54,924 bases of DNA from Sediminispirochaeta bajacaliforniensis DSM 16054 (GTDB lineage Bacteria; Spirochaetota; Spirochaetia; DSM-16054; Sediminispirochaetaceae), in NCBI RefSeq assembly GCF_000378205.1, contig NZ_KB899430.1:1-54924 (forward strand), in the 5' to 3' direction. The first letter of the stretch is position 1. The number at the start of each line of letters is the position of its first letter. Below the pieces are notes generated by a model, which worked only from the letters and a program-made list of their open reading frames with translations, was not told where the DNA came from and did no database searches. This document shows, one piece after another, positions 1-54,924 of this stretch. The translations under genes were made by a program, and so were the position numbers.

Positions 1-155
1 TTGCTCGGATAGTTCCGTTTTTTACGTGGTCGTGAGGGCTCCGTCAGATAGTAGTGAACCATGCGTTCACTTTTTCCGAGGGATTCAGCGATTTCTCTGA
101 TCTTCTTGCCCTGTCGTTTCAACATCTGTGCTTCATGCATCAGTAACTCCAGCAT
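1..155 (-). CDS. istA: IS21-family transposase IstA, N-terminal part (runs off the left edge)
   Basis: The ATG at 155-153 is preceded by AAGGAG 11 nt upstream. The 51 visible residues begin MLELLMHEAQMLKRQGKKI, continue through IREIAESLGKSERMVHYYL, and end in the basic stretch RPRKKRNYPS. This is the N-terminal helix-turn-helix of IS21-type transposases, which binds the terminal repeats. The DDE catalytic domain would lie outside the window, so whether the gene is intact cannot be judged. Confidence 0.8.
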   Translation of the reverse strand, partial: MLELLMHEAQMLKRQGKKIREIAESLGKSERMVHYYLTEPSRPRKKRNYPS

Positions 156-285
156 TGTAGGGCGTACTCCTTGTTTTTATGATTGTTTGGCTACAACCAT
201 TACAAGGCGGTACCGCCCTTTTTTTCAAGCCGGAGTCTGCAATTTCATTCCGGTGTTTTCCTGCAATTTACCTCCGGTGGCGACA
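1..285 (-). mobile_element. IS21-family insertion sequence, one end (partial)
   Basis: The start of an istA-like gene lies on the minus strand. Outside it, read from 285 leftward, the sequence begins TGTCGC and carries two near-identical 19-nt repeats in the same orientation: CACCGGAGGTAAATTGCAG at 279-261 and CACCGGAATGAAATTGCAG at 255-237, spaced 24 bp start to start. Tandem terminal repeats and ends beginning TG are typical of IS21-family elements, so 285 is the likely outer boundary. A 12-bp palindrome at 206-217 followed by a T run lies between repeats and gene. The element continues beyond the left edge, so istB and the other end cannot be seen. Confidence 0.8.
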
Positions 286-311
286 GTTATCTAAGAAAAT
301 AAAAATCACGT

Positions 312-340
312 TTCATTCAAGTATATATACATGCTATATT
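312..340 (+). promoter_or_regulatory. Candidate sigma-70 promoter for the lipoprotein gene at 415
   Basis: TTCATT (312-317), a 17-nt spacer and TATATT (335-340) lie about 75 nt before the start codon in AT-rich sequence. Assigned by eye. Confidence 0.4.
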
Positions 341-414
341 TTGTCTTGCTTTCATATATTAAGCAAAACACTATGAATCGATTTCAACATAGCGACACAT
401 AAAGGAGTTGTTCG

Positions 415-939
415 ATGCAATTTAAGAAAAACTTTAAGATAGATTCTCGTATCACATGTAGAAATATAAAGCAACGAACTGGATATATTGCTGGAATATG
501 CTTATTGCTTATCTTACTTAGCAGCTGTTCCCCTATAATGCAATCGATGGTTGATGTAGTTCTTAATCCTTACCACACAGTAGTTATTGAGTTTTTGGGT
601 GATTCAATAGTTATTGCAGAATATGCGATAAAGACAATTGATGATCAAGAGGAAGAAAAGAATAAAAGGAACAGTATCCTCAATGATAATACCAATTTTA
701 TGTTTCGAGAAGACAAAATAAAATACGCTCACCAAATTTTTTATAACTATAAGGAAGAAAGAAGTATGCCCTATAGATTATATTTATCTATGCAAAGTGG
801 CGATATCGCGTATCTAAAAATTACCCAAAGTGGAGAGGGGGAAATGACAATAAACGTGTACGATGATGGTGATCTCACTCAAACATATACGAACGATAAT
901 AAAGCCCATATACCGATGTACTTACATTATTCATTTTAG
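415..939 (+). CDS. Predicted lipoprotein of unknown function
   Basis: A 174-residue protein. The ATG follows AAGGAG with good spacing. Residues 1-24 are polar and basic, then comes a hydrophobic stretch (YIAGICLLLILLSSC) ending in a lipobox-like LLSSC. This suggests signal peptidase II processing and a lipid-anchored envelope protein, although the n-region is long. The remainder is charged, rich in Asp, Asn and Lys, with beta-like segments and no family I recognise. Base composition is clearly more AT-rich than the housekeeping genes to the right. It lies between an IS21 end and a phage-type integrase, so it is probably cargo of a transferred segment. No function can be assigned. Confidence 0.65.
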   Translation: MQFKKNFKIDSRITCRNIKQRTGYIAGICLLLILLSSCSPIMQSMVDVVLNPYHTVVIEFLGDSIVIAEYAIKTIDDQEEEKNKRNSILNDNTNFMFREDKIKYAHQIFYNYKEERSMPYRLYLSMQSGDIAYLKITQSGEGEMTINVYDDGDLTQTYTNDNKAHIPMYLHYSF

Positions 940-962
940 CTATTCAAATGATTAAATAGCGA

Positions 963-985
963 TGGCGTACATGTTACGTACGCCA
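963..985. terminator. Hairpin between convergent genes, possible terminator
   Basis: TGGCGTAC, a 7-nt loop and GTACGCCA form a perfect 8-bp stem between the stop codon of the lipoprotein gene and the stop of the convergent integrase gene. There is no strong T run on either side, so termination is only a suggestion. Confidence 0.4.
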
Positions 986-1038
986 CCGTCTTGGGAAAAG
1001 CTATTGTCGTAATCACGGCCTATAAAGGGGGATACTAC

Positions 1039-2226
1039 TCACCACTTCCAGAACTGCTCAACCTTCTCCTTGTCGCCTCCATACGCAACAAGCCGCTCCT
1101 GCCAATACGGCCGGGAGTAGTGGAGTGTCATCTGCCTCGACTCATGCCCCATGAACTGCAATAGCCGTTCCTCTGAAAGCAAAGTCTCCATTCTCGTGTT
1201 GTAGGTGTACCTGAGAGAGTGCACCTTCAGCTTCCGCCCCTCCTGCTTGATCCCTACGCGCTCCATCCCGAGCTTGAGCCGATCAAGAAGCAGATTGCGG
1301 CCAACCGGCTTATCAACGTACTTGAACAGAATCCCGGAGGGTGGGGCAACCTCAAGCCACCATGAGAGGGCCTGGACCGCTCTTTCCGGCAGCAGCACAG
1401 CCCGCCACTTCGGATTATCGTCTTTCCCTTTCTTCGGAAGCGTTACATTATTGTTGCTGTCCAGAGCCTTGCTGACCACGATACCAGATTGATTGATGAA
1501 TACCTGATCCATACAAAGCGCACGTATCTCCCCGGAGCGTAAGCCCCCGGAAACCGTCGTAAGCAGCATCACAGCGAACATGAGCCCGTAGTACTCAATC
1601 TCTTCGTAGTAGTCGTTTTCAGGATCACTGTACAAGGCAATAAGGTCTTCGCGCTTCTCCGGGAATAGAGCGAACAGCTCATCATCCCGGAAGGTGTCAT
1701 ATCGCCTTGAATTCCGTGCAAACCTCTCTATCGTGGGGATCCGTCGGATCTGATTAGACCGTTTTGCCTCCCGGAAAATGAGGTTCCAACAATCAATGAT
1801 GCTGTTCCGTGTGGAGTTTGAAAAAGGCTTCTCCATGAGCCAATCTTCGATGTCAGCGCCTTCTATCTGGTTAAGTGGTGTATTTCCCCAGTCTTTGACA
1901 ATGTGGTTCCTGACGAAGCCTGAGTAAGCTCTGAGGGTGCCTTCTTTCATCCCCGAGCCCTTGGCTTCACGTCGGAGAAGGTAAGGGGAGCCCGCCTCAA
2001 ACATCCCCTCTGCAACAGCACGAACGGTGTCGGCTTTGCCGCTTGGGATAGGGAGATTGTTGATATATTCCTGAGCATGTTTCCTGACGGATTCGGCCCG
2101 TCCTGCGGGCTTCTGAAGCTGTCGGCCGGTATCGGGATCGTACCACCAATACCACCAGTAGAAGTACTCTCTGCCTGCTTTGTTTTGATATTTTCGCTTG
2201 AAAAGATGGTAGAAATCAGTTGCCAT
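1039..2226 (-). CDS. Tyrosine recombinase / phage-type integrase
   Basis: A 395-residue site-specific recombinase. The start at 2226 (MATDFYHLF) is chosen over one seven codons upstream because GGGAGG lies 7 nt before it. An N-terminal arm-binding region (about 1-75) is followed by a SAM-like core-binding domain (about 75-175) and the catalytic domain. Catalytic residues can be placed at R230 (GGLRSGE), H336 and R339 (HSLR), the GHES histidine, and nucleophile Y370 (LHYSRP), so the enzyme looks active. Its 5' end faces the 3' end of a tRNA-Pro gene, the usual arrangement for an integrative element using a tRNA as attachment site. The element would extend leftward out of the window. Confidence 0.9.
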   Translation of the reverse strand: MATDFYHLFKRKYQNKAGREYFYWWYWWYDPDTGRQLQKPAGRAESVRKHAQEYINNLPIPSGKADTVRAVAEGMFEAGSPYLLRREAKGSGMKEGTLRAYSGFVRNHIVKDWGNTPLNQIEGADIEDWLMEKPFSNSTRNSIIDCWNLIFREAKRSNQIRRIPTIERFARNSRRYDTFRDDELFALFPEKREDLIALYSDPENDYYEEIEYYGLMFAVMLLTTVSGGLRSGEIRALCMDQVFINQSGIVVSKALDSNNNVTLPKKGKDDNPKWRAVLLPERAVQALSWWLEVAPPSGILFKYVDKPVGRNLLLDRLKLGMERVGIKQEGRKLKVHSLRYTYNTRMETLLSEERLLQFMGHESRQMTLHYSRPYWQERLVAYGGDKEKVEQFWKW

Positions 2227-2262
2227 GAAAAGCCTCCCGTGATTCACGTCAAAACGCTGGTA

Positions 2263-2292
2263 TTAACGTTTAATGACGTTTTATTAACGTTT
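2263..2292. repeat. Three phased ACGTTT repeats upstream of the integrase
   Basis: ACGTTT occurs at 2266-2271, 2276-2281 and 2287-2292, that is 10 and 11 nt apart and so on one face of the helix. The first and third are extended to TTAACGTTT. They lie 37-66 nt before the integrase start. Possible roles are arm-type recombinase sites, operators of an excisionase-like factor, or part of the int promoter. Confidence 0.5.
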
Positions 2293-2322
2293 GGCTAAAA
2301 ACAGGCATTTCTTAGCTACCAA

Positions 2323-2360
2323 TAAAAACGCCTAACTCATTACATGATAACAAGTTAGGC
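2323..2360 (-). terminator. Rho-independent terminator after tRNA-Pro
   Basis: On the minus strand GCCTAACT, a 15-nt loop and AGTTAGGC form a perfect 8-bp stem starting three bases after the tRNA-Pro discriminator base. They are followed by G and a TTTTT tract (2328-2324). Confidence 0.8.
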
Positions 2361-2362
2361 AA

Positions 2363-2435
2363 TCGGGCTGGGCGGATTTGAACCGCCGACTTCTTGGTCC
2401 CGAACCAAGCGCGCTAGCCCCTGCGCTACAGCCCG
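2363..2435 (-). tRNA. tRNA-Pro (anticodon CGG)
   Basis: The minus strand folds into a complete cloverleaf: acceptor CGGGCTG/CAGCCCG, D arm GCGC/GCGC, anticodon stem CTTGG/CCAAG with loop TTCGGGA (anticodon CGG, proline), and T arm GGCGG/CCGCC with loop TTCAAAT. Length is 73 nt with discriminator A and no encoded CCA. It follows tRNA-Asp in one transcription unit, and its 3' end points at the integrase gene. Confidence 0.93.
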
Positions 2436-2445
2436 TATTCCGGTA

Positions 2446-2507
2446 ATTGTTTTTCACGCAGCACTGATGTCCACGAATAAGAAAAGCCGGCTACGTGGAA
2501 AAACAAT
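2446..2507. repeat. Inverted repeat in the spacer between the two tRNA genes
   Basis: ATTGTTTTTCACG (2446-2458) is matched as an inverted copy by CGTGGAAAAACAAT (2494-2507), with one inserted base. In the tRNA precursor this could form a long hairpin presenting the spacer for processing. No other function is apparent. Confidence 0.4.
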
Positions 2508-2512
2508 CATTA

Positions 2513-2586
2513 CGGGAGCGACGGGGATTGAACCCGCGATCTCCGGCTTGACAGGCCGGCGCGATAACCAACTTCGCCACGCCCCC
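2513..2586 (-). tRNA. tRNA-Asp (anticodon GTC)
   Basis: The minus strand gives a 74-nt cloverleaf: acceptor GGGGGCG/CGCTCCC with one G-T pair, anticodon stem CCGGC/GCCGG with loop CTGTCAA (anticodon GTC), T arm GCGGG/CCCGT with loop TTCAATC, and discriminator G as expected for bacterial tRNA-Asp. CCA is not encoded. Confidence 0.93.
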
Positions 2587-2601
2587 TAAACAAGTGGGGC
2601 A

Positions 2602-2630
2602 ACTATACTCAAATGCGATCATTGTGTCAA
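2602..2630 (-). promoter_or_regulatory. Promoter of the tRNA-Asp/tRNA-Pro unit
   Basis: On the minus strand a perfect TTGACA (2630-2625) is separated by 17 nt from TATAGT (2607-2602), 15 nt before the tRNA-Asp 5' end. This is one of the best sigma-70-type matches in the window. Confidence 0.8.
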
Positions 2631-2640
2631 CAGGAAGGAG

Positions 2641-2934
2641 TCATCGATGACGCCTTGCTATGAATATGCTGTTGCAGATCAAAAGCAGTATGATAAGTAC
2701 CAGTGGAGCAATAAACCATACCATTGGACTTATAGCTGATCGGCTTGTCAAAAAAATAGCGGTTGGCCCATCGGAGCCGCCAATAATCCCAATAGCAGAA
2801 GAACCTGCATATTTTGTCGGAATTCCAGCAACAGCGGAGACTATATATGACAGTGCCCGGGGAATGATCAAAATGTACGACACGAGTATGACTATAGCAA
2901 TCATATTACCAATGAACAAAATACGTTTTCGCAT
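2641..2934 (-). CDS. Small membrane protein with the Na+-decarboxylase beta-subunit (OadB-type) signature
   Basis: A 97-residue protein. The ATG at 2934 follows AAAAGG; a TTG six codons upstream is the alternative start. Two hydrophobic segments (about 4-33 and 66-91) flank the motif IGIIGGSDGPTAIFLTSR. This closely matches the conserved loop of beta subunits of oxaloacetate, methylmalonyl-CoA and glutaconyl-CoA decarboxylases, which forms part of the Na+ path. True beta subunits are about 380-430 residues, so this is only a miniature. It could be a free-standing small protein, as short proteins with this signature occur in other anaerobes, or a remnant. It sits between the ackA terminator and the tRNA unit. 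Confidence 0.6.
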   Translation of the reverse strand: MRKRILFIGNMIAIVILVSYILIIPRALSYIVSAVAGIPTKYAGSSAIGIIGGSDGPTAIFLTSRSAISPMVWFIAPLVLIILLLICNSIFIARRHR

Positions 2935-2970
2935 ACAGTACCTTTTACCCAATATATGACAACAAGAAAG

Positions 2971-3000
2971 CCCGGCTGAAATTTTTATTTGCAGCCGGGG
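2971..3000 (-). terminator. Hairpin terminator downstream of ackA
   Basis: Read on the minus strand after the ackA stop codon, CCCGGCTG, a loop and CAGCCGGG give an 8-bp GC-rich stem followed by CTTTCTTG, an interrupted T tract. Confidence 0.7.
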
Positions 3001-3008
3001 ATGATGGT

Positions 3009-4349
3009 TCAGCCTTGCGGGATTGCCTTAATGGCTTCAAGTTCCGGATGCTTCAGGACATCCTGTTTAAAGCGTCGGGCTCTGTCTTTGTTTTCATAAG
3101 CAGGCTCTTCAAAGGAGTAGTGATAATTAGTATGGACATCGTAGCTGCCGTTCATCAGCGCATAGGTATCTTCGGTCATAACCAGCTCTTCATCGGTAGG
3201 AATGACGAAAATCTTAACGGAAGAATCCTCAGCGCTTATGCAGGTTTCGGCATTTCGAGTGACACTTGCCGTATTCTTTTCAGGATCAAGCTTGATGCCG
3301 AGACCCTCAAGACCTTCCACAGCCATGGCCCTGTAAAGAGGGTTCATCTCCCCGACGCCGGCGGTAAAAACCAGTGCGTCAATCTTGCCAAGGGCGGCTA
3401 TGTACGAACCGATATACTTCTTCATACGGTAGGTTTCCATCTCCAGCGCCAAGGTACAGCGTTCATCTCCTTTCAGATGGCCGGCATAGACATCACGGCG
3501 GTCAATGAATTTCTCTGTTACACCGAGAACACCGCTTTTTTTATTGATGATGGTATCCATCTCTTTGGGAGAGATATGTGCCTGCTCCATCATATACGGC
3601 AGAATTGCAGGATCGATATCTCCGCAGCGAGTCCCCATAACCAAACCCTCAAGAGGAGTCAAGCCCATGCTGGTGTCATAACAGCACCCCTCTCTTACGG
3701 CACACATGGAGGCACCATTTCCAATGTGGGCGATAACAAGATTTGTTTCCGACGGCTTTTTTCCGAGAAGTACGGCGGCCCGTTTCGAAGTATAGACATA
3801 TGAGGTCCCATGAAAGCCGTAACGTCGCACATTGTACTTTTTGTACCATTCATAAGGCAGCGCATACATAAAGGCCTTCGACGGCATGGTTTGATGCCAG
3901 GCTGTATCCATGACGGCACAATGGGGAACAGAAGGCAGGACCTGCATGGCGGCTCTGATTCCCTGAATATTTGCCGGGTTATGCAAGGGGCCCAGAGGAA
4001 TGAGTGTCTCAAACTGCTTAAGGGCTGTCTCATCCACGATGACGGACTTTTTGATTAGTTCGCCCCCATGGAGGACCCTGTGTCCGACTGCCTTAATGTC
4101 CTGGACATCAGATACGCATCCCTTTTCCTTATCGAGGATAATGCTGATAACCCATTCGATGGCTTCCTTATGGTTTGAGCAATGTTTTTCGGCCGTATAC
4201 TCCTCTTTCCCCTGGACCTTATGTTCCAGATTCGACATATCCTGTCCGATTCGCTCTACTAAACCAACACCTAGAACCTCTTTATTTTCCCAATCATAGA
4301 CCTGATACTTTGCGGACGAACTCCCGCAGTTGAGTGTTAGAATAACCAC
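3009..4349 (-). CDS. ackA: Acetate kinase
   Basis: A 446-residue enzyme interconverting acetyl phosphate + ADP with acetate + ATP, the energy-yielding last step of acetate fermentation. The start is GTG at 4349 with GGAGG 5 nt upstream. The N-terminal signature LTLNCGSSSAKYQVYDW, the motif GHRVLHGG and the second-domain signature VMGTRCGDIDPAI mark the ASKHA-fold acetate kinase family. The GFHGTSY motif and HIGNGASMCAV are also present. It is longer than the usual 400 residues because of a C-terminal extension after residue 400. Phosphotransacetylase is not in the window. A terminator follows at 2971-3000. Confidence 0.97.
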   Translation of the reverse strand: MVILTLNCGSSSAKYQVYDWENKEVLGVGLVERIGQDMSNLEHKVQGKEEYTAEKHCSNHKEAIEWVISIILDKEKGCVSDVQDIKAVGHRVLHGGELIKKSVIVDETALKQFETLIPLGPLHNPANIQGIRAAMQVLPSVPHCAVMDTAWHQTMPSKAFMYALPYEWYKKYNVRRYGFHGTSYVYTSKRAAVLLGKKPSETNLVIAHIGNGASMCAVREGCCYDTSMGLTPLEGLVMGTRCGDIDPAILPYMMEQAHISPKEMDTIINKKSGVLGVTEKFIDRRDVYAGHLKGDERCTLALEMETYRMKKYIGSYIAALGKIDALVFTAGVGEMNPLYRAMAVEGLEGLGIKLDPEKNTASVTRNAETCISAEDSSVKIFVIPTDEELVMTEDTYALMNGSYDVHTNYHYSFEEPAYENKDRARRFKQDVLKHPELEAIKAIPQG

Positions 4350-4465
4350 ACTTTCCTCCAGTGCTTGTTACAAGAATTGATTTGTCGTTATTATTTTCAC
4401 ATGTAAAAAAGAAAATTGCAATAATTGGCAAAATTACTCAGGTCAGTTTTCTTGTAATAGTATGT

Positions 4466-5830
4466 GTGGAAAAAAAAGTATCTTGTATCAGTCTCCTGCT
4501 TTTCGCGGCGATGTCGGGGCTGCCGCTGAGGGGAGAGACATCGCAGGTAGTACGTCTTAACGATAAGGGGGTTCTTGTTCGGAACGACTTCTCATCAAGC
4601 TTGATGAGGGGCGGAGTTCTATTGTCGAAACCAGAGGATAAACAAAGTGACATAAATTTTGACTGGTGGTTCGTAAGTCCGCTGCTTTTTATCGGCAGAA
4701 TGAAACCAGCTGGTACCCTGTCGCTACTTCGTGCTCCCTTGGCTCAAGGCGCGGATTCCGATCACTTTTCCGAACCATATTCGTTGATCCAAAACAGCTC
4801 CCTTTCCCCTGGAGGCCATTATGGTGCGATCCTTTTCCCGTTCCAAGCCGTTTCGCTTCTCTATTTTAATGATGAAAAGCGTATCACCCTCGGCTTGGAG
4901 CAACGAATCAAAGTAAACGCTCCCGGTAATGCGCAGATCCTATTCCATCCGCAGTGTTTCCTGCTTCGATCTTTAGCATCAGAATCTGCTTTGGGACAAG
5001 CCTCTTGGTTTGTTGAACCTGTACCGTTTCCCGGAAGCTTTTGGCAGATAGCCGGAACGGAGATGGTAAGCAGCTGGCAAGGCTCCAGTTCATCATCCAC
5101 CTCAATCGAATTGGGAATGGAACTGTGGAACGCTTCTACACCTACATCGGATAGAGGATGGTACGGCAGAGGGCGCAGCAGGATACGGGCGAAGTCATGG
5201 AGTTGCTCCTCTTTTTTCGGCTGCAGATCATCCCGATTTATCGATGCAAAAGGAGATCTACTACCTGCATTTTCGGTTTTTGCAGTGGATGCAACGCTTG
5301 GTAAGGAACGAATACTTAGCCTCGAAGGCCGATTCCGTCGTAAACAGGCCCGTTCCCCTATCCAGGGAGGAGAAGTCGTTCCCATGAAAATCGAACGTGC
5401 GATAGGACTCAAAAAGCAATGGGAGGCCATCACAACTTCCTGCTCCCTTACCGAAAACGTCAGTGTCGATTCCTTTGGCTCATGGAAACAGAATACCGAA
5501 CTCAAGACTTCTATCGACAGCGAAGAGATCGCATTGGATCGCTTTATATTTTCATGTGATAGTGAACTCTCCGCCACCTGGATACGGGAAACAAAAGAGC
5601 AACGAATAGTAAAAAACGAAGAAGGGCAGGCGACGTTTGAAATGGAAGTATCCCGGAATGATGTCTCACTTTCCACACAATTGCGGCAGGATTATTCGAG
5701 CATCGATGGTTTCGATGCCCTTCTTTGGCGCTTTACCATCATGCTCCCCCTTGCGGGAGGCACAGCATCGTTCAGATTCGACGGCGGCGAAAAAAAGTCG
5801 TGGAGACTCGAATGGCGCTACAGTCTGTAA
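4466..5830 (+). CDS. Secreted or outer-membrane protein of unknown function
   Basis: A 454-residue protein from a GTG at 4466; the frame is open to another GTG at 4361, only 11 bp from the divergent ackA start. The 4466 start is preferred because it places a signal peptide (basic VEKK, then SCISLLLFAAMSGLPLRG) at the N terminus. Neither start has a convincing Shine-Dalgarno sequence. The mature protein is rich in Ser, Trp, Phe and Arg, with many alternating polar/hydrophobic stretches. It ends in a strand-like segment closing WRLEWRYSL, which suggests a beta-sheet or beta-barrel envelope protein. I recognise no family. Confidence 0.6.
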   Translation: MEKKVSCISLLLFAAMSGLPLRGETSQVVRLNDKGVLVRNDFSSSLMRGGVLLSKPEDKQSDINFDWWFVSPLLFIGRMKPAGTLSLLRAPLAQGADSDHFSEPYSLIQNSSLSPGGHYGAILFPFQAVSLLYFNDEKRITLGLEQRIKVNAPGNAQILFHPQCFLLRSLASESALGQASWFVEPVPFPGSFWQIAGTEMVSSWQGSSSSSTSIELGMELWNASTPTSDRGWYGRGRSRIRAKSWSCSSFFGCRSSRFIDAKGDLLPAFSVFAVDATLGKERILSLEGRFRRKQARSPIQGGEVVPMKIERAIGLKKQWEAITTSCSLTENVSVDSFGSWKQNTELKTSIDSEEIALDRFIFSCDSELSATWIRETKEQRIVKNEEGQATFEMEVSRNDVSLSTQLRQDYSSIDGFDALLWRFTIMLPLAGGTASFRFDGGEKKSWRLEWRYSL

Positions 5831-5855
5831 AATTCACCTTCCGATTACGTTTTTC

Positions 5856-7202
5856 TTACAGGCTCAAAAGTCTTCTGGCCGTTTCGAAATAGATGGTGAT
5901 ACCGGCCACATCAATGAGTGTCGCCATTAAGGGGGCCGACATCACCGTCGGGTCAAAGCCCATGCGGTGGATCAGCAAGGGGGCAAGGGTTCCAATCAAA
6001 TTCGAGATAAAGACCACCAACGCGAGGGAAATGCCGACGACGAAGGCTGCATAAATATCGATCCCGGGGGGAAGAAAGTAGCTTCGCAGCAGGATAACCA
6101 AGCCGGTAATGCCGCCCATAAAGAGGCCGACAAGAAGTTCCCGAAAAAGAATCTTCCCGATATCTCTAAACACTATTTCCCCAGTGGCCAAACCTCGAAT
6201 CATAAGAGTCGCGCTTTGACTTCCCGAATTACCTCCTGTCTGGGTAATGACCGGCATAAACATAAAAAGAAAGGCCGCACCGAGGAAGATCGATTCATAA
6301 TGATGAAGAACGTTGGTCGTTACGGTCCCCAGAAGGAGCAGGATGATCAGCCATGGCACGCGTTTCTTCACCAAACGCCATATGCTGCTGTTCATGTAGG
6401 CATCGGCCTCACCTGACATGGCGCCCATTCGGTAAACATCCTCAGTCTGTTCTTCCCTGATGACGTCCATCACGTCATCGAATGTAATGACACCGAGAAG
6501 GATGTTTTCCTGGTCGACAACGGGGATTGAAACGAGATCATGGGTCTCCAGCGTACGGGCAACCTCCTCCTGGTCCGTAGAGTCGAGGACCGAGATGACT
6601 CGCTGATTCATGATTTCCGAAACCTTGGTTTCGTCCGAGGCCGAAAGAATATCCTTTACCGATACAACACCATCAAGGCGCTGTAATTCATCAAGAACAT
6701 AGATATCAAAAAGGAGTTCGACCTTGGCGCTGTTTGCCCGAATAAAGGCCAAGGCATGCCCTACATTGATGTCGGATCGTACGGCTAGATACCTGGGGGT
6801 CATCAAACCGGCCGCATCGTCCTCATCGAAACGCAGCAAAAAGAGAGTCTCCCTCTTAGACTCGTCATCAAGGTTCTCCCAAACGGTCCTGCGCACTTCC
6901 TTGCTAACCGACTGAACAATATCGACAAGATCGTCCGGCTCCATTGCTTGGAAAAGACTACGTTTTCCCTGAGCGGAAAGTTTGCCGATGATTTTTTCCT
7001 GATCTTCAATCTCCAGTTCCGTAATAAGATCTAGTTTTACCTCGGGAGATAGATGGAGAAAAATATCCGTTGCCTCATCATCGGAGAGAGATCTCCAAAC
7101 ATCCAAAAGCTGGTCAAAGGAAAAATCGCTAAAAAGCTCCTTTACCTGCTGGTTGTCCATCATGGGGCGATATTCCCGGTAGTATGCAATGGGATCTGTC
7201 AT
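5856..7202 (-). CDS. mgtE: Magnesium transporter MgtE
   Basis: A 448-residue Mg2+ channel/transporter. It has the full family order: a helical N domain (about 1-125, with the EDQEKIIGKL repeats), a paired CBS domain (about 130-255, including VVSVKDILSASD and SIPVVDQENILLGVITFDDVMD), a connecting helix and five membrane helices from about 285. The pore segment VITQTGGNSGSQSATLMIRGL, with its conserved asparagine and glycines, is present. The ATG overlaps the murB stop by 4 nt, with GGAG upstream, so translation is probably coupled. In this family intracellular Mg2+ closes the channel through the N and CBS domains. Confidence 0.96.
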   Translation of the reverse strand: MTDPIAYYREYRPMMDNQQVKELFSDFSFDQLLDVWRSLSDDEATDIFLHLSPEVKLDLITELEIEDQEKIIGKLSAQGKRSLFQAMEPDDLVDIVQSVSKEVRRTVWENLDDESKRETLFLLRFDEDDAAGLMTPRYLAVRSDINVGHALAFIRANSAKVELLFDIYVLDELQRLDGVVSVKDILSASDETKVSEIMNQRVISVLDSTDQEEVARTLETHDLVSIPVVDQENILLGVITFDDVMDVIREEQTEDVYRMGAMSGEADAYMNSSIWRLVKKRVPWLIILLLLGTVTTNVLHHYESIFLGAAFLFMFMPVITQTGGNSGSQSATLMIRGLATGEIVFRDIGKILFRELLVGLFMGGITGLVILLRSYFLPPGIDIYAAFVVGISLALVVFISNLIGTLAPLLIHRMGFDPTVMSAPLMATLIDVAGITIYFETARRLLSL

Positions 7203-8158
7203 GTGTCACTCCAATCTCCGATAAAGCGGATTTCCGGTTCGAGATCAATACCAAGTTCGCTCTTAGCCGTGGTGCGGCACATTTCGGTCAAGGTATAGAT
7301 ATCCATAGCGGTTGCGGCTCCGAGGTTGACAATAATATTCGCATGAAAATCGGAGACCGCCGCATCTCCGACTTTTTTCCCCCGAAGACCTAATGTGTCC
7401 AAAAGCCGCCCTGTAGGCGCCCCAAAGGCATGATCGTTTTTAAATACCGAACCGGCAGACGGAAACCGGTAATGCCCCTTTTGCCTGCGATCCGCCCGGT
7501 ATTCCTCCATTCTGCGATAAATCGTAAGATCGTTCTCTGAGTAGAGTTTGAAACGTGCAGAAAGAATAACGTAATCATTTTTTTTCTGAAAAGGGCTTCG
7601 TTTATAGCCGAAATCCTCCTGTTCGATCTGGTATTCGCAGATCGTCGGAATGGAAGAAAGGTCGAGGTACCGAACAGAGCAGAGAATATCGGAAATCGAG
7701 GAGCCATAGCATCGCGCATTCATCCAGACCGCTCCTCCCACGCTTCCCGGCATACCGGCAAGGAATTCCGCACCGGAAAGTCCCGCCTCCGCAGCCTTTT
7801 CGGCAAAAAGATCTACCGGCATCCCGCTTCCTGTGTGTATGCCGCCGGTCTCAACCCTATATTCTCTCAGCCCGGTAAGGTCGATAACGATTCCCCGGAT
7901 TCCCTTATCCGATACTACAATATTCGCTCCGCCGCCAAGGAAAAAGAGAGGAAAACCCTGACTGCCGACAAGGTCCTGTTCCCGCAATACCGTTGCGATC
8001 TGAAGGAGCGACGTCTCGTCCGTCGGTTTGAGATAAAGATCTGCGGCCCCTCCCACCTTGAAGGTGGTATGTTTCGACATCTTCTCGTCAAGAGAGACTA
8101 TGCCGTGAAAGCTGCTGTTGTTGATCTTTTTCAGGATATTCCGTACATTAGTTTTCAC
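7199..8158 (-). CDS. murB: UDP-N-acetylenolpyruvoylglucosamine reductase
   Basis: A 319-residue FAD enzyme reducing UDP-GlcNAc-enolpyruvate to UDP-MurNAc with NADPH, the second committed step of peptidoglycan synthesis in the cytoplasm. Visible motifs are HTTFKVGGAADLYLKP, the FAD loop LGGGANIVVSD, AGMPGSVGGAVWMNARCYG and the catalytic-serine region YRFPSAGSVFKN. The architecture without the extra Tyr loop suggests type II. The start is GTG at 8158, with no Shine-Dalgarno but a TATGAT hexamer 6 nt upstream. It overlaps mgtE and is divergent from cysS. Confidence 0.95.
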   Translation of the reverse strand: MKTNVRNILKKINNSSFHGIVSLDEKMSKHTTFKVGGAADLYLKPTDETSLLQIATVLREQDLVGSQGFPLFFLGGGANIVVSDKGIRGIVIDLTGLREYRVETGGIHTGSGMPVDLFAEKAAEAGLSGAEFLAGMPGSVGGAVWMNARCYGSSISDILCSVRYLDLSSIPTICEYQIEQEDFGYKRSPFQKKNDYVILSARFKLYSENDLTIYRRMEEYRADRRQKGHYRFPSAGSVFKNDHAFGAPTGRLLDTLGLRGKKVGDAAVSDFHANIIVNLGAATAMDIYTLTEMCRTTAKSELGIDLEPEIRFIGDWSDT

Positions 8159-8214
8159 GTAGACATCATATCTCGGAATGCGGGTTTTACGCTACCGGGA
8201 AGGGGGAACCAAGG

Positions 8215-9639
8215 GTGAAGATCTTACTTTACAACACCATGGGAAGAGAGGTTCAGGAATTCAAACCGATCGAAGATGGGCTTGTAAAGATGTATACCTG
8301 TGGCCCCACGGTGTATAACTTTGCGCATATCGGGAATCTACGCACCTATGTATTTGAGGATGTTCTCCGCCGTGTGTTCGAATATGCAGGCTTTAAGGTC
8401 GAACATGTCATGAACATCACCGATGTGGGCCATCTTACCGACGACGCCGATGAGGGCGAAGATAAGATGGAGAAGAGTTCCCGTGAAAGCGGGAAAAGCG
8501 TCTGGGAAATCGCAAAGTATTATACCGATGCCTTTTTTCGCGATACCGATCGGCTCAATATCATCAGACCGACGATTGCGCCGCGGGCCACCGAACATAT
8601 CGATGATATGATCGCCCTTATCAAACGACTTGAAGAGGGAGGCCACACCTATCAGGCCGGGGGCAATGTCTACTTCAGCATCGACACATTTCCCGATTAC
8701 GGTCGTTTGGCACTTCTCGACCGGCAGGATTTACAGGCGGGTGCACGGATTGAGGTTGATTCCAATAAACGAAATCCCCATGATTTTGTCTTATGGTTCA
8801 CCAATTCCAAATTTGAAAACCATGCGATGTTGTGGGACAGTCCCTGGGGGAAAGGCTATCCCGGCTGGCACATCGAATGCAGCGCAATGAGTATCCGCTA
8901 TCTTGGAGAGCAGTTCGATATCCATTGCGGAGGTGTCGACCATATACCCGTTCATCACACAAATGAAATTGCCCAGGCAGAGGCCGCAACGGGCAAGCAA
9001 TGGGTGCAATACTGGGTCCATGGTGAATTTCTCCTTATGAACAAGGGAAAGATGGCAAAGTCAGCCGGCAACTTTCTTACCCTGCAATCCCTGGTCGATA
9101 AGGGCTATCATCCCCTTGATTACCGCTATTTTTGCCTTGGAGGCCATTATCGAAGCCAATTACAGTTCTCTTTTGAGAGTCTCGATGCTGCAAAAAGTGC
9201 ACGAGAGCGCCTTGTTTCAAGAATTGCCGCATTAAGAGAGGGGCTTGGCGATCGCTGGAAGGAGGCGATAGTACTGCCTCCCTCTGCTGCCGGGTCGAAG
9301 ATCCTCGAACGCTTTGAGGCTGCCGTTGGGCAGGATATGAACATGCCTAAGGCCCTTGCTGAATTATGGCAGCTCCTTAAGTCCGAACTTCAACCGGGAG
9401 AGAAACTCTCCGTTGTGTCGGCCATGGATCGGGTCCTCGGCCTGAATCTTCTTGCCCTTCCGCAGTACGCTATCGACAGCTCGAAAGACGGAGAAATAGA
9501 AGAGCTTATCAAGCAGCGAAACGCAGCGCGCAGCCGGAAAGATTTTCGCCTCGCCGATGAAATACGTGATAAGCTTTCTGCCAGGGGAATCAGCATAAAA
9601 GATACCCCAAACGGCACGAAATGGAGCCGAACGCTGTAA
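8215..9639 (+). CDS. cysS: Cysteinyl-tRNA synthetase
   Basis: A 474-residue class I synthetase charging tRNA-Cys. The GTG start is preceded by GGGAAGGGGG. The zinc/substrate motif MYTCGPTVYNFAHIGNLR contains the HIGN form of the HIGH signature. GWHIECSAMS and the zinc ligands CGGVDHIPVHHTNE follow, and the second signature is KMAKS (KGKMAKSAGNFL), a common CysS variant of KMSKS. The C-terminal anticodon-binding part ends DKLSARGISIKDTPNGTKW, as usual. The sigma/anti-sigma operon begins 28 nt downstream on the same strand. No T-box leader fits in the 56-nt divergent gap to murB. Confidence 0.97.
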   Translation: MKILLYNTMGREVQEFKPIEDGLVKMYTCGPTVYNFAHIGNLRTYVFEDVLRRVFEYAGFKVEHVMNITDVGHLTDDADEGEDKMEKSSRESGKSVWEIAKYYTDAFFRDTDRLNIIRPTIAPRATEHIDDMIALIKRLEEGGHTYQAGGNVYFSIDTFPDYGRLALLDRQDLQAGARIEVDSNKRNPHDFVLWFTNSKFENHAMLWDSPWGKGYPGWHIECSAMSIRYLGEQFDIHCGGVDHIPVHHTNEIAQAEAATGKQWVQYWVHGEFLLMNKGKMAKSAGNFLTLQSLVDKGYHPLDYRYFCLGGHYRSQLQFSFESLDAAKSARERLVSRIAALREGLGDRWKEAIVLPPSAAGSKILERFEAAVGQDMNMPKALAELWQLLKSELQPGEKLSVVSAMDRVLGLNLLALPQYAIDSSKDGEIEELIKQRNAARSRKDFRLADEIRDKLSARGISIKDTPNGTKWSRTL

Positions 9640-9667
9640 CGGCAGGGCCGGCAGAGTTGTTTAACCT

Positions 9668-10195
9668 ATGAGCGTACCGGAAAAGGGCGGGGATTCGTTC
9701 AGAAAATTCTATACGAAATCTTTTTCGACCCTGCTGAAAGTTGCGTATCATATCACGCTCGATATGGATGCGGCGGAGGATATTTGTCAGGAAGCCTTTA
9801 TTCGATTTTATAACAGACCATTCTCGTTTCCCTCTGAAGATCAGGCTCTGTACTGGTTGATCCGAGTGGTAAAGAATCTTTCCTTCAACTATCGGAAGAG
9901 AAAGGTTACCGAGTATCGGGCCATGGATAAAATCAAACAGGAGCCGGAGAGAATAGAGGCTTCAGGCGAGGATCTGCTCATTGAAAAGGAAACGGTACGA
10001 ATCGTACAAGAAGCACTGGAACAGCTGCCGGAAAAATACCGGTCAGTGTTGATTTTGAAGGAGTATGCGGGTCTGAATTACCAGGAAATCGGAAGGGTCC
10101 TGAGGATAAGTGAAGGAAATGTAAAGGTTCGGGTACATCGTGCCCGTTTACAGCTGGAGACACTGATTCAGGGGGAAGATGTTGATGTGCGTTGA
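9668..10195 (+). CDS. ECF-family RNA polymerase sigma factor
   Basis: A 175-residue sigma factor with only regions 2 and 4, as in group IV (extracytoplasmic function) sigmas. Region 2 spans about 12-85 (DMDAAEDICQEAFIRFYN, then ALYWLIRVVKNLSFNYRKRK for -10 recognition). Region 4 spans about 115-170 (LEQLPEKYRSVLILKEYAGLNYQEIGRVL, then SEGNVKVRVHRARLQL, the -35 helix-turn-helix). It directly precedes, and overlaps, a zinc-finger anti-sigma gene, so its activity should be held by that membrane protein. The regulon is unknown; the downstream envelope genes suggest a surface-stress role. Confidence 0.93.
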   Translation: MSVPEKGGDSFRKFYTKSFSTLLKVAYHITLDMDAAEDICQEAFIRFYNRPFSFPSEDQALYWLIRVVKNLSFNYRKRKVTEYRAMDKIKQEPERIEASGEDLLIEKETVRIVQEALEQLPEKYRSVLILKEYAGLNYQEIGRVLRISEGNVKVRVHRARLQLETLIQGEDVDVR

Positions 10196-10778
10196 TGATC
10201 AGATTCTATCTTCTTATGTTGATGGTGAGCTTGACGCCCATTGGAAAGAGAAGGTCGAGGCTCATATAGCACAGTGTGAGCAGTGCCGTTTACGAGTCTC
10301 TCGCTTTCAAAAGCTTTCGGCCGATCTCTCAGCCGCCGAACTTCGCCCCGAGGCAATCGATGGGGTAGAGAGGAGGGTTGCCGCTCGTTTGGACCATCTC
10401 CTGTTGCCCGGTTCCGAGCGAGGATTCTGGAACAGGCGCTTTTCCATTCCCGCACCGGTGGCCATGGCGGCCTTATTTTGTTTAGTTTTTCTTTCTGGAT
10501 TTGTTTTTATTCGAGGGATTATGCCCTCGGGGACCGGAGAAACGGGCATGCCAATTGCCGATGAAAAGGCCTATTCTCAGGGACTTGAAACATTGACATC
10601 GTCGTCTGCACCCTCCATGTCGGAGAACCCAAATGTACAGCAGATTTTCGATCTGCTTGAAAACAGCGGCGGGTCTATTGAAGTCAGGATAGAACTTCCT
10701 CGGAAATCGAATTTTACCGTTCATGGAGAACCTCAGTTGCTGAGGGCTGCTGATTATCGAGGGGGCGAATCAAGGTGA
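10185..10778 (+). CDS. Membrane-anchored zinc-finger anti-sigma factor
   Basis: A 197-residue protein. The N-terminal HC2-type anti-sigma zinc finger has ligands H27, C31 and C34 (HIAQCEQC) preceded by a SSYVDGELD motif. A single transmembrane helix lies at about 90-112 and the C-terminal half would be extracytoplasmic. The start at 10185 is preferred over 10179 because the GGGGGAAG ribosome site then has proper spacing. The gene overlaps the sigma gene by 11 nt, so the two are probably made in fixed ratio. The family binds and inactivates its partner ECF sigma until a signal releases it, by proteolysis or a zinc-finger change. Confidence 0.9.
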   Translation: MCVDDQILSSYVDGELDAHWKEKVEAHIAQCEQCRLRVSRFQKLSADLSAAELRPEAIDGVERRVAARLDHLLLPGSERGFWNRRFSIPAPVAMAALFCLVFLSGFVFIRGIMPSGTGETGMPIADEKAYSQGLETLTSSSAPSMSENPNVQQIFDLLENSGGSIEVRIELPRKSNFTVHGEPQLLRAADYRGGESR

Positions 10779-11281
10779 TGGTTGCCAGGGTAACGACTCT
10801 GAACCTTGTCATTTTCTCGATGTTATCGTTCCTTGTACCAGGTTTTGCCCAGGAAAATCAGGCTCCCGGTCCTGAGGGCCCGGGGGAGTTGCTCCATTAT
10901 CTCCAGGAAAATGCCCTTTCCGTTTATATTGCCGCCAGCGTCAGCGAACCAAACAACAAGAATGTGTGGCATACCGAAAGTAAAAAGGTTACCATCAGCG
11001 GTCGGGCGGTACAGGTGAAACTGACCGGGGAAAATGTTATTATCTTTGCCGATATTATCCCTTATATGAACGAAGACAGGACCATTTTACTCGTGGCAAA
11101 GGGAGAGGTTTGGGCCCAGTCAGAGGCATTATCCGGGGTGAGATATTACAGCACAATGAAGAGCCTGCCCGTCAGACCCGGAGAACCGGTTATTTTTTTC
11201 CCGTTGGGCAGAGCCATGGATCAAAAACAGAATATATACACCATACAATTGGAGATTAGCGTAGTACCTTATACACCATGA
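10778..11281 (+). CDS. Secreted protein of unknown function in the ECF operon
   Basis: A 167-residue protein. The ATG at 10778 overlaps the anti-sigma stop codon (TGATG); a GTG one codon earlier is possible. The N terminus is a signal peptide (VARVTTLNLVIFSMLSFLVPGFA, cut near A-Q). The rest is predicted to be mostly beta: LSVYIAASVSEP, KKVTISGRAVQVKL, NVIIFADIIPYM, TILLVAKGEVWAQ, then a C-terminal YTIQLEISVVPYTP. I recognise no domain. It shares overlapping boundaries with both neighbours, so it is likely to work with the TIG-transglutaminase protein in the periplasm or at the outer membrane. Confidence 0.7.
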   Translation: MVARVTTLNLVIFSMLSFLVPGFAQENQAPGPEGPGELLHYLQENALSVYIAASVSEPNNKNVWHTESKKVTISGRAVQVKLTGENVIIFADIIPYMNEDRTILLVAKGEVWAQSEALSGVRYYSTMKSLPVRPGEPVIFFPLGRAMDQKQNIYTIQLEISVVPYTP

Positions 11282-12939
11282 ACTTCAAAAAAAACGCACA
11301 CCACTTGATTTTTCATTCCGCATTACTTCCCGTTGTAGTTTTGCTGGCTTTGATAGCCCTTTTCCTTCAGGTCTATCTACATAGCTCCGTAAAACCGATA
11401 ATAGAGAGCATCGAACCCGCTGCAGCCCTTCCCGGGGCCCTGCTGACCATTTCCGGATCCCATTTCGGGAACTTCGACCGGGACAGCGAGGTGATCATTG
11501 CGGGAATACGTCCCACTCGTTCTGCCTACAAAAGCTGGAGTGTAAATCAGATCACTCTGATCGTTCCGGAAGATGTAGGTTCGGGACGAGTTTTTGTAAA
11601 GAATAATAAGGGTGCTAGTAATGGTTTGCTTTTTACCAACAAGAGCCATATTCCCCTTGTCCTTGAGGGGCCGGTGGAACCAGGAGTTCCCTATATCGAT
11701 TCCATTTCACCGGAAACCGGACCGGTGGGAACTGAAATTACCATCCGCGGCATGAATTTCGGTTTTGAAAGGCAGGAAGGCGAGGTCCTTTTTCAGTTTT
11801 TTAGCGGTGCCGAAAATGAGAAGCGGGAAGAGGAACGTACCGATACCACTATTGCCTGCTCTTCCATCGATTTTGATTATCTTTCCTGGAATGATCAGGA
11901 ACTTCGGGTCAGGGTACCAGATGGGGCATCCCCCGGTGGGGTTGTGGTAACAACGGACCGAGGGGAGAGCAATAGCGTTTACTTTGAGGTAACTAATCCC
12001 GTAGGAACAAAGCGATATCCCAGGATGAAGGGATATCAGGTTGCTTACGGGGTTGAAATTAGCCAGGTCAGATCATCTGGTCAGGCTTCCATGGAGATCT
12101 GGGTCCCCGCCATCAGTAAATCCTGTGCCCAACGGGGAATCGAAGGGATCCATGAACCGGAACCGTTGTGGAGGGACTATCGGGGGGTGATGCGCTATCA
12201 CCTTTCCGATTTTGATCCCTGGACCACGTACCGACTTGAACAGACCTATTGGTTCGATCGCTACAGCATCGAAACCGATATACATGAGCGATCGGTGGCA
12301 AAATACGATAGAGAAAGTTCGCTGTTTCGTCGGTACACCGCTTCAAATGTCATAATACCCGCAGATGATGAGTTTTTTACCTCGGCGGCATCCAGACAGG
12401 CAAGAAGGGCGGCTTCGCCCTGGGCAGCGGCCCGAGCCCTGTATGACTATCTTCTGGAAAAGCTTACGTACTCTCGTGCCCCCGCCAAAAATGTACGCGA
12501 TGCATTTGAACAGGGGAGAGGCGATTCCTACGACTACGCCATGGCCTATGTGACCCTTTGTCGTGCCGCCGGAATTCCGGCAAGACCTGTCGCAGGTTTT
12601 ATTGTTTATGGGGATAAAAAAAGCCGTCGCCATTATTGGGCCGAATTTTATCTTGAGAAGTTTGGCTGGGTTCCTGTCGATCCTGCTCTTGGGGACGGCA
12701 TGCAGAGCGGAGAGGTCGTCTTGATAGATAATCCTCGTGACTATTACTTCGGGAACCTGGATAATCAGCATATCGATCTTTCGAGGGGTATCATCGAACT
12801 ACGTCCTGCAGATCCTCAGGCACGAGTCGTTCGCTATGAACGTAACTATTCTCTACAATCCATACATGAAGAGTACAGCAGAAGTATTGAAAGTTACCGT
12901 GCGGTGTGGAAAGATATGGAAGTAGTGGGTTGGTGGTAG
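11278..12939 (+). CDS. TIG/IPT-domain protein with a transglutaminase-like domain
   Basis: A 553-residue protein anchored or secreted through an N-terminal hydrophobic segment (about 10-35). Two IPT/TIG immunoglobulin-like domains follow: one starts IESIEPAAALPGALLTISG (about 42-125), the other SISPETGPVGTEITIRG (about 140-240). A C-terminal transglutaminase-like domain has a plausible triad of C428 (TLCRAAGIPARPVAG), H452 (RHYWAEFYLEKFGW) and D468 (PVDPALGDG). Such domains in bacterial surface proteins act as cysteine proteases, amidases or cross-linkers. The ATG overlaps the preceding stop (ATGA), so this is the last gene of the sigma operon. Substrate unknown. Confidence 0.88.
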   Translation: MNFKKNAHHLIFHSALLPVVVLLALIALFLQVYLHSSVKPIIESIEPAAALPGALLTISGSHFGNFDRDSEVIIAGIRPTRSAYKSWSVNQITLIVPEDVGSGRVFVKNNKGASNGLLFTNKSHIPLVLEGPVEPGVPYIDSISPETGPVGTEITIRGMNFGFERQEGEVLFQFFSGAENEKREEERTDTTIACSSIDFDYLSWNDQELRVRVPDGASPGGVVVTTDRGESNSVYFEVTNPVGTKRYPRMKGYQVAYGVEISQVRSSGQASMEIWVPAISKSCAQRGIEGIHEPEPLWRDYRGVMRYHLSDFDPWTTYRLEQTYWFDRYSIETDIHERSVAKYDRESSLFRRYTASNVIIPADDEFFTSAASRQARRAASPWAAARALYDYLLEKLTYSRAPAKNVRDAFEQGRGDSYDYAMAYVTLCRAAGIPARPVAGFIVYGDKKSRRHYWAEFYLEKFGWVPVDPALGDGMQSGEVVLIDNPRDYYFGNLDNQHIDLSRGIIELRPADPQARVVRYERNYSLQSIHEEYSRSIESYRAVWKDMEVVGWW

Positions 12940-12957
12940 CGAAAGGTGCTCCCGTCA

Positions 12958-12987
12958 TTGACAAATGAACGTTCGCAATCCTATACT
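12958..12987 (+). promoter_or_regulatory. Promoter for the double cyclic-nucleotide-domain regulator
   Basis: TTGACA (12958-12963), an 18-nt spacer and TATACT (12982-12987), 29 nt before the ATG at 13017. The spacer contains the 8-bp palindrome GAACGTTC. Confidence 0.7.
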
Positions 12988-13016
12988 TGACTCTAACCAG
13001 ATGAACCGGGAAGTGT

Positions 13017-14252
13017 ATGAATAATCCGTTACAGCTTTCGTTGGTTAATTTTAAGAAAGACTCTTATATCATTGTCGAAGGCAAACAGAAGGCCGACTAT
13101 TTCTATATCATCAGGTCCGGAACCGTTCGGATCAGTAAAGAGATTGAGGTTGTCGAGGAGGAAGGGGGGAATCTTCTTCATCCGGGAGATTTCTTCGGGG
13201 TTGTTTCGACAATGTCCAGCCATAGCCACATAGAGACGGCACGTGCTTTAAGCGATGTTATGCTCATTCAGGTACATCGCGATCAGTATGGCCTTCTCAT
13301 TGAGCGAAATACTCCGGTGGCGATGAAAATCATCCAGCAATTCAGCAAAAAGATGCGCTATCTCGACGAAGCACTTGCACGCCTTACGCTCAAAGGAAAC
13401 AGCGGTCTTGACAACGAAAAGCACCTTTTTGAGGTTGCCGAGTACTATGCAAAACAAAGTAGTTATAATCAGGCCTATTATGCCTATCATCAATACATAA
13501 AGTACTGTCCGACCGGAGAGAACATACGGGTTGCAAAGGAGCGGATGGCGAAAATTCATCCCTACGCAAAGGCTGTATATCTCGACGGAAGTACCGACGA
13601 GTTCAACCGGACATATCCAAAAGAGACGATGATCTTTTCGGAGGGGCAGCCGGGGAAAGAGCTCTATATTATCCAGAAGGGAAGCGTAAAGATAACCAAG
13701 ATCGTCAACAACAATGAGGTGATGCTTGCTCTCTTGAAGCCGGGAGATATTTTCGGTGAGATGAGCCTCTTGGAAAATAAACCCCGAAGTGCTTCAGCCA
13801 TCGCCCACGAAGAGGCGGTTCTTCTTGCCGTTAACAAGGCCAACTTCAAACGCATGGTTGCCAGTCAGCCTCAGTTGATTACCCGCCTGACGCAACTTCT
13901 TTCCGAACGGATTTGGTTTATCTACAAACAGCTTGCCAATACCCAGATTTCCGATCCCATGGGGCGGATGTACGACGCCCTTTCGATCCAGCTGGAAAAA
14001 CTTCGGATCCCGATCAGCAATAAGGCATATACCTTTGATTTTGGTCCCAAAGAACTTGTCAACATGGTCGGTCTCAGCAAGGGAGAAGGCAATCAAATTG
14101 TAAAACAACTTTTCAGCAACCAGCGACTGAAAATCATCGATAATAAGATTCACATTACCGACATCGAAGAGATCGAAAAACAGGCAAAGTACTATCGTAA
14201 GATGGAAATAATCGCCAGGGCAAGAAAGCGCGGGAGCGTGCTCAACCGCTAA
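13017..14252 (+). CDS. Crp-like regulator with two cyclic-nucleotide-binding domains
   Basis: A 411-residue protein. CNB domain 1 spans about 5-115 (FYIIRSGTVRISKEIEV, GDFFGVVSTM). A helical linker at 135-190 resembles a tetratricopeptide hairpin (AYYAKQSSYNQAYYAYHQYIKY). CNB domain 2 spans about 195-305 (LYIIQKGSVKITKI, GDIFGEMSLLENKPRSASA, which is the phosphate-binding cassette region). A winged helix lies at about 325-385 (FGPKELVNMVGLSKGEGNQIVKQL). Domain 2 has the canonical GEMSLL...RSA cassette and so is the better candidate for nucleotide binding; domain 1 is degenerate there. Crp proteins normally have one such domain and about 210-230 residues. Own promoter at 12958; GGGAAG precedes the ATG. 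Confidence 0.85.
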   Translation: MNNPLQLSLVNFKKDSYIIVEGKQKADYFYIIRSGTVRISKEIEVVEEEGGNLLHPGDFFGVVSTMSSHSHIETARALSDVMLIQVHRDQYGLLIERNTPVAMKIIQQFSKKMRYLDEALARLTLKGNSGLDNEKHLFEVAEYYAKQSSYNQAYYAYHQYIKYCPTGENIRVAKERMAKIHPYAKAVYLDGSTDEFNRTYPKETMIFSEGQPGKELYIIQKGSVKITKIVNNNEVMLALLKPGDIFGEMSLLENKPRSASAIAHEEAVLLAVNKANFKRMVASQPQLITRLTQLLSERIWFIYKQLANTQISDPMGRMYDALSIQLEKLRIPISNKAYTFDFGPKELVNMVGLSKGEGNQIVKQLFSNQRLKIIDNKIHITDIEEIEKQAKYYRKMEIIARARKRGSVLNR

Positions 14253-14253
14253 G

Positions 14254-14269
14254 AGCGCTTATAAAAGCG
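14254..14269. terminator. Small symmetric hairpin between convergent genes
   Basis: GCGCTT, ATAA and AAGCGC form a 6-bp stem in the 6-nt gap between the regulator stop and the stop codon of the convergent methyltransferase gene, overlapping the latter. There is no T tract; it may weakly end transcription from both sides. Confidence 0.3.
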
Positions 14270-14996
14270 CCCATGGATTTTCCAGCGTCTCAAAAATGGT
14301 TTGCGGCACATGCTCGATAGAGAAGTCTGTCTCCTCTTTTTTGTAGATAATGCAATTCTGCATGCCGTCGTTGTCGTTAAGGGGAAAGGCCGCCGCCCCC
14401 TTTGGAGCAAGAAGAGACGACATCTGTTCAGGGATATGATCAACCCCGGCATGAACAAAAAGGGCATCGAATTTTCCCTTCTCACGGTTAAGACGATTTT
14501 GTACGGCTTCGTCGTTCCAGCTTCCCTCAATAACGGTAACGGGAAGTTCCAGTTCATTCAGAATTGCACGATAACGTGCCGCACCTTTGCTTTCTTCGAT
14601 CAACAGCACATCGGCACCCAGCGTCGCTGCAACGGCGGCCGTATATCCACCTCCTCTTCCTATGATCAGAAGTCTCGTCCCCTTGCCGATTTCCAAATGA
14701 TCCAAAATCACAGCAACAAAAGAGGGGGCCGGAGTGATCCCTGCATCTGAATCAGGAAGGGGGCGATCTTCATCGATAAAAGCGGCAAGGGTTTCGGGGA
14801 AAAAGCGACCTCTTGGAACCGCAGCAACGGCGCGAGCCATTGCCTCACTGATAAAATGATTTTCCCTGACAGATTCAACAAGGGAGTGCGTTTCCTCCTG
14901 CTGTTGGGCCCTCAGCCCGCTTGTGACAAACAATGAAGCTACCAATAGTGCAAAAACGAAAAAGACAGGAAAGCTGGTCCGACGAAGTTCACTCAT
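14259..14996 (-). CDS. Protein-L-isoaspartate O-methyltransferase-like protein with a signal peptide
   Basis: A 245-residue protein of the PCMT family, which transfers methyl groups from SAM to damaged aspartyl residues. Family motifs are MARAVAAVPRGRFFPE (substrate-side loop) and the SAM motif LLIIGRGGGYTAAVAATLGADVLLIEES. It is unusual that residues 9-32 form a clear signal peptide or membrane anchor (VFFVFALLVASLFVTSGLRAQ), while SAM is cytoplasmic. If the N terminus is an uncleaved anchor with the domain inside, the enzyme could still work. The usual ISQP-like motif is replaced by ITPAPS. The start has no Shine-Dalgarno; the predicted -10 lies 7 nt upstream. Confidence 0.78.
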   Translation of the reverse strand: MSELRRTSFPVFFVFALLVASLFVTSGLRAQQQEETHSLVESVRENHFISEAMARAVAAVPRGRFFPETLAAFIDEDRPLPDSDAGITPAPSFVAVILDHLEIGKGTRLLIIGRGGGYTAAVAATLGADVLLIEESKGAARYRAILNELELPVTVIEGSWNDEAVQNRLNREKGKFDALFVHAGVDHIPEQMSSLLAPKGAAAFPLNDNDGMQNCIIYKKEETDFSIEHVPQTIFETLENPWALL

Positions 14997-15003
14997 GAAG
15001 ACA

Positions 15004-15033
15004 AGTATATATCAGTCTCAGACTCCGTGACAA
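15004..15033 (-). promoter_or_regulatory. Promoter placing the PCMT-like start codon at the 5' end of its mRNA
   Basis: On the minus strand TTGTCA (15033-15028), an 18-nt spacer and TATACT (15009-15004), with only 7 nt between the -10 hexamer and the ATG at 14996. Transcription would start at or next to the A of ATG. Confidence 0.6.
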
Positions 15034-15039
15034 ACCATG

Positions 15040-15068
15040 TTGCCCATAGACGGTGATTCTGCTACTAT
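15040..15068 (+). promoter_or_regulatory. Promoter of valS
   Basis: TTGCCC (15040-15045), a 17-nt spacer and TACTAT (15063-15068), 35 nt before the ATG at 15104. It is divergent from, and adjacent to, the PCMT-like promoter. Confidence 0.55.
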
Positions 15069-15103
15069 TTTTGGCAATCTGTTCGCCGATAAGGAGAGGT
15101 ATG

Positions 15104-17749
15104 ATGAAAGCGATTGAGCTTGCAAAGGCGTATGACCCGAAGGAGTTTGAAGAACGAATTTATCAACACTGGATGGACGAAGGGGCGTTTAAGCCTTCTG
15201 ATGGAAATGGAAAACCCTTTGTCATTGTCATACCTCCTCCCAATGTTACCGGTGTCCTCCATATGGGACACGGTTTGAATAATTCACTTCAGGATATTCT
15301 GATCCGTTACTATCGCATGACCGGTAGACCGACCCTCTGGCTTCCGGGAACCGATCATGCAGGTATCGCCACCCAAAATGTCGTGGAAAAAAGGCTGCGG
15401 GCAAAGGGAACCAGCCGTAGAGAATTGGGGCGGGAAAAGTTTCTTGAGGAGACCTGGAAGGTAAAAGAGGAACACCATGCAGTCATTATCCGCCAGCTCA
15501 AGAAAATTGGGGCTTCCTGCGATTGGAGTAGAGAGCGCTTTACCCTGGATGAGGGGCTGAGTAAGGCTGTCAGGGAGGTGTTCGTTAGCCTCTATGAACG
15601 GGGCCTGATCTATCGAGGAAACTATCTTGTAAACTGGTGTCCCAGTTGTGGAACAGCTCTCTCCGACGATGAGGTCGATCACAAAGAGGTTGCGGGAAGG
15701 CTCTACCGCTACTATTACCCCCTTGCCGATGGCAGTGGTAAACTGGAGATCGCAACAACTCGTCCCGAAACCATGTTTGGTGATACCGCTGTGGCTGTTC
15801 ATCCCGAAGACGATCGTTACCGCAGTATAGTCGGTAAAATGGTGAAGCTTCCTCTTACGAACCGAGAGATTCCTGTCATTGCCGATGCCTATGTCGATCG
15901 GGAGTTCGGCAGTGGTGCGGTAAAGATCACACCGGCCCATGATCCAAACGACTGGGAAATTGCGGGACGACACAACCTTGAGAAAATCAACATTCTTACA
16001 CCGGACGGGCTTCTGTCGGACGCCGTTCCCGAGCCTTTTCGCGGTATGGACGTGAGCACCGCAAGAAAGGCGGTCATCGAGGCACTGAAGGCCGAGGGCG
16101 TTTATATCGGAGACAAGGAGCACCTCCATCAGGTCGGCCATTGCTATCGTTGCGATACCGTCATCGAGCCCTATATGAGCGAGCAGTGGTTCGTACGCAT
16201 GAAGAGCCTTGCGGATAAGGCACTGGCAGCTTGGGAAAAGGATGAGGTTCGCTTTTATCCGAAAAAATGGGAGAATACCTATACAAGCTGGCTGAAAAAC
16301 ATTCGGGACTGGTGTATAAGCCGCCAGCTTTGGTGGGGACATCGTATTCCCGTTTGGTACTGTAACGACTGCGGCCAGATGATGGTCTGCCGCGAAGATC
16401 CTTCGAGCTGCAGTGCCTGTGGTTCTTCTTCGCTTCGACAGGATCCGGATGTACTGGATACCTGGTTTTCCAGTTGGCTTTGGCCTTTCTCAACCCTCGG
16501 ATGGCCGGAAAAAAGCGAGGATCTGAAACGATTTTTTCCAACCAGCAGCCTTGTTACAGGCTATGACATCATCTTTTTCTGGGTCGCAAGGATGATCATG
16601 TCCAGTCTTGAGTTTCTCGGTGAGGTGCCTTTCCGCGACATCTATATAACGGGCCTTGTGAGGGATAAACAGGGACGAAAGATGTCCAAGAGCCTTGGTA
16701 ACGGCATGGACCCCTTGGAGATCATCGATGAGTTCGGTGCCGACGCCATGAAATTCACGCTTGCCTTCCTTGCCGCTCAGGGACAGGATATTCTTCTTGC
16801 CAAAGATGATTTTAAATTCGGATCGAAGTTCGCAAATAAAATATGGAACGCCACTCGTTTTCTCCTGATGAACCTGGAAGGACGGGAACTTTTAGATCCT
16901 GAAAGTGTTGAACGAAAGCCTCTTGATCGTTGGATTTTCCACCGATTAAATGAGGCCTCAGCCGCCGTGGCAAAGGCCATGGAGAGTTACCGATTTAACG
17001 ATGCTGCCAATGCCGTATACGAATTTTTCTGGAGCGATTTTTGCGACTGGTATATAGAGGCCAGTAAACTCAGCCTTTACAGTGATGACGATGATGAAAA
17101 GAACCGGGCAGTGACGCTTCTCATGCAGGTGCTGGAAGAGTCGATGCGTCTTGCCCATCCCTTTCTCAGTTTTATCACCGAGGAAATCTATCAGAAACTG
17201 CCGGGGACAAAAGGCGATGTCATTACCGCCGCCTATCCCGTCTGGAGAGAATCGCGCAGGGATGAAAAAACGGCGCGCTGTTTTTCGGCCCTCCAGGAGC
17301 TTATTCGTTTTACCAGGACCGTCCGCAGCGAATTTACCGTTTCTCCGGAAAAAAAGGTCGATGTCCATGTTCGCACGGATAAAGATTTTTTCGCCACCGA
17401 TTTTTTTACCCAGCATGAAGAATTGGTCCGCCGTCTGACCGGTGCGGGAGAGCTCGTTTTTTCCGACGCCCGGCCCAAAAGCGGTGGTACCATCCCCGCT
17501 GCAGGGGTTGGTTTTGAGGTGTTTGTCGATCTTCGTGGTGCTATCGATGTAGAAAAAGAGCTGGGTAAACTTGAAAAAGAGCTTGCAAAGCTCGAAGGCT
17601 TGGAATCTTCGACCCAAAAGAAGCTTGCCAATGAAAAATTCCTTGCCAATGCGCCTGCCGATGTTGTCGAAAAAGAAAGGATGAAGCTTCAGGAGTTTTC
17701 CGACCGTACGAAAAAGATCAGAAGTTATCTTCACGATCTGCGAGGATAG
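15104..17749 (+). CDS. valS: Valyl-tRNA synthetase
   Basis: An 881-residue class I synthetase. Tandem ATG codons occur at 15101 and 15104; the second is chosen for its 7-nt spacing from AAGGAG. The HIGH signature is in PPPNVTGVLHMGHGLNNS. The editing (CP1) domain carries LEIATTRPETMFGDTAVAVHP. A zinc-like cluster (CNDCGQMMVC...CSACGSSSL) and the KMSKS signature (GRKMSKSLGNGMDP) follow. The anticodon-binding domain is succeeded by the C-terminal coiled-coil arm (DVEKELGKLEKELAKLE onward) typical of bacterial ValRS. A terminator follows at once. The 5' leader of about 25-30 nt is too short for a T-box. Confidence 0.97.
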   Translation: MKAIELAKAYDPKEFEERIYQHWMDEGAFKPSDGNGKPFVIVIPPPNVTGVLHMGHGLNNSLQDILIRYYRMTGRPTLWLPGTDHAGIATQNVVEKRLRAKGTSRRELGREKFLEETWKVKEEHHAVIIRQLKKIGASCDWSRERFTLDEGLSKAVREVFVSLYERGLIYRGNYLVNWCPSCGTALSDDEVDHKEVAGRLYRYYYPLADGSGKLEIATTRPETMFGDTAVAVHPEDDRYRSIVGKMVKLPLTNREIPVIADAYVDREFGSGAVKITPAHDPNDWEIAGRHNLEKINILTPDGLLSDAVPEPFRGMDVSTARKAVIEALKAEGVYIGDKEHLHQVGHCYRCDTVIEPYMSEQWFVRMKSLADKALAAWEKDEVRFYPKKWENTYTSWLKNIRDWCISRQLWWGHRIPVWYCNDCGQMMVCREDPSSCSACGSSSLRQDPDVLDTWFSSWLWPFSTLGWPEKSEDLKRFFPTSSLVTGYDIIFFWVARMIMSSLEFLGEVPFRDIYITGLVRDKQGRKMSKSLGNGMDPLEIIDEFGADAMKFTLAFLAAQGQDILLAKDDFKFGSKFANKIWNATRFLLMNLEGRELLDPESVERKPLDRWIFHRLNEASAAVAKAMESYRFNDAANAVYEFFWSDFCDWYIEASKLSLYSDDDDEKNRAVTLLMQVLEESMRLAHPFLSFITEEIYQKLPGTKGDVITAAYPVWRESRRDEKTARCFSALQELIRFTRTVRSEFTVSPEKKVDVHVRTDKDFFATDFFTQHEELVRRLTGAGELVFSDARPKSGGTIPAAGVGFEVFVDLRGAIDVEKELGKLEKELAKLEGLESSTQKKLANEKFLANAPADVVEKERMKLQEFSDRTKKIRSYLHDLRG

Positions 17750-17757
17750 CATAAAAA

Positions 17758-17786
17758 GCCGTCGGACAGGGACCGACGGCTTTTTT
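17758..17786 (+). terminator. Rho-independent terminator of valS
   Basis: GCCGTCGG, a 7-nt loop and CCGACGGC followed by TTTTTT, 8 nt after the valS stop codon. The AAAAA on the 5' side could let it work in both directions. Confidence 0.93.
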
Positions 17787-17839
17787 AATCGCATATGATA
17801 ATCATTTTTGCTTTTGACAGCTCGTACAGACTAAGGGAC

Positions 17840-17868
17840 TTGAACAGAAAAATTCTTTTCGATATACT
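17840..17868 (+). promoter_or_regulatory. Promoter upstream of glyA
   Basis: TTGAAC (17840-17845), a 17-nt spacer and TATACT (17863-17868), with the predicted start site near 17875, about 90 nt before the glyA ATG. Confidence 0.6.
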
Positions 17869-17878
17869 GTTTATGAAA

Positions 17879-17903
17879 AGCGAATTGTTCGCTGTTTTTT
17901 TTT
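17879..17903 (+). terminator. Terminator-like hairpin in the glyA leader
   Basis: AGCGAA, TTG, TTCGCT and then G plus nine T residues. The 6-bp stem and long T run have the form of an intrinsic terminator and lie only a few bases after the predicted glyA transcription start. It could be an attenuator or a second stop for read-through from valS. No aptamer fits in front of it. Confidence 0.55.
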
Positions 17904-17964
17904 ACATATACATTGTTTTACTGACAAAAGATTGCGCAAATCCAAATTTCACAAGGAGCTTCTG

Positions 17965-19482
17965 ATGGGAAACAAAGCACTGAGTGCATATCTCAAAGGC
18001 CGTGATCCGGAAACCATTGACGCCGGATTTCTTGCATATGTCGCTTCGTTGGAAAAAGTCTGGGAGGTATCCCCCCAGACCGCCGCTTCAATCGTACAGG
18101 AACTGGCCGATCAACGGAGTAATCTTAAGCTGATTGCCAGCGAAAATTACTCAAGCCTATCCACCCAGCTGGCAATGGGAAATCTCTTGACCGATAAATA
18201 TGCCGAAGGCTTTGCATACCATCGTTTTTATGCAGGATGCGACAATGTGGATGCCATCGAAAGCTACACTGTCGAAGAAGCCAAGAAACTTTTCGGAGCC
18301 GAACATGCCTATGTCCAACCACATAGTGGAGCCGACGCCAACTTAATCGCTTACTGGGCCATACTAACAACAAAAATTCAGGCCCCGATTCTCGAAGATA
18401 TGGGAGAGACCAATCCTGCACATCTTTCTCGGGAAGATTGGGATAGGATAAGAGTCGAGCTTGGTAATCAGAGGTTGCTTGGTCTCGATTACTATTCCGG
18501 CGGCCATCTTACCCATGGTTATCGTTTCAATGTCTCCGCGCAGATGTTTGATGCCTATAGCTACAGTGTCGATAGGGAAACCGGCTTACTTGACTACGAT
18601 GAAATCGAGAAAATGGCGGAAAAAGTAAAACCGTTGATTCTGCTGGCCGGCTACAGCGCCTATCCGAGGCTGATTAATTTTCGCCATATGCGTGAGATTG
18701 CCGATAAGGTAGGGGCGGTCCTCATGGTTGATATGGCCCATTTTGCAGGGCTTGTCGCCGGTAAGGTGATGACAGGAGACTACAACCCTGTTGCTTTCGC
18801 CGACGTGGTCACCAGCACCACCCATAAAACCCTACGGGGGCCCCGTGGTGGTTTGATTCTCTCCAAGGCAGAATATGCGGAAAACGTGGACAAGGGATGT
18901 CCCCTTGTCATCGGCGGCCCCTTGCCCCATGTTATTGCCGCAAAGGCTGTTGCCTTTACCGAGGCCAATCGGCCTGAATTTCAGAACTATGCAAAACAGG
19001 TTGTGGAGAATTCAAAGGCTCTTGCAGAAGCTTGCCTTTCGGAAGGAATGAAGGTTGCTACCGGAGGGACCGACAACCATCTGCTTCTCCTCGATGTGAC
19101 CGGTTTCGGCATCAACGGACGGCAGGCTGAAAGTGTTCTCCGGGAATGCGGAATTACCCTGAACCGTAATGCGCTTCCTTTCGATCCTAACGGCCCTTGG
19201 TATACCAGCGGTCTTAGGATAGGGACCCCGGCGGTAACGACCCTTGGAATGGGGGAACCCGAGATGAAGGAGATTGCCTCGATTATCAAAGATGTGCTTT
19301 CTGCAGCCAGGCCACAGATTATCGAAAGCGGTAAAAACGCAGGCAAAGCTTCAAAGGCGAAATACAGCATCGAAGAAGAGGTTGTGGAAAACGCAAAGAA
19401 AAGGGTGCATACGCTTCTCGAGCGCTATCCCGTTTACCCGGAGATTGATCTGACCTTTCTCGCTTCGGAGTTTTTGTCCTAA
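17965..19482 (+). CDS. glyA: Serine hydroxymethyltransferase (long form)
   Basis: A 505-residue PLP enzyme interconverting serine + THF with glycine + 5,10-methylene-THF. The ATG at 17965 follows AAGGAG; an upstream TTG in frame is rejected. The N-terminal IASENYSS and YRFNVSAQ regions are present. K288 in STTHKTLRGPRGG is the Schiff-base lysine and RIGTPAVTTLGM is the C-terminal motif. Typical bacterial GlyA is about 415-430 residues; the extra length lies mainly in an insertion around residues 130-175, before the GGHLTHGY motif, and an N-terminal extension. I recall similar long forms in treponemes. It supplies glycine and C1 units to the gcv operon at 28-35 kb. Confidence 0.95.
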   Translation: MGNKALSAYLKGRDPETIDAGFLAYVASLEKVWEVSPQTAASIVQELADQRSNLKLIASENYSSLSTQLAMGNLLTDKYAEGFAYHRFYAGCDNVDAIESYTVEEAKKLFGAEHAYVQPHSGADANLIAYWAILTTKIQAPILEDMGETNPAHLSREDWDRIRVELGNQRLLGLDYYSGGHLTHGYRFNVSAQMFDAYSYSVDRETGLLDYDEIEKMAEKVKPLILLAGYSAYPRLINFRHMREIADKVGAVLMVDMAHFAGLVAGKVMTGDYNPVAFADVVTSTTHKTLRGPRGGLILSKAEYAENVDKGCPLVIGGPLPHVIAAKAVAFTEANRPEFQNYAKQVVENSKALAEACLSEGMKVATGGTDNHLLLLDVTGFGINGRQAESVLRECGITLNRNALPFDPNGPWYTSGLRIGTPAVTTLGMGEPEMKEIASIIKDVLSAARPQIIESGKNAGKASKAKYSIEEEVVENAKKRVHTLLERYPVYPEIDLTFLASEFLS

Positions 19483-19527
19483 TGCATCCGGCTTTCCGGT
19501 GCTTTGGAATAAACGCAATCCAAGAGT

Positions 19528-19552
19528 CAGTGCCCGCCGTCGGTGGGCACTG
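19528..19552. terminator. Hairpin between convergent glyA and the U32 peptidase gene
   Basis: CAGTGCCC, a 9-nt loop and GGGCACTG form an 8-bp GC-rich stem in the 73-nt gap between the two stop codons. T tracts are poor on both sides. Confidence 0.5.
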
Positions 19553-19555
19553 CAC

Positions 19556-20770
19556 TTATAGTTTTCCCCGCACGATATAACCGGGTTCAACCTCTACCGA
19601 GGGACAGATTCGGTATGAATTCCCATGATCCGCAAAAGCAAGCTCGTTGCCTTCATCATCATAAAGAAGAAACGCCCCATCTTCTATAAAGGGAATCTCA
19701 GGACCGACGAATTCGATTGTCATTCCCACCTCGACATGGTTTTTGGGATTGAAAAGAAAGTGTCCGGGTTCAAGTTCCTCTCCAACGGTACCCAGAAAGA
19801 GATATTCCCGCTGATAGCTTTCCATACACGGGGTTTCGATATCCTTTTTGGAAAAGAAAAAGCCGGTAGAATACTCCCGGTGACTCACCCGGAAGAGTTC
19901 GTCGCGAAAGGCCGCAAGGCTTTTATCATCTACGGAACCAGGCTTTTCCAATGAGTCTATGGCCTTTCTATAGGCTCTGGTCACCACCGCAGTATAATAG
20001 AGACTCTTCATTCTTCCCTCTATCTTGAGGCTGTCGATGCCCGCATCGCGAAGCTCTGCCACATAATCGATCATACAAAGGTCCTTGGAACTAAGAACGG
20101 TGGTGTATCCCCCGTCGGGGTCTTCGACGATTGGAAGATATTCCCCCGGCCGTTGCGACTCTTCCAGGACCCGCCAGTTCCACCTGCAGGAATGGGCACA
20201 GGAGCCCTCGTTGCCGCTTCGATCTGCAAGGTAGGCAGAAAGAAAACACCTGCCGGAGTAGGCCAGGCACATGGCCCCGTGGACAAAGCACTCCAGTTCC
20301 ATTTCCGGAACCGCCGCTTTTATATCGGCAATCTCCTCAAGCCGAACCTCACGCCCCAGAATAATCCTGGAAAAACCGAGCTCCCGGTATGTCTTTACGG
20401 CTTCCGCATTCAAACAGCTTGCCTGGGTTGAAAGATGAAGCTCGGTTTCGGGAAATCGGCTTCTGAGCAGCCGCGCCGCGCCAAGATCGCTGACAATAAA
20501 AGCGTCGAAAGGAAAGGTTCCGATTTCATCGAGGCTCTCTTCGAGTCGTGCTATCTCTTTCTGGTGAAAAAGGGCATTGACGGCGCAGTAAAGTTTTCTG
20601 TCCCCTTTGATCTCGCCGGCTTTTTGTAACGCTTCGGCAGAAAAATTATCGGCCTTCTGCCGAAGCGAGAATTTGTCAAGACCGACATAGACCGCATCTG
20701 CCCCGTAGCGATAGGCATAATGGAGTTTTTCCAGGTTACCTGCCGGGGCAAGAAGCTCTATCGGTTTCAT
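19556..20770 (-). CDS. U32-family peptidase / tRNA-hydroxylation type protein (TrhP-like)
   Basis: A 404-residue member of the U32 family. The start at 20770 lies 8 nt after the lon stop. The N terminus IELLAPAGNLEKLHYAYRYGADAVYVGL and the core signature ELECFVHGAMCLAYSGRCFLSAYL, followed by GSCAHSCRW, are diagnostic. The cysteines of CLAYSGRC...CAHSC are probable metal or cluster ligands. U32 members include TrhP, involved in 5-hydroxyuridine formation in tRNA, and collagenase-like PrtC; at this length with a C-terminal beta domain the TrhP/YegQ type is more likely. Probably cotranscribed with lon. Confidence 0.87.
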   Translation of the reverse strand: MKPIELLAPAGNLEKLHYAYRYGADAVYVGLDKFSLRQKADNFSAEALQKAGEIKGDRKLYCAVNALFHQKEIARLEESLDEIGTFPFDAFIVSDLGAARLLRSRFPETELHLSTQASCLNAEAVKTYRELGFSRIILGREVRLEEIADIKAAVPEMELECFVHGAMCLAYSGRCFLSAYLADRSGNEGSCAHSCRWNWRVLEESQRPGEYLPIVEDPDGGYTTVLSSKDLCMIDYVAELRDAGIDSLKIEGRMKSLYYTAVVTRAYRKAIDSLEKPGSVDDKSLAAFRDELFRVSHREYSTGFFFSKKDIETPCMESYQREYLFLGTVGEELEPGHFLFNPKNHVEVGMTIEFVGPEIPFIEDGAFLLYDDEGNELAFADHGNSYRICPSVEVEPGYIVRGKL

Positions 20771-20778
20771 GCTGCTTC

Positions 20779-23121
20779 TCACAGTGCCAACTCGATCACT
20801 TCTTCCATTGTTTCCACAGGGTGAAAGCTTATTCCCTTTTTCACATGGTCGGGAATCTCTTTCAGATCCCGTTCGTTTGCCTTGGGAATGATGATCTGCT
20901 TAATCTTGTTGCGTCTGGCGGCAATGGTCTTTTCCTTCAAACCTCCGATGGGAAGTACCTTACCGACAAGGCTCAATTCTCCGGTCATGGCAAGGTTCTT
21001 TTTTATCTGCTTACCGGTGGCAAGGCTGAGAAGGGTTATGGCCATGGTGATGCCGGCAGAAGGCCCATCTTTTGGTGTAGCACCTTCGGGAATATGGAGA
21101 TGGATAATGTTCTTCTCAAAAAAAGAGGCATCGACACCATATTTTTCCGCGACGTGCCGAACATGGGTATAGGCGATATTTGCTGATTCCTGCATTACAT
21201 TTCCCATTTGCCCGGTAAGGCGAAATCCCTCTTTGCCGGGATTGTTTACAGCCTCGATGATAAGGGTATCTCCACCAAAATTGGTCCAGGCAAGTCCTAT
21301 GGCCATGCCGGCTCTGGTCACCTTCTTTACGTCATCTTCCCGGAAAATCGGAGGGCCTAAATACTCTTCAAGGTCTTCGGGTTTTACCGAAATCGGCAGT
21401 GCATGCTCTTCCAGGACAACCTTTTTAGCGATCTTCCGATGGACGCGGTCAAGGGCCTTTTCAAAATTACGCATTCCCGCTTCCCTGGCATACTGATCGG
21501 CAATTGCCGACAGGGTACTTTTGCTGTAACGAATCTGGCTTTTTTTCAGGCCGGAACGATCGAGGCTCTTGGGAATAAGGTACTGCCTTGCTATTGCCAT
21601 CTTTTCTTCGTTGATGTAACCGGAAAGATGGATGACCTCCATACGATCCAAAAGCGGCCGTGGAATGGTATCCAGAGAATTTGCCGTTGCGATAAAAAAG
21701 ATGTTGCTGATGTCAAAAGGAAGGTCCAGGTAGTGATCCCTGAAATTTACATTCTGTTCCGGATCAAGCACCTCAAGAAGGGCGGAAGAGGGGTCTCCCT
21801 GATAGCTGGCCCCTAACTTATCAATCTCATCGATCATAAAAACCGGATTGTCGGTTTTCACAATCTTTAATCCCTGAATGATTTTACCAGGCATGGCGCC
21901 GACATAGGTCCTTCTATGCCCTTTTATTTCGGCCTCATCCCTCATACCGCCAACGGAAAAGCGGAAGAATTTCTTTCCGAGGGCATCGGCAATCGATTTT
22001 CCGACCGAGGTTTTACCGACACCGGGGGCGCCGACAAGGCAGATAATCGATCCCTTGCTGTCCTTTTTCAGTTTCCTGACGGCAAGAAACTCGAGAATCC
22101 TGTTTTTGACATCTTCCAGACCGTAATGATCCCGGTCTAGGATCTTTTTTGCCTCACCGAGGTCAAGTTCCTCGCCGACCTCATGTTTCCAGGGAAGGTT
22201 GACGATGGTATCGAGGTAGTTTCTGGTCACAATAAACTCACTGGAGTTGGGGTCCATCATGCTGAACTTTTCAAGCTCCTGTTCTACCTGTTCCTTCACC
22301 TCTCCCTCAAAATCAAGGGCATCTATTGCCTCTTTGAAGCGATTATATTCGCTGCTTTTCGAATCGGTAGGAATTCCCAGTTCCTGCTTGATAGCCTTCA
22401 ATTCCTCTTTGAGAAAATACTCCCGCTGACTCTTCTCGATTTTTTCATTGATCTGCTTCTGTATCTTCTTCTGGATACGCAGCAGCTCCTGTTCCTTCTT
22501 GATGAACATAAGGACCTGTTCCATCCGTTCACGTACATTCAAGGTTTCCAGGATCTTCTGCTGTTCCTGCCGATCGATATTGAGAATACTGGTGATAAAA
22601 TCCGCAATCTTTCCGGGATGGTCGATATTGACCATATTCAGGCGCATCTCCTCTGAAAAGAGGGGATTGTTTTCCGAAAGCTGCTTCATCTCACTGATAA
22701 GAGAACGGGTTAGGGCTTTTACCTCAATGCCGCTATCGTCTTCATCATCAAGATAATCGACGGCACCGTTTAAAGGGGTCTCATTATTAAGAAATTTCTT
22801 GATTCGAAATCGCTTTAAGGTCGATATAAAAATATTGATACCGCCGTCGGGAAGATTAATTTTTTTTACAATTTTTGCGACGGTACCGACTCGGTAGAGA
22901 TCGTCGCCCATTAATTGTCGTTCTTCCGATTCATCGCGAACCAAGACCAACCCGATCATACTGTCTGAACTAAGAGCCTCTTCAACAACGTGGATCTCTT
23001 CGACCGCCTGAATCATCAGCGGAGTAAAAATTCCGGGAAAAATAGGCTTGCCTTGGAGAGGAATGATATGAAGCCTGCTCGGAAGTATCTGATCTGCGGG
23101 AATAATCTGCTTGTCTGACAT
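20779..23121 (-). CDS. lon: ATP-dependent protease Lon
   Basis: A 780-residue serine protease of protein quality control. The LAN substrate domain occupies about 1-215 (LHIIPLQGKPIFPGIFTPL). Coiled-coil helices to about 315 precede the AAA+ module, with Walker A (GAPGVGKTSVGKS), Walker B (FMIDEIDK) and the arginine-finger region. The proteolytic domain has the catalytic Ser in KDGPSAGITMA and the Lys in GGLKEKTIAARRN. The ATG follows a GGGGG-rich ribosome site. Full family length, all catalytic elements present. Confidence 0.97.
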   Translation of the reverse strand: MSDKQIIPADQILPSRLHIIPLQGKPIFPGIFTPLMIQAVEEIHVVEEALSSDSMIGLVLVRDESEERQLMGDDLYRVGTVAKIVKKINLPDGGINIFISTLKRFRIKKFLNNETPLNGAVDYLDDEDDSGIEVKALTRSLISEMKQLSENNPLFSEEMRLNMVNIDHPGKIADFITSILNIDRQEQQKILETLNVRERMEQVLMFIKKEQELLRIQKKIQKQINEKIEKSQREYFLKEELKAIKQELGIPTDSKSSEYNRFKEAIDALDFEGEVKEQVEQELEKFSMMDPNSSEFIVTRNYLDTIVNLPWKHEVGEELDLGEAKKILDRDHYGLEDVKNRILEFLAVRKLKKDSKGSIICLVGAPGVGKTSVGKSIADALGKKFFRFSVGGMRDEAEIKGHRRTYVGAMPGKIIQGLKIVKTDNPVFMIDEIDKLGASYQGDPSSALLEVLDPEQNVNFRDHYLDLPFDISNIFFIATANSLDTIPRPLLDRMEVIHLSGYINEEKMAIARQYLIPKSLDRSGLKKSQIRYSKSTLSAIADQYAREAGMRNFEKALDRVHRKIAKKVVLEEHALPISVKPEDLEEYLGPPIFREDDVKKVTRAGMAIGLAWTNFGGDTLIIEAVNNPGKEGFRLTGQMGNVMQESANIAYTHVRHVAEKYGVDASFFEKNIIHLHIPEGATPKDGPSAGITMAITLLSLATGKQIKKNLAMTGELSLVGKVLPIGGLKEKTIAARRNKIKQIIIPKANERDLKEIPDHVKKGISFHPVETMEEVIELAL

Positions 23122-23239
23122 GCTGTCCCCCTTATTGCTTGCTCACTCGCTACATTCGTATACTACCGGTTACGACACCGCAGTCGGCGTCCGGGCAGTA
23201 AAAATGTAATCATAAAAAAGAGCTATAGCAAGTAAAGTC

Positions 23240-23268
23240 TGTACATGAAGCTTTCGATCCCGTATGAT
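23240..23268 (+). promoter_or_regulatory. Candidate promoter for a leaderless recO transcript
   Basis: TGTACA (23240-23245), a 17-nt spacer and TATGAT (23263-23268), then 6 nt to the ATG at 23275. If used, this promoter rules out the upstream ATG at 23245 and gives a leaderless message. Confidence 0.45.
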
Positions 23269-23274
23269 AAGTCG

Positions 23275-24018
23275 ATGAGTCGAACCTTTCAGACCGACGC
23301 CATTGTACTGAGGACGTTCCGATTTGGAGATATCCATAAAGGAGTCACCTTTCTCTCTTCCGAAAATGGTTTGGTGGATGCAGTTGCCTATGGCGCCTAC
23401 AAGGGAAAGGGAAAGCTTGGCGGAAGCACCGATCCCTTTACCTGGGGGCATTTCTACTGTTACAGGGATCCTGTCAGAGGTCGGACAAAAATTAACGATA
23501 TCGAGAGCTATTCGATCTTTGAAGCAATTCGCGGCGATCTTTCACGGTTTTATATTGCCTGTTATTGGGCCGAGCTTATTCTGGCAAGTTTTGGAGCGGG
23601 AGGAGAGAGTTCATTGCTGTTTCCCCTCTTGCTTGAGGCCTTAACTCGGCTCGATACCATGCAAAGTAAGGATCGATGGCACGTCTTCATTCAGTTTGGC
23701 TGGAGATTTCTTGGACTCCTCGGTGTGAGAAGTGATGTGGAAGAGTGTGCATCCTGCGGACATGTTGCGACGGAAGGCGAAGGGGTCTTTCTCGATACCC
23801 TTGCCAGAGGGTTTTTATGCGACCATTGTAAGGGATCCTCCGATCTGCCTCTTGGACCGGGTGGAGTGCGGTATCTCCGTTTTACGGAGGCGCTTTCCTT
23901 TGAGAAAGCGGTAAGGGTCGATACCGATCTCCCTACGGAGCATCAGTTGACAACGATCCTCCGTAGGGTTTTAGGAGAGGCACTTGATCAACCTCTCAAA
24001 ACTGCGGAGTTGCTGTGA
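23275..24018 (+). CDS. recO: DNA repair protein RecO
   Basis: A 247-residue recombination mediator that, with RecR, loads RecA at gaps coated by SSB. The start at 23275 (MSRTFQTDAIVLRTF) gives the usual RecO N terminus. An in-frame ATG ten codons upstream is possible but has no ribosome site either. The N-terminal OB fold carries AIVLRTFRFGDIHKGVTFLS. A zinc site is formed by CASCGHVATEGEG...FLCDHCKG. It is the first gene of a run with thpR, recJ, a peptidase gene and rpsU, the next start overlapping its stop. Confidence 0.9.
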   Translation: MSRTFQTDAIVLRTFRFGDIHKGVTFLSSENGLVDAVAYGAYKGKGKLGGSTDPFTWGHFYCYRDPVRGRTKINDIESYSIFEAIRGDLSRFYIACYWAELILASFGAGGESSLLFPLLLEALTRLDTMQSKDRWHVFIQFGWRFLGLLGVRSDVEECASCGHVATEGEGVFLDTLARGFLCDHCKGSSDLPLGPGGVRYLRFTEALSFEKAVRVDTDLPTEHQLTTILRRVLGEALDQPLKTAELL

Positions 24019-24590
24019 GACTCTTTTTTGCACTTCCGCTTGCCGAACATGCGCGGGAAGAAATCATGCGGGGGCTTATTCCGTTACGTCGGCAATATCC
24101 GACTTTCAAATGGATAGCATCGCAAAATCTCCACATAACCTTGGTGTTTGTTGGAGAATGCGGCGATGATGAAGCGTATTCCTTACGGGAGCGTTTTTTT
24201 CGCATAGATCACGCCGCACATCCCTTTTCTATAACTTGGAGAGGAATAGGGACATTTCCGGGCGGAGGTTCCCCGCGAGTACTCCATCTTCCCGTACAGG
24301 AGGGGAGCGATGAGGTTCGTCGTCTGCATGGGGTGATCAACCATACCCTTTGGAAGGAAAAGCGCGGAGGACGGTTTTTTCCCCATATTACGGTGGCAAG
24401 GGTCAAGGGAAAAGGCGGCGAAAGAAGTATAGAGAGAGAAAGCTTGTTTAGACTGGGCGCCTCGATAAAAGGCGGCAGTGTTGTCGATCGTATCGTCCTC
24501 TATCGCTCACAACTCCGTTCGGAGGGGGCATGCTACAGTAATTTTGGTTCATTATCCTTGGGGAGGCAGGATGATTTGGAAGAAAAGTGA
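24015..24590 (+). CDS. thpR: RNA 2',3'-cyclic phosphodiesterase (2H family)
   Basis: A 191-residue 2H phosphoesterase, the former bacterial 2'-5' RNA ligase (LigT) family. The two HxT/S motifs are HITLVFVG (about residue 41) and HITVARVKG (about 126), and the start MRLFFALPL is characteristic. The GTG start overlaps the recO stop (GTGA), with GGAG upstream, which implies translational coupling. The family opens 2',3'-cyclic phosphates on RNA to 2'-phosphates; the cellular role is unclear. Confidence 0.9.
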   Translation: MRLFFALPLAEHAREEIMRGLIPLRRQYPTFKWIASQNLHITLVFVGECGDDEAYSLRERFFRIDHAAHPFSITWRGIGTFPGGGSPRVLHLPVQEGSDEVRRLHGVINHTLWKEKRGGRFFPHITVARVKGKGGERSIERESLFRLGASIKGGSVVDRIVLYRSQLRSEGACYSNFGSLSLGRQDDLEEK

Positions 24591-26691
24591 TATTGATCCC
24601 GAAGTGGTTCGTGATCTTTCCCGGCGATACGGAATTGATCTTTTGATTGCTTCAATTATGGCCAGGAGAGGGGTTCTTTCACCTGATGATGTAAAGTTTC
24701 ACATTGAGGAAGAACTTTCTTTTACGCATAATCCCTTTCTTTTCGATGAGATGACAGAGGTGGTTGATCGTCTTTTTATCGCCCTCGACGAAGGTGAAAA
24801 ATTGAGGATATTTGGAGACAGAGATGTCGACGGTATTACCAGCACCGTTCTTATGAAGCAGCAGCTTGAGGGGATGGGCCTGGAGGTTTCATGGTCTTTA
24901 CCAAAGGGAGATGATCCCTACGGTCTGACCATGGAGATTATTGATCTCATGGAACGTAATGAAGAAACTCTGCTTATTACCGTCGACTGTGGTATCTCCA
25001 ACTATCGTGAAATCGCATATGCAAGGGAAAAGGGGATAGATACCCTGATAATCGACCATCACAACCCTTCGGAAGAGTTACCCTGCGCCCTTGCCATTAT
25101 CAACCCCAAAATAGCCGATTGCGGTTATCCCTTTTCAGGGCTCGCGGCCGTCGGCGTGGTCTCCAAGGTTATCTGGGCTCTCGAATTCGCCAAGACCGAT
25201 TTTTATAAAGAAGAAATTGTCCTGCTCAATGTTCGACCAGGTAACGAAACGGTCATTTTCGAAGCGGTAAAACTGGAAAATCTGGTTGAACAGGATAGGA
25301 TTGTGGAAAACTTGGTACCCAACATAGTCCGCTTCGATCAAACCAGGCTGGCGGATTTTCTGGTTGGCAAGCAGATTTTGGTCTACGACGAACAGAGTCA
25401 GATCGCCCTGATGAAGAAACTTTTCGGTCCGAATGTCGATATCGGGGTTGTCGATGTTGCTCCCGAAATATGGAAAAGTTTCCCAAAAACAAAGGGTGAA
25501 AGTCTTCTTCGACTACGGGAAAGGAGCAGAAGCAACCGCTACGAAGGGGAAAAGAAGGGAGAAATAGATACCTTTCTCTCCATTTTTAACGCCTGGATAA
25601 TGAAGCGGTATGAATATCTTTCCGGGGCCTATGAATCGATTTTGGACCTTGTTGCGCTTGGGACCCTTGCCGATATGATGCCTCTTGAAGATGAAAATAG
25701 GATTCTCGTTAAGCGGGGAATGAAACTCCTTTCGGAAGCCCGGAGGGGAGGGGTTCAGGAGCTCCTGGTGCGCCAGAATCTTCTTGGCAAGCGTCTTTCC
25801 ACTACCGATGTAGGTTGGCAGATCAGCCCGATCATTAATGCCACGGGAAGACTAGGTGTTCCGGAAAAAGCGGCGGATCTTCTGCTGGAGACCGATGCCA
25901 TGAAACGGGCGGCCCTTGCCGATGAGGTGGTATCTCTCAACCGGAAGAGAAAGAAGCTTGGAGAAACTGCTTGGAAAACAGTCGTTCCCTTGGCAAAAAA
26001 GAGTCTTACCCAGTATGGCGAACGCTTTATTCTCGTGGAAGACAAGAGCTTCCACCGAGGTATCACCGGTATCCTTGCTTCACGACTTGTGCAAAGCTTT
26101 GGCGTCCCCTCAGCGGTTATCGCCCACCTTGATACCCACCTTGTCGGTTCCATCAGAAGTGTGAAGGGAATAAATGCCAAAACCTTTCTCGAATCCTTTT
26201 CTGATCTTCTTCTCGATTTCGGCGGACATGATCTTGCCGCGGGCTTCAGCCTTACATTTGAAAACTTTCCCTCATTTCTGCAACGCTTCACCGAGATGGT
26301 GGAAAGGATGGAGGTTCCTCAAAACGAAGAAGAAGCCATTCAAATTGATGCGGAACTTCCTCCTTCGTACATGAAACCGGAACTTTGTGACATTGTCGAA
26401 CGATTCGAACCCTATGGAGAAAAGAGTCCCCCCCTTGTTTTCATGGCAAAACGGGTCAGACTCGCCGAGATTTCTCTTATAGGAAAGCCGGATCCTATTC
26501 ATCTAAAACTTCTGGTTGATTCCGGAAGTTTCAAGTGGCCTGCCGTATTTTGGCGTTCCGCCGATCGCGTCGGTGTCGACTTCCAGCAGGGAGACCAGGT
26601 TGATATTCTATTCCGTTTAGGCCGGAATTATTTTCAGAACAGGGAACAACCGCAGCTTACCATTCTCGATGTGAGACAAGCAGCCATATGA
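24571..26691 (+). CDS. recJ: Single-stranded-DNA-specific exonuclease RecJ
   Basis: A 706-residue 5'-3' exonuclease used in RecFOR recombination, base excision and mismatch repair. The ATG at 24571 has GGAGG upstream and overlaps thpR by 20 nt; in-frame sequence further upstream belongs to thpR. Phosphoesterase motifs include FGDRDVDGITST, LLITVDCGISN and the DHH triad at residues 162-164 (IDHHNP). The DHHA1 part carries GGHDLAAGFSL, and an OB-like C terminus follows. At 706 residues it is longer than the E. coli enzyme (577), with extra sequence between the DHH motif and about residue 340. Near recO, as expected for the same pathway. Confidence 0.93.
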   Translation: MIWKKSDIDPEVVRDLSRRYGIDLLIASIMARRGVLSPDDVKFHIEEELSFTHNPFLFDEMTEVVDRLFIALDEGEKLRIFGDRDVDGITSTVLMKQQLEGMGLEVSWSLPKGDDPYGLTMEIIDLMERNEETLLITVDCGISNYREIAYAREKGIDTLIIDHHNPSEELPCALAIINPKIADCGYPFSGLAAVGVVSKVIWALEFAKTDFYKEEIVLLNVRPGNETVIFEAVKLENLVEQDRIVENLVPNIVRFDQTRLADFLVGKQILVYDEQSQIALMKKLFGPNVDIGVVDVAPEIWKSFPKTKGESLLRLRERSRSNRYEGEKKGEIDTFLSIFNAWIMKRYEYLSGAYESILDLVALGTLADMMPLEDENRILVKRGMKLLSEARRGGVQELLVRQNLLGKRLSTTDVGWQISPIINATGRLGVPEKAADLLLETDAMKRAALADEVVSLNRKRKKLGETAWKTVVPLAKKSLTQYGERFILVEDKSFHRGITGILASRLVQSFGVPSAVIAHLDTHLVGSIRSVKGINAKTFLESFSDLLLDFGGHDLAAGFSLTFENFPSFLQRFTEMVERMEVPQNEEEAIQIDAELPPSYMKPELCDIVERFEPYGEKSPPLVFMAKRVRLAEISLIGKPDPIHLKLLVDSGSFKWPAVFWRSADRVGVDFQQGDQVDILFRLGRNYFQNREQPQLTILDVRQAAI

Positions 26692-27611
26692 AACGCTACA
26701 TGATGATTTTCAACCTCTTTTTGTTACCGATCATGATGATGGCTGCAGAGCAAACGCTTTGGGTCGATGCACCGGAAAAAGCTGTCGCCGGGACCCTCGT
26801 AAGCCTAAGCATCTACACCCAAAGCGAAAATGGGCTTACCGTTGCTCTTTGTGACATGGCAGGCAAGCAGATCATCTCGTCCAATACCTTCCCAGCCAAG
26901 CATGTGCAAAAAGAAGGGATGGAGGAAGAAATTGCATTACTGGGCCTTCCTTCCACCCTTCAAAGCGGTAGTTTTCTCCTCATGCTTTATTCCGGGAAAA
27001 CTCTTCTTTGGCAGCAAGAACTCTCAGTTAAGATGGGAAGCTTTCTGAAAGAGGATATACCACTAAACCAGAAGATGAGCGATTTACGAAGCGATGATGA
27101 TCCTCAAAAAGTAGAAGAGGCAATAGCCATCCATGCGATTTATAACACCTTTCATCGGAGACCTTTTGACGAGACACTTAGATTGCAACTGCCGGTAACG
27201 GGGGGGCGCTTTTCCGCCTGGTACGGAGATCGAAGGAGATATTGCTACTCCGACGGCACCAGTGCCCTGTCGATACATTCTGGGGTTGATATTGCGGCTC
27301 CTGTGGGAACGCCGGTATCCGCAGGAGGCGAGGGTACTGTTGTTTTTACAGGCCCCCGAATCGTTACCGGCAATACGGTGGTTATTGAATATGGCCCGGG
27401 CGTATACGGCGCCTTTTTCCACTTGGACAGAATCGATATCGAGGAGGGGAGCAAGGTCGATGCCGATACCCACATCGGAGTCGTGGGAATGACGGGTCTT
27501 GCCACAGGTCCCCATCTCCACTGGGAAATTAGGGTCGCAGGCATCCCCATTGATCCTCTCGGCCTGCTGGCTACTCCTCTTGACATGGCTTCTTCATCGC
27601 CGATACAATAA
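26688..27611 (+). CDS. M23-family metallopeptidase, exported
   Basis: A 307-residue protein with a signal peptide (about 1-19, [13 protein letters not shown]), a beta-sandwich-like region to about 110, a helical linker, and a LytM/M23 domain in the C-terminal half. Zinc-site motifs are H197-S-G-V-D201 ([16 protein letters not shown]) and H276-L-H278 ([10 protein letters not shown]), all ligands present, so it is probably an active peptidoglycan endopeptidase in the periplasm. The start overlaps the recJ stop (ATGA). The C terminus ends shortly after PIDPLGLL, as usual. Confidence 0.92.
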
Positions 27612-27633
27612 TAAGAGTTTTGGAAAGAAGGGG

Positions 27634-27852
27634 GTGATTCACATAGCCTTTGTTCGAGTAGACGATAGCGAACCTCTGGAAAAAGCAATCAAACGTTTCA
27701 AACGAATGGTGGAAAAAGAGGGTATTATTCGGGAGTGGAAGAAGCGGGAGTACTACGAGAAACCTTCTACCATCAATAACCGCAAGAAAAAAGCTCTGGA
27801 GCGGAAACAAATGAAGAAGCTTCGGAAAATTCAGTCAATGAAGAACTATTGA
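27634..27852 (+). CDS. rpsU: 30S ribosomal protein S21
   Basis: A 72-residue basic protein: [21 protein letters not shown], then [19 protein letters not shown] and a Lys/Arg-rich tail, all standard for S21. The start codon is GTG at 27634, close behind AAGAAGG. The frame is open far upstream, but that part overlaps the peptidase gene in another frame and is not S21-like. S21 sits near the anti-Shine-Dalgarno end of 16S rRNA and helps initiation. It ends the recO-rpsU run and is followed by a strong terminator. Confidence 0.95.
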
Positions 27853-27859
27853 TTGGCAG

Positions 27860-27892
27860 ACGGTCGGATCGTACTGATTCGACCGTTTTTTT
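27860..27892 (+). terminator. Rho-independent terminator after rpsU
   Basis: ACGGTCG, a loop, CGACCGT and a run of seven T residues, 7 nt after the rpsU stop. Confidence 0.9.
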
Positions 27893-27958
27893 ATGATCAC
27901 TGAATAGTATAATAATTAGCCACCCCTTAAATTAGGAAAAATAATTACCGAAAACATA

Positions 27959-27977
27959 AAATAAGTAATATTTATTT
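27959..27977. promoter_or_regulatory. Candidate operator upstream of the serA-gcv operon
   Basis: AAATAA, a 7-nt spacer and TTATTT form an AT-rich inverted repeat overlapping the -35 hexamer of the operon promoter by two bases. AT-rich dyads are typical Lrp/AsnC targets and the operon encodes such a regulator, but the match to a consensus is loose. Confidence 0.3.
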
Positions 27978-28004
27978 GACATTAACCTAAAAATAAGATA
28001 GTCT
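27976..28004 (+). promoter_or_regulatory. Promoter of the serA-serC-lrp-gcv operon
   Basis: A perfect TTGACA (27976-27981), a 17-nt spacer and TAGTCT (27999-28004), 31 nt before the serA ATG. It is the only good promoter candidate before 35 kb on this strand. Confidence 0.6.
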
Positions 28005-28035
28005 TTTTCCGTATAAATAGCGACAGGAGGCATCC

Positions 28036-28923
28036 ATGCTGATATTAATCTCCGATGCTTTTGACGCGGCCCTCCCTGAAAAACTTTCAAGTTTTGGAGA
28101 GGTTACCGACGACAAAAGTCGGCTTGCGGAAGCGGACATCGTGCTTGTCAGAAGCAAAACGAAATGTACCGCCGAATGGATCGATCAAGCAAAAAATCTA
28201 AAGCTCATTATCCGAGGTGGCGTAGGAATCGATAACATCGATAAAACCTACGCGGAAAGCAAGGGAATTATTGTCCGCAATACCCCCAAAGCCAGTTCCA
28301 TTGCTGTTGCGGAACTTGCCTTTGCTCTCATGATCCAGATTCCCAACAGGATTATTGAGGCACATAACGGTATGCGAGAAGGGAAATGGCTGAAAAAAGA
28401 GCTGAAAAGGACAGAGCTTTTTGGTAAGACCCTTTGTCTCGTCGGTATCGGCAACATTGCTACCGAGGTTGCAAAACGCGCTGCAGCCTTCGGCATGAAG
28501 GTAGTTGCCTACGACAAGTTTGTCTCTTCCAGCCCCCATGCAGAGATGAAATCCTCTTTGGAAGAAGCTGTACGGGATGCCGATTACATCTCTCTTCATC
28601 TTCCTTTGACCCCCGAAACCGAAGGAATGCTGAACAGCAAAATCTTTGCGGTCTGTGGCAAGAATCCCGTGGTTATCAACACAGGACGAGGTCCCTGTGT
28701 TAAGGCCGACGACATGGTGAAGGCCCTGGAGGACGGTAAGGTAAGAGCCTATGCCACCGATGTCTATCCTTCGGATCCGCCTGCAGATGATTATCCGATA
28801 CTGAAGGCGCCGAATGTAGTCCTTACGCCTCACATTGGGGCCAGCAGCAAAGAAAATCTCCTGCGAATTGGGGATGAGGCATATGCAACGATCAAGGAAC
28901 TTATTGATGGAGGAAAACTGTGA
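28036..28923 (+). CDS. serA: D-3-phosphoglycerate dehydrogenase (short form)
   Basis: A 295-residue NAD-dependent 2-hydroxyacid dehydrogenase. AGGAGG precedes the ATG. Visible are GGVGIDNIDKTYAESKGIIVRN, the nucleotide fold LCLVGIGNIATEVAKRAAAFGMKVVAYDKF, the catalytic Arg in NTGRGPCV, and the His in LTPHIGASSKEN. It lacks the C-terminal ACT or ASB regulatory domain of full-length SerA, so feedback inhibition by serine is not expected. Assignment to phosphoglycerate rather than another hydroxyacid rests on the next gene being serC, whose start overlaps its stop. Confidence 0.88.
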   Translation: MLILISDAFDAALPEKLSSFGEVTDDKSRLAEADIVLVRSKTKCTAEWIDQAKNLKLIIRGGVGIDNIDKTYAESKGIIVRNTPKASSIAVAELAFALMIQIPNRIIEAHNGMREGKWLKKELKRTELFGKTLCLVGIGNIATEVAKRAAAFGMKVVAYDKFVSSSPHAEMKSSLEEAVRDADYISLHLPLTPETEGMLNSKIFAVCGKNPVVINTGRGPCVKADDMVKALEDGKVRAYATDVYPSDPPADDYPILKAPNVVLTPHIGASSKENLLRIGDEAYATIKELIDGGKL

Positions 28924-30005
28924 GCCGAAAACTTAATTTTTATGCCGGACCTTCCGTGTTGCCAATGGAAGTGCTCGAAGAGATGCAGGCAAATATCGTC
29001 GACTATCAAGGTAATGGTTTCTCACTGATCGAAGCCTCCCATCGTGGGAAGGTCTACGACAAGATCCACAACGAAGCCATTGCTTTAATAAAAGAACTTA
29101 TGGGGATTTCCGACGACTATAGCGTCATCTTTCTTGGAGGCGGTGCAACTCTTCAATTCAGTATGGTTCCGATGAACTTCCTCGTCGACGGTAAGGTTGG
29201 TGATTATACCCTGACCGGTACCTGGGCGAAAAAGGCCTATACCGATGCGGAAAAGATAGGGAAGGTACATGCCGTTTTCGACGGGAAAGATAAGAACTAT
29301 ACAACGCTTCCCGAGGCCTCCTCTGTTAAGCCTTCCGCGAATTCCGCCTATCTTCATCTCACCAGTAATGAGACCATCGGGGGACTTGAGTGGAAACAGT
29401 GGCCAGAAACCGGAGATGTACCACTGATCGCCGATATGTCCAGTGATATTCTCAGCCGCCCTGTACCTGTTGATAAATTCGCCATGATCTACGCGGGAGC
29501 CCAGAAAAACCTCGGGCCGGCCGGAGCTACCATTGCAATCATCCGCAATGACATGCTTGAGCGATGTGGCGATCATCTTACTGCATATCTCAACTACACG
29601 CCCCACACCAAGAGCAACGCTCTCTACAATACCCCCCCCGTCTTCAGTATCTGGGGAATCAAGCTTGTGCTTGAGTGGATAAAAAAGTCAGGCGGTGCAG
29701 AAGCAATGGCAAAGCGGGCCGAAAAGAAATCGGCACTGCTTTACGATACCATGGCCGAAAGCAATGGCTTCTACCGCTGCCCAGTGGACGAGCGGTATCG
29801 CTCGACAATGAATGTGGTTTTCAGACTGCCGAACGAAGAGCTTGAAGCAAAATTTCTGAAAGAGAGTGATGAGGCTGGAATGCTTGGCCTCAAGGGACAT
29901 AGAAGTGTGGGGGGGTGCCGTGCATCAATCTACAATAGCCTTCCCGAAGATGCGGTTTCCACCCTCGTACAATTTATGAAGGAGTTTCAGCGCAAAAACG
30001 GCTGA
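28920..30005 (+). CDS. serC: Phosphoserine aminotransferase
   Basis: A 361-residue class V PLP aminotransferase converting 3-phosphohydroxypyruvate + glutamate to phosphoserine. The GTG start overlaps the serA stop (GTGA). The N terminus LNFYAGPSVLPMEVLEEMQ, the loop IFLGGGATLQFSMVPMNF and the Schiff-base lysine K196 in YAGAQKNLGPAG are characteristic, as is the C-terminal GHRSVGGCRASIYN. No phosphoserine phosphatase is found in this window. Confidence 0.96.
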   Translation: MSRKLNFYAGPSVLPMEVLEEMQANIVDYQGNGFSLIEASHRGKVYDKIHNEAIALIKELMGISDDYSVIFLGGGATLQFSMVPMNFLVDGKVGDYTLTGTWAKKAYTDAEKIGKVHAVFDGKDKNYTTLPEASSVKPSANSAYLHLTSNETIGGLEWKQWPETGDVPLIADMSSDILSRPVPVDKFAMIYAGAQKNLGPAGATIAIIRNDMLERCGDHLTAYLNYTPHTKSNALYNTPPVFSIWGIKLVLEWIKKSGGAEAMAKRAEKKSALLYDTMAESNGFYRCPVDERYRSTMNVVFRLPNEELEAKFLKESDEAGMLGLKGHRSVGGCRASIYNSLPEDAVSTLVQFMKEFQRKNG

Positions 30006-30011
30006 GTTGTC

Positions 30012-30461
30012 ATGAAGATCGACGAAACGAACATAGCAATCATCAAGCATCTTCGCGACGGCCGAAAGAGTTTTTCAGCTATAGCCGATGAGCTTTCCAT
30101 TACGGAAAATACGGTTCGTTCCAGGGTCAATAAGTTGATTGAGGAAGGAATTCTGGAGATTTCGGGTCTTGTGGACCCGGAATCTCTGCCCGGTCATCGA
30201 CTGATCATTTGCGGAGTGAAGCTTTCGACCACCGAGTTGGTTAGAAAAGGAAAAGAATTCAGCAATCTAAGAGGATCGGTATCCGTCAGTGTTGTCACCG
30301 GTCGTTACGATCTTATTGTCCAGGTCTTGCTGGATGAAAACGAAGGGTTTGGACTGCTTGAGTTTTTCACCGAGGAGTTGTCCAAAGTAGATGAAATTCA
30401 AGAGGTCGAAACCTTTGTCGTCTATCAGGGGTACAACCTTCGGGTTCCCTATATTATCTAG
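30012..30461 (+). CDS. Lrp/AsnC-family transcriptional regulator
   Basis: A 149-residue protein. The N-terminal winged helix starts DETNIAIIKHLRDGRKSF and continues through IADELSITENTVRSRVNKL. A C-terminal RAM/AsnC ligand domain follows (GSVSVSVVTGRYDLIVQVLL, then EEIQEVETFVVY-like strands). Such proteins form octamers and bind amino acids. Its gene lies 6 nt after serC and 11 nt before gcvT, so it should sense glycine or serine and control its own operon; that is inference from position. An AT-rich dyad overlaps the operon promoter. Confidence 0.9.
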   Translation: MKIDETNIAIIKHLRDGRKSFSAIADELSITENTVRSRVNKLIEEGILEISGLVDPESLPGHRLIICGVKLSTTELVRKGKEFSNLRGSVSVSVVTGRYDLIVQVLLDENEGFGLLEFFTEELSKVDEIQEVETFVVYQGYNLRVPYII

Positions 30462-30472
30462 GAGGTTATACG

Positions 30473-31600
30473 ATGTTGAAACGAACGCCCCTCTACGACG
30501 TCTATAAACAGTACGACGGAGTAAAATTGATAGACTTCGGGGGATGGGAACTTCCTGTTCAGTTTGAAACCGGTATCATAGCCGAACATATGGCCGTACG
30601 AAAGAATGCAGGTCTCTTTGATGTATCACACATGGGAGAAATCATGGTGGAGGGCCCTCGGGCCGTCGAATTTGTCGATTATCTTGTTACCAATGATATT
30701 TCGAAGATGAACGACGGGAAATGCCTTTATGCTCTCATGTGCCGGCCTGACGGAGGAGTCGTGGACGACCTCATGATCTACCGTCTTTCCGCCGAGAAAA
30801 TTCTCATCGTCGCGAATGCCGCCAATGTAGAAAAAGACTTTGTCTGGATCAGCTCGGCGAATCCCTGGATGCAGCGTGAAAGCGATAAGCCTAAGGTGAG
30901 TAACCAGTCCGATCGCTATGCCCAAATTGCGTTTCAAGGACCGAAGGCCAATGATTATTTCACGGAATTGTTTGGTCCGGTCGTGGATGAGATTACCTTT
31001 TTCCGTTTTCGAACCGATATTCCTGTCGCCGGTAAGTCCTGTATTATAAGCCGGACTGGCTACACCGGTGAGGATGGCTTCGAGATCTACTGTAATGCTG
31101 ACGATGCAGCGGATATTTGGACCTTTATTTTGGATAAAACAAAGGAACGGGGTGTTCTTCCCTGTGGACTTGGGGCCAGGGATACCCTGCGATTCGAGGC
31201 AAAACTTCCGTTGTACGGCCATGAACTCTCCGATACTATCTCTCCGCTTGAAGCGAATCTTTCTTTCTTCGTAAAATTCGATAAGCATTCAGATTTTTGC
31301 GGAAAGTCCGCTTTGCTGAAACAGAAGGAAAAGGGAATTCCCCGCAGTCTGAGAGGCTGTGAAATGGTCGATAAAGGAGTCCCCAGAGAGGGATACAAGG
31401 TTTTCCTCGGCGATCGTGAGATCGGTTATGTAACAAGCGGGACCAAAAGTCCCATGCTCGACTCTTTCCTCGGCCTTGTACTCATCGAACGGGGAATCGG
31501 CCTTGAGATAGGCGATGAAATCGAAATTGAAATCGGCAAGAAAAAGAAGCGTGCTAGACTGGCCAAAACACCATTTTATAAGAATACTGGTAAGAAATAA
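30473..31600 (+). CDS. gcvT: Glycine cleavage system T protein (aminomethyltransferase)
   Basis: A 375-residue THF-dependent enzyme that takes the aminomethyl group from GcvH, releasing ammonia and 5,10-methylene-THF. AGGAGG precedes the ATG. Family segments are LIDFGGWELPVQFETGIIAEH, GLFDVSHMGEIMVEG, GYTGEDGFEIYC and LGARDTLRFEAKLPLYGHEL, and a C-terminal beta barrel carries GYVTSGTKSPML. Full length. Part of the gcvT-H-PA-PB series. Confidence 0.96.
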   Translation: MLKRTPLYDVYKQYDGVKLIDFGGWELPVQFETGIIAEHMAVRKNAGLFDVSHMGEIMVEGPRAVEFVDYLVTNDISKMNDGKCLYALMCRPDGGVVDDLMIYRLSAEKILIVANAANVEKDFVWISSANPWMQRESDKPKVSNQSDRYAQIAFQGPKANDYFTELFGPVVDEITFFRFRTDIPVAGKSCIISRTGYTGEDGFEIYCNADDAADIWTFILDKTKERGVLPCGLGARDTLRFEAKLPLYGHELSDTISPLEANLSFFVKFDKHSDFCGKSALLKQKEKGIPRSLRGCEMVDKGVPREGYKVFLGDREIGYVTSGTKSPMLDSFLGLVLIERGIGLEIGDEIEIEIGKKKKRARLAKTPFYKNTGKK

Positions 31601-31622
31601 TAGAGCCAAAGGAGGTATGGCA

Positions 31623-32006
31623 ATGAGCGTAGACAAATCACTGAAATATACTGAAAATCATGAATGGGTGAAGGTAAAGGGCGAGGTTGCTTATGTGGGA
31701 ATCAGCGATCATGCCCAGGAAGAACTCGGTGATATCGTATTTGTGGAACTCCCCGAGCTTGATGACGAGGTTTCGAAAGGTGACGAAGTCGTCAACATCG
31801 AATCGGTAAAGGCTGCAGCCCCTGTATATGCTCCGGTGTCCGGCAAGATAACAGAGGTCAATGATGCACTTGAGGATGCTCCTGAAACCATTAACGAAGC
31901 CCCCTACGATACCTTCATTTTCGCCCTTGAGCTGAGCGACGCTTCTGAGCTCGACGATCTCATGGACGCCGCCGCATACGAGGCATTCCTCAAAGAGGAG
32001 GAATAA
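31623..32006 (+). CDS. gcvH: Glycine cleavage system H protein
   Basis: A 127-residue lipoyl carrier shuttling the aminomethyl intermediate among the P, T and L proteins. K63 in NIESVKAAAPVYAP is the lipoylated lysine. The start at 31623 is preferred to the ATG two codons earlier because AGGAGG is then 7 nt away. The body YTENHEWVKVKGEVAYVGISDHAQEELGDIVFVELP is canonical. It lies 22 nt after gcvT. Confidence 0.96.
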   Translation: MSVDKSLKYTENHEWVKVKGEVAYVGISDHAQEELGDIVFVELPELDDEVSKGDEVVNIESVKAAAPVYAPVSGKITEVNDALEDAPETINEAPYDTFIFALELSDASELDDLMDAAAYEAFLKEEE

Positions 32007-32013
32007 ACTCAAA

Positions 32014-33357
32014 ATGATCCAACATCCTTATCTTCCCCAGACCGAGGATGAGATCAAATCGATGCTCGAAACCATCGGGGTCTCGAGCATCGATGATCTC
32101 TTTTCTGATATTGCACCTTCAGTTTTACTCCAGAAAGAGCTTAATCTCCCCAAAACAAAAACAGAATGGGAAGTCTACCAGGAGCTTTCTCATCTGGCAG
32201 AAAAAAACCGGTCAGCGATATCCTTTCTCGGTTGTGGTTCGTACGACCATATTCTTCCTTCCGTTGTCGGGCGGATCATGGGCCTTCCCATGTTCTATAC
32301 CAGCTATACTCCCTATCAAGCCGAAATCAGCCAGGGTGTCCTGCAGGCAATTTTCGAGTTCCAGTCGATGATCTGTTCGATTACCGGCATGGATGTCGCA
32401 AATGCCTCACTTTACGATGGCGCCACGGCAGCGGTCGAAGCGGCGGCTATGGCGGTCAATTCCTCCAGAAACAGCGATACCATTCTGGTATCCGAAACGG
32501 TACATCCCTCTACCAAGGCTGTCCTTCGAACCTATTTTGGTGATCTTGGCATAAATATCGTCGAAGTGCCGGCAGAAAAGGGGCAAAGCAATTTTGCCGC
32601 GATCAGGGATGCGCTGAAGTCCGAAGTGGCAGCGGTTCTGGTTCAGACACCGAACATTTTCGGCTATCTGGAGGATCTCACAGGCCTTGCCGATGCGGTA
32701 CACGATAATAAGAGCAAGCTTATCGTCTCTTCGAATCCCATGAGCCTCGGTATTGCACGTTCCCAAGCAGAATGGAATGCGGACATAGCCGTTGGTGATA
32801 CCCAGCCTTTCGGTCTTCCCTCCTATTTCGGAGGCCCTTCCGTCGGCTATATAGCAACACGGGAAAAGCTTATGCGAAAACTGCCGGGTAGAATCGTCGG
32901 ACAGACGACGGACGCGGAGGGAAAGAGGGCCTTTGTTCTGACCCTTCAGGCTCGGGAACAGCATATAAAACGGGAACGGGCGACAAGTAATATTTGTTCG
33001 AACCAGGCCCTCGCTGCCCTCGGAACAACCATCTACCTGTCGCTTATCGGCAAGCAGGGCCTTAAAGAGGCTGGGAATCTCTGTCTGCAAAAGGCTCATT
33101 ACCTGCACGATCGACTTGTAAAAGAGCTTGGAGCCGAAGCCCTCTCCGCCGAGCCCTTTTTCAACGAATTTACCTTGAATATTGGCAGTAAAACGGACGA
33201 TCTGATCAAGGCTCTTCGATCGGGAGGAATCTACGGAGGTGTCCGGGTTGAAAATCTTGATGAACGGTATCAGGGGCTTGTGACCATTGCCGTCACCGAG
33301 AAGCGGACAAAGCAAGAAATGGACCGCTATGTTGATATTGCCCGGGAGGTGTTGTAA
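32014..33357 (+). CDS. gcvPA: Glycine dehydrogenase (decarboxylating) subunit 1
   Basis: A 447-residue N-terminal half of the split P protein. It starts with the [17 protein letters not shown] pattern and contains [16 protein letters not shown] and [28 protein letters not shown], both conserved in GcvPA. It has the PLP-transferase fold but not the Schiff-base lysine, which is on GcvPB. Forms an alpha2beta2 enzyme with GcvPB that decarboxylates glycine and loads GcvH. The start lies 7 nt after gcvH. Confidence 0.96.
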
Positions 33358-34817
33358 TGGACGGGGAAACACAGTTGATTTTTGAACGATCGGTAGCCGG
33401 GCGGCGTGGCTTCCTCTTTCCCGAAAACGATATGGAAACAAAGCCTATCGATAATCTCATACCAGAGAACTATCGACGCAATAGTGAGACATGCCTGCCG
33501 GAAGTGAGTGAAGTGGATGTCGTTCGACATTTCACCGAACTGGCATCCCGTAGTTTTGGTGTTGATGCAGGGTTCTATCCCCTGGGAAGCTGTACCATGA
33601 AGTACAATCCCAAGGTAAATGAGGATATTGCCGCTCTTTCCGGATTTACCTCCTTACATCCCCTCCAGCCGAGCGAAGATGTACAAGGTATCCTCGAACT
33701 CATGTACAAGCTTACCAAAGGCTTGTGCGAGCTTACCGGAATGCAATGGGGCACGCTCCAGCCCTTCGCTGGTGCACATGGGGAGTTTACCGGAATGAAA
33801 CTCTTCAAGGCCTATTTTAAAAGCAGGGGAGAGCACGACCGGCGAAAAATTCTTGTTCCGACCAGCGCTCATGGAACGAATCCCGCATCCGCCCATATAT
33901 CCGGCTTTGAGGTCCAGGAGATCGAAGCTGATCACCGAGGTCTTGTTTCCATCGAAGACCTGAAAAAGCACCTTGATGAAAACCTTGCGGGAATCATGCT
34001 GACGAATCCCAATACCCTTGGGCTTTTCGAAAAAGATATCGAAACCATTGCAACGTTGGTCCATGATGCCGGCGGCCTGCTTTACTACGACGGTGCGAAC
34101 CTGAACGCCATCATGGGGAAGGTGCGCCCCGGGGATATGGGCTTCGATGTTATCCATATGAATCTCCATAAAACCTTTTCCACCCCCCATGGCGGCGGAG
34201 GGCCGGGAGCTGGACCGGTTCTGGTCTCAAAGCGCCTAGTAAAGTTTTTGCCGGTTCCAGATGTGGAGAAACAGGGAGAGGCCTACGATTTCTGTTTTGC
34301 TCATCCCGAGTCGATAGGAAGAATCAGCGGCTTCTACGGCAACATCGGGGTCTTGACACGGGCCTACGCTTTTCTGCTTGCCATGGGTTCGGATGGGCTT
34401 ACCGCTGCCAGCGAGATGGCTGTTCTTAATGCCAATTATCTCCGCTCACGTCTGAAAACGAGTTTTTCCATTCCCTTCGAGGGGATCTGCAAGCACGAAT
34501 TCGTCCTAAGCGCCAAGAACATAAAGGAAGAGTTCGGTATTTCCGCCCTGGATGTTGCCAAGGCCCTTCTCGATGCGGGAATTCATCCCCCAACAATCTA
34601 CTTTCCCCTCATCGTTCCTGAAGCACTGATGATTGAGCCGACGGAAAGCGAATCAAAAGAGACCTTGGATCGCTTCGTTGAGGTCATGGAGTCGATAGCC
34701 AAACAGGCGGCTGTCGATCCTCAAAAGCTCCATGATGCTCCTCACCAGACACCGGTACGGAGAGTCGATGAAGTACAGGCGGCAAAACATCCTATTGTAG
34801 CCTGGCGGCCGGAATAA
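33357..34817 (+). CDS. gcvPB: Glycine dehydrogenase (decarboxylating) subunit 2
   Basis: A 486-residue C-terminal half of the split P protein, carrying the PLP lysine K272 in [20 protein letters not shown]. Other family motifs are [18 protein letters not shown] and [15 protein letters not shown]. The ATG shares a base with the gcvPA stop (TAATG), so the two subunits are probably made in equal amounts. The final operon gene; lipoamide dehydrogenase (L protein) is not encoded here and must come from elsewhere. Confidence 0.96.
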
Positions 34818-34826
34818 TCCGGTCGC
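34805..34826 (+). terminator. Possible weak terminator at the end of gcvPB
   Basis: GCGGCCGGA, ATAA and TCCGGTCGC form a 9-bp stem with one G-T pair, starting inside the last gcvPB codons. The following sequence (TGTCTTCAT) is only moderately T-rich. Confidence 0.4.
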
Positions 34827-34876
34827 TGTCTTCATGTATAGTAGTATCATCTTGTCCTCCTTACAAAAAGAGTCGC

Positions 34877-34905
34877 TTGCTCAAAGAGGGCTGAGTGTAT
34901 ACAAT
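34877..34905 (+). promoter_or_regulatory. Promoter of the DHODH-like gene
   Basis: TTGCTC (34877-34882), a 17-nt spacer and TACAAT (34900-34905), 50 nt before the ATG at 34956. Confidence 0.5.
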
Positions 34906-34955
34906 GATCGACGCGTCAAATACGTTAAAAAACATGAGTGAGCGAGGAGGAATAC

Positions 34956-35939
34956 ATGGCTGATCTTTCGACCACCTATATGAATATCCCGATGAAAAAT
35001 CCCATAATGGTTTCCAGTTCTCCCTTGACCGCCAATCTGCGTGGGTTGGAGAAATGCGAGGCAGCAGGTGCAGGGGCTGTTGTGCTGAAGAGTCTCTTTG
35101 AAGAACAGATCTCCCATGATGCTTCAAGGATGATTGGTGGTCTCGATTTTGATGCCCACGCCGATGCATATGATTTCTTGCGAGATAGCAGCAGAGACTA
35201 TTACTTAAATGAATACCTCGATTTGGTGGAAAAAGCGAAAGAGAAGCTTTCCATACCGGTTATTGCCAGTGTCAACTGTGTTTCCGCCGGAAACTGGACG
35301 GAATATGCCCAGCGTTTTGAGGCAGTCGGAGCCGATGCCCTTGAACTTAATATCTTTATCATCCCCTCCGATGCGGGAACCGACGGTAGCGAAATTGAGA
35401 AGGAATATTTCTCGATTCTTAAAAAGGTGAAAAAACAGGTTTCGATTCCTCTTTCGGTCAAGCTCGGTCCCCATTTCAGCGGCATGGCAAAGACTATCTC
35501 AGAACTTTCCAAGGAAGGAGCATCCGGTATAACCCTCTTTAATCGATTCTACCGCCCCGATCTTGACATCGAGAAGCTGAAGCTTTCTGCGGGCCCTGTT
35601 TTGAGCGTTCCCGAAGAGATGGGTATGGTACTTCAATGGATCGCCCTCATGAGTGGTGAGGTCGAAAGCGATCTTTCGGCCTCTACGGGAATCTACGATG
35701 GAGCCGCAGCTGTCAAACAGCTTTTGGCCGGTGCAAAAACCGTCCAGCTCTGTTCCTCGCTGATCAAAAACGGAACCGGAACTATTACGGAAATTCTCGA
35801 TTTTCTTAGCGACTGGATGGAGCGTAAGGGATTTGGGACCATTGCCGATTTCAACGGTATGCTTTGTCAGGAACGAAGTAATCGTCCGGAAGCCTACGAG
35901 CGGAGTCAATATATAAAAGCGCTGGTGGGCATCGCTTGA
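34956..35939 (+). CDS. Dihydroorotate dehydrogenase-like FMN protein
   Basis: A 327-residue TIM-barrel flavoprotein. The ATG at 34956 follows GAGGAGG. Family features are the N-terminal MADLSTTYMNIPMKNPIMVSSSPLT, the catalytic-region IPVIASVNCVSAGNW, DALELNIFI, SIPLSVKLGPH, and the FMN phosphate loop STGIYDGAAAVKQLLAGAKTVQLCS. It lacks the PreA/PyrD ferredoxin extension. In this branch of unassigned bacterial homologues the true substrate is uncertain; no other pyrimidine genes are nearby, so a role in UMP synthesis should not be assumed. Confidence 0.85.
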   Translation: MADLSTTYMNIPMKNPIMVSSSPLTANLRGLEKCEAAGAGAVVLKSLFEEQISHDASRMIGGLDFDAHADAYDFLRDSSRDYYLNEYLDLVEKAKEKLSIPVIASVNCVSAGNWTEYAQRFEAVGADALELNIFIIPSDAGTDGSEIEKEYFSILKKVKKQVSIPLSVKLGPHFSGMAKTISELSKEGASGITLFNRFYRPDLDIEKLKLSAGPVLSVPEEMGMVLQWIALMSGEVESDLSASTGIYDGAAAVKQLLAGAKTVQLCSSLIKNGTGTITEILDFLSDWMERKGFGTIADFNGMLCQERSNRPEAYERSQYIKALVGIA

Positions 35940-35952
35940 ATCCTACAGACAG

Positions 35953-36522
35953 ATGAATGGCTTGCGGCGTGTTGCAGTCTTCTCCGGCTCCAGCGGAGGA
36001 AATAGGCCTATCTATATGCAGTGGGCTGAAAAGCTGGGGTATGCCGTCGCCGAACGGGGACTGGCCCTTGTCTATGGGGGAAGCAGTGTTGGACTGATGG
36101 GCCAGGTTGCAAGGGCCGCTCTCTCACGTTCTGCCGAGGTTATCGGTGTAATTCCCGAAGCAATACACCGTCATGTTGCCCCTCAGCCGGGGGTTCGCCT
36201 CGAAGTGGTGGCGGATATGCATGTTCGTAAGGCAAGGATGTATGCCCTTGCCGATGCTTTTATCGCTCTTCCCGGGGGGATTGGTACCTGGGAGGAGATT
36301 CTTGAGGTATTTACCTGGCTGCAACTGGGCTATCATCAAAAACCGGTAGCGCTTTTGAATATCTGCGGCTTTTATGACCCGCTTTTGGCAATGCTCGACC
36401 ATGCGGTAAGCGAAGGGTTTCTGAAAGAAGCACATCGTAGGCAACTTATTGTTTCCCAAAGTTGTAATGAAGTTTTTTCTCTTCTTGAAGATTTCCGCCC
36501 CTCCGAGGTGCAAAAATGGTGA
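35953..36522 (+). CDS. LOG-family protein (nucleoside 5'-monophosphate phosphoribohydrolase)
   Basis: A 189-residue Rossmann-like protein with VAVFSGSSGGNRPIY at the N terminus, LVYGGSSVGLMGQVARAA, and the diagnostic LPGGIGTWEEILEVFTWLQLG (PGGxGTxxE). Characterised LOG proteins remove ribose 5'-phosphate from cytokinin nucleotides or AMP. In bacteria without cytokinins they act as nucleotide salvage or housekeeping hydrolases. The start lies 13 nt after the preceding stop, with no clear ribosome site. Its 3' end is 55 nt before the next small gene. Confidence 0.92.
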   Translation: MNGLRRVAVFSGSSGGNRPIYMQWAEKLGYAVAERGLALVYGGSSVGLMGQVARAALSRSAEVIGVIPEAIHRHVAPQPGVRLEVVADMHVRKARMYALADAFIALPGGIGTWEEILEVFTWLQLGYHQKPVALLNICGFYDPLLAMLDHAVSEGFLKEAHRRQLIVSQSCNEVFSLLEDFRPSEVQKW

Positions 36523-36577
36523 TGAAAAATTTGCTTTTTTAGGGAAAATTCATACCATCAATTGCAGCGGAGGAGTT

Positions 36578-36910
36578 ATGGACAATATGCGTGAGACGGG
36601 TGTCTTGAAGGTCTTGGCCGATTTTAATATTTCGGAACAACACATTGTAATCAACCCGAACGATGGTTTTGATATTGGCCTCATGATGACGGAAGCACCT
36701 GTTAGTCTCTTTCTCGGCGATTCGATCGATATGCTCCATAATGGATCGGCAGTAGCAATTGAAGGAATCGTAGTCCAAAAAAATGAGTGTAGGCTCGGTA
36801 CCGTTGAGTTGAGTAGCAGATCTCTCGAACGTATCGGCTCGCCAGGCTCTGTCAGGCTGCATCTTCTGCCCTCGAGTCCACGGCCCAGACTTCTCATTTC
36901 CCCGGCATGA
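36578..36910 (+). CDS. Small protein of unknown function
   Basis: A 110-residue protein. The ATG at 36578 follows GGAGGAG with good spacing, which is strong evidence that it is translated. No signal peptide or membrane helix is seen. The sequence has an N-terminal helical part (RETGVLKVLADFN) and then beta-like segments (HIVINPND, GLMMTEAPVSLFLGDSI, VAIEGIVVQKNECRLGTVEL, SVRLHLLPS). I recognise no family. The last 17 nt overlap the 3' end of the convergent ParB-like gene. Confidence 0.65.
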   Translation: MDNMRETGVLKVLADFNISEQHIVINPNDGFDIGLMMTEAPVSLFLGDSIDMLHNGSAVAIEGIVVQKNECRLGTVELSSRSLERIGSPGSVRLHLLPSSPRPRLLISPA

Positions 36911-37733
36911 AAAGAGAGAAGCGGGGCTTTCTCCTTTGTCTTCTTGCCGTTTCGATAAAAACCCGTTTTGCCAAATCTTTATCATCCGCTTCCCGCAGAA
37001 ACCCGTGAAACAGCAAAAAAATGTCGGCACAAGTTCGGCCAGGAAAGGCCTTACAGATATCTTTCTCCCGCATAAGTCGAATTGCCGGAAGGAAGAGTTC
37101 CTCATACCACCTCTCTGCACTCAACCCCGATTCCGCAATGGCCCTGTACAGTTTTTCATAACCCAATAGAAATGTCGTCTCAAAAATGTCGTTGTTTTGT
37201 GTTGAAAACCCGGTTTCTTTGGAAAAACTCTTTTGCTGTACCACTCTGATACGCTCTTCGATTTCCTTCAGGTTGTTCGCACCTTCCAGCGAACCGGGAA
37301 AATCCACGGAGTAGACCTCTGCTTCAACCGATGGGATGCCCTCGGCCACAGCCACCGACACACGGTGGTTACCGTCTCTGACGAAATAATATCCACCGAT
37401 TTCGTACAATTGAACGGGAGGCAGGGGCCGATACTCCTCCATTGCCTGATGAATTCGAATCCATCTCGATTTCAAGCTCGTGGATTTCGGACGAAATCTG
37501 CGGGAAAACTGGTAGGCCCGGCCCTCCGAACCGATAATCTTTTTAACAGGGACCATCATTCTCCCGATGGCTCGTTGGGAGGAAAAGCCGAGCATCGATG
37601 TTACTGGATCCATGGGAATCAGGTGACTTGTTCCAAAACGAAACAGATCGATAAGTTGGCCGAAAAAGCCCTTTCGCAGCGCTTTTTCAAATTCCCGAAC
37701 AGAGATAATATTTGTAAGAAGTCTATGTTCCAT
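36894..37733 (-). CDS. ParB-like nuclease-domain protein
   Basis: A 279-residue protein. The central segment PPVQLYEIGGYYFVRDGNHRVSVAVAEGIPSVEAEVYSV fits the ParB/sulfiredoxin-like fold, with the GxxxxxDGNHR motif near residue 118. The N-terminal 100 residues are basic and helical, and the C-terminal part is helical (LLGYEKLYRAIAESGLSAERWYEELF). It has no HTH of chromosome-partitioning ParB, so a segregation role is unlikely. Newer work on ParB folds shows CTP or nucleotide use, not tested here. It is the last gene of the DUF434/oxidoreductase operon, starting 6 nt after the oxidoreductase stop behind GAAAGGG. Confidence 0.75.
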   Translation of the reverse strand: MEHRLLTNIISVREFEKALRKGFFGQLIDLFRFGTSHLIPMDPVTSMLGFSSQRAIGRMMVPVKKIIGSEGRAYQFSRRFRPKSTSLKSRWIRIHQAMEEYRPLPPVQLYEIGGYYFVRDGNHRVSVAVAEGIPSVEAEVYSVDFPGSLEGANNLKEIEERIRVVQQKSFSKETGFSTQNNDIFETTFLLGYEKLYRAIAESGLSAERWYEELFLPAIRLMREKDICKAFPGRTCADIFLLFHGFLREADDKDLAKRVFIETARRQRRKPRFSLFMPGK

Positions 37734-37739
37734 GCCCTT

Positions 37740-38732
37740 TCAAATCCTGTATATGGCCCGCAAAACAGCCCATCCGTCTTCGGCAGAGGAGGGTGATGGC
37801 ATTCCGTTTTGGTCCACCATGGCTGCGGCAGTAGCTGCCATAGTGGAAAAATAGCCGGTCTTTCGAAAACGGGGAGTGATGTCGGGCATCAAAGAGTGAA
37901 AACCGGAGTAAAACGGGCTCTCCACGCTTTTAAAAAAGCGAAGGAGCCCGTTTCCAATCTCAATCTTCCCCCTTTCAAAATTGAGGTCAAGACGAAATAC
38001 AAGATGGTCTCGTTCTCCACCGATATCGAGAGAGACAGCGACAGCGCCTGCACACCCACATAGCTGAAGCGTACCTTTGTTGCTTTTAGGATTGCCCAAC
38101 CGTCGTTTTGGTATGAAATGGGCATCACAGAGGAAATTAACGGCATCGATCATGTGGGTTCCGTCGTGGATAAGCACGGCCTTGTGTGGCGCACTCCGAC
38201 CGAAATAGAGCGTGCCGTGTATGGAAAGCAAGTTTCCATATAGCTTCTGATCGATTGCATCTTTTACTACACGGTAGTCGGCGGAAAATCTCCTCTCGTG
38301 ATTTACAATGATTCTACTTTTCGATCGTCGCGCCAACGAACGAATTGTTGAGGCCTGATGTAATGTCCATGCGATGGGCTTTTCACAAACAACAACGGGA
38401 ACACCTGCCGAAAGAGCAAGCCGGACAAGTGCCAGATGGGTATCAGGCGGAGTCGCAATGGTAAGAAGATCAGGCCGGAGTTTCTCCAGCATGGCTTCGG
38501 CATCTGAAAAAAGTAACGGAGCAGGATCAAGCTCTTTCCACTGTCTGGAGAATAGCTCTCGCGCCTCACGATTTGTATCGCAAGCACCTGCCAAACAGAC
38601 CCCCTTCGTTGCAACGATGGCACCTGCATGGGTACACGGCTTTTCTCTTTGCTCATCCATCTCAAGGCTGCTACCGATTCGGCCAAGGCCGACCAGCGCC
38701 CATTGTTTTGTCTCTTTCATGGCTTCATCCAT
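37740..38732 (-). CDS. Gfo/Idh/MocA-family oxidoreductase
   Basis: A 330-residue NAD(P)-dependent oxidoreductase. The Rossmann start is ALVGLGRIGSSLEMDE; LLTIATPPDTHLALVRLALSAGVPVVVCEKPIA contains the EKP catalytic-lysine motif. The C-terminal sheet is less conserved. The ATG at 38732 overlaps the stop of the upstream DUF434 gene; an ATG at 38720 (MKETKQWALVG) with GGATG before it is equally possible. Most members act on sugars or inositols; the substrate here is unknown, and the DUF434 and ParB-like partners are unusual company. Confidence 0.82.
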   Translation of the reverse strand: MDEAMKETKQWALVGLGRIGSSLEMDEQREKPCTHAGAIVATKGVCLAGACDTNREARELFSRQWKELDPAPLLFSDAEAMLEKLRPDLLTIATPPDTHLALVRLALSAGVPVVVCEKPIAWTLHQASTIRSLARRSKSRIIVNHERRFSADYRVVKDAIDQKLYGNLLSIHGTLYFGRSAPHKAVLIHDGTHMIDAVNFLCDAHFIPKRRLGNPKSNKGTLQLCGCAGAVAVSLDIGGERDHLVFRLDLNFERGKIEIGNGLLRFFKSVESPFYSGFHSLMPDITPRFRKTGYFSTMAATAAAMVDQNGMPSPSSAEDGWAVLRAIYRI

Positions 38733-39399
38733 TAAGCAACGCTCTGATATCCGGAAACGTCGATTTATACCGGCAGCCCAAAAGCCACATAGCAAGATCA
38801 AAGGTAGGTGACACGGCTTTCATAACAAGCGCCGAATCAGAACTTGCTATGCCATCCCCCACAAAGTCCCGAACGATTGGGTCTGCAGAGGGAAAAAAAT
38901 CAACCGTTGCCTGCACTCCGGAAATCGAAAGCGCATTTCGTAATGCTTGTGCCAAGTTTCCGCTACCAGAGACAGGCCTGTCAAGACATATCAACAGATA
39001 CTCCGGATCAAGTTCGGCGATCCCCTGAATAAAGAGGGAGATAGAGTGTTCCATATATGTAGTGCTTCGACTCCTGCCGAAAGCAGCCCCGGCATCACGA
39101 AGCAAACCGTCGCTGGCGATAAACAGGGGAAGCCCTCGATGATAATTTACCAGGGTAAGCAAGACATTATGGCCGTCTACGGCAAGTCGCGAACGCTTCT
39201 CAACAGAGTACACAAGCTTTGAAGCTATCAAATTCGATACGGAACGGCTCAATACCCCCCGAAAGAGAATCATCCGCTCTGCTTTCGCCAATCTATAACG
39301 ATCTCCAACCAGTTTTAAAGTAGCTTTCGTAGGATATCCCTTATCCAAAAGCCCTCGGTAATCGACGACCGCATCGGCAAAGGCTTTGCTAAACTCCAT
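38725..39399 (-). CDS. DUF434-domain protein
   Basis: A 224-residue protein with an N-terminal DUF434 domain (AVVDYRGLLDKGYPTKATLKLVGDRY, then RLAKAERMILFRGV) and a C-terminal part starting LAVDGHNVLLTLVNY with conserved Asp (DGHNVL, LLICLDRPVSGSG), like the domain often attached to DUF434. The acidic positions would suit a metal-dependent nuclease-like fold, but this is speculation. The start at 39399 is chosen because a good promoter ends 7 nt upstream (-10 TATGAT at 39412-39407), which would make the transcript leaderless; in-frame ATG and GTG codons upstream would lie before the transcript start. First gene of a three-gene operon. Confidence 0.75.
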   Translation of the reverse strand: MEFSKAFADAVVDYRGLLDKGYPTKATLKLVGDRYRLAKAERMILFRGVLSRSVSNLIASKLVYSVEKRSRLAVDGHNVLLTLVNYHRGLPLFIASDGLLRDAGAAFGRSRSTTYMEHSISLFIQGIAELDPEYLLICLDRPVSGSGNLAQALRNALSISGVQATVDFFPSADPIVRDFVGDGIASSDSALVMKAVSPTFDLAMWLLGCRYKSTFPDIRALLNG

Positions 39400-39406
39400 A
39401 ACGAAT

Positions 39407-39435
39407 ATCATAGCTCGTATCACAATCCAGCTCAA
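39407..39435 (-). promoter_or_regulatory. Promoter of the DUF434 operon (leaderless)
   Basis: On the minus strand TTGAGC (39435-39430), a 17-nt spacer and TATGAT (39412-39407), then 7 nt to the ATG at 39399. No ribosome site precedes that ATG. Confidence 0.6.
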
Positions 39436-39447
39436 TGCGCTTGAGCT
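39429..39447. promoter_or_regulatory. Palindrome shared by two divergent promoters
   Basis: AGCTCAA, TGCGC and TTGAGCT form a perfect 7-bp inverted repeat. Its two arms are the -35 boxes (TTGAGC) of the divergent DUF434 and dnaJ-like promoters. A protein bound here would control both directions; the symmetry may alternatively just reflect twin promoters. Confidence 0.55.
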
Positions 39448-39469
39448 TTATCCTCGGCTGTACTACCAT
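39441..39469 (+). promoter_or_regulatory. Promoter of the dnaJ-like gene (leaderless)
   Basis: TTGAGC (39441-39446), a 17-nt spacer and TACCAT (39464-39469), then 6 nt to the ATG at 39476. The ATG has no ribosome site. Confidence 0.5.
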
Positions 39470-39475
39470 TGACAC

Positions 39476-40078
39476 ATGGCGGAAGAAGATATGATTCTTG
39501 AAAAGATCCGTGTCGTTTTATTCCGCTTTCCCGACGGTATCGACGAATTCCATCTGATGCAGGAACTGGGCTGGGAAGAACTGAGAAATAAGCTGGTTCC
39601 GGGTCTCTTCTGCAGTGAAGATCCCGATCGCATTCTTTTTTGCTCGCATTTCCTGCTTTTTCATCTTCTCTACCGGCTGAAAGAACGATTACGCAGTACA
39701 AAAAGCGGTTCTCTTACCGTTTTCTGTCTCGAAATTCGGCTTGTCCCTCAGCTATGCCGAACCACAGAGAACCAAGGGGCCCTTGAGAAAGCCGATCCGA
39801 TGGAAGCCTATTATCTCAATCTTCAAAACATGGAAACGGTCAGCGGCAGCGACGTTCGGAATATGCTGGAGGATTTTTTCAGGCGTTTTGCATCCTGGGA
39901 AAACAGAGATGTGGATTTAAAAATACTCGGACTTGACCACGGGGCCGGTAAGCAGGAAATCAAAGAGCAATATCATCGTCTAGTCATGAAACACCATCCC
40001 GACCGCGGCGGAAATGCGCAAAAATTCAGAGAAGTAGCCGAGGCAATGGAGCGTTTGGAAGTATCTTCCGAGTTATAA
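39476..40078 (+). CDS. DnaJ-domain protein with a DnaJ-related N-terminal domain
   Basis: A 200-residue protein. The C-terminal J domain (about 150-197) has the HPD motif in YHRLVMKHHPDRGGNAQKF and the helix IKEQYHRL, so it should stimulate an Hsp70. The N-terminal region (ILEKIRVVLFRFPDGIDEFHLMQELG, FCSHFLLFHLLYRLKERL) resembles the DnaJ-related N-terminal domain of small co-chaperones. There is no Gly/Phe or zinc-finger region, so it is not DnaJ itself. Divergent from DUF434 with a shared palindromic promoter region. Confidence 0.85.
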   Translation: MAEEDMILEKIRVVLFRFPDGIDEFHLMQELGWEELRNKLVPGLFCSEDPDRILFCSHFLLFHLLYRLKERLRSTKSGSLTVFCLEIRLVPQLCRTTENQGALEKADPMEAYYLNLQNMETVSGSDVRNMLEDFFRRFASWENRDVDLKILGLDHGAGKQEIKEQYHRLVMKHHPDRGGNAQKFREVAEAMERLEVSSEL

Positions 40079-40081
40079 TGC

Positions 40082-40110
40082 TTGACAGATAAGCAGATAG
40101 GTCATATACT
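40082..40110 (+). promoter_or_regulatory. Promoter of the ROK-ABC-GH20 operon
   Basis: A perfect TTGACA (40082-40087), a 17-nt spacer and TATACT (40105-40110), 41 nt before the ROK gene ATG. Confidence 0.75.
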
Positions 40111-40118
40111 TTTACGAG

Positions 40119-40140
40119 GTTGGTACAAAAACGAACTAAC
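40119..40140. promoter_or_regulatory. Candidate ROK operator
   Basis: GTTGGTAC, AAAAAC and GAACTAAC form an imperfect inverted repeat (6 of 8 positions) just downstream of the -10 hexamer, where a bound repressor would block initiation. Likely site for autoregulation by the adjacent ROK protein. Confidence 0.45.
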
Positions 40141-40151
40141 TGGATATAGCC

Positions 40152-41318
40152 ATGGGACAGCCCAAAAGAACAAGGATTATAAATACCTCTCGTGTGATTC
40201 GTACATTATGGATACACGGTGGCCTGAGTCGTGCGGCTCTCGCTCAGCGTTTGGGATTAACGAAATCCAGCATAAGCATCATTATTGACGAGCTTTTAAA
40301 AAACAAGGTCATCTGCGAAGGTCCCGAAATAGATCCTGGTCCTAAGGGTGGAAGGAAAGCCACAAAGTTATTCCTTAACAGTGACTGGCTTTATGTCGTA
40401 GGAATGGAAATCCGTTGTGATTCGGTGCTCCTGCTTGCTATCGACATAGAAGGAAGGGTCCTTTTTTCTCGTACTGTGAAACAAAAATTCTCTGCAAAAA
40501 ATTTTAGTTCGGATATACTTGCGCTCATAAAAGGCCTTAAACAGGAAGAAACACGACTTAACAGAACATTATTGGGGGTCGGTCTTGGATTTTCCGGTAT
40601 TATTGATGCAAGCAAGCAAATCATAGAACACTCCGTTTCCCTGGACTTTCATGCCCCTTTTGATTTCAACGGGGAGGTTGCCTCTCACTGTGACATACCC
40701 ATCATCATTGAAAATGATGCAAACTGTGGGGCCTGGGGAGAAGTGGTCTTCCGTAGAAAACACCAGTTAAAAAATTTCTTATTTCTTCTCATCGAATTCT
40801 GGAAATACTGCTCTTCTGAAGGTGATCTGCCACAGCCAACAATCGGATTAGGTTTTGGTTTCAACGGAAAGATATACCGAGGAACCTATAGCTCGGCTGG
40901 TGAATTTAAAAGCCTGCTGAATGATGATCCCGACAGCTCGGCCCAGATATGCTGGAAAAGAGGCTCGGACGTTATTCCTTTAACGAAAGATAAAATCGCA
41001 TTGCAAAAGTATATTCGGGAGCTTTGCCGCAACGTAGCCTTCTTAGTGAACACCCTTGATATTGGAAACCTCTTTATTGGCGGTGATATTGAAGAGTTTA
41101 AATCTTTTATTTCCACCATGCTGAATGAAGAGCTTCGGGCCAATACTCTTACCTCGGCATCTCCCCGTTGTGAAATCCAATTCTCGGCCTTAGGGCATCA
41201 GGCTGTGGCCTTTGGCGCAGCCGGGCTTATCCTCGATAGGGTGTTTATGAATCTGGAAGCCCTGGATGATCCCTTTGGCCGACCAAAGATACAACCGCTT
41301 TACTTTATGGAGGAATAG
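40152..41318 (+). CDS. ROK-family transcriptional regulator
   Basis: A 388-residue protein. The N-terminal MarR-like HTH (VIRTLWIHGGLSRAALAQRLGLTKSSISII) precedes a ROK sugar-kinase-like domain with a VGLGFSGIID loop and IIENDANCGAWGEVVFR. The usual ROK zinc site (GEIGH plus CGCGNxGC) is missing: the matching place reads AGEFKSLL and no cysteine cluster follows, a variation I recall from spirochaete ROK regulators. It likely represses the following transporter and GH20 genes until a sugar binds. First gene of the operon; a candidate operator lies upstream. Confidence 0.9.
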   Translation: MGQPKRTRIINTSRVIRTLWIHGGLSRAALAQRLGLTKSSISIIIDELLKNKVICEGPEIDPGPKGGRKATKLFLNSDWLYVVGMEIRCDSVLLLAIDIEGRVLFSRTVKQKFSAKNFSSDILALIKGLKQEETRLNRTLLGVGLGFSGIIDASKQIIEHSVSLDFHAPFDFNGEVASHCDIPIIIENDANCGAWGEVVFRRKHQLKNFLFLLIEFWKYCSSEGDLPQPTIGLGFGFNGKIYRGTYSSAGEFKSLLNDDPDSSAQICWKRGSDVIPLTKDKIALQKYIRELCRNVAFLVNTLDIGNLFIGGDIEEFKSFISTMLNEELRANTLTSASPRCEIQFSALGHQAVAFGAAGLILDRVFMNLEALDDPFGRPKIQPLYFMEE

Positions 41319-41322
41319 CAAT

Positions 41323-41339
41323 CTCTATCCCGGATAGAG
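41323..41339 (+). other. Intercistronic hairpin between the ROK and binding-protein genes
   Basis: CTCTATC, CCG and GATAGAG form a 7-bp perfect stem right after the ROK stop codon with no T tract. Such hairpins often protect the downstream message for the highly expressed binding protein, so it may set the expression ratio. Confidence 0.45.
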
Positions 41340-41372
41340 AAGAACGGGATAAAAATAAAAAGGAGGAAGGTC

Positions 41373-42692
41373 ATGAAAAAGAGAGAGATAGTACGACTAT
41401 TCGTACTATGCAGCTTTTGTGTTAGCACAGCTCTTCTCGTGGGGTGTAATAAAAAAGGAGAGGAGGCAACTACACAAGAATCGGGTACAATTACCTTGTC
41501 GGCTTATCATTATCTTGATCAAACCGATAAAACCACGGCCCCCAATTTCCAGGCACTGGTCGAGGCGTTTAATAAAAAGTATCCGAATATCAAAATAAAT
41601 TTTGAATTCGGATATGGTGAAGCCTATCACACAAAGCTACAAACCCTTGCAGCCTCAGGTCAGTTACCGGATATGATGGTTGTCTATCCGGGAAAACGAA
41701 CCGCCTATATCACTTCAGAAGGTCATGTTCAGGACCTTCGGCCCCGATTCTCCGGCCATGAAAGTGAATTTGCCTCAATTGCCTTGAAATCGCAAGGACC
41801 CAACGGGGAAATGTGGGAGATTCCCGAGGACATCAGCGTTACTTCAATCATGTATACAAACAATAAGCTGTTGAAAGAATTGGGACTCACCTTTCCAAAA
41901 ACTTTGGATGAACTGATTGCCCAGGGAGAAACTATCAGGCAGGCAGGGCTGATTCCCATTTCAATGGCAAATAAGGATGCCTGGCCTATGCAGTCCTGTC
42001 TTGCAAGTATGCTTGCGGAACGGACAGGCGGAATGGAATGGTTCGACAAGGCTGTAAAAGGCGACGGAGCCGGGTTCGATGATGATGTTTTTGTTCGCGC
42101 TTTGGAGATTATTAATTTCTTACATGAAAAAGAGATGTTTTCGCCCGGCATAAACCAGCTTGCCTACATGCAAGGGTTAGACGATTTTGTGAATGAGCGA
42201 GCCGTTTACTTCATCGACGGCGGATGGATGGTCAATAATATGGTCGGGGAACTTTCCGATGAACAGAAAGAATACATGTCTCTGGAGTCTTTCCCCGATA
42301 TTCCGAATCAGAAAGGGGAAAGCGGTTCGGCATCTGGAGTCGCTGGCACCGGATTCGGTATGAACTCGGACTTAAGCGGCGAAAAGGCCGAGGCGGCATG
42401 GAAGTGGATTTGGTTTTATTCCGGACCCGAGGGTTCCGCCATCAGACAGAGATTTGGAAGACTTCCAGCCTATAACCTGAAGGCTCCTGATGATGTCGAC
42501 CCCATGATAAAAAAACTCATCAACTATGTCGGTTCAATTCCTATGGGATATGTTCTTGATTCCGTCGTAGGTGCCGAGGGAATCGGTATATTTAATAATG
42601 ATCTTCAGGAAATGATGTTTGGATTGACCACACCAAAGGATGTTGCAAGCAAACTTGAGGAATGGGTAAACGAAAACGACAGATCCAACTAA
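41373..42692 (+). CDS. ABC transporter sugar-binding lipoprotein
   Basis: A 439-residue family 1 extracellular solute-binding protein. The N terminus is a lipoprotein signal with lipobox LLVGC (Cys 25). The mature part carries typical segments: FQALVEAFNKKYPNIKINFEF, LAASGQLPDMMVVYP and AWKWIWFYSGPEG near the C terminus. AAGGAGGAAGG precedes the ATG. With the two downstream permeases it should bring an oligosaccharide into the cell; the GH20 gene points to an N-acetylhexosamine-containing sugar such as chitobiose. Confidence 0.92.
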   Translation: MKKREIVRLFVLCSFCVSTALLVGCNKKGEEATTQESGTITLSAYHYLDQTDKTTAPNFQALVEAFNKKYPNIKINFEFGYGEAYHTKLQTLAASGQLPDMMVVYPGKRTAYITSEGHVQDLRPRFSGHESEFASIALKSQGPNGEMWEIPEDISVTSIMYTNNKLLKELGLTFPKTLDELIAQGETIRQAGLIPISMANKDAWPMQSCLASMLAERTGGMEWFDKAVKGDGAGFDDDVFVRALEIINFLHEKEMFSPGINQLAYMQGLDDFVNERAVYFIDGGWMVNNMVGELSDEQKEYMSLESFPDIPNQKGESGSASGVAGTGFGMNSDLSGEKAEAAWKWIWFYSGPEGSAIRQRFGRLPAYNLKAPDDVDPMIKKLINYVGSIPMGYVLDSVVGAEGIGIFNNDLQEMMFGLTTPKDVASKLEEWVNENDRSN

Positions 42693-42752
42693 CGCAATAC
42701 ATGCAGGTCGGGGGATTCTTCCCGGCCTGTGTTTTATCCAGGAACGATTATA

Positions 42753-43640
42753 ATGAACCAGAAAAAAACAAAAATCATAAGCTATTGGATCCTGGCCGGA
42801 CCACCGCTCATTCTTTTTTTATCCGTTATTCTCTTTCCAATCCTTTTTTCGCTTATTATCAGTCTCAGTAACTGGAGTGGCTCCGGTAGCCTTCAGTGGG
42901 TCGGGTTAAAAAATTATATTGAAATCATCCACGATAGAATTTTCTTTCACGGTTTACGGAATAATCTCTTAATCGTTGCAATATCTGTCTTAGGACAAAT
43001 CCCTCTTGGATTTGTCCTTGCCTATATTCTTTATCGAAAAATAGTACAGCGGGAAAAATTCTTTGAGACGATGATTTTCCTTCCTATTACTATTTCTCCT
43101 GTTGTTATAGCTATTTTGTGGAATCAGATTTTTTCGACGTCCGGTCTCTATACGAGTATTATACGAAAAATCAGCAATAATCCCCGTTATGTTGTCTCAA
43201 TTTTTGAGAACCAGAGCCTTGCGATCATTCCCATCCTCTTTGTTATTCTTTGGATGTACACCGGCATGTATATGGTAATGTATCTTGCAAACCTCCAAAA
43301 AATTTCCCCCTCAATCCTGGAAGCGGCCGAAATTGATGGTGCAAGTGAAAGCCAAATTCTTCTTCATATTATTTTTCCTTTCATGCAAGGTGTCATTATG
43401 ACCACTACAATATTTGCAATAACAGGCAGCCTAAAATCTTTCGACCTCATCTATGCCATGACGGGAGGCGGCCCTGCCCATTTTACCGAAGTAATTGCAA
43501 TTTATATGTATACAAACACCTTTAAATACTACAAGTACGGTTTCGGTAGTGCAGTCTCGATCATCATCGTATTGCTGAGTGTCGGGCTGATTTTTCTTTT
43601 ACAGATACTCTCCCGACGCCTTGACAGAAAATACTCGTGA
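42753..43640 (+). CDS. ABC sugar transporter permease (MalF/UgpA type)
   Basis: A 295-residue inner-membrane protein with six predicted helices. The start at 42753 (MNQKKTKIISYW) follows CCAGGAACG; a GTG eight codons earlier lacks a ribosome site. The cytoplasmic EAA loop reads EAAEIDGASESQILLHIIFPFM, and the helix after it is typical of the sugar (CUT1) class. The first helix LAGPPLILFLSVILFPILFSLIISL is the usual N-terminal signature. Confidence 0.93.
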   Translation: MNQKKTKIISYWILAGPPLILFLSVILFPILFSLIISLSNWSGSGSLQWVGLKNYIEIIHDRIFFHGLRNNLLIVAISVLGQIPLGFVLAYILYRKIVQREKFFETMIFLPITISPVVIAILWNQIFSTSGLYTSIIRKISNNPRYVVSIFENQSLAIIPILFVILWMYTGMYMVMYLANLQKISPSILEAAEIDGASESQILLHIIFPFMQGVIMTTTIFAITGSLKSFDLIYAMTGGGPAHFTEVIAIYMYTNTFKYYKYGFGSAVSIIIVLLSVGLIFLLQILSRRLDRKYS

Positions 43641-43652
43641 GGAAATGAAGTG

Positions 43653-44483
43653 ATGTTGCAGTCGAAAAATCTTTGGAAAATTTTTTCCTATTTTGTGATG
43701 ATTCTCTTTTCGATACTAACCATCGGTCCTCTTTTGTGGCTTCTGTACAGTTCTTTCAAACCCCATGCGGCGATCGTTCGAAGCCCTCTTGCTTTTCCCT
43801 CCGGATTCTATGTTGAAAACTATATACGGTCATGGCGACTGGGAAAATTGGGAATTTATTTTTTAAACAGTATAATCTATGCGACAGTTCCCACAATCAT
43901 AACCGTTTTTTTCGCCATGTCCTCCGGTTATGCTTTTTCAAAATTCCATTTTCGTTCTTCGCATGTACTGTACGGCATATATCTCACAGGACTCCTGGTA
44001 ACTGTCCACTCTGTCATTGTGCCGCTATTTATCCTTGAGACCAGGATTGGAATCGATAATACACGTCTGGGCGTAATCATTCCTTATATTGCCTTTGCGC
44101 TTCCGTTTCAAATCTTTCTATCAACCAGCTATATAAAAGGTATCCCCGATTCTTTAGAAGAGGCCGCGCTCATCGACGGGGCATCCTATCTTGCAATTTT
44201 CATGAAAATCATTATTCCTGTCGCTACTCCGATCATAGCGACAATGACCATTTTTACATTCCTGAGTAATTGGAACGAATTCATATTGGTTCTGACTTTA
44301 ACCAGCAGGGTGGCCATCCGCTCTCTGCCAGTCGGCATTAATAGCTTTGCCGGAGGGATGTCAAGAGATTACGGCCTACAGTTTGCAGCCCTGGTAGTGG
44401 GAACCGCCCCCATGATTGTCTTCTATCTCTTTTTTCATGAGCAGCTTGCGAAAGGATTTTCCGCAGGTGTTTCCAAGGAGTAG
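43653..44483 (+). CDS. ABC sugar transporter permease (MalG/UgpE type)
   Basis: A 276-residue inner-membrane protein. GAGGAAATG precedes the ATG; a GTG one codon earlier is also possible. The EAA loop is EEAALIDGASYLAIFMKIIIPVATPI. The N terminus SYFVMILFSILTIGPLLWLLYSSFKP and C terminus LFFHEQLAKGFSAG are the CUT1 MalG-type pattern. No ATP-binding subunit follows, so a shared MsmK/UgpC-type ATPase elsewhere must energise it. Confidence 0.93.
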   Translation: MLQSKNLWKIFSYFVMILFSILTIGPLLWLLYSSFKPHAAIVRSPLAFPSGFYVENYIRSWRLGKLGIYFLNSIIYATVPTIITVFFAMSSGYAFSKFHFRSSHVLYGIYLTGLLVTVHSVIVPLFILETRIGIDNTRLGVIIPYIAFALPFQIFLSTSYIKGIPDSLEEAALIDGASYLAIFMKIIIPVATPIIATMTIFTFLSNWNEFILVLTLTSRVAIRSLPVGINSFAGGMSRDYGLQFAALVVGTAPMIVFYLFFHEQLAKGFSAGVSKE

Positions 44484-44495
44484 TACATTATCATC

Positions 44496-46061
44496 ATGAA
44501 ACATAGCCTATCACTCATACCACAAGTCAACGGAAACATAGCTGACGAAAAGACACGCTTCGCGCTTTCCTCAGATTCACTTATTCAGATAGAGCCGGGA
44601 TTTGAATTCGCAGCGGAAGATCTGCTTCGCTTTCTCGAACGCCGTTACGATTTGAGGCTGACCATATCAAGCCATACAGCCCTTCCTATCTTTGAGCATA
44701 CACAAGCTGGGATCATTAATTTCTGCCATGACAGTGGTATGTTTCACCCGGAAGGATACCAAATCACAATCGCAAACGGAATCTGCGATATTACCGCACA
44801 AACCGCGACAGGTGCTTTATACGCCGTTCAAACCATAAAACAACTGTTTCATTCCGCAGTACCGGAGCTTCCTGCAGTAAAAGTGTACGATGAACCCTTA
44901 TACCGCTGGAGAGGCTTTATGCTCGACTCGGCTCGTCATTTTTGCTCCGTAAGCGAAATCGAACGGATTCTGGACATGATGTTGTATCTCAAAATGAACA
45001 AATTTCATTGGCACCTCACAGACGATCAGGGCTGGCGAATAGAGATAAACGACTATCCGCTATTATCACAGGTCGGCGGACTTTCTGCTCCTTCTCCTGG
45101 TTTTTACACTACCGAAGAACTTCATTACGTCGTCTCCTATGCCGAAGAACGAGGAATTACCGTTATACCTGAGGTCGACCTGCCCGGCCATTGTCTTTCG
45201 TTACTTGCCGCTTATCCAGAGTTGGGATGTAGTGGCGGTCCCTATGTCATTCCATCGGAGCCTGGCATTTTTTATGAACTCCTGTGCCTCGGTAACGATG
45301 ACGCATTAAGCTTTTCAAAGCGACTCATCGATTATATCTGCGAGATTTTTCCAGGTCCATGGATTCATATCGGCGGTGATGAAATTCCGACGAGACGCTG
45401 GAAGGAGTGCCCCAAGTGCCAAAAGCGTATAAAGGAAGAACACCTGTCGAATAGCAGAGAACTCCATACATGGTTCGCCAATAGGATCCAGGAATATGCA
45501 GCGGCAAAAGGGAAAAATCTCATAACATGGAACGACGGCATCGATGAGAAGCTTTCCCGTGATATTATTTGTCAATTCTGGTTCCCATATCATAATGCAT
45601 ACGAAAAAGCGGTGGCAGAATCCAAACGGGGAAGAAAATTCATTATGTCTGACTATTTCTCTACCTATCTAGATCTGTCACAAGCAGTAGTACCGCTAAA
45701 AGCTACCTATGCGTATACAGGCCAGTTACATGCCGGCAAAGAGGCGGCGCAGGAGCATGCCATTCTTGGTATCGAGGCTCCCCTGTGGAGCGAACACATA
45801 TCTGATAGAAGGAGTAGGGACAAGCAGCTCTTTCCAAGAATCCTTGCAGTGGCAGAATCCTGCTGGACGGATGCAGAGGCGAAAAACCTACACAATTTCA
45901 TCAAACGGGTAGATCATCTCAAAGGTTTCTTCCAAACAGAGTTTTCCATTGACGGAAACATGTATCGGAGAGATCCGTTCGTGCTCATACGCTTCCTAAA
46001 AAAAGCTATACGTATTATTTCTATGCTTCGGCAAGCGGTTTCTCCAAACCGAGAAAAGTAA
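44496..46061 (+). CDS. Beta-N-acetylhexosaminidase (GH20)
   Basis: A 521-residue glycoside hydrolase. The N-terminal GH20b-like domain spans about 1-125 and the TIM barrel starts YRWRGFMLDSARHF, continuing through MNKFHWHLTDDQGWRIEI. The catalytic pair D295-E296 is in HIGGDEIPTRRW (substrate-assisted mechanism). It has no signal peptide, so it acts in the cytoplasm on sugars imported by the adjacent transporter. The gene starts 12 nt after the permease stop. Confidence 0.93.
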   Translation: MKHSLSLIPQVNGNIADEKTRFALSSDSLIQIEPGFEFAAEDLLRFLERRYDLRLTISSHTALPIFEHTQAGIINFCHDSGMFHPEGYQITIANGICDITAQTATGALYAVQTIKQLFHSAVPELPAVKVYDEPLYRWRGFMLDSARHFCSVSEIERILDMMLYLKMNKFHWHLTDDQGWRIEINDYPLLSQVGGLSAPSPGFYTTEELHYVVSYAEERGITVIPEVDLPGHCLSLLAAYPELGCSGGPYVIPSEPGIFYELLCLGNDDALSFSKRLIDYICEIFPGPWIHIGGDEIPTRRWKECPKCQKRIKEEHLSNSRELHTWFANRIQEYAAAKGKNLITWNDGIDEKLSRDIICQFWFPYHNAYEKAVAESKRGRKFIMSDYFSTYLDLSQAVVPLKATYAYTGQLHAGKEAAQEHAILGIEAPLWSEHISDRRSRDKQLFPRILAVAESCWTDAEAKNLHNFIKRVDHLKGFFQTEFSIDGNMYRRDPFVLIRFLKKAIRIISMLRQAVSPNREK

Positions 46062-46078
46062 CACACCATGAGTGGTAT

Positions 46079-46107
46079 CGGAAAATAGCAACTATTGCTA
46101 TTTTCCG
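46079..46107. terminator. Perfect 13-bp hairpin after the hexosaminidase gene
   Basis: CGGAAAATAGCAA, CTA and TTGCTATTTTCCG form a completely matched 13-bp stem with a 3-nt loop, 18 nt after the stop codon. There is no downstream T tract, but A and T runs are built into the stem. It probably ends the sugar operon before the chemoreceptor promoter. Confidence 0.6.
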
Positions 46108-46111
46108 CCAC

Positions 46112-46140
46112 TTCAACAAATCCCCCTTCTTGTATATACT
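46112..46140 (+). promoter_or_regulatory. Promoter of the chemoreceptor gene
   Basis: TTCAAC (46112-46117), a 17-nt spacer and TATACT (46135-46140), 38 nt before the ATG at 46179. I see no convincing sigma-28 flagellar promoter. Confidence 0.5.
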
Positions 46141-46178
46141 ACGTCAACTTGACCATACAGAGAATATGGAGCCCGAAC

Positions 46179-48059
46179 ATGAAATTACGCTTGAAGCTTT
46201 CTCTGCCTATCATCGGTTTATCCTTTTTTCTTTACATCATATTATTTTTTCTCATGACGATGGGCCTTCATCAATACGAAAATTTCGCTCTGACAACAGC
46301 CCGGCAAGAATTACTTGACGGATATAAGAAAGAGTTAAAAAGTGCAACGGAAATTGCTGCTTCTCTTATTCAATCCATCTACGCCGATCAAGAACGATCC
46401 GATGAAGAGAAGCTGGAAGCGGCCAGAACGGCCGTGAGGCCTTTACGCTTTGGTACGGACGGTTATTTTTATGCATACCGGGCAGGAACAGGGGAAAATA
46501 TCATCCACGGCTCGACACCTGCCAATGAAGGAAAATCGCTTTGGGACCTCCAATCGCCTGATAAAAAGCAGTATATCATCCGAGATTTGGACAAAGCGGC
46601 GAGAGACGGCGATCTGTTTGTGGATTTTTATTGGTCGAAACCTAACCACGACCCTCAGGAGGTTTTTCCAAAACTGGGGACAGCTCTTATGGTCCCAGGA
46701 ACCACAATTTGGGTAGGGACCGGGGCTTATATCGACGAAATAGATTCTGCAGTGACAAAGTTGACCGCATATTATGCCAGTTTCGCAAAAAAAATGACCA
46801 TCATTCTTTTAATTTTCCTTCTTGCGGCTCCCCTGGTAATGTTTCTTCTGATTTTCAGGCGAATACGTAACGTTGTGGGACCGATAACAAGGCTCAGCGA
46901 CATTGCTCAACGTTCGGCAGGAACCGACTTTCGGGAGATCCCCGAGATAACTGCTCGACGGTTTCCAGATGAAGTTACGGTACTTGAAAGAAGTTTTTCC
47001 GAATTGTTCAGCCAATTCAGTAAGGTAATCCGAAATGTCCAGGTAGCAGTCGACCGGTCCAGGAGAAGAGGGACCGGAATGAACAGCTCCATTACAACGA
47101 TCAATGACTCGCTGAAGGAAGCCCAAATATCCCTGGAAAATCTCTCGGCCTCGGAAAAACAGCTATCTGCAGAGGCGCAGGCAAACCAAAAGCTCAGTGA
47201 TGATCTTGAACAATTCATTGCGGGAACGAATCACCTTGCACAGATGCAGTCGAAGGATGTAGGCGATGCTTCGGACTCGGTCCGGAGGATGAGTAGCGAG
47301 ATAGAGGTTATTGCCCAAAGCGCAGGACGCTATACGATAACGGCGCAGGCCCTTGATAAGGCGGCAAAATCCGGAGAAAAAAGCATCGGTGAGGCAGTAA
47401 AGAGTCTTGAGCTTGCGGACACCGCGGCTGTAGCTATTAATGAAGCAGTTTCTATGATTGATACCATTGCCGAACGGACCAATATTTTGGCCATCAACGC
47501 CTCAATCGAAGCGGCCCATGCAGGAGAGGTTGGAAAGGGCTTTGCCGTCGTCGCCAATGAAATCAGAACCCTTGCAAAAGGATCAAGCGACAGTGCGGAA
47601 AGTGTGGCTTCCCGCCTTAATGATATTGCAAGCGCCATTGTATCCAGTAAAGAATCAACCAAGCACGCAAACGGTACCTTTATCGATATCATCGAACATT
47701 CGGAACAAGTTCTCAGCGGGATGGAATCGATTACCGCGATAACACACACGCTACAGACCATGGGGCAACAGGTTGATCAAGCCCTCACGGCCCTCATCGA
47801 CAGTTCGGATAAGGTCCAAACCTCCTCTACCGAGGCCCATGAAAAGATCCTGAATGTCTCCCATTCTGCTTCCGATCTTGCCGAATTATCGATTAATCTG
47901 CGAAATACCATCACCAATATGGAACAATTCTTGAATTCCATTCGATCACAGGCAGAAGAGATCTTGGAAGAGGGGGAGCAGAATTCCAAAGAAATCGGCG
48001 TACTTTCGGATTCGGTTTCTCAGTTCAAAACCGCCGAAGAAACACCAAGCAATGTATAG
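46179..48059 (+). CDS. Methyl-accepting chemotaxis protein with a Cache domain
   Basis: A 626-residue receptor. The ATG at 46179 follows GGAG. TM1 is at about 6-28; a single Cache (sCache_2-like) periplasmic domain spans about 35-190 (LRFGTDGYFYAYRAGTGENIIHG, then YIIRDLDKAARDGDLFVDFYWSKP). TM2 lies at about 205-228, then a HAMP-like linker, a long coiled coil and the signalling tip AERTNILAINASIEAAHAGEVGKGFAVVANEIRTLA. sCache_2 domains commonly bind small organic acids. It sits behind the amino-sugar locus with its own promoter, so the ligand may or may not be related. Confidence 0.95.
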   Translation: MKLRLKLSLPIIGLSFFLYIILFFLMTMGLHQYENFALTTARQELLDGYKKELKSATEIAASLIQSIYADQERSDEEKLEAARTAVRPLRFGTDGYFYAYRAGTGENIIHGSTPANEGKSLWDLQSPDKKQYIIRDLDKAARDGDLFVDFYWSKPNHDPQEVFPKLGTALMVPGTTIWVGTGAYIDEIDSAVTKLTAYYASFAKKMTIILLIFLLAAPLVMFLLIFRRIRNVVGPITRLSDIAQRSAGTDFREIPEITARRFPDEVTVLERSFSELFSQFSKVIRNVQVAVDRSRRRGTGMNSSITTINDSLKEAQISLENLSASEKQLSAEAQANQKLSDDLEQFIAGTNHLAQMQSKDVGDASDSVRRMSSEIEVIAQSAGRYTITAQALDKAAKSGEKSIGEAVKSLELADTAAVAINEAVSMIDTIAERTNILAINASIEAAHAGEVGKGFAVVANEIRTLAKGSSDSAESVASRLNDIASAIVSSKESTKHANGTFIDIIEHSEQVLSGMESITAITHTLQTMGQQVDQALTALIDSSDKVQTSSTEAHEKILNVSHSASDLAELSINLRNTITNMEQFLNSIRSQAEEILEEGEQNSKEIGVLSDSVSQFKTAEETPSNV

Positions 48060-48210
48060 CGGCAGAAAATGATTCTAACCGGCCTTATATCAGTTGGGAC
48101 TATTCCACCTACAAAAGCGATCGGTAACCAAGACGAAAATTGCAGCTTTGGCCTTAATAGTTACAGGGATACTATTTGCAAAAATATAATATGAAAATCG
48201 TTACGATGCT

Positions 48211-49050
48211 TTACGTATCGCGCCGATGAAGTAATCCTGAGTTCAACAACGTTATTGTGATGACTATGATGTATCCTGCTGTTGCAAATAGGGAGGATTC
48301 GACTCCGAATTTTCCTCCCGTCAACAGCATTGAATGCGACTGCAGCCTGTATGAAATTATGGCTTGAGAATTATAAGCAGTATCAATATCCAGAATATGC
48401 CCGATTATGATGATGTTCCATATGCCGTGAACCGTTGCACTTGCGAAAATGGAGCCGCTATCGTAAACGATTAATGAAAACATAATTCCGACAAGCGAGC
48501 CCGATATTATCAAAAACAGAAAATCCATACATCCCAGTTTTCCATTAAAAACATGCAGGACCCCGAAGAGTACAGACGGGATAAGAATTGCGGCTTTCTT
48601 CCCCCATTTTCGCTCGACCGTACTCATGATCAGACCCCTGAATATCATCTCTTCACCGATTCCGGCTCCAAAACCAACCGTAAAGATGGAACTCAACAGG
48701 ATGGTATATTTCTGAGTCATCGACATTGTATTTACTATAAAATCACCCTTTATACAGAGCAAAGCCAAGGTGACCAGGAAAGGAAGCAGAAAAGCACAGA
48801 TAAGCCAACGCAGATAATGATGTGGTTTTCTGATATAACATTCCGCTAATGACACCTTCAGAATTTTCGCACTGTATATTCGTACGGACAGCCATGCAAG
48901 TGTTATGTAGATAAGCGTAAACAGCAATGAGGTTGCCCAGTCAGGTAGCGGAATTGTATATGCAAAGCCCGCTATCAGCTGTGCAAGAACAAGGATGATA
49001 ATCCCGACCAGTATTGTCAGCAGGGTCAAAATGGTGCTTCTTTTTTGCAT
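48211..49050 (-). CDS. CPBP-family intramembrane metalloprotease
   Basis: A 279-residue membrane protein with about eight hydrophobic segments. The Abi/CPBP motifs are GAGIGEEMIFRGLIM (EExxxR), a second motif SVLFGVLHVFNG (FxxxH), and a later helix with ASATVHGIWNIIII (HxxxN). Characterised relatives cleave prenylated proteins, while bacterial members protect against bacteriocins or handle membrane proteins. AAGGAAG precedes the ATG, and a TATAAT sequence lies 29-34 nt before the start. Separate from its neighbours. Confidence 0.88.
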   Translation of the reverse strand: MQKRSTILTLLTILVGIIILVLAQLIAGFAYTIPLPDWATSLLFTLIYITLAWLSVRIYSAKILKVSLAECYIRKPHHYLRWLICAFLLPFLVTLALLCIKGDFIVNTMSMTQKYTILLSSIFTVGFGAGIGEEMIFRGLIMSTVERKWGKKAAILIPSVLFGVLHVFNGKLGCMDFLFLIISGSLVGIMFSLIVYDSGSIFASATVHGIWNIIIIGHILDIDTAYNSQAIISYRLQSHSMLLTGGKFGVESSLFATAGYIIVITITLLNSGLLHRRDT

Positions 49051-49120
49051 GCCGCTTCCTTTTGAAATTACTGCATGCTATTATACCCGCCCGAAACCTC
49101 TTCCTCTATAGGGTTTACAT

Positions 49121-49993
49121 TCAAATATGCTTCTGAAACCAGTAATGAGCATAGCGCTCGTTATTAAATGCTACAACCTCCTCATAACCGCTACTTCTGT
49201 ACATTGCCTGTGCTTCCGTCAACGCCTTGTTCGTCTCCAGCCGCAACAACGGTATATGCTTCTCGCGGGCTATGTGTTCCAAGTAGCTGAGTATCTTTCG
49301 GCCTGCTCCAAGACCTCTACATGTCTTTGACACCCACATGCGTTTAATTTCACCATGGTCGGGATAGCATTTGAGCGCACCACACCCTATGGCTTCGTCG
49401 TGAATTCGCGCAACAACAAAATATCCGTTTGGAGGCGTTAGCTCACTATCACTTGCCGAGATGCTATCGCCAGGGGCAAAACCATCTTCAAAACGATCGT
49501 TAAGTTCAGCAAAATAGCTTTCGATACATGAACGTGCGTCACGGCTTTCCGGCGGCACCACTTCCATGACAATCAATCCAGCAGTCAGCATTTTCTCAAC
49601 AATCTCCATCCCTTCAATCAGCCTGCGACGCTGTTTTTCCGACAAGGGTTCCAATATAGAACCTGCAACTTCGTCCGAAAGTACATCGAGCACCTTCAAT
49701 TCGCGTTCGCCATCTTTCGTTAGCGATACGGTCCGTACCCGTGCATCATTCAGAGAAGATCGCATTATTATCAAACCTTCAGCCTCTAACGTACGCAGTA
49801 GGCGACTCATATAGCCGGAATCGAGGCCGAGGCGGCTACGCACGTCTCTAACTTCCGCACCCGATATGCCAATTTCATACAGTAGACGGGAAGCACCGAG
49901 GGACCTGTGCCTTCCCAGAAACTGAGCATCAAGTACACCAATCCTTTGTGTAACAGTTCTGTTGAACTTCCTAACAATAGAAATATCATTCAT
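49121..49993 (-). CDS. MarR-type regulator fused to a GNAT acetyltransferase
   Basis: A 290-residue protein. The N-terminal winged helix (about 1-140) includes GASRLLYEIGISGAEVRDVRSRLG, then GLDSGYMSRLLRTLEAEGLI and SLTKDGEREL (wing). The C-terminal GNAT domain (about 145-290) has GYFVVARIHDEAIGCGALK and the acetyl-CoA loop VSKTCRGLGAGRKIL. The start at 49993 is chosen because a strong promoter ends 7 nt upstream and a further in-frame ATG at 50029 would lie inside the -35 box. A 14-bp palindrome covers the -10, so it very likely represses itself. Confidence 0.9.
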   Translation of the reverse strand: MNDISIVRKFNRTVTQRIGVLDAQFLGRHRSLGASRLLYEIGISGAEVRDVRSRLGLDSGYMSRLLRTLEAEGLIIMRSSLNDARVRTVSLTKDGERELKVLDVLSDEVAGSILEPLSEKQRRRLIEGMEIVEKMLTAGLIVMEVVPPESRDARSCIESYFAELNDRFEDGFAPGDSISASDSELTPPNGYFVVARIHDEAIGCGALKCYPDHGEIKRMWVSKTCRGLGAGRKILSYLEHIAREKHIPLLRLETNKALTEAQAMYRSSGYEEVVAFNNERYAHYWFQKHI

Positions 49994-49997
49994 ATAT

Positions 49998-50011
49998 CTG
50001 ACTATAGTCAG
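49998..50011. promoter_or_regulatory. Palindromic operator over the -10 box
   Basis: CTGACTATAGTCAG is a perfect 14-bp palindrome, 4 nt upstream of the MarR-GNAT start, and it contains the promoter -10 hexamer TATAGT. This is what is expected of an autorepression site for a MarR dimer. Confidence 0.7.
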
Positions 50012-50029
50012 CAATTTATCACATGTCAA
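50001..50029 (-). promoter_or_regulatory. Promoter of the MarR-GNAT gene (leaderless)
   Basis: On the minus strand a perfect TTGACA (50029-50024), a 17-nt spacer and TATAGT (50006-50001), with 7 nt left before the ATG at 49993. A transcript would begin at or beside the start codon. Confidence 0.75.
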
Positions 50030-50169
50030 TACTCCTCTTTTTTACCCGGCTTACAGGACCTTCGTTCTTTATTCCAATGCACTTACCACTGATTTTTGTT
50101 TGTGATAACATAAACGAAGATGCAAAATGCAAAGTAGAACATCTGCTTCATTTGTAATTGGAGGATGAT

Positions 50170-50985
50170 TTGTCTGAAAAAGACACCATAGACACGACAG
50201 CAAAAGGCCCCCATACAATTACGAGCCTGATATCTGATTTGAGAAAACTTGGGGTACAGAGCGGCATGACCGTTCTTGTTCATTCCTCTCTGAGTTCGAT
50301 AGGGTGGGTATGCGGTGGCGCCGTAAGTGTCATTATTGCCTTGGAAAGGGTCTTGGGAAAAACAGGAACGCTGCTTATGCCTACCCATTCAGGCGACTTA
50401 TCTGATCCGAAAAATTGGGGGAACCCCGCTGTCCCTGAGGCGTGGTGGGATACAATCAGGGCTGAGATGCCTGCATTCGATCCGGCTCTTACCCCTTCAC
50501 GAGGTATGGGAATCATTCCCGAAACGTTCAGAAAACAAAAAGGGGTCATAAGAAGTTCCCATCCGAATGCGTCCTTTGCTGCCTGGGGAAAAAATAATAC
50601 ATACCTGATTCAGGATAATCATCTTGATTACCAAATGAATGAGAAAAGTCCCATAGGAAGGCTATACGAGTTGGATGGATATATCCTCTTGCTCGGCGTT
50701 GGTTACATGAATAACACATCTTTTCACCTGGCAGAGTATAAAGCCGACTACAGCGGAAAAGAAGAGGTTCTCGAATATGCTCCGGTTAACGAAAAAGGCA
50801 GGAGGGTATGGAAAGCTTATCATGATATCGCATTTGACTGCGATGACTTTGAATCGATAGGCCAGTCATATGAAAAGGAGAATTCCATCAAGGTCGGCTT
50901 GATAGGGTCGGCGAATTCAAGATTAATTCGACAAAAAGAATTAGTAGATTATTCGGTCAGATGGATGGAGCTGAACAGGAAATAG
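50170..50985 (+). CDS. Aminoglycoside N(3)-acetyltransferase-family protein
   Basis: A 271-residue protein of the AAC(3)/YokD family. The start is a TTG at 50170 with GGAGG 5 nt before it; no ATG fits. Family motifs are GMTVLVHSSLSSIGWVCGG, LGKTGTLLMPTHSGD, DPALTPSRGMGIIPETFRK, RSSHPNASFAAWG with the catalytic-type His, and LLLGVGYMNNTSFHLAEYKA. Family members acetylate the 3-amino group of 2-deoxystreptamine antibiotics, but many environmental homologues have other amine substrates. It is divergent from the MarR-GNAT gene. Confidence 0.9.
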   Translation: MSEKDTIDTTAKGPHTITSLISDLRKLGVQSGMTVLVHSSLSSIGWVCGGAVSVIIALERVLGKTGTLLMPTHSGDLSDPKNWGNPAVPEAWWDTIRAEMPAFDPALTPSRGMGIIPETFRKQKGVIRSSHPNASFAAWGKNNTYLIQDNHLDYQMNEKSPIGRLYELDGYILLLGVGYMNNTSFHLAEYKADYSGKEEVLEYAPVNEKGRRVWKAYHDIAFDCDDFESIGQSYEKENSIKVGLIGSANSRLIRQKELVDYSVRWMELNRK

Positions 50986-51018
50986 CCCCAAAGAAGGGAA
51001 TTCCCTCAAACACTTTCC

Positions 51019-51024
51019 TATACT
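51019..51024 (+). promoter_or_regulatory. Candidate -10 hexamer before the hybrid kinase gene
   Basis: TATACT lies 6 nt before the ATG at 51031. The expected -35 position (50996-51001) has only a poor match, so this is a tentative leaderless start. Confidence 0.35.
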
Positions 51025-51030
51025 TATGGT

Positions 51031-52740
51031 ATGAAGTGGCACATTGGCGTACTTACTGTCATATTCTTTTCCACGCTTTCGGTAGTCGCTGCTGTGCCTG
51101 TTCATGTCCTTGTGCTCCATTCCTACCATAGTGATTTGCCTTGGACAAAAGGGTTCGACGAAGGGCTTCATGATGCGCAAGCCCAATATCCGGAACTTCA
51201 ATACTATACCGAATATCTTGATACCTCTAGAGTTGGCAGTTCATTGTCTCATCAACAATGGGCCGAATACCTTCGTACAAAATATCACTCTGTTGAAATC
51301 GATATCATTATCAGTGAATCCGGACCAGCCGCAAATCTCCTTCACGCCTATCCCGAACTGTTTGGACCGATCCCGCAGGTCATTTATTCCCCGGTACCTC
51401 ACAAGACAGCGAACTATCAACTCTCCGTCACTCCGCAAATTGAGGCGGCCATAGTAGGGACCGCAAAGCTGGCCATTGCACAAAACCCAAAGGCCAAGAA
51501 AGCAATTATAATCGACGGCGGAAACCCGGCTACGGACTCGACAATCAAAATTCTGCATGAGGCCCTAAAAGGATACAATGTTGATGTCCAAACAGTAAGC
51601 AACTTCACGCTCCCTGAAATCCAAGAGTACTTATCCACTTGTAAACCGAACAGCATAGCCTTTTATACACTTATTCTTCGGGACCGTACCGGCAAGAAAT
51701 TTGTTCCTCAGGAAGTTCTCGCCAAACTTGCCGAAAGAAGTGCTATCCCCATTTATACGTTTTGGGGAACACTTGCGGATAGCGGTAGCACCGGGAGCAC
51801 GATGTTAGATGCACAGACTATCGCATATGAGGGCATGAAGGTTGCCGTTAACTATCTTAAGACAGGGGAATTCGGTAATAAGTATGGTACGACGCAAACC
51901 TATATAAACTGGAAACTCCTGAAACGTTACGGGATAAATCCCCGTACGATTCCCCGGAACGCAACTATCCTTAATAAGCCGGAGCCCTTTTTTATTAGGT
52001 ACTACGTAGAAACGGTGACGGTTGTATCCATTTTATTCATATTGGGCTTCATTATTATGCTTATTCAGTTTCGACGTAATCTTGCAATCAACCGGCAACT
52101 TTGCATCAAGGCTGAAGAGATAGAAAACGCTCTCAAAGAAAAAGAGATTCTCTACAATGAAATGAATAACCGAATCAAGAATAATCTAACCATATTGTCA
52201 AGCATGATTATATTGCAAATCAATGAAATGAAGGATGAAGCAACGAAACAGCAACTTGAGAATGTGGTTGGCCGCCTTCAAACTTTGGCGCTGGTACATG
52301 AAGAATTAAGTAATAAGAAGCATCTCAAGGAAACGAATATCCATGGATCTCTGCAGGCGCTTATTTTACAAGTATTCAATGCTATGTCCTCAGGACCGGC
52401 TGAAAAGCGATTACTGATAGACATAGATGAGATCAAGATGGAGAATAGGGATGCTATTGCCTGCTGCCTCATCGTTCATGAACTTCTCACGAATGCAATC
52501 AAATATGCATTTCCTAATGGGGCATCCGGTACTATTCACGTCGTACTGAAAAAGCTATTAACCCAAGAGGTTGCATTATCTGTTTCTGATTCCGGTATTG
52601 GGATCCCATCATCATATAGCATAGAAACTGACGCAAAACTGGGGTTGAAAATAGTGAAGTTATTGGTGAAACAGTTAGGCGGCTCTCTTGAAATACGAAA
52701 TGCAGATGGCGCCGTTTTTTTGATTAAATTCAGGATCTGA
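51031..52740 (+). CDS. Membrane sensor kinase with an ABC-type ligand-binding domain, lacking the phospho-acceptor His
   Basis: A 569-residue protein. A signal peptide (about 1-21) precedes a periplasmic binding-protein-like domain (about 24-310: VHVLVLHSYHSDLPWTKGF, SESGPAANLL, IPIYTFWGTLADSG) of the ABC_sub_bind type. A TM helix lies at about 325-350, then a HisKA_2-like helix pair. Where this family has HHR(V/I)KNNL the sequence reads EMNNRIKNNL, with N379-N380 in place of the histidines. The ATPase domain is intact: N box H483-ELLTNAIKYA, G1 D520-SGIGIP, G2 LGLKIVK. It can probably bind ATP but not autophosphorylate in the usual way. Confidence 0.85.
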   Translation: MKWHIGVLTVIFFSTLSVVAAVPVHVLVLHSYHSDLPWTKGFDEGLHDAQAQYPELQYYTEYLDTSRVGSSLSHQQWAEYLRTKYHSVEIDIIISESGPAANLLHAYPELFGPIPQVIYSPVPHKTANYQLSVTPQIEAAIVGTAKLAIAQNPKAKKAIIIDGGNPATDSTIKILHEALKGYNVDVQTVSNFTLPEIQEYLSTCKPNSIAFYTLILRDRTGKKFVPQEVLAKLAERSAIPIYTFWGTLADSGSTGSTMLDAQTIAYEGMKVAVNYLKTGEFGNKYGTTQTYINWKLLKRYGINPRTIPRNATILNKPEPFFIRYYVETVTVVSILFILGFIIMLIQFRRNLAINRQLCIKAEEIENALKEKEILYNEMNNRIKNNLTILSSMIILQINEMKDEATKQQLENVVGRLQTLALVHEELSNKKHLKETNIHGSLQALILQVFNAMSSGPAEKRLLIDIDEIKMENRDAIACCLIVHELLTNAIKYAFPNGASGTIHVVLKKLLTQEVALSVSDSGIGIPSSYSIETDAKLGLKIVKLLVKQLGGSLEIRNADGAVFLIKFRI

Positions 52741-52782
52741 AGACAGAGCGTCTTTAAACCTTTTATAATATCGAAACGGAGA

Positions 52783-53175
52783 TCATTTTTGGTTAAACGA
52801 TTCTAAGGCTTTCTCAATTGCTTGGAATAATACGAAAATACCACTATTTTTTAGGATATAGCCATATCGCGTGATACCCCGGACGCGGGAAACATACTCC
52901 TTCTCTGAGTGACTTGTAAGGAATATAATGGGAACATCGCGTTGTTCTAAGATCTTTTTTGAGGCTTCGGTTCCGTCCATCCTATTTCTGCCGAGATCAA
53001 TATCCATCAGGATCAGATCGATCTCGTTTTTGAGACCTTCTCTAATGGCATCTGTTCCATTTAAGACGGTTTTGACTCGAAACCCCTGTTTCTCAAGCAT
53101 ATGGGATTCTGCCATGGCTATTAAAGCTTCATCTTCGACCAATAGAATTTGAGTATCAACAGTATCATTTGACAT
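52783..53175 (-). CDS. Single-domain response regulator (receiver only)
   Basis: A 130-residue CheY-like receiver. Acidic pair E14-D15 (ILLVEDEALIA), phospho-acceptor D58 (LILMDIDLG), switch Thr in VPIIFLTSHSEKE, and the conserved Lys in YILKNSG. There is no output domain. The start at 53175 (MSNDTVDTQ) is preferred; an ATG nine codons upstream is possible and neither has a clear ribosome site. It is convergent with the hybrid kinase gene, stops 42 nt apart, so it may be its former or present partner. The EDEALIA pattern is common in receivers working with HisKA_2 kinases. Confidence 0.88.
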   Translation of the reverse strand: MSNDTVDTQILLVEDEALIAMAESHMLEKQGFRVKTVLNGTDAIREGLKNEIDLILMDIDLGRNRMDGTEASKKILEQRDVPIIFLTSHSEKEYVSRVRGITRYGYILKNSGIFVLFQAIEKALESFNQK

Positions 53176-53217
53176 CTCGTGTATACCTATGATCCTCACC
53201 ATGATTTGCAGCCATTT

Positions 53218-53232
53218 TACTTATCATAAGTA
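53218..53232. promoter_or_regulatory. Palindrome upstream of the response regulator gene
   Basis: TACTTAT, C and ATAAGTA form a 7-bp inverted repeat 42 nt before the start codon, in the region where TTCAAT-16-TATGAT would make a minus-strand promoter. Could be a regulatory site. Confidence 0.35.
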
Positions 53233-53316
53233 TAAGAAGTAGCTATTGAAAATAAAAGAGATATAGTGAAATAAAGATAAAAAGGGAGGTCATATCGTAG
53301 TTGATTGTAAGAGGAA

Positions 53317-53526
53317 ATGCTCTCTCATCTTTGGATAAACCTGATTGGCAATGCAGTAAAGTATGCTCGTGATAGCGCTGATACATCATATGCATCACAG
53401 GAAAACGGACTTGGGCTCTCCATTGTTAAACAGGTTGTGGATCTTTATAACGGGAAGATATCGTTTGAAAGTAGTCCGGGATATGGCTCTACATTTACTG
53501 TATATTTGCCTGTCGGGAGCTCTTAA
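53317..53526 (+). pseudogene. Remnant of a histidine kinase ATPase domain
   Basis: Only 69 codons. The N box ([15 protein letters not shown]) is followed after a few residues by the G2 box and end of the domain ([35 protein letters not shown]). The G1 box and the ATP lid between them are gone, as are dimerisation and sensor parts. The piece therefore looks like the result of an internal deletion plus loss of the 5' end. It belongs to a different kinase class (HisKA type) from the gene at 51031. Not expected to be functional. Confidence 0.75.
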
Positions 53527-53570
53527 CACATGAAGTAAAGATATTAGATAATTGCTTGTTAATTTTTCGG

Positions 53571-53600
53571 TTGTTAATTTCTATAGTTCCTCACTATACT
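53571..53600 (+). promoter_or_regulatory. Candidate promoter of the EamA gene
   Basis: TTGTTA (53571-53576), an 18-nt spacer and TATACT (53595-53600), 33 nt before the ATG. Confidence 0.45.
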
Positions 53601-53633
53601 CTGGGAACAACAAGGAAATCTCGGAGAAAGCAT

Positions 53634-54539
53634 ATGAAATCGAAAAACAGCTTTTTGATGACCTCAATTGATTGGCTCCTTCTTATTTCCCTTTCTATCC
53701 TATGGGGTGGTTCTTTTTTCATTAATCGAATCGCTGTCACAGAACTTCCTCCGTTCGTGATCGTCACGTAGCGTGTCAGTATCGGTTCCGTCTTCTTACT
53801 ATTCTTCGTTCATGTAAAGAAGAAGAAACTCCCACGATCTATAGGTATCTGGTCTCAATTGATTTTTATGGGACTTGTAAACAACGTGATCCCCTTCAGC
53901 CTTATTGTCTGGGGCCAAACTTCAATTGCCAGCGGTCTCGCTTCTATCCTGAATGCAACGACTCCGCTTTTTACAATTCTGATCGCCCATCTGTTTACAC
54001 CTGATGAAAAAATCACCATTCATAAAGCCATCGGTTTGATAGTCGGTTTCATCGGCGTATTCTTGGTGATCGGTCCTACTGTGTTGTCAATAGCCGATAT
54101 AGCTCCGCAACTTGCAGTACTTACCGCGACGTGTTCATATGCTGTTGCTGGTGTTTTTGGACGCCGCTTCCATACATTAGGGTTGGATCCTCTTGTCACT
54201 GCAACTGGCCAAGTCATATCTTCGACGGCGATCCTTCTTCCGATCACTCTGCTAACAAATTACTCGTTTTTAAGACAGGCTACCACTTCACTACCAGTAT
54301 TGGGATCATTAATTGGCCTCGGACTATTTTCTACCGCAATCGCATATACGATCTATTTCCTTTTACTATCTCGCGTGGGCGCCACCAATCTTCTCCTCGT
54401 AACTTTTCTTATTCCCATTACGGCGATGGTTTTGGGAGCAGCTTTTTTTAATGAACGTATCGTCACTCGGCAAGTAATTGGCATGCTAATCGTATTCACA
54501 GGAATCATCGCTTCAAATCGACGACGTTTTCGATTGTGA
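53634..54539 (+). pseudogene. EamA/DMT-family transporter gene interrupted by one in-frame amber codon
   Basis: The ATG at 53634 follows GGAGA. Codons 1-45 give the first EamA helix (DWLLLISLSILWGGSFFINRIAV) up to PPFVIVT. Codon 46 (53769-53771) is TAG, and the same frame continues with RVSIGSVFLLFFV and then the rest of a ten-helix drug/metabolite transporter to codon 301 (FMGLVNNVIPFSLIVWGQ, ATTPLFTILIAHLF, TGIIASNRRR). No frameshift or other stop is present. It is therefore a very young pseudogene, a sequencing error, or a readthrough case. An internal start at 53859 would give a protein lacking the first helices. Confidence 0.85.
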
Positions 54540-54677
54540 GTTGAAAATACTGGCCTGTCTGGCTGTCCAGATTTTAAAGCCAAGCCCATTTGTTTTAAAA
54601 AATAAGACTAAAACCTATTATGGGTAAGATGTTGCTTTCACAGATTCAATGATTGTAATGCCTGTAGAAGAGTGGAT

Positions 54678-54924
54678 GTAAGCGTCAAAACTACAGGCCC
54701 TACAAAAATCCCGATATTCCTTGCACAATTTCCACAAGGAGAATTAAAGCATGGAAAGAGAAGATATCTGGGTAGAAAGATTCAGGGAATGTGAAAAGGC
54801 AAACAGAAACAGCCTTGTAAAGCTTCCGGAGGTTTTAAAACCATCTCAGCCCTTTTCGATCTCTATCGAATATCCTTCAGGACATAAAATCAACATTCCA
54901 GCAAACTACAACTCAGATACGCTT
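54678..54924 (+). mobile_element. IS66-family-like insertion sequence, left end (partial)
   Basis: GTAAGCG at 54678 matches the usual start of IS66-family terminal repeats. It lies 73 nt before a short reading frame with IS66 accessory-protein features. The element runs out of the window, so its transposase (TnpC) and right end are not visible. A short inverted repeat (CCTGTAG at 54661-54667 and CTACAGG at 54691-54697) straddles the proposed boundary, which adds uncertainty to its exact place. Confidence 0.55.
54751..54924 (+). CDS. IS66-type accessory protein, N-terminal part (runs off the right edge)
   Basis: AAGGAG precedes the ATG by 9 nt. The 58 visible residues begin MEREDIWVERFRECEKANRN. 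They end in ISIEYPSGHKINIPANYNSDTL, which follows the ending of IS66 first-frame proteins (a strand, GxxIxIPxxxxxxTL, then a short helix). The helix-turn-helix of full-length TnpA proteins is missing between the two parts, so this is a short variant or an internally deleted copy. The gene is open at the window end. Confidence 0.55.
   Translation, partial: MEREDIWVERFRECEKANRNSLVKLPEVLKPSQPFSISIEYPSGHKINIPANYNSDTL

Follow-up and report, generated by a model that had tools for sequence, protein, structure and literature searches.

The 76-bp gap between a DUF434 gene and a DnaJ-related gene of Sediminispirochaeta bajacaliforniensis DSM 16054 probably consists of two back-to-back housekeeping-sigma promoters, each giving a predicted leaderless mRNA. 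The gap lies in a window of 54,924 bp (the whole stretch of DNA that was analysed, positions 1 to 54,924 of contig NZ_KB899430.1). On its left, the gene for a DUF434/DUF5616 protein (Pfam PF04256, PF18481) occupies 38725..39399 on the minus strand and starts at ATG 39399. On its right, the gene for a DnaJ-related protein (Pfam PF12339 and a C-terminal J domain) occupies 39476..40078 on the plus strand and starts at ATG 39476. A sequence-only reading of this DNA had proposed two divergent leaderless promoters here, and with the -35 boxes taken as abutting this proposal is well supported by a genome-wide class of such promoters and by a second gene pair, encoding a CheX-family protein and a GHMP-kinase-family protein. 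The arrangement is most likely a common one in compact form; by itself, the gap is a compact divergent promoter region.

When the sequence was re-checked, the palindrome AGCTCAA-TGCGC-TTGAGCT was found at 39429..39447, as had been read, and TTGAGC was present on both strands. The two 7-bp arms match without a mismatch around a 5-bp centre, and this inverted repeat carries both -35 hexamers back to back. The predicted -35 box of the DUF434 gene (TTGAGC, 39430..39435, minus strand) was assigned by promoter scan, shuffle test and coordinate check. Its predicted -10 element is TATGAT (5/6 matches to consensus, 39407..39412, minus strand). For the DnaJ-related gene, the predicted -35 box is TTGAGC (39441..39446, plus strand) and the predicted -10 element is TACCAT (4/6, 39464..39469, plus strand). 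The spacer between TTGAGC and the -10-like hexamer is 17 bp on both strands, and the -10 hexamer ends 7 nt before the ATG on the DUF434 side and 6 nt before it on the DnaJ-related side, again as read before, with 76 bp between the two ATGs. Two descriptions in the earlier reading needed correction. The gap had been called nearly symmetric, which is true of its spacing but not of its sequence, since in the flanks of the 19-bp palindrome dyad symmetry holds at 10 of 30 positions, where 7.5 are expected. The -35 boxes had been called shared; they are adjacent and inverted, but the hexamers do not overlap and lie 5 bp apart.

No Shine-Dalgarno site could be read before ATG 39399 or ATG 39476, and no clear one stands before any start in either frame. 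ATG 39476 is the first possible start in the DnaJ-related frame; the next in-frame ATG, at 39491, reads GTG in Sediminispirochaeta smaragdinae, and the loss of this codon in the sister species supports the start at 39476. The DUF434 frame is open upstream as far as TTG 39435 and holds further candidate starts there (GTG, TTG and an upstream ATG). Read in the extended frame, both substitutions found there are synonymous, which counts against ATG 39399 as the start. A literature search on DUF434 led to work on DUF4343.

The strongest support for the promoters is genome-wide, because both sides of the gap fit a leaderless class that stands out statistically in the sister genome. The sample was 2.5 Mb of S. 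smaragdinae with 1,938 genes, which were called by codon usage, with upstream signals unused. The gene starts come from our own simple gene caller, and the counts of the class include the DUF434/DnaJ-related pair itself. Among genes with no Shine-Dalgarno site, -10 matches of at least 5/6 ended 6 nt before the ATG in 26 cases and 7 nt before it in 33, compared with about 4 per position elsewhere; this peak at 6 to 7 nt was absent from Shine-Dalgarno-bearing genes of the same 2.5 Mb. In the class without a Shine-Dalgarno site, TTG stood at the exact 17-bp spacer upstream of 18 of 87 -10 elements (background about 1), although the -35 region had not been used in their selection. Weak -10 elements (4/6) with TTG at 16-18 bp showed the same preference, with 20 at a distance of 6 nt from the ATG and about 0.6 per position elsewhere in genes with no Shine-Dalgarno site. 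By these sequence statistics, the leaderless promoter class in Sediminispirochaeta is real. Both promoters of the gap, including the weak one on the plus strand, have its features: a -10 element 6 to 7 nt before the ATG, no Shine-Dalgarno site and TTG at 17 bp. The distance of 7 nt on the DUF434 side coincides with the peak of strong -10 elements, and the distance of 6 nt on the DnaJ-related side with the excess of weak -10 elements preceded at 16-18 bp by TTG; TTG at 17 bp is the -35 signal of the class.

Many mRNAs of the spirochaete Leptospira interrogans are known to be leaderless (PMC5243855). Like those predicted here, the leaderless promoters of L. interrogans belong to a spirochaete, start transcription at the start codon and are common in the genome (PMC5243855); the starts in L. 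interrogans were mapped, whereas those in Sediminispirochaeta, another genus, are predicted from sequence statistics. Testing this one gap thus exposed a clear and apparently common leaderless class in a free-living genus far from Leptospira.

In the 2.5-Mb sample of S. smaragdinae, 9 of 233 divergent gene pairs were leaderless-like on both sides. One of these, a CheX-family gene beside a GHMP-kinase-family gene that we take to be IspE, has nearly the same geometry as the gap studied here (C1 1956998/1957072; gap of 73 bp). It contains two near-consensus predicted leaderless promoters (TATACT; TTGACA/TTGAAC), and its centre, TGTCAA-A-TTGAAC, has abutting -35 boxes only 1 bp apart and no perfect palindrome. 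The sequence of this second gap is identical in S. bajacaliforniensis and S. smaragdinae. Abutting -35 boxes therefore recur without a perfect palindrome. Compact divergent pairs of leaderless promoters of this kind are natural test cases for polymerase competition.

The sequence-only reading had proposed beforehand that conservation be checked across spirochaetes, and among the genomes searched the divergent DUF434/DnaJ-related pair was found in only two, that of the window itself and that of S. smaragdinae, which are 95% identical here (over 47 kb). These were also the only two genomes of the family with this region. DUF434 relatives occurred in 16 of 60 genomes, the window's own among them, and DnaJ-related proteins in 50 of 393 genomes of the phylum; a further search of genome contigs for orthologues added one distant DUF434. 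The palindrome was absent upstream of 15 DUF434 and 28 DnaJ-related relatives from other spirochaetes and phylum members. In S. smaragdinae the palindrome, both -10 elements and the spacing are unchanged, and the three differences within the 76 bp (39403, 39415 and 39472) all fall between the elements. This agreement between the two species says little, because at 95% identity three differences match the local average of 3-4 for any 76 bp.

If the gap is read as two sigma-70-type promoters, these would fire outward from its 76 bp, and their inverted -35 boxes, 5 bp apart, would create most of the palindrome. Because each -10 element lies 6-7 nt before its ATG, transcription is predicted to begin on the A of each start codon (39399 and 39476) or beside it, and the leaderless mRNAs would be translated with no Shine-Dalgarno site. 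If both promoters were occupied together, the upstream edges of the two polymerases would meet or overlap slightly, which makes some competition plausible; strong mutual exclusion would not be expected unless one side were very active. We infer the actual start sites, the activity and the competition at the gap.

The hexamers might instead be coincidental, with one or both genes transcribed from elsewhere, that is, from upstream, from inside the 5' part of the opposite gene, or with a longer DUF434 N-terminus that begins at the upstream ATG or at GTG or TTG. Judged by consensus only, the promoters here stand at chance level: the consensus scan gave 2 promoter-like sites compared with 2.2 in shuffles. 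The -10 element on the plus strand, with 4/6 matches, also counts against two promoters, as does the DUF434 frame, which extends open as far as 39435. Such coincidence is nevertheless very unlikely, as both hexamer pairs stand exactly at the positions of the leaderless class and none of the possible starts in the two frames is preceded by a clear Shine-Dalgarno site. In addition, only 0.1% of shuffles had two equally good -10/-35 pairs placed right before both ATGs, a test that was made post hoc. A second alternative accepts the promoters as described and takes the palindrome as an operator at which a dimeric transcription factor would cover both -35 boxes and repress both genes at once, the symmetry being selected for the protein. 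The window has many inverted repeats whose arms are 7 bp or longer (52, about 1 per kb), although only 2.2% of shuffles of the 76-bp gap contained one. Two facing TTGA boxes alone make a TCAA...TTGA repeat, so that the added AGC/GCT is the part left unexplained. Identity at all seven arm positions, which only 0.2% of pairs of leaderless-class -35 stretches showed, exceeds what two independent -35 boxes usually give and favours an operator. The palindrome is also unchanged in S. smaragdinae, but so were 49% of the 19-bp stretches here. A regulon search in both genomes gave about as many sites as the reversed-pattern control (20 compared with 17, and 22 compared with 15). In the genome of the window, both sites with a single mismatch lie within coding sequences, no site was found before the DUF434 and DnaJ-related relatives examined, and by Pfam neither of the two genes here resembles a DNA-binding regulator. 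The earlier suggestion that a dimeric factor controls both sides thus found no support, the palindrome being a singleton in both genomes; a factor with a single target site is possible, and an operator is on the whole unlikely.

The sequence-only reading had also raised mutual exclusion, and judged from the geometry of the predicted starts this is possible in degree. A true switch, in which occupancy of one promoter shuts the other so that the cell would make the co-chaperone and the DUF434 protein in alternation, has in its favour the short distances between the predicted starts (77 bp) and between the -35 boxes (5 bp). Exclusive binding is also the authors' model for the overlapping divergent promoters of plasmid pLS20 (PMC4207663). 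Against it, the bidirectional promoters of E. coli overlap more and yet compete only slightly at basal activity (PMC12825309), weak promoters like these would rarely be occupied together, and no feedback element is visible; we regard such a switch as highly improbable. The broader proposal, either a regulator-free switch in which two leaderless promoters whose -35 boxes abut would compete for polymerase, expression of a DnaJ-like co-chaperone thus opposing that of a DUF434 protein, or one dimeric factor that would set both sides from a single target site, also appears doubtful.

Two back-to-back promoters remain our preferred reading, and they can be compared with several known systems. In phage lambda, PRM and PR lie back to back with about 80 bp between their starts, and one of the two is leaderless (cI); at such a spacing two polymerases may bind at once, with partial interference. 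The distance between the starts is similar to that in the gap, but in lambda the region carries three operators and is served by two dedicated repressors, whereas none are known for the gap. Pc and Pr of pLS20 resemble the gap as divergent sigma-A promoters that overlap, and binding of a single polymerase at a time has been proposed for them (PMC4207663). The overlap there is tighter than in the gap, the -35 box of one side being proposed as the -10 element of the other, and one of the genes encodes the regulator Rco, whereas the DUF434/DnaJ-related pair has no such regulator (PMC4207663 for pLS20). Bidirectional promoters of E. coli and Salmonella that share a -10 element (PMC12825309, PMC10268837) are, like the gap, short near-symmetric elements between divergent genes with possible polymerase competition. 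They have a common -10 element and starts mostly 10-23 bp apart, commonly 10, 18 or 23 bp (PMC12825309), whereas the gap has abutting -35 boxes, separate -10 elements on the two strands and predicted starts 77 bp apart, and so falls outside this class. In E. coli, marked competition at bidirectional promoters appeared only once one direction was strengthened (PMC12825309). We found no literature on divergent promoters with overlapping -35 boxes with the terms tried.

Just past the DnaJ-related gene, a near-consensus promoter, TTGACA-17-TATACT, is located at 40082-40110 (plus strand), 41 nt before a ROK-family regulator gene (40152) that precedes an apparent sugar-transport operon. From 40152 to 42689, divergence between the two species is much higher in the ROK regulator and in the next gene, which encodes an apparent solute-binding protein, than in their left neighbours. 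Divergence at 4-fold sites was 0.32 for the ROK regulator and 0.28 for the apparent solute-binding protein, and 0.04-0.11 for the genes on the left side.
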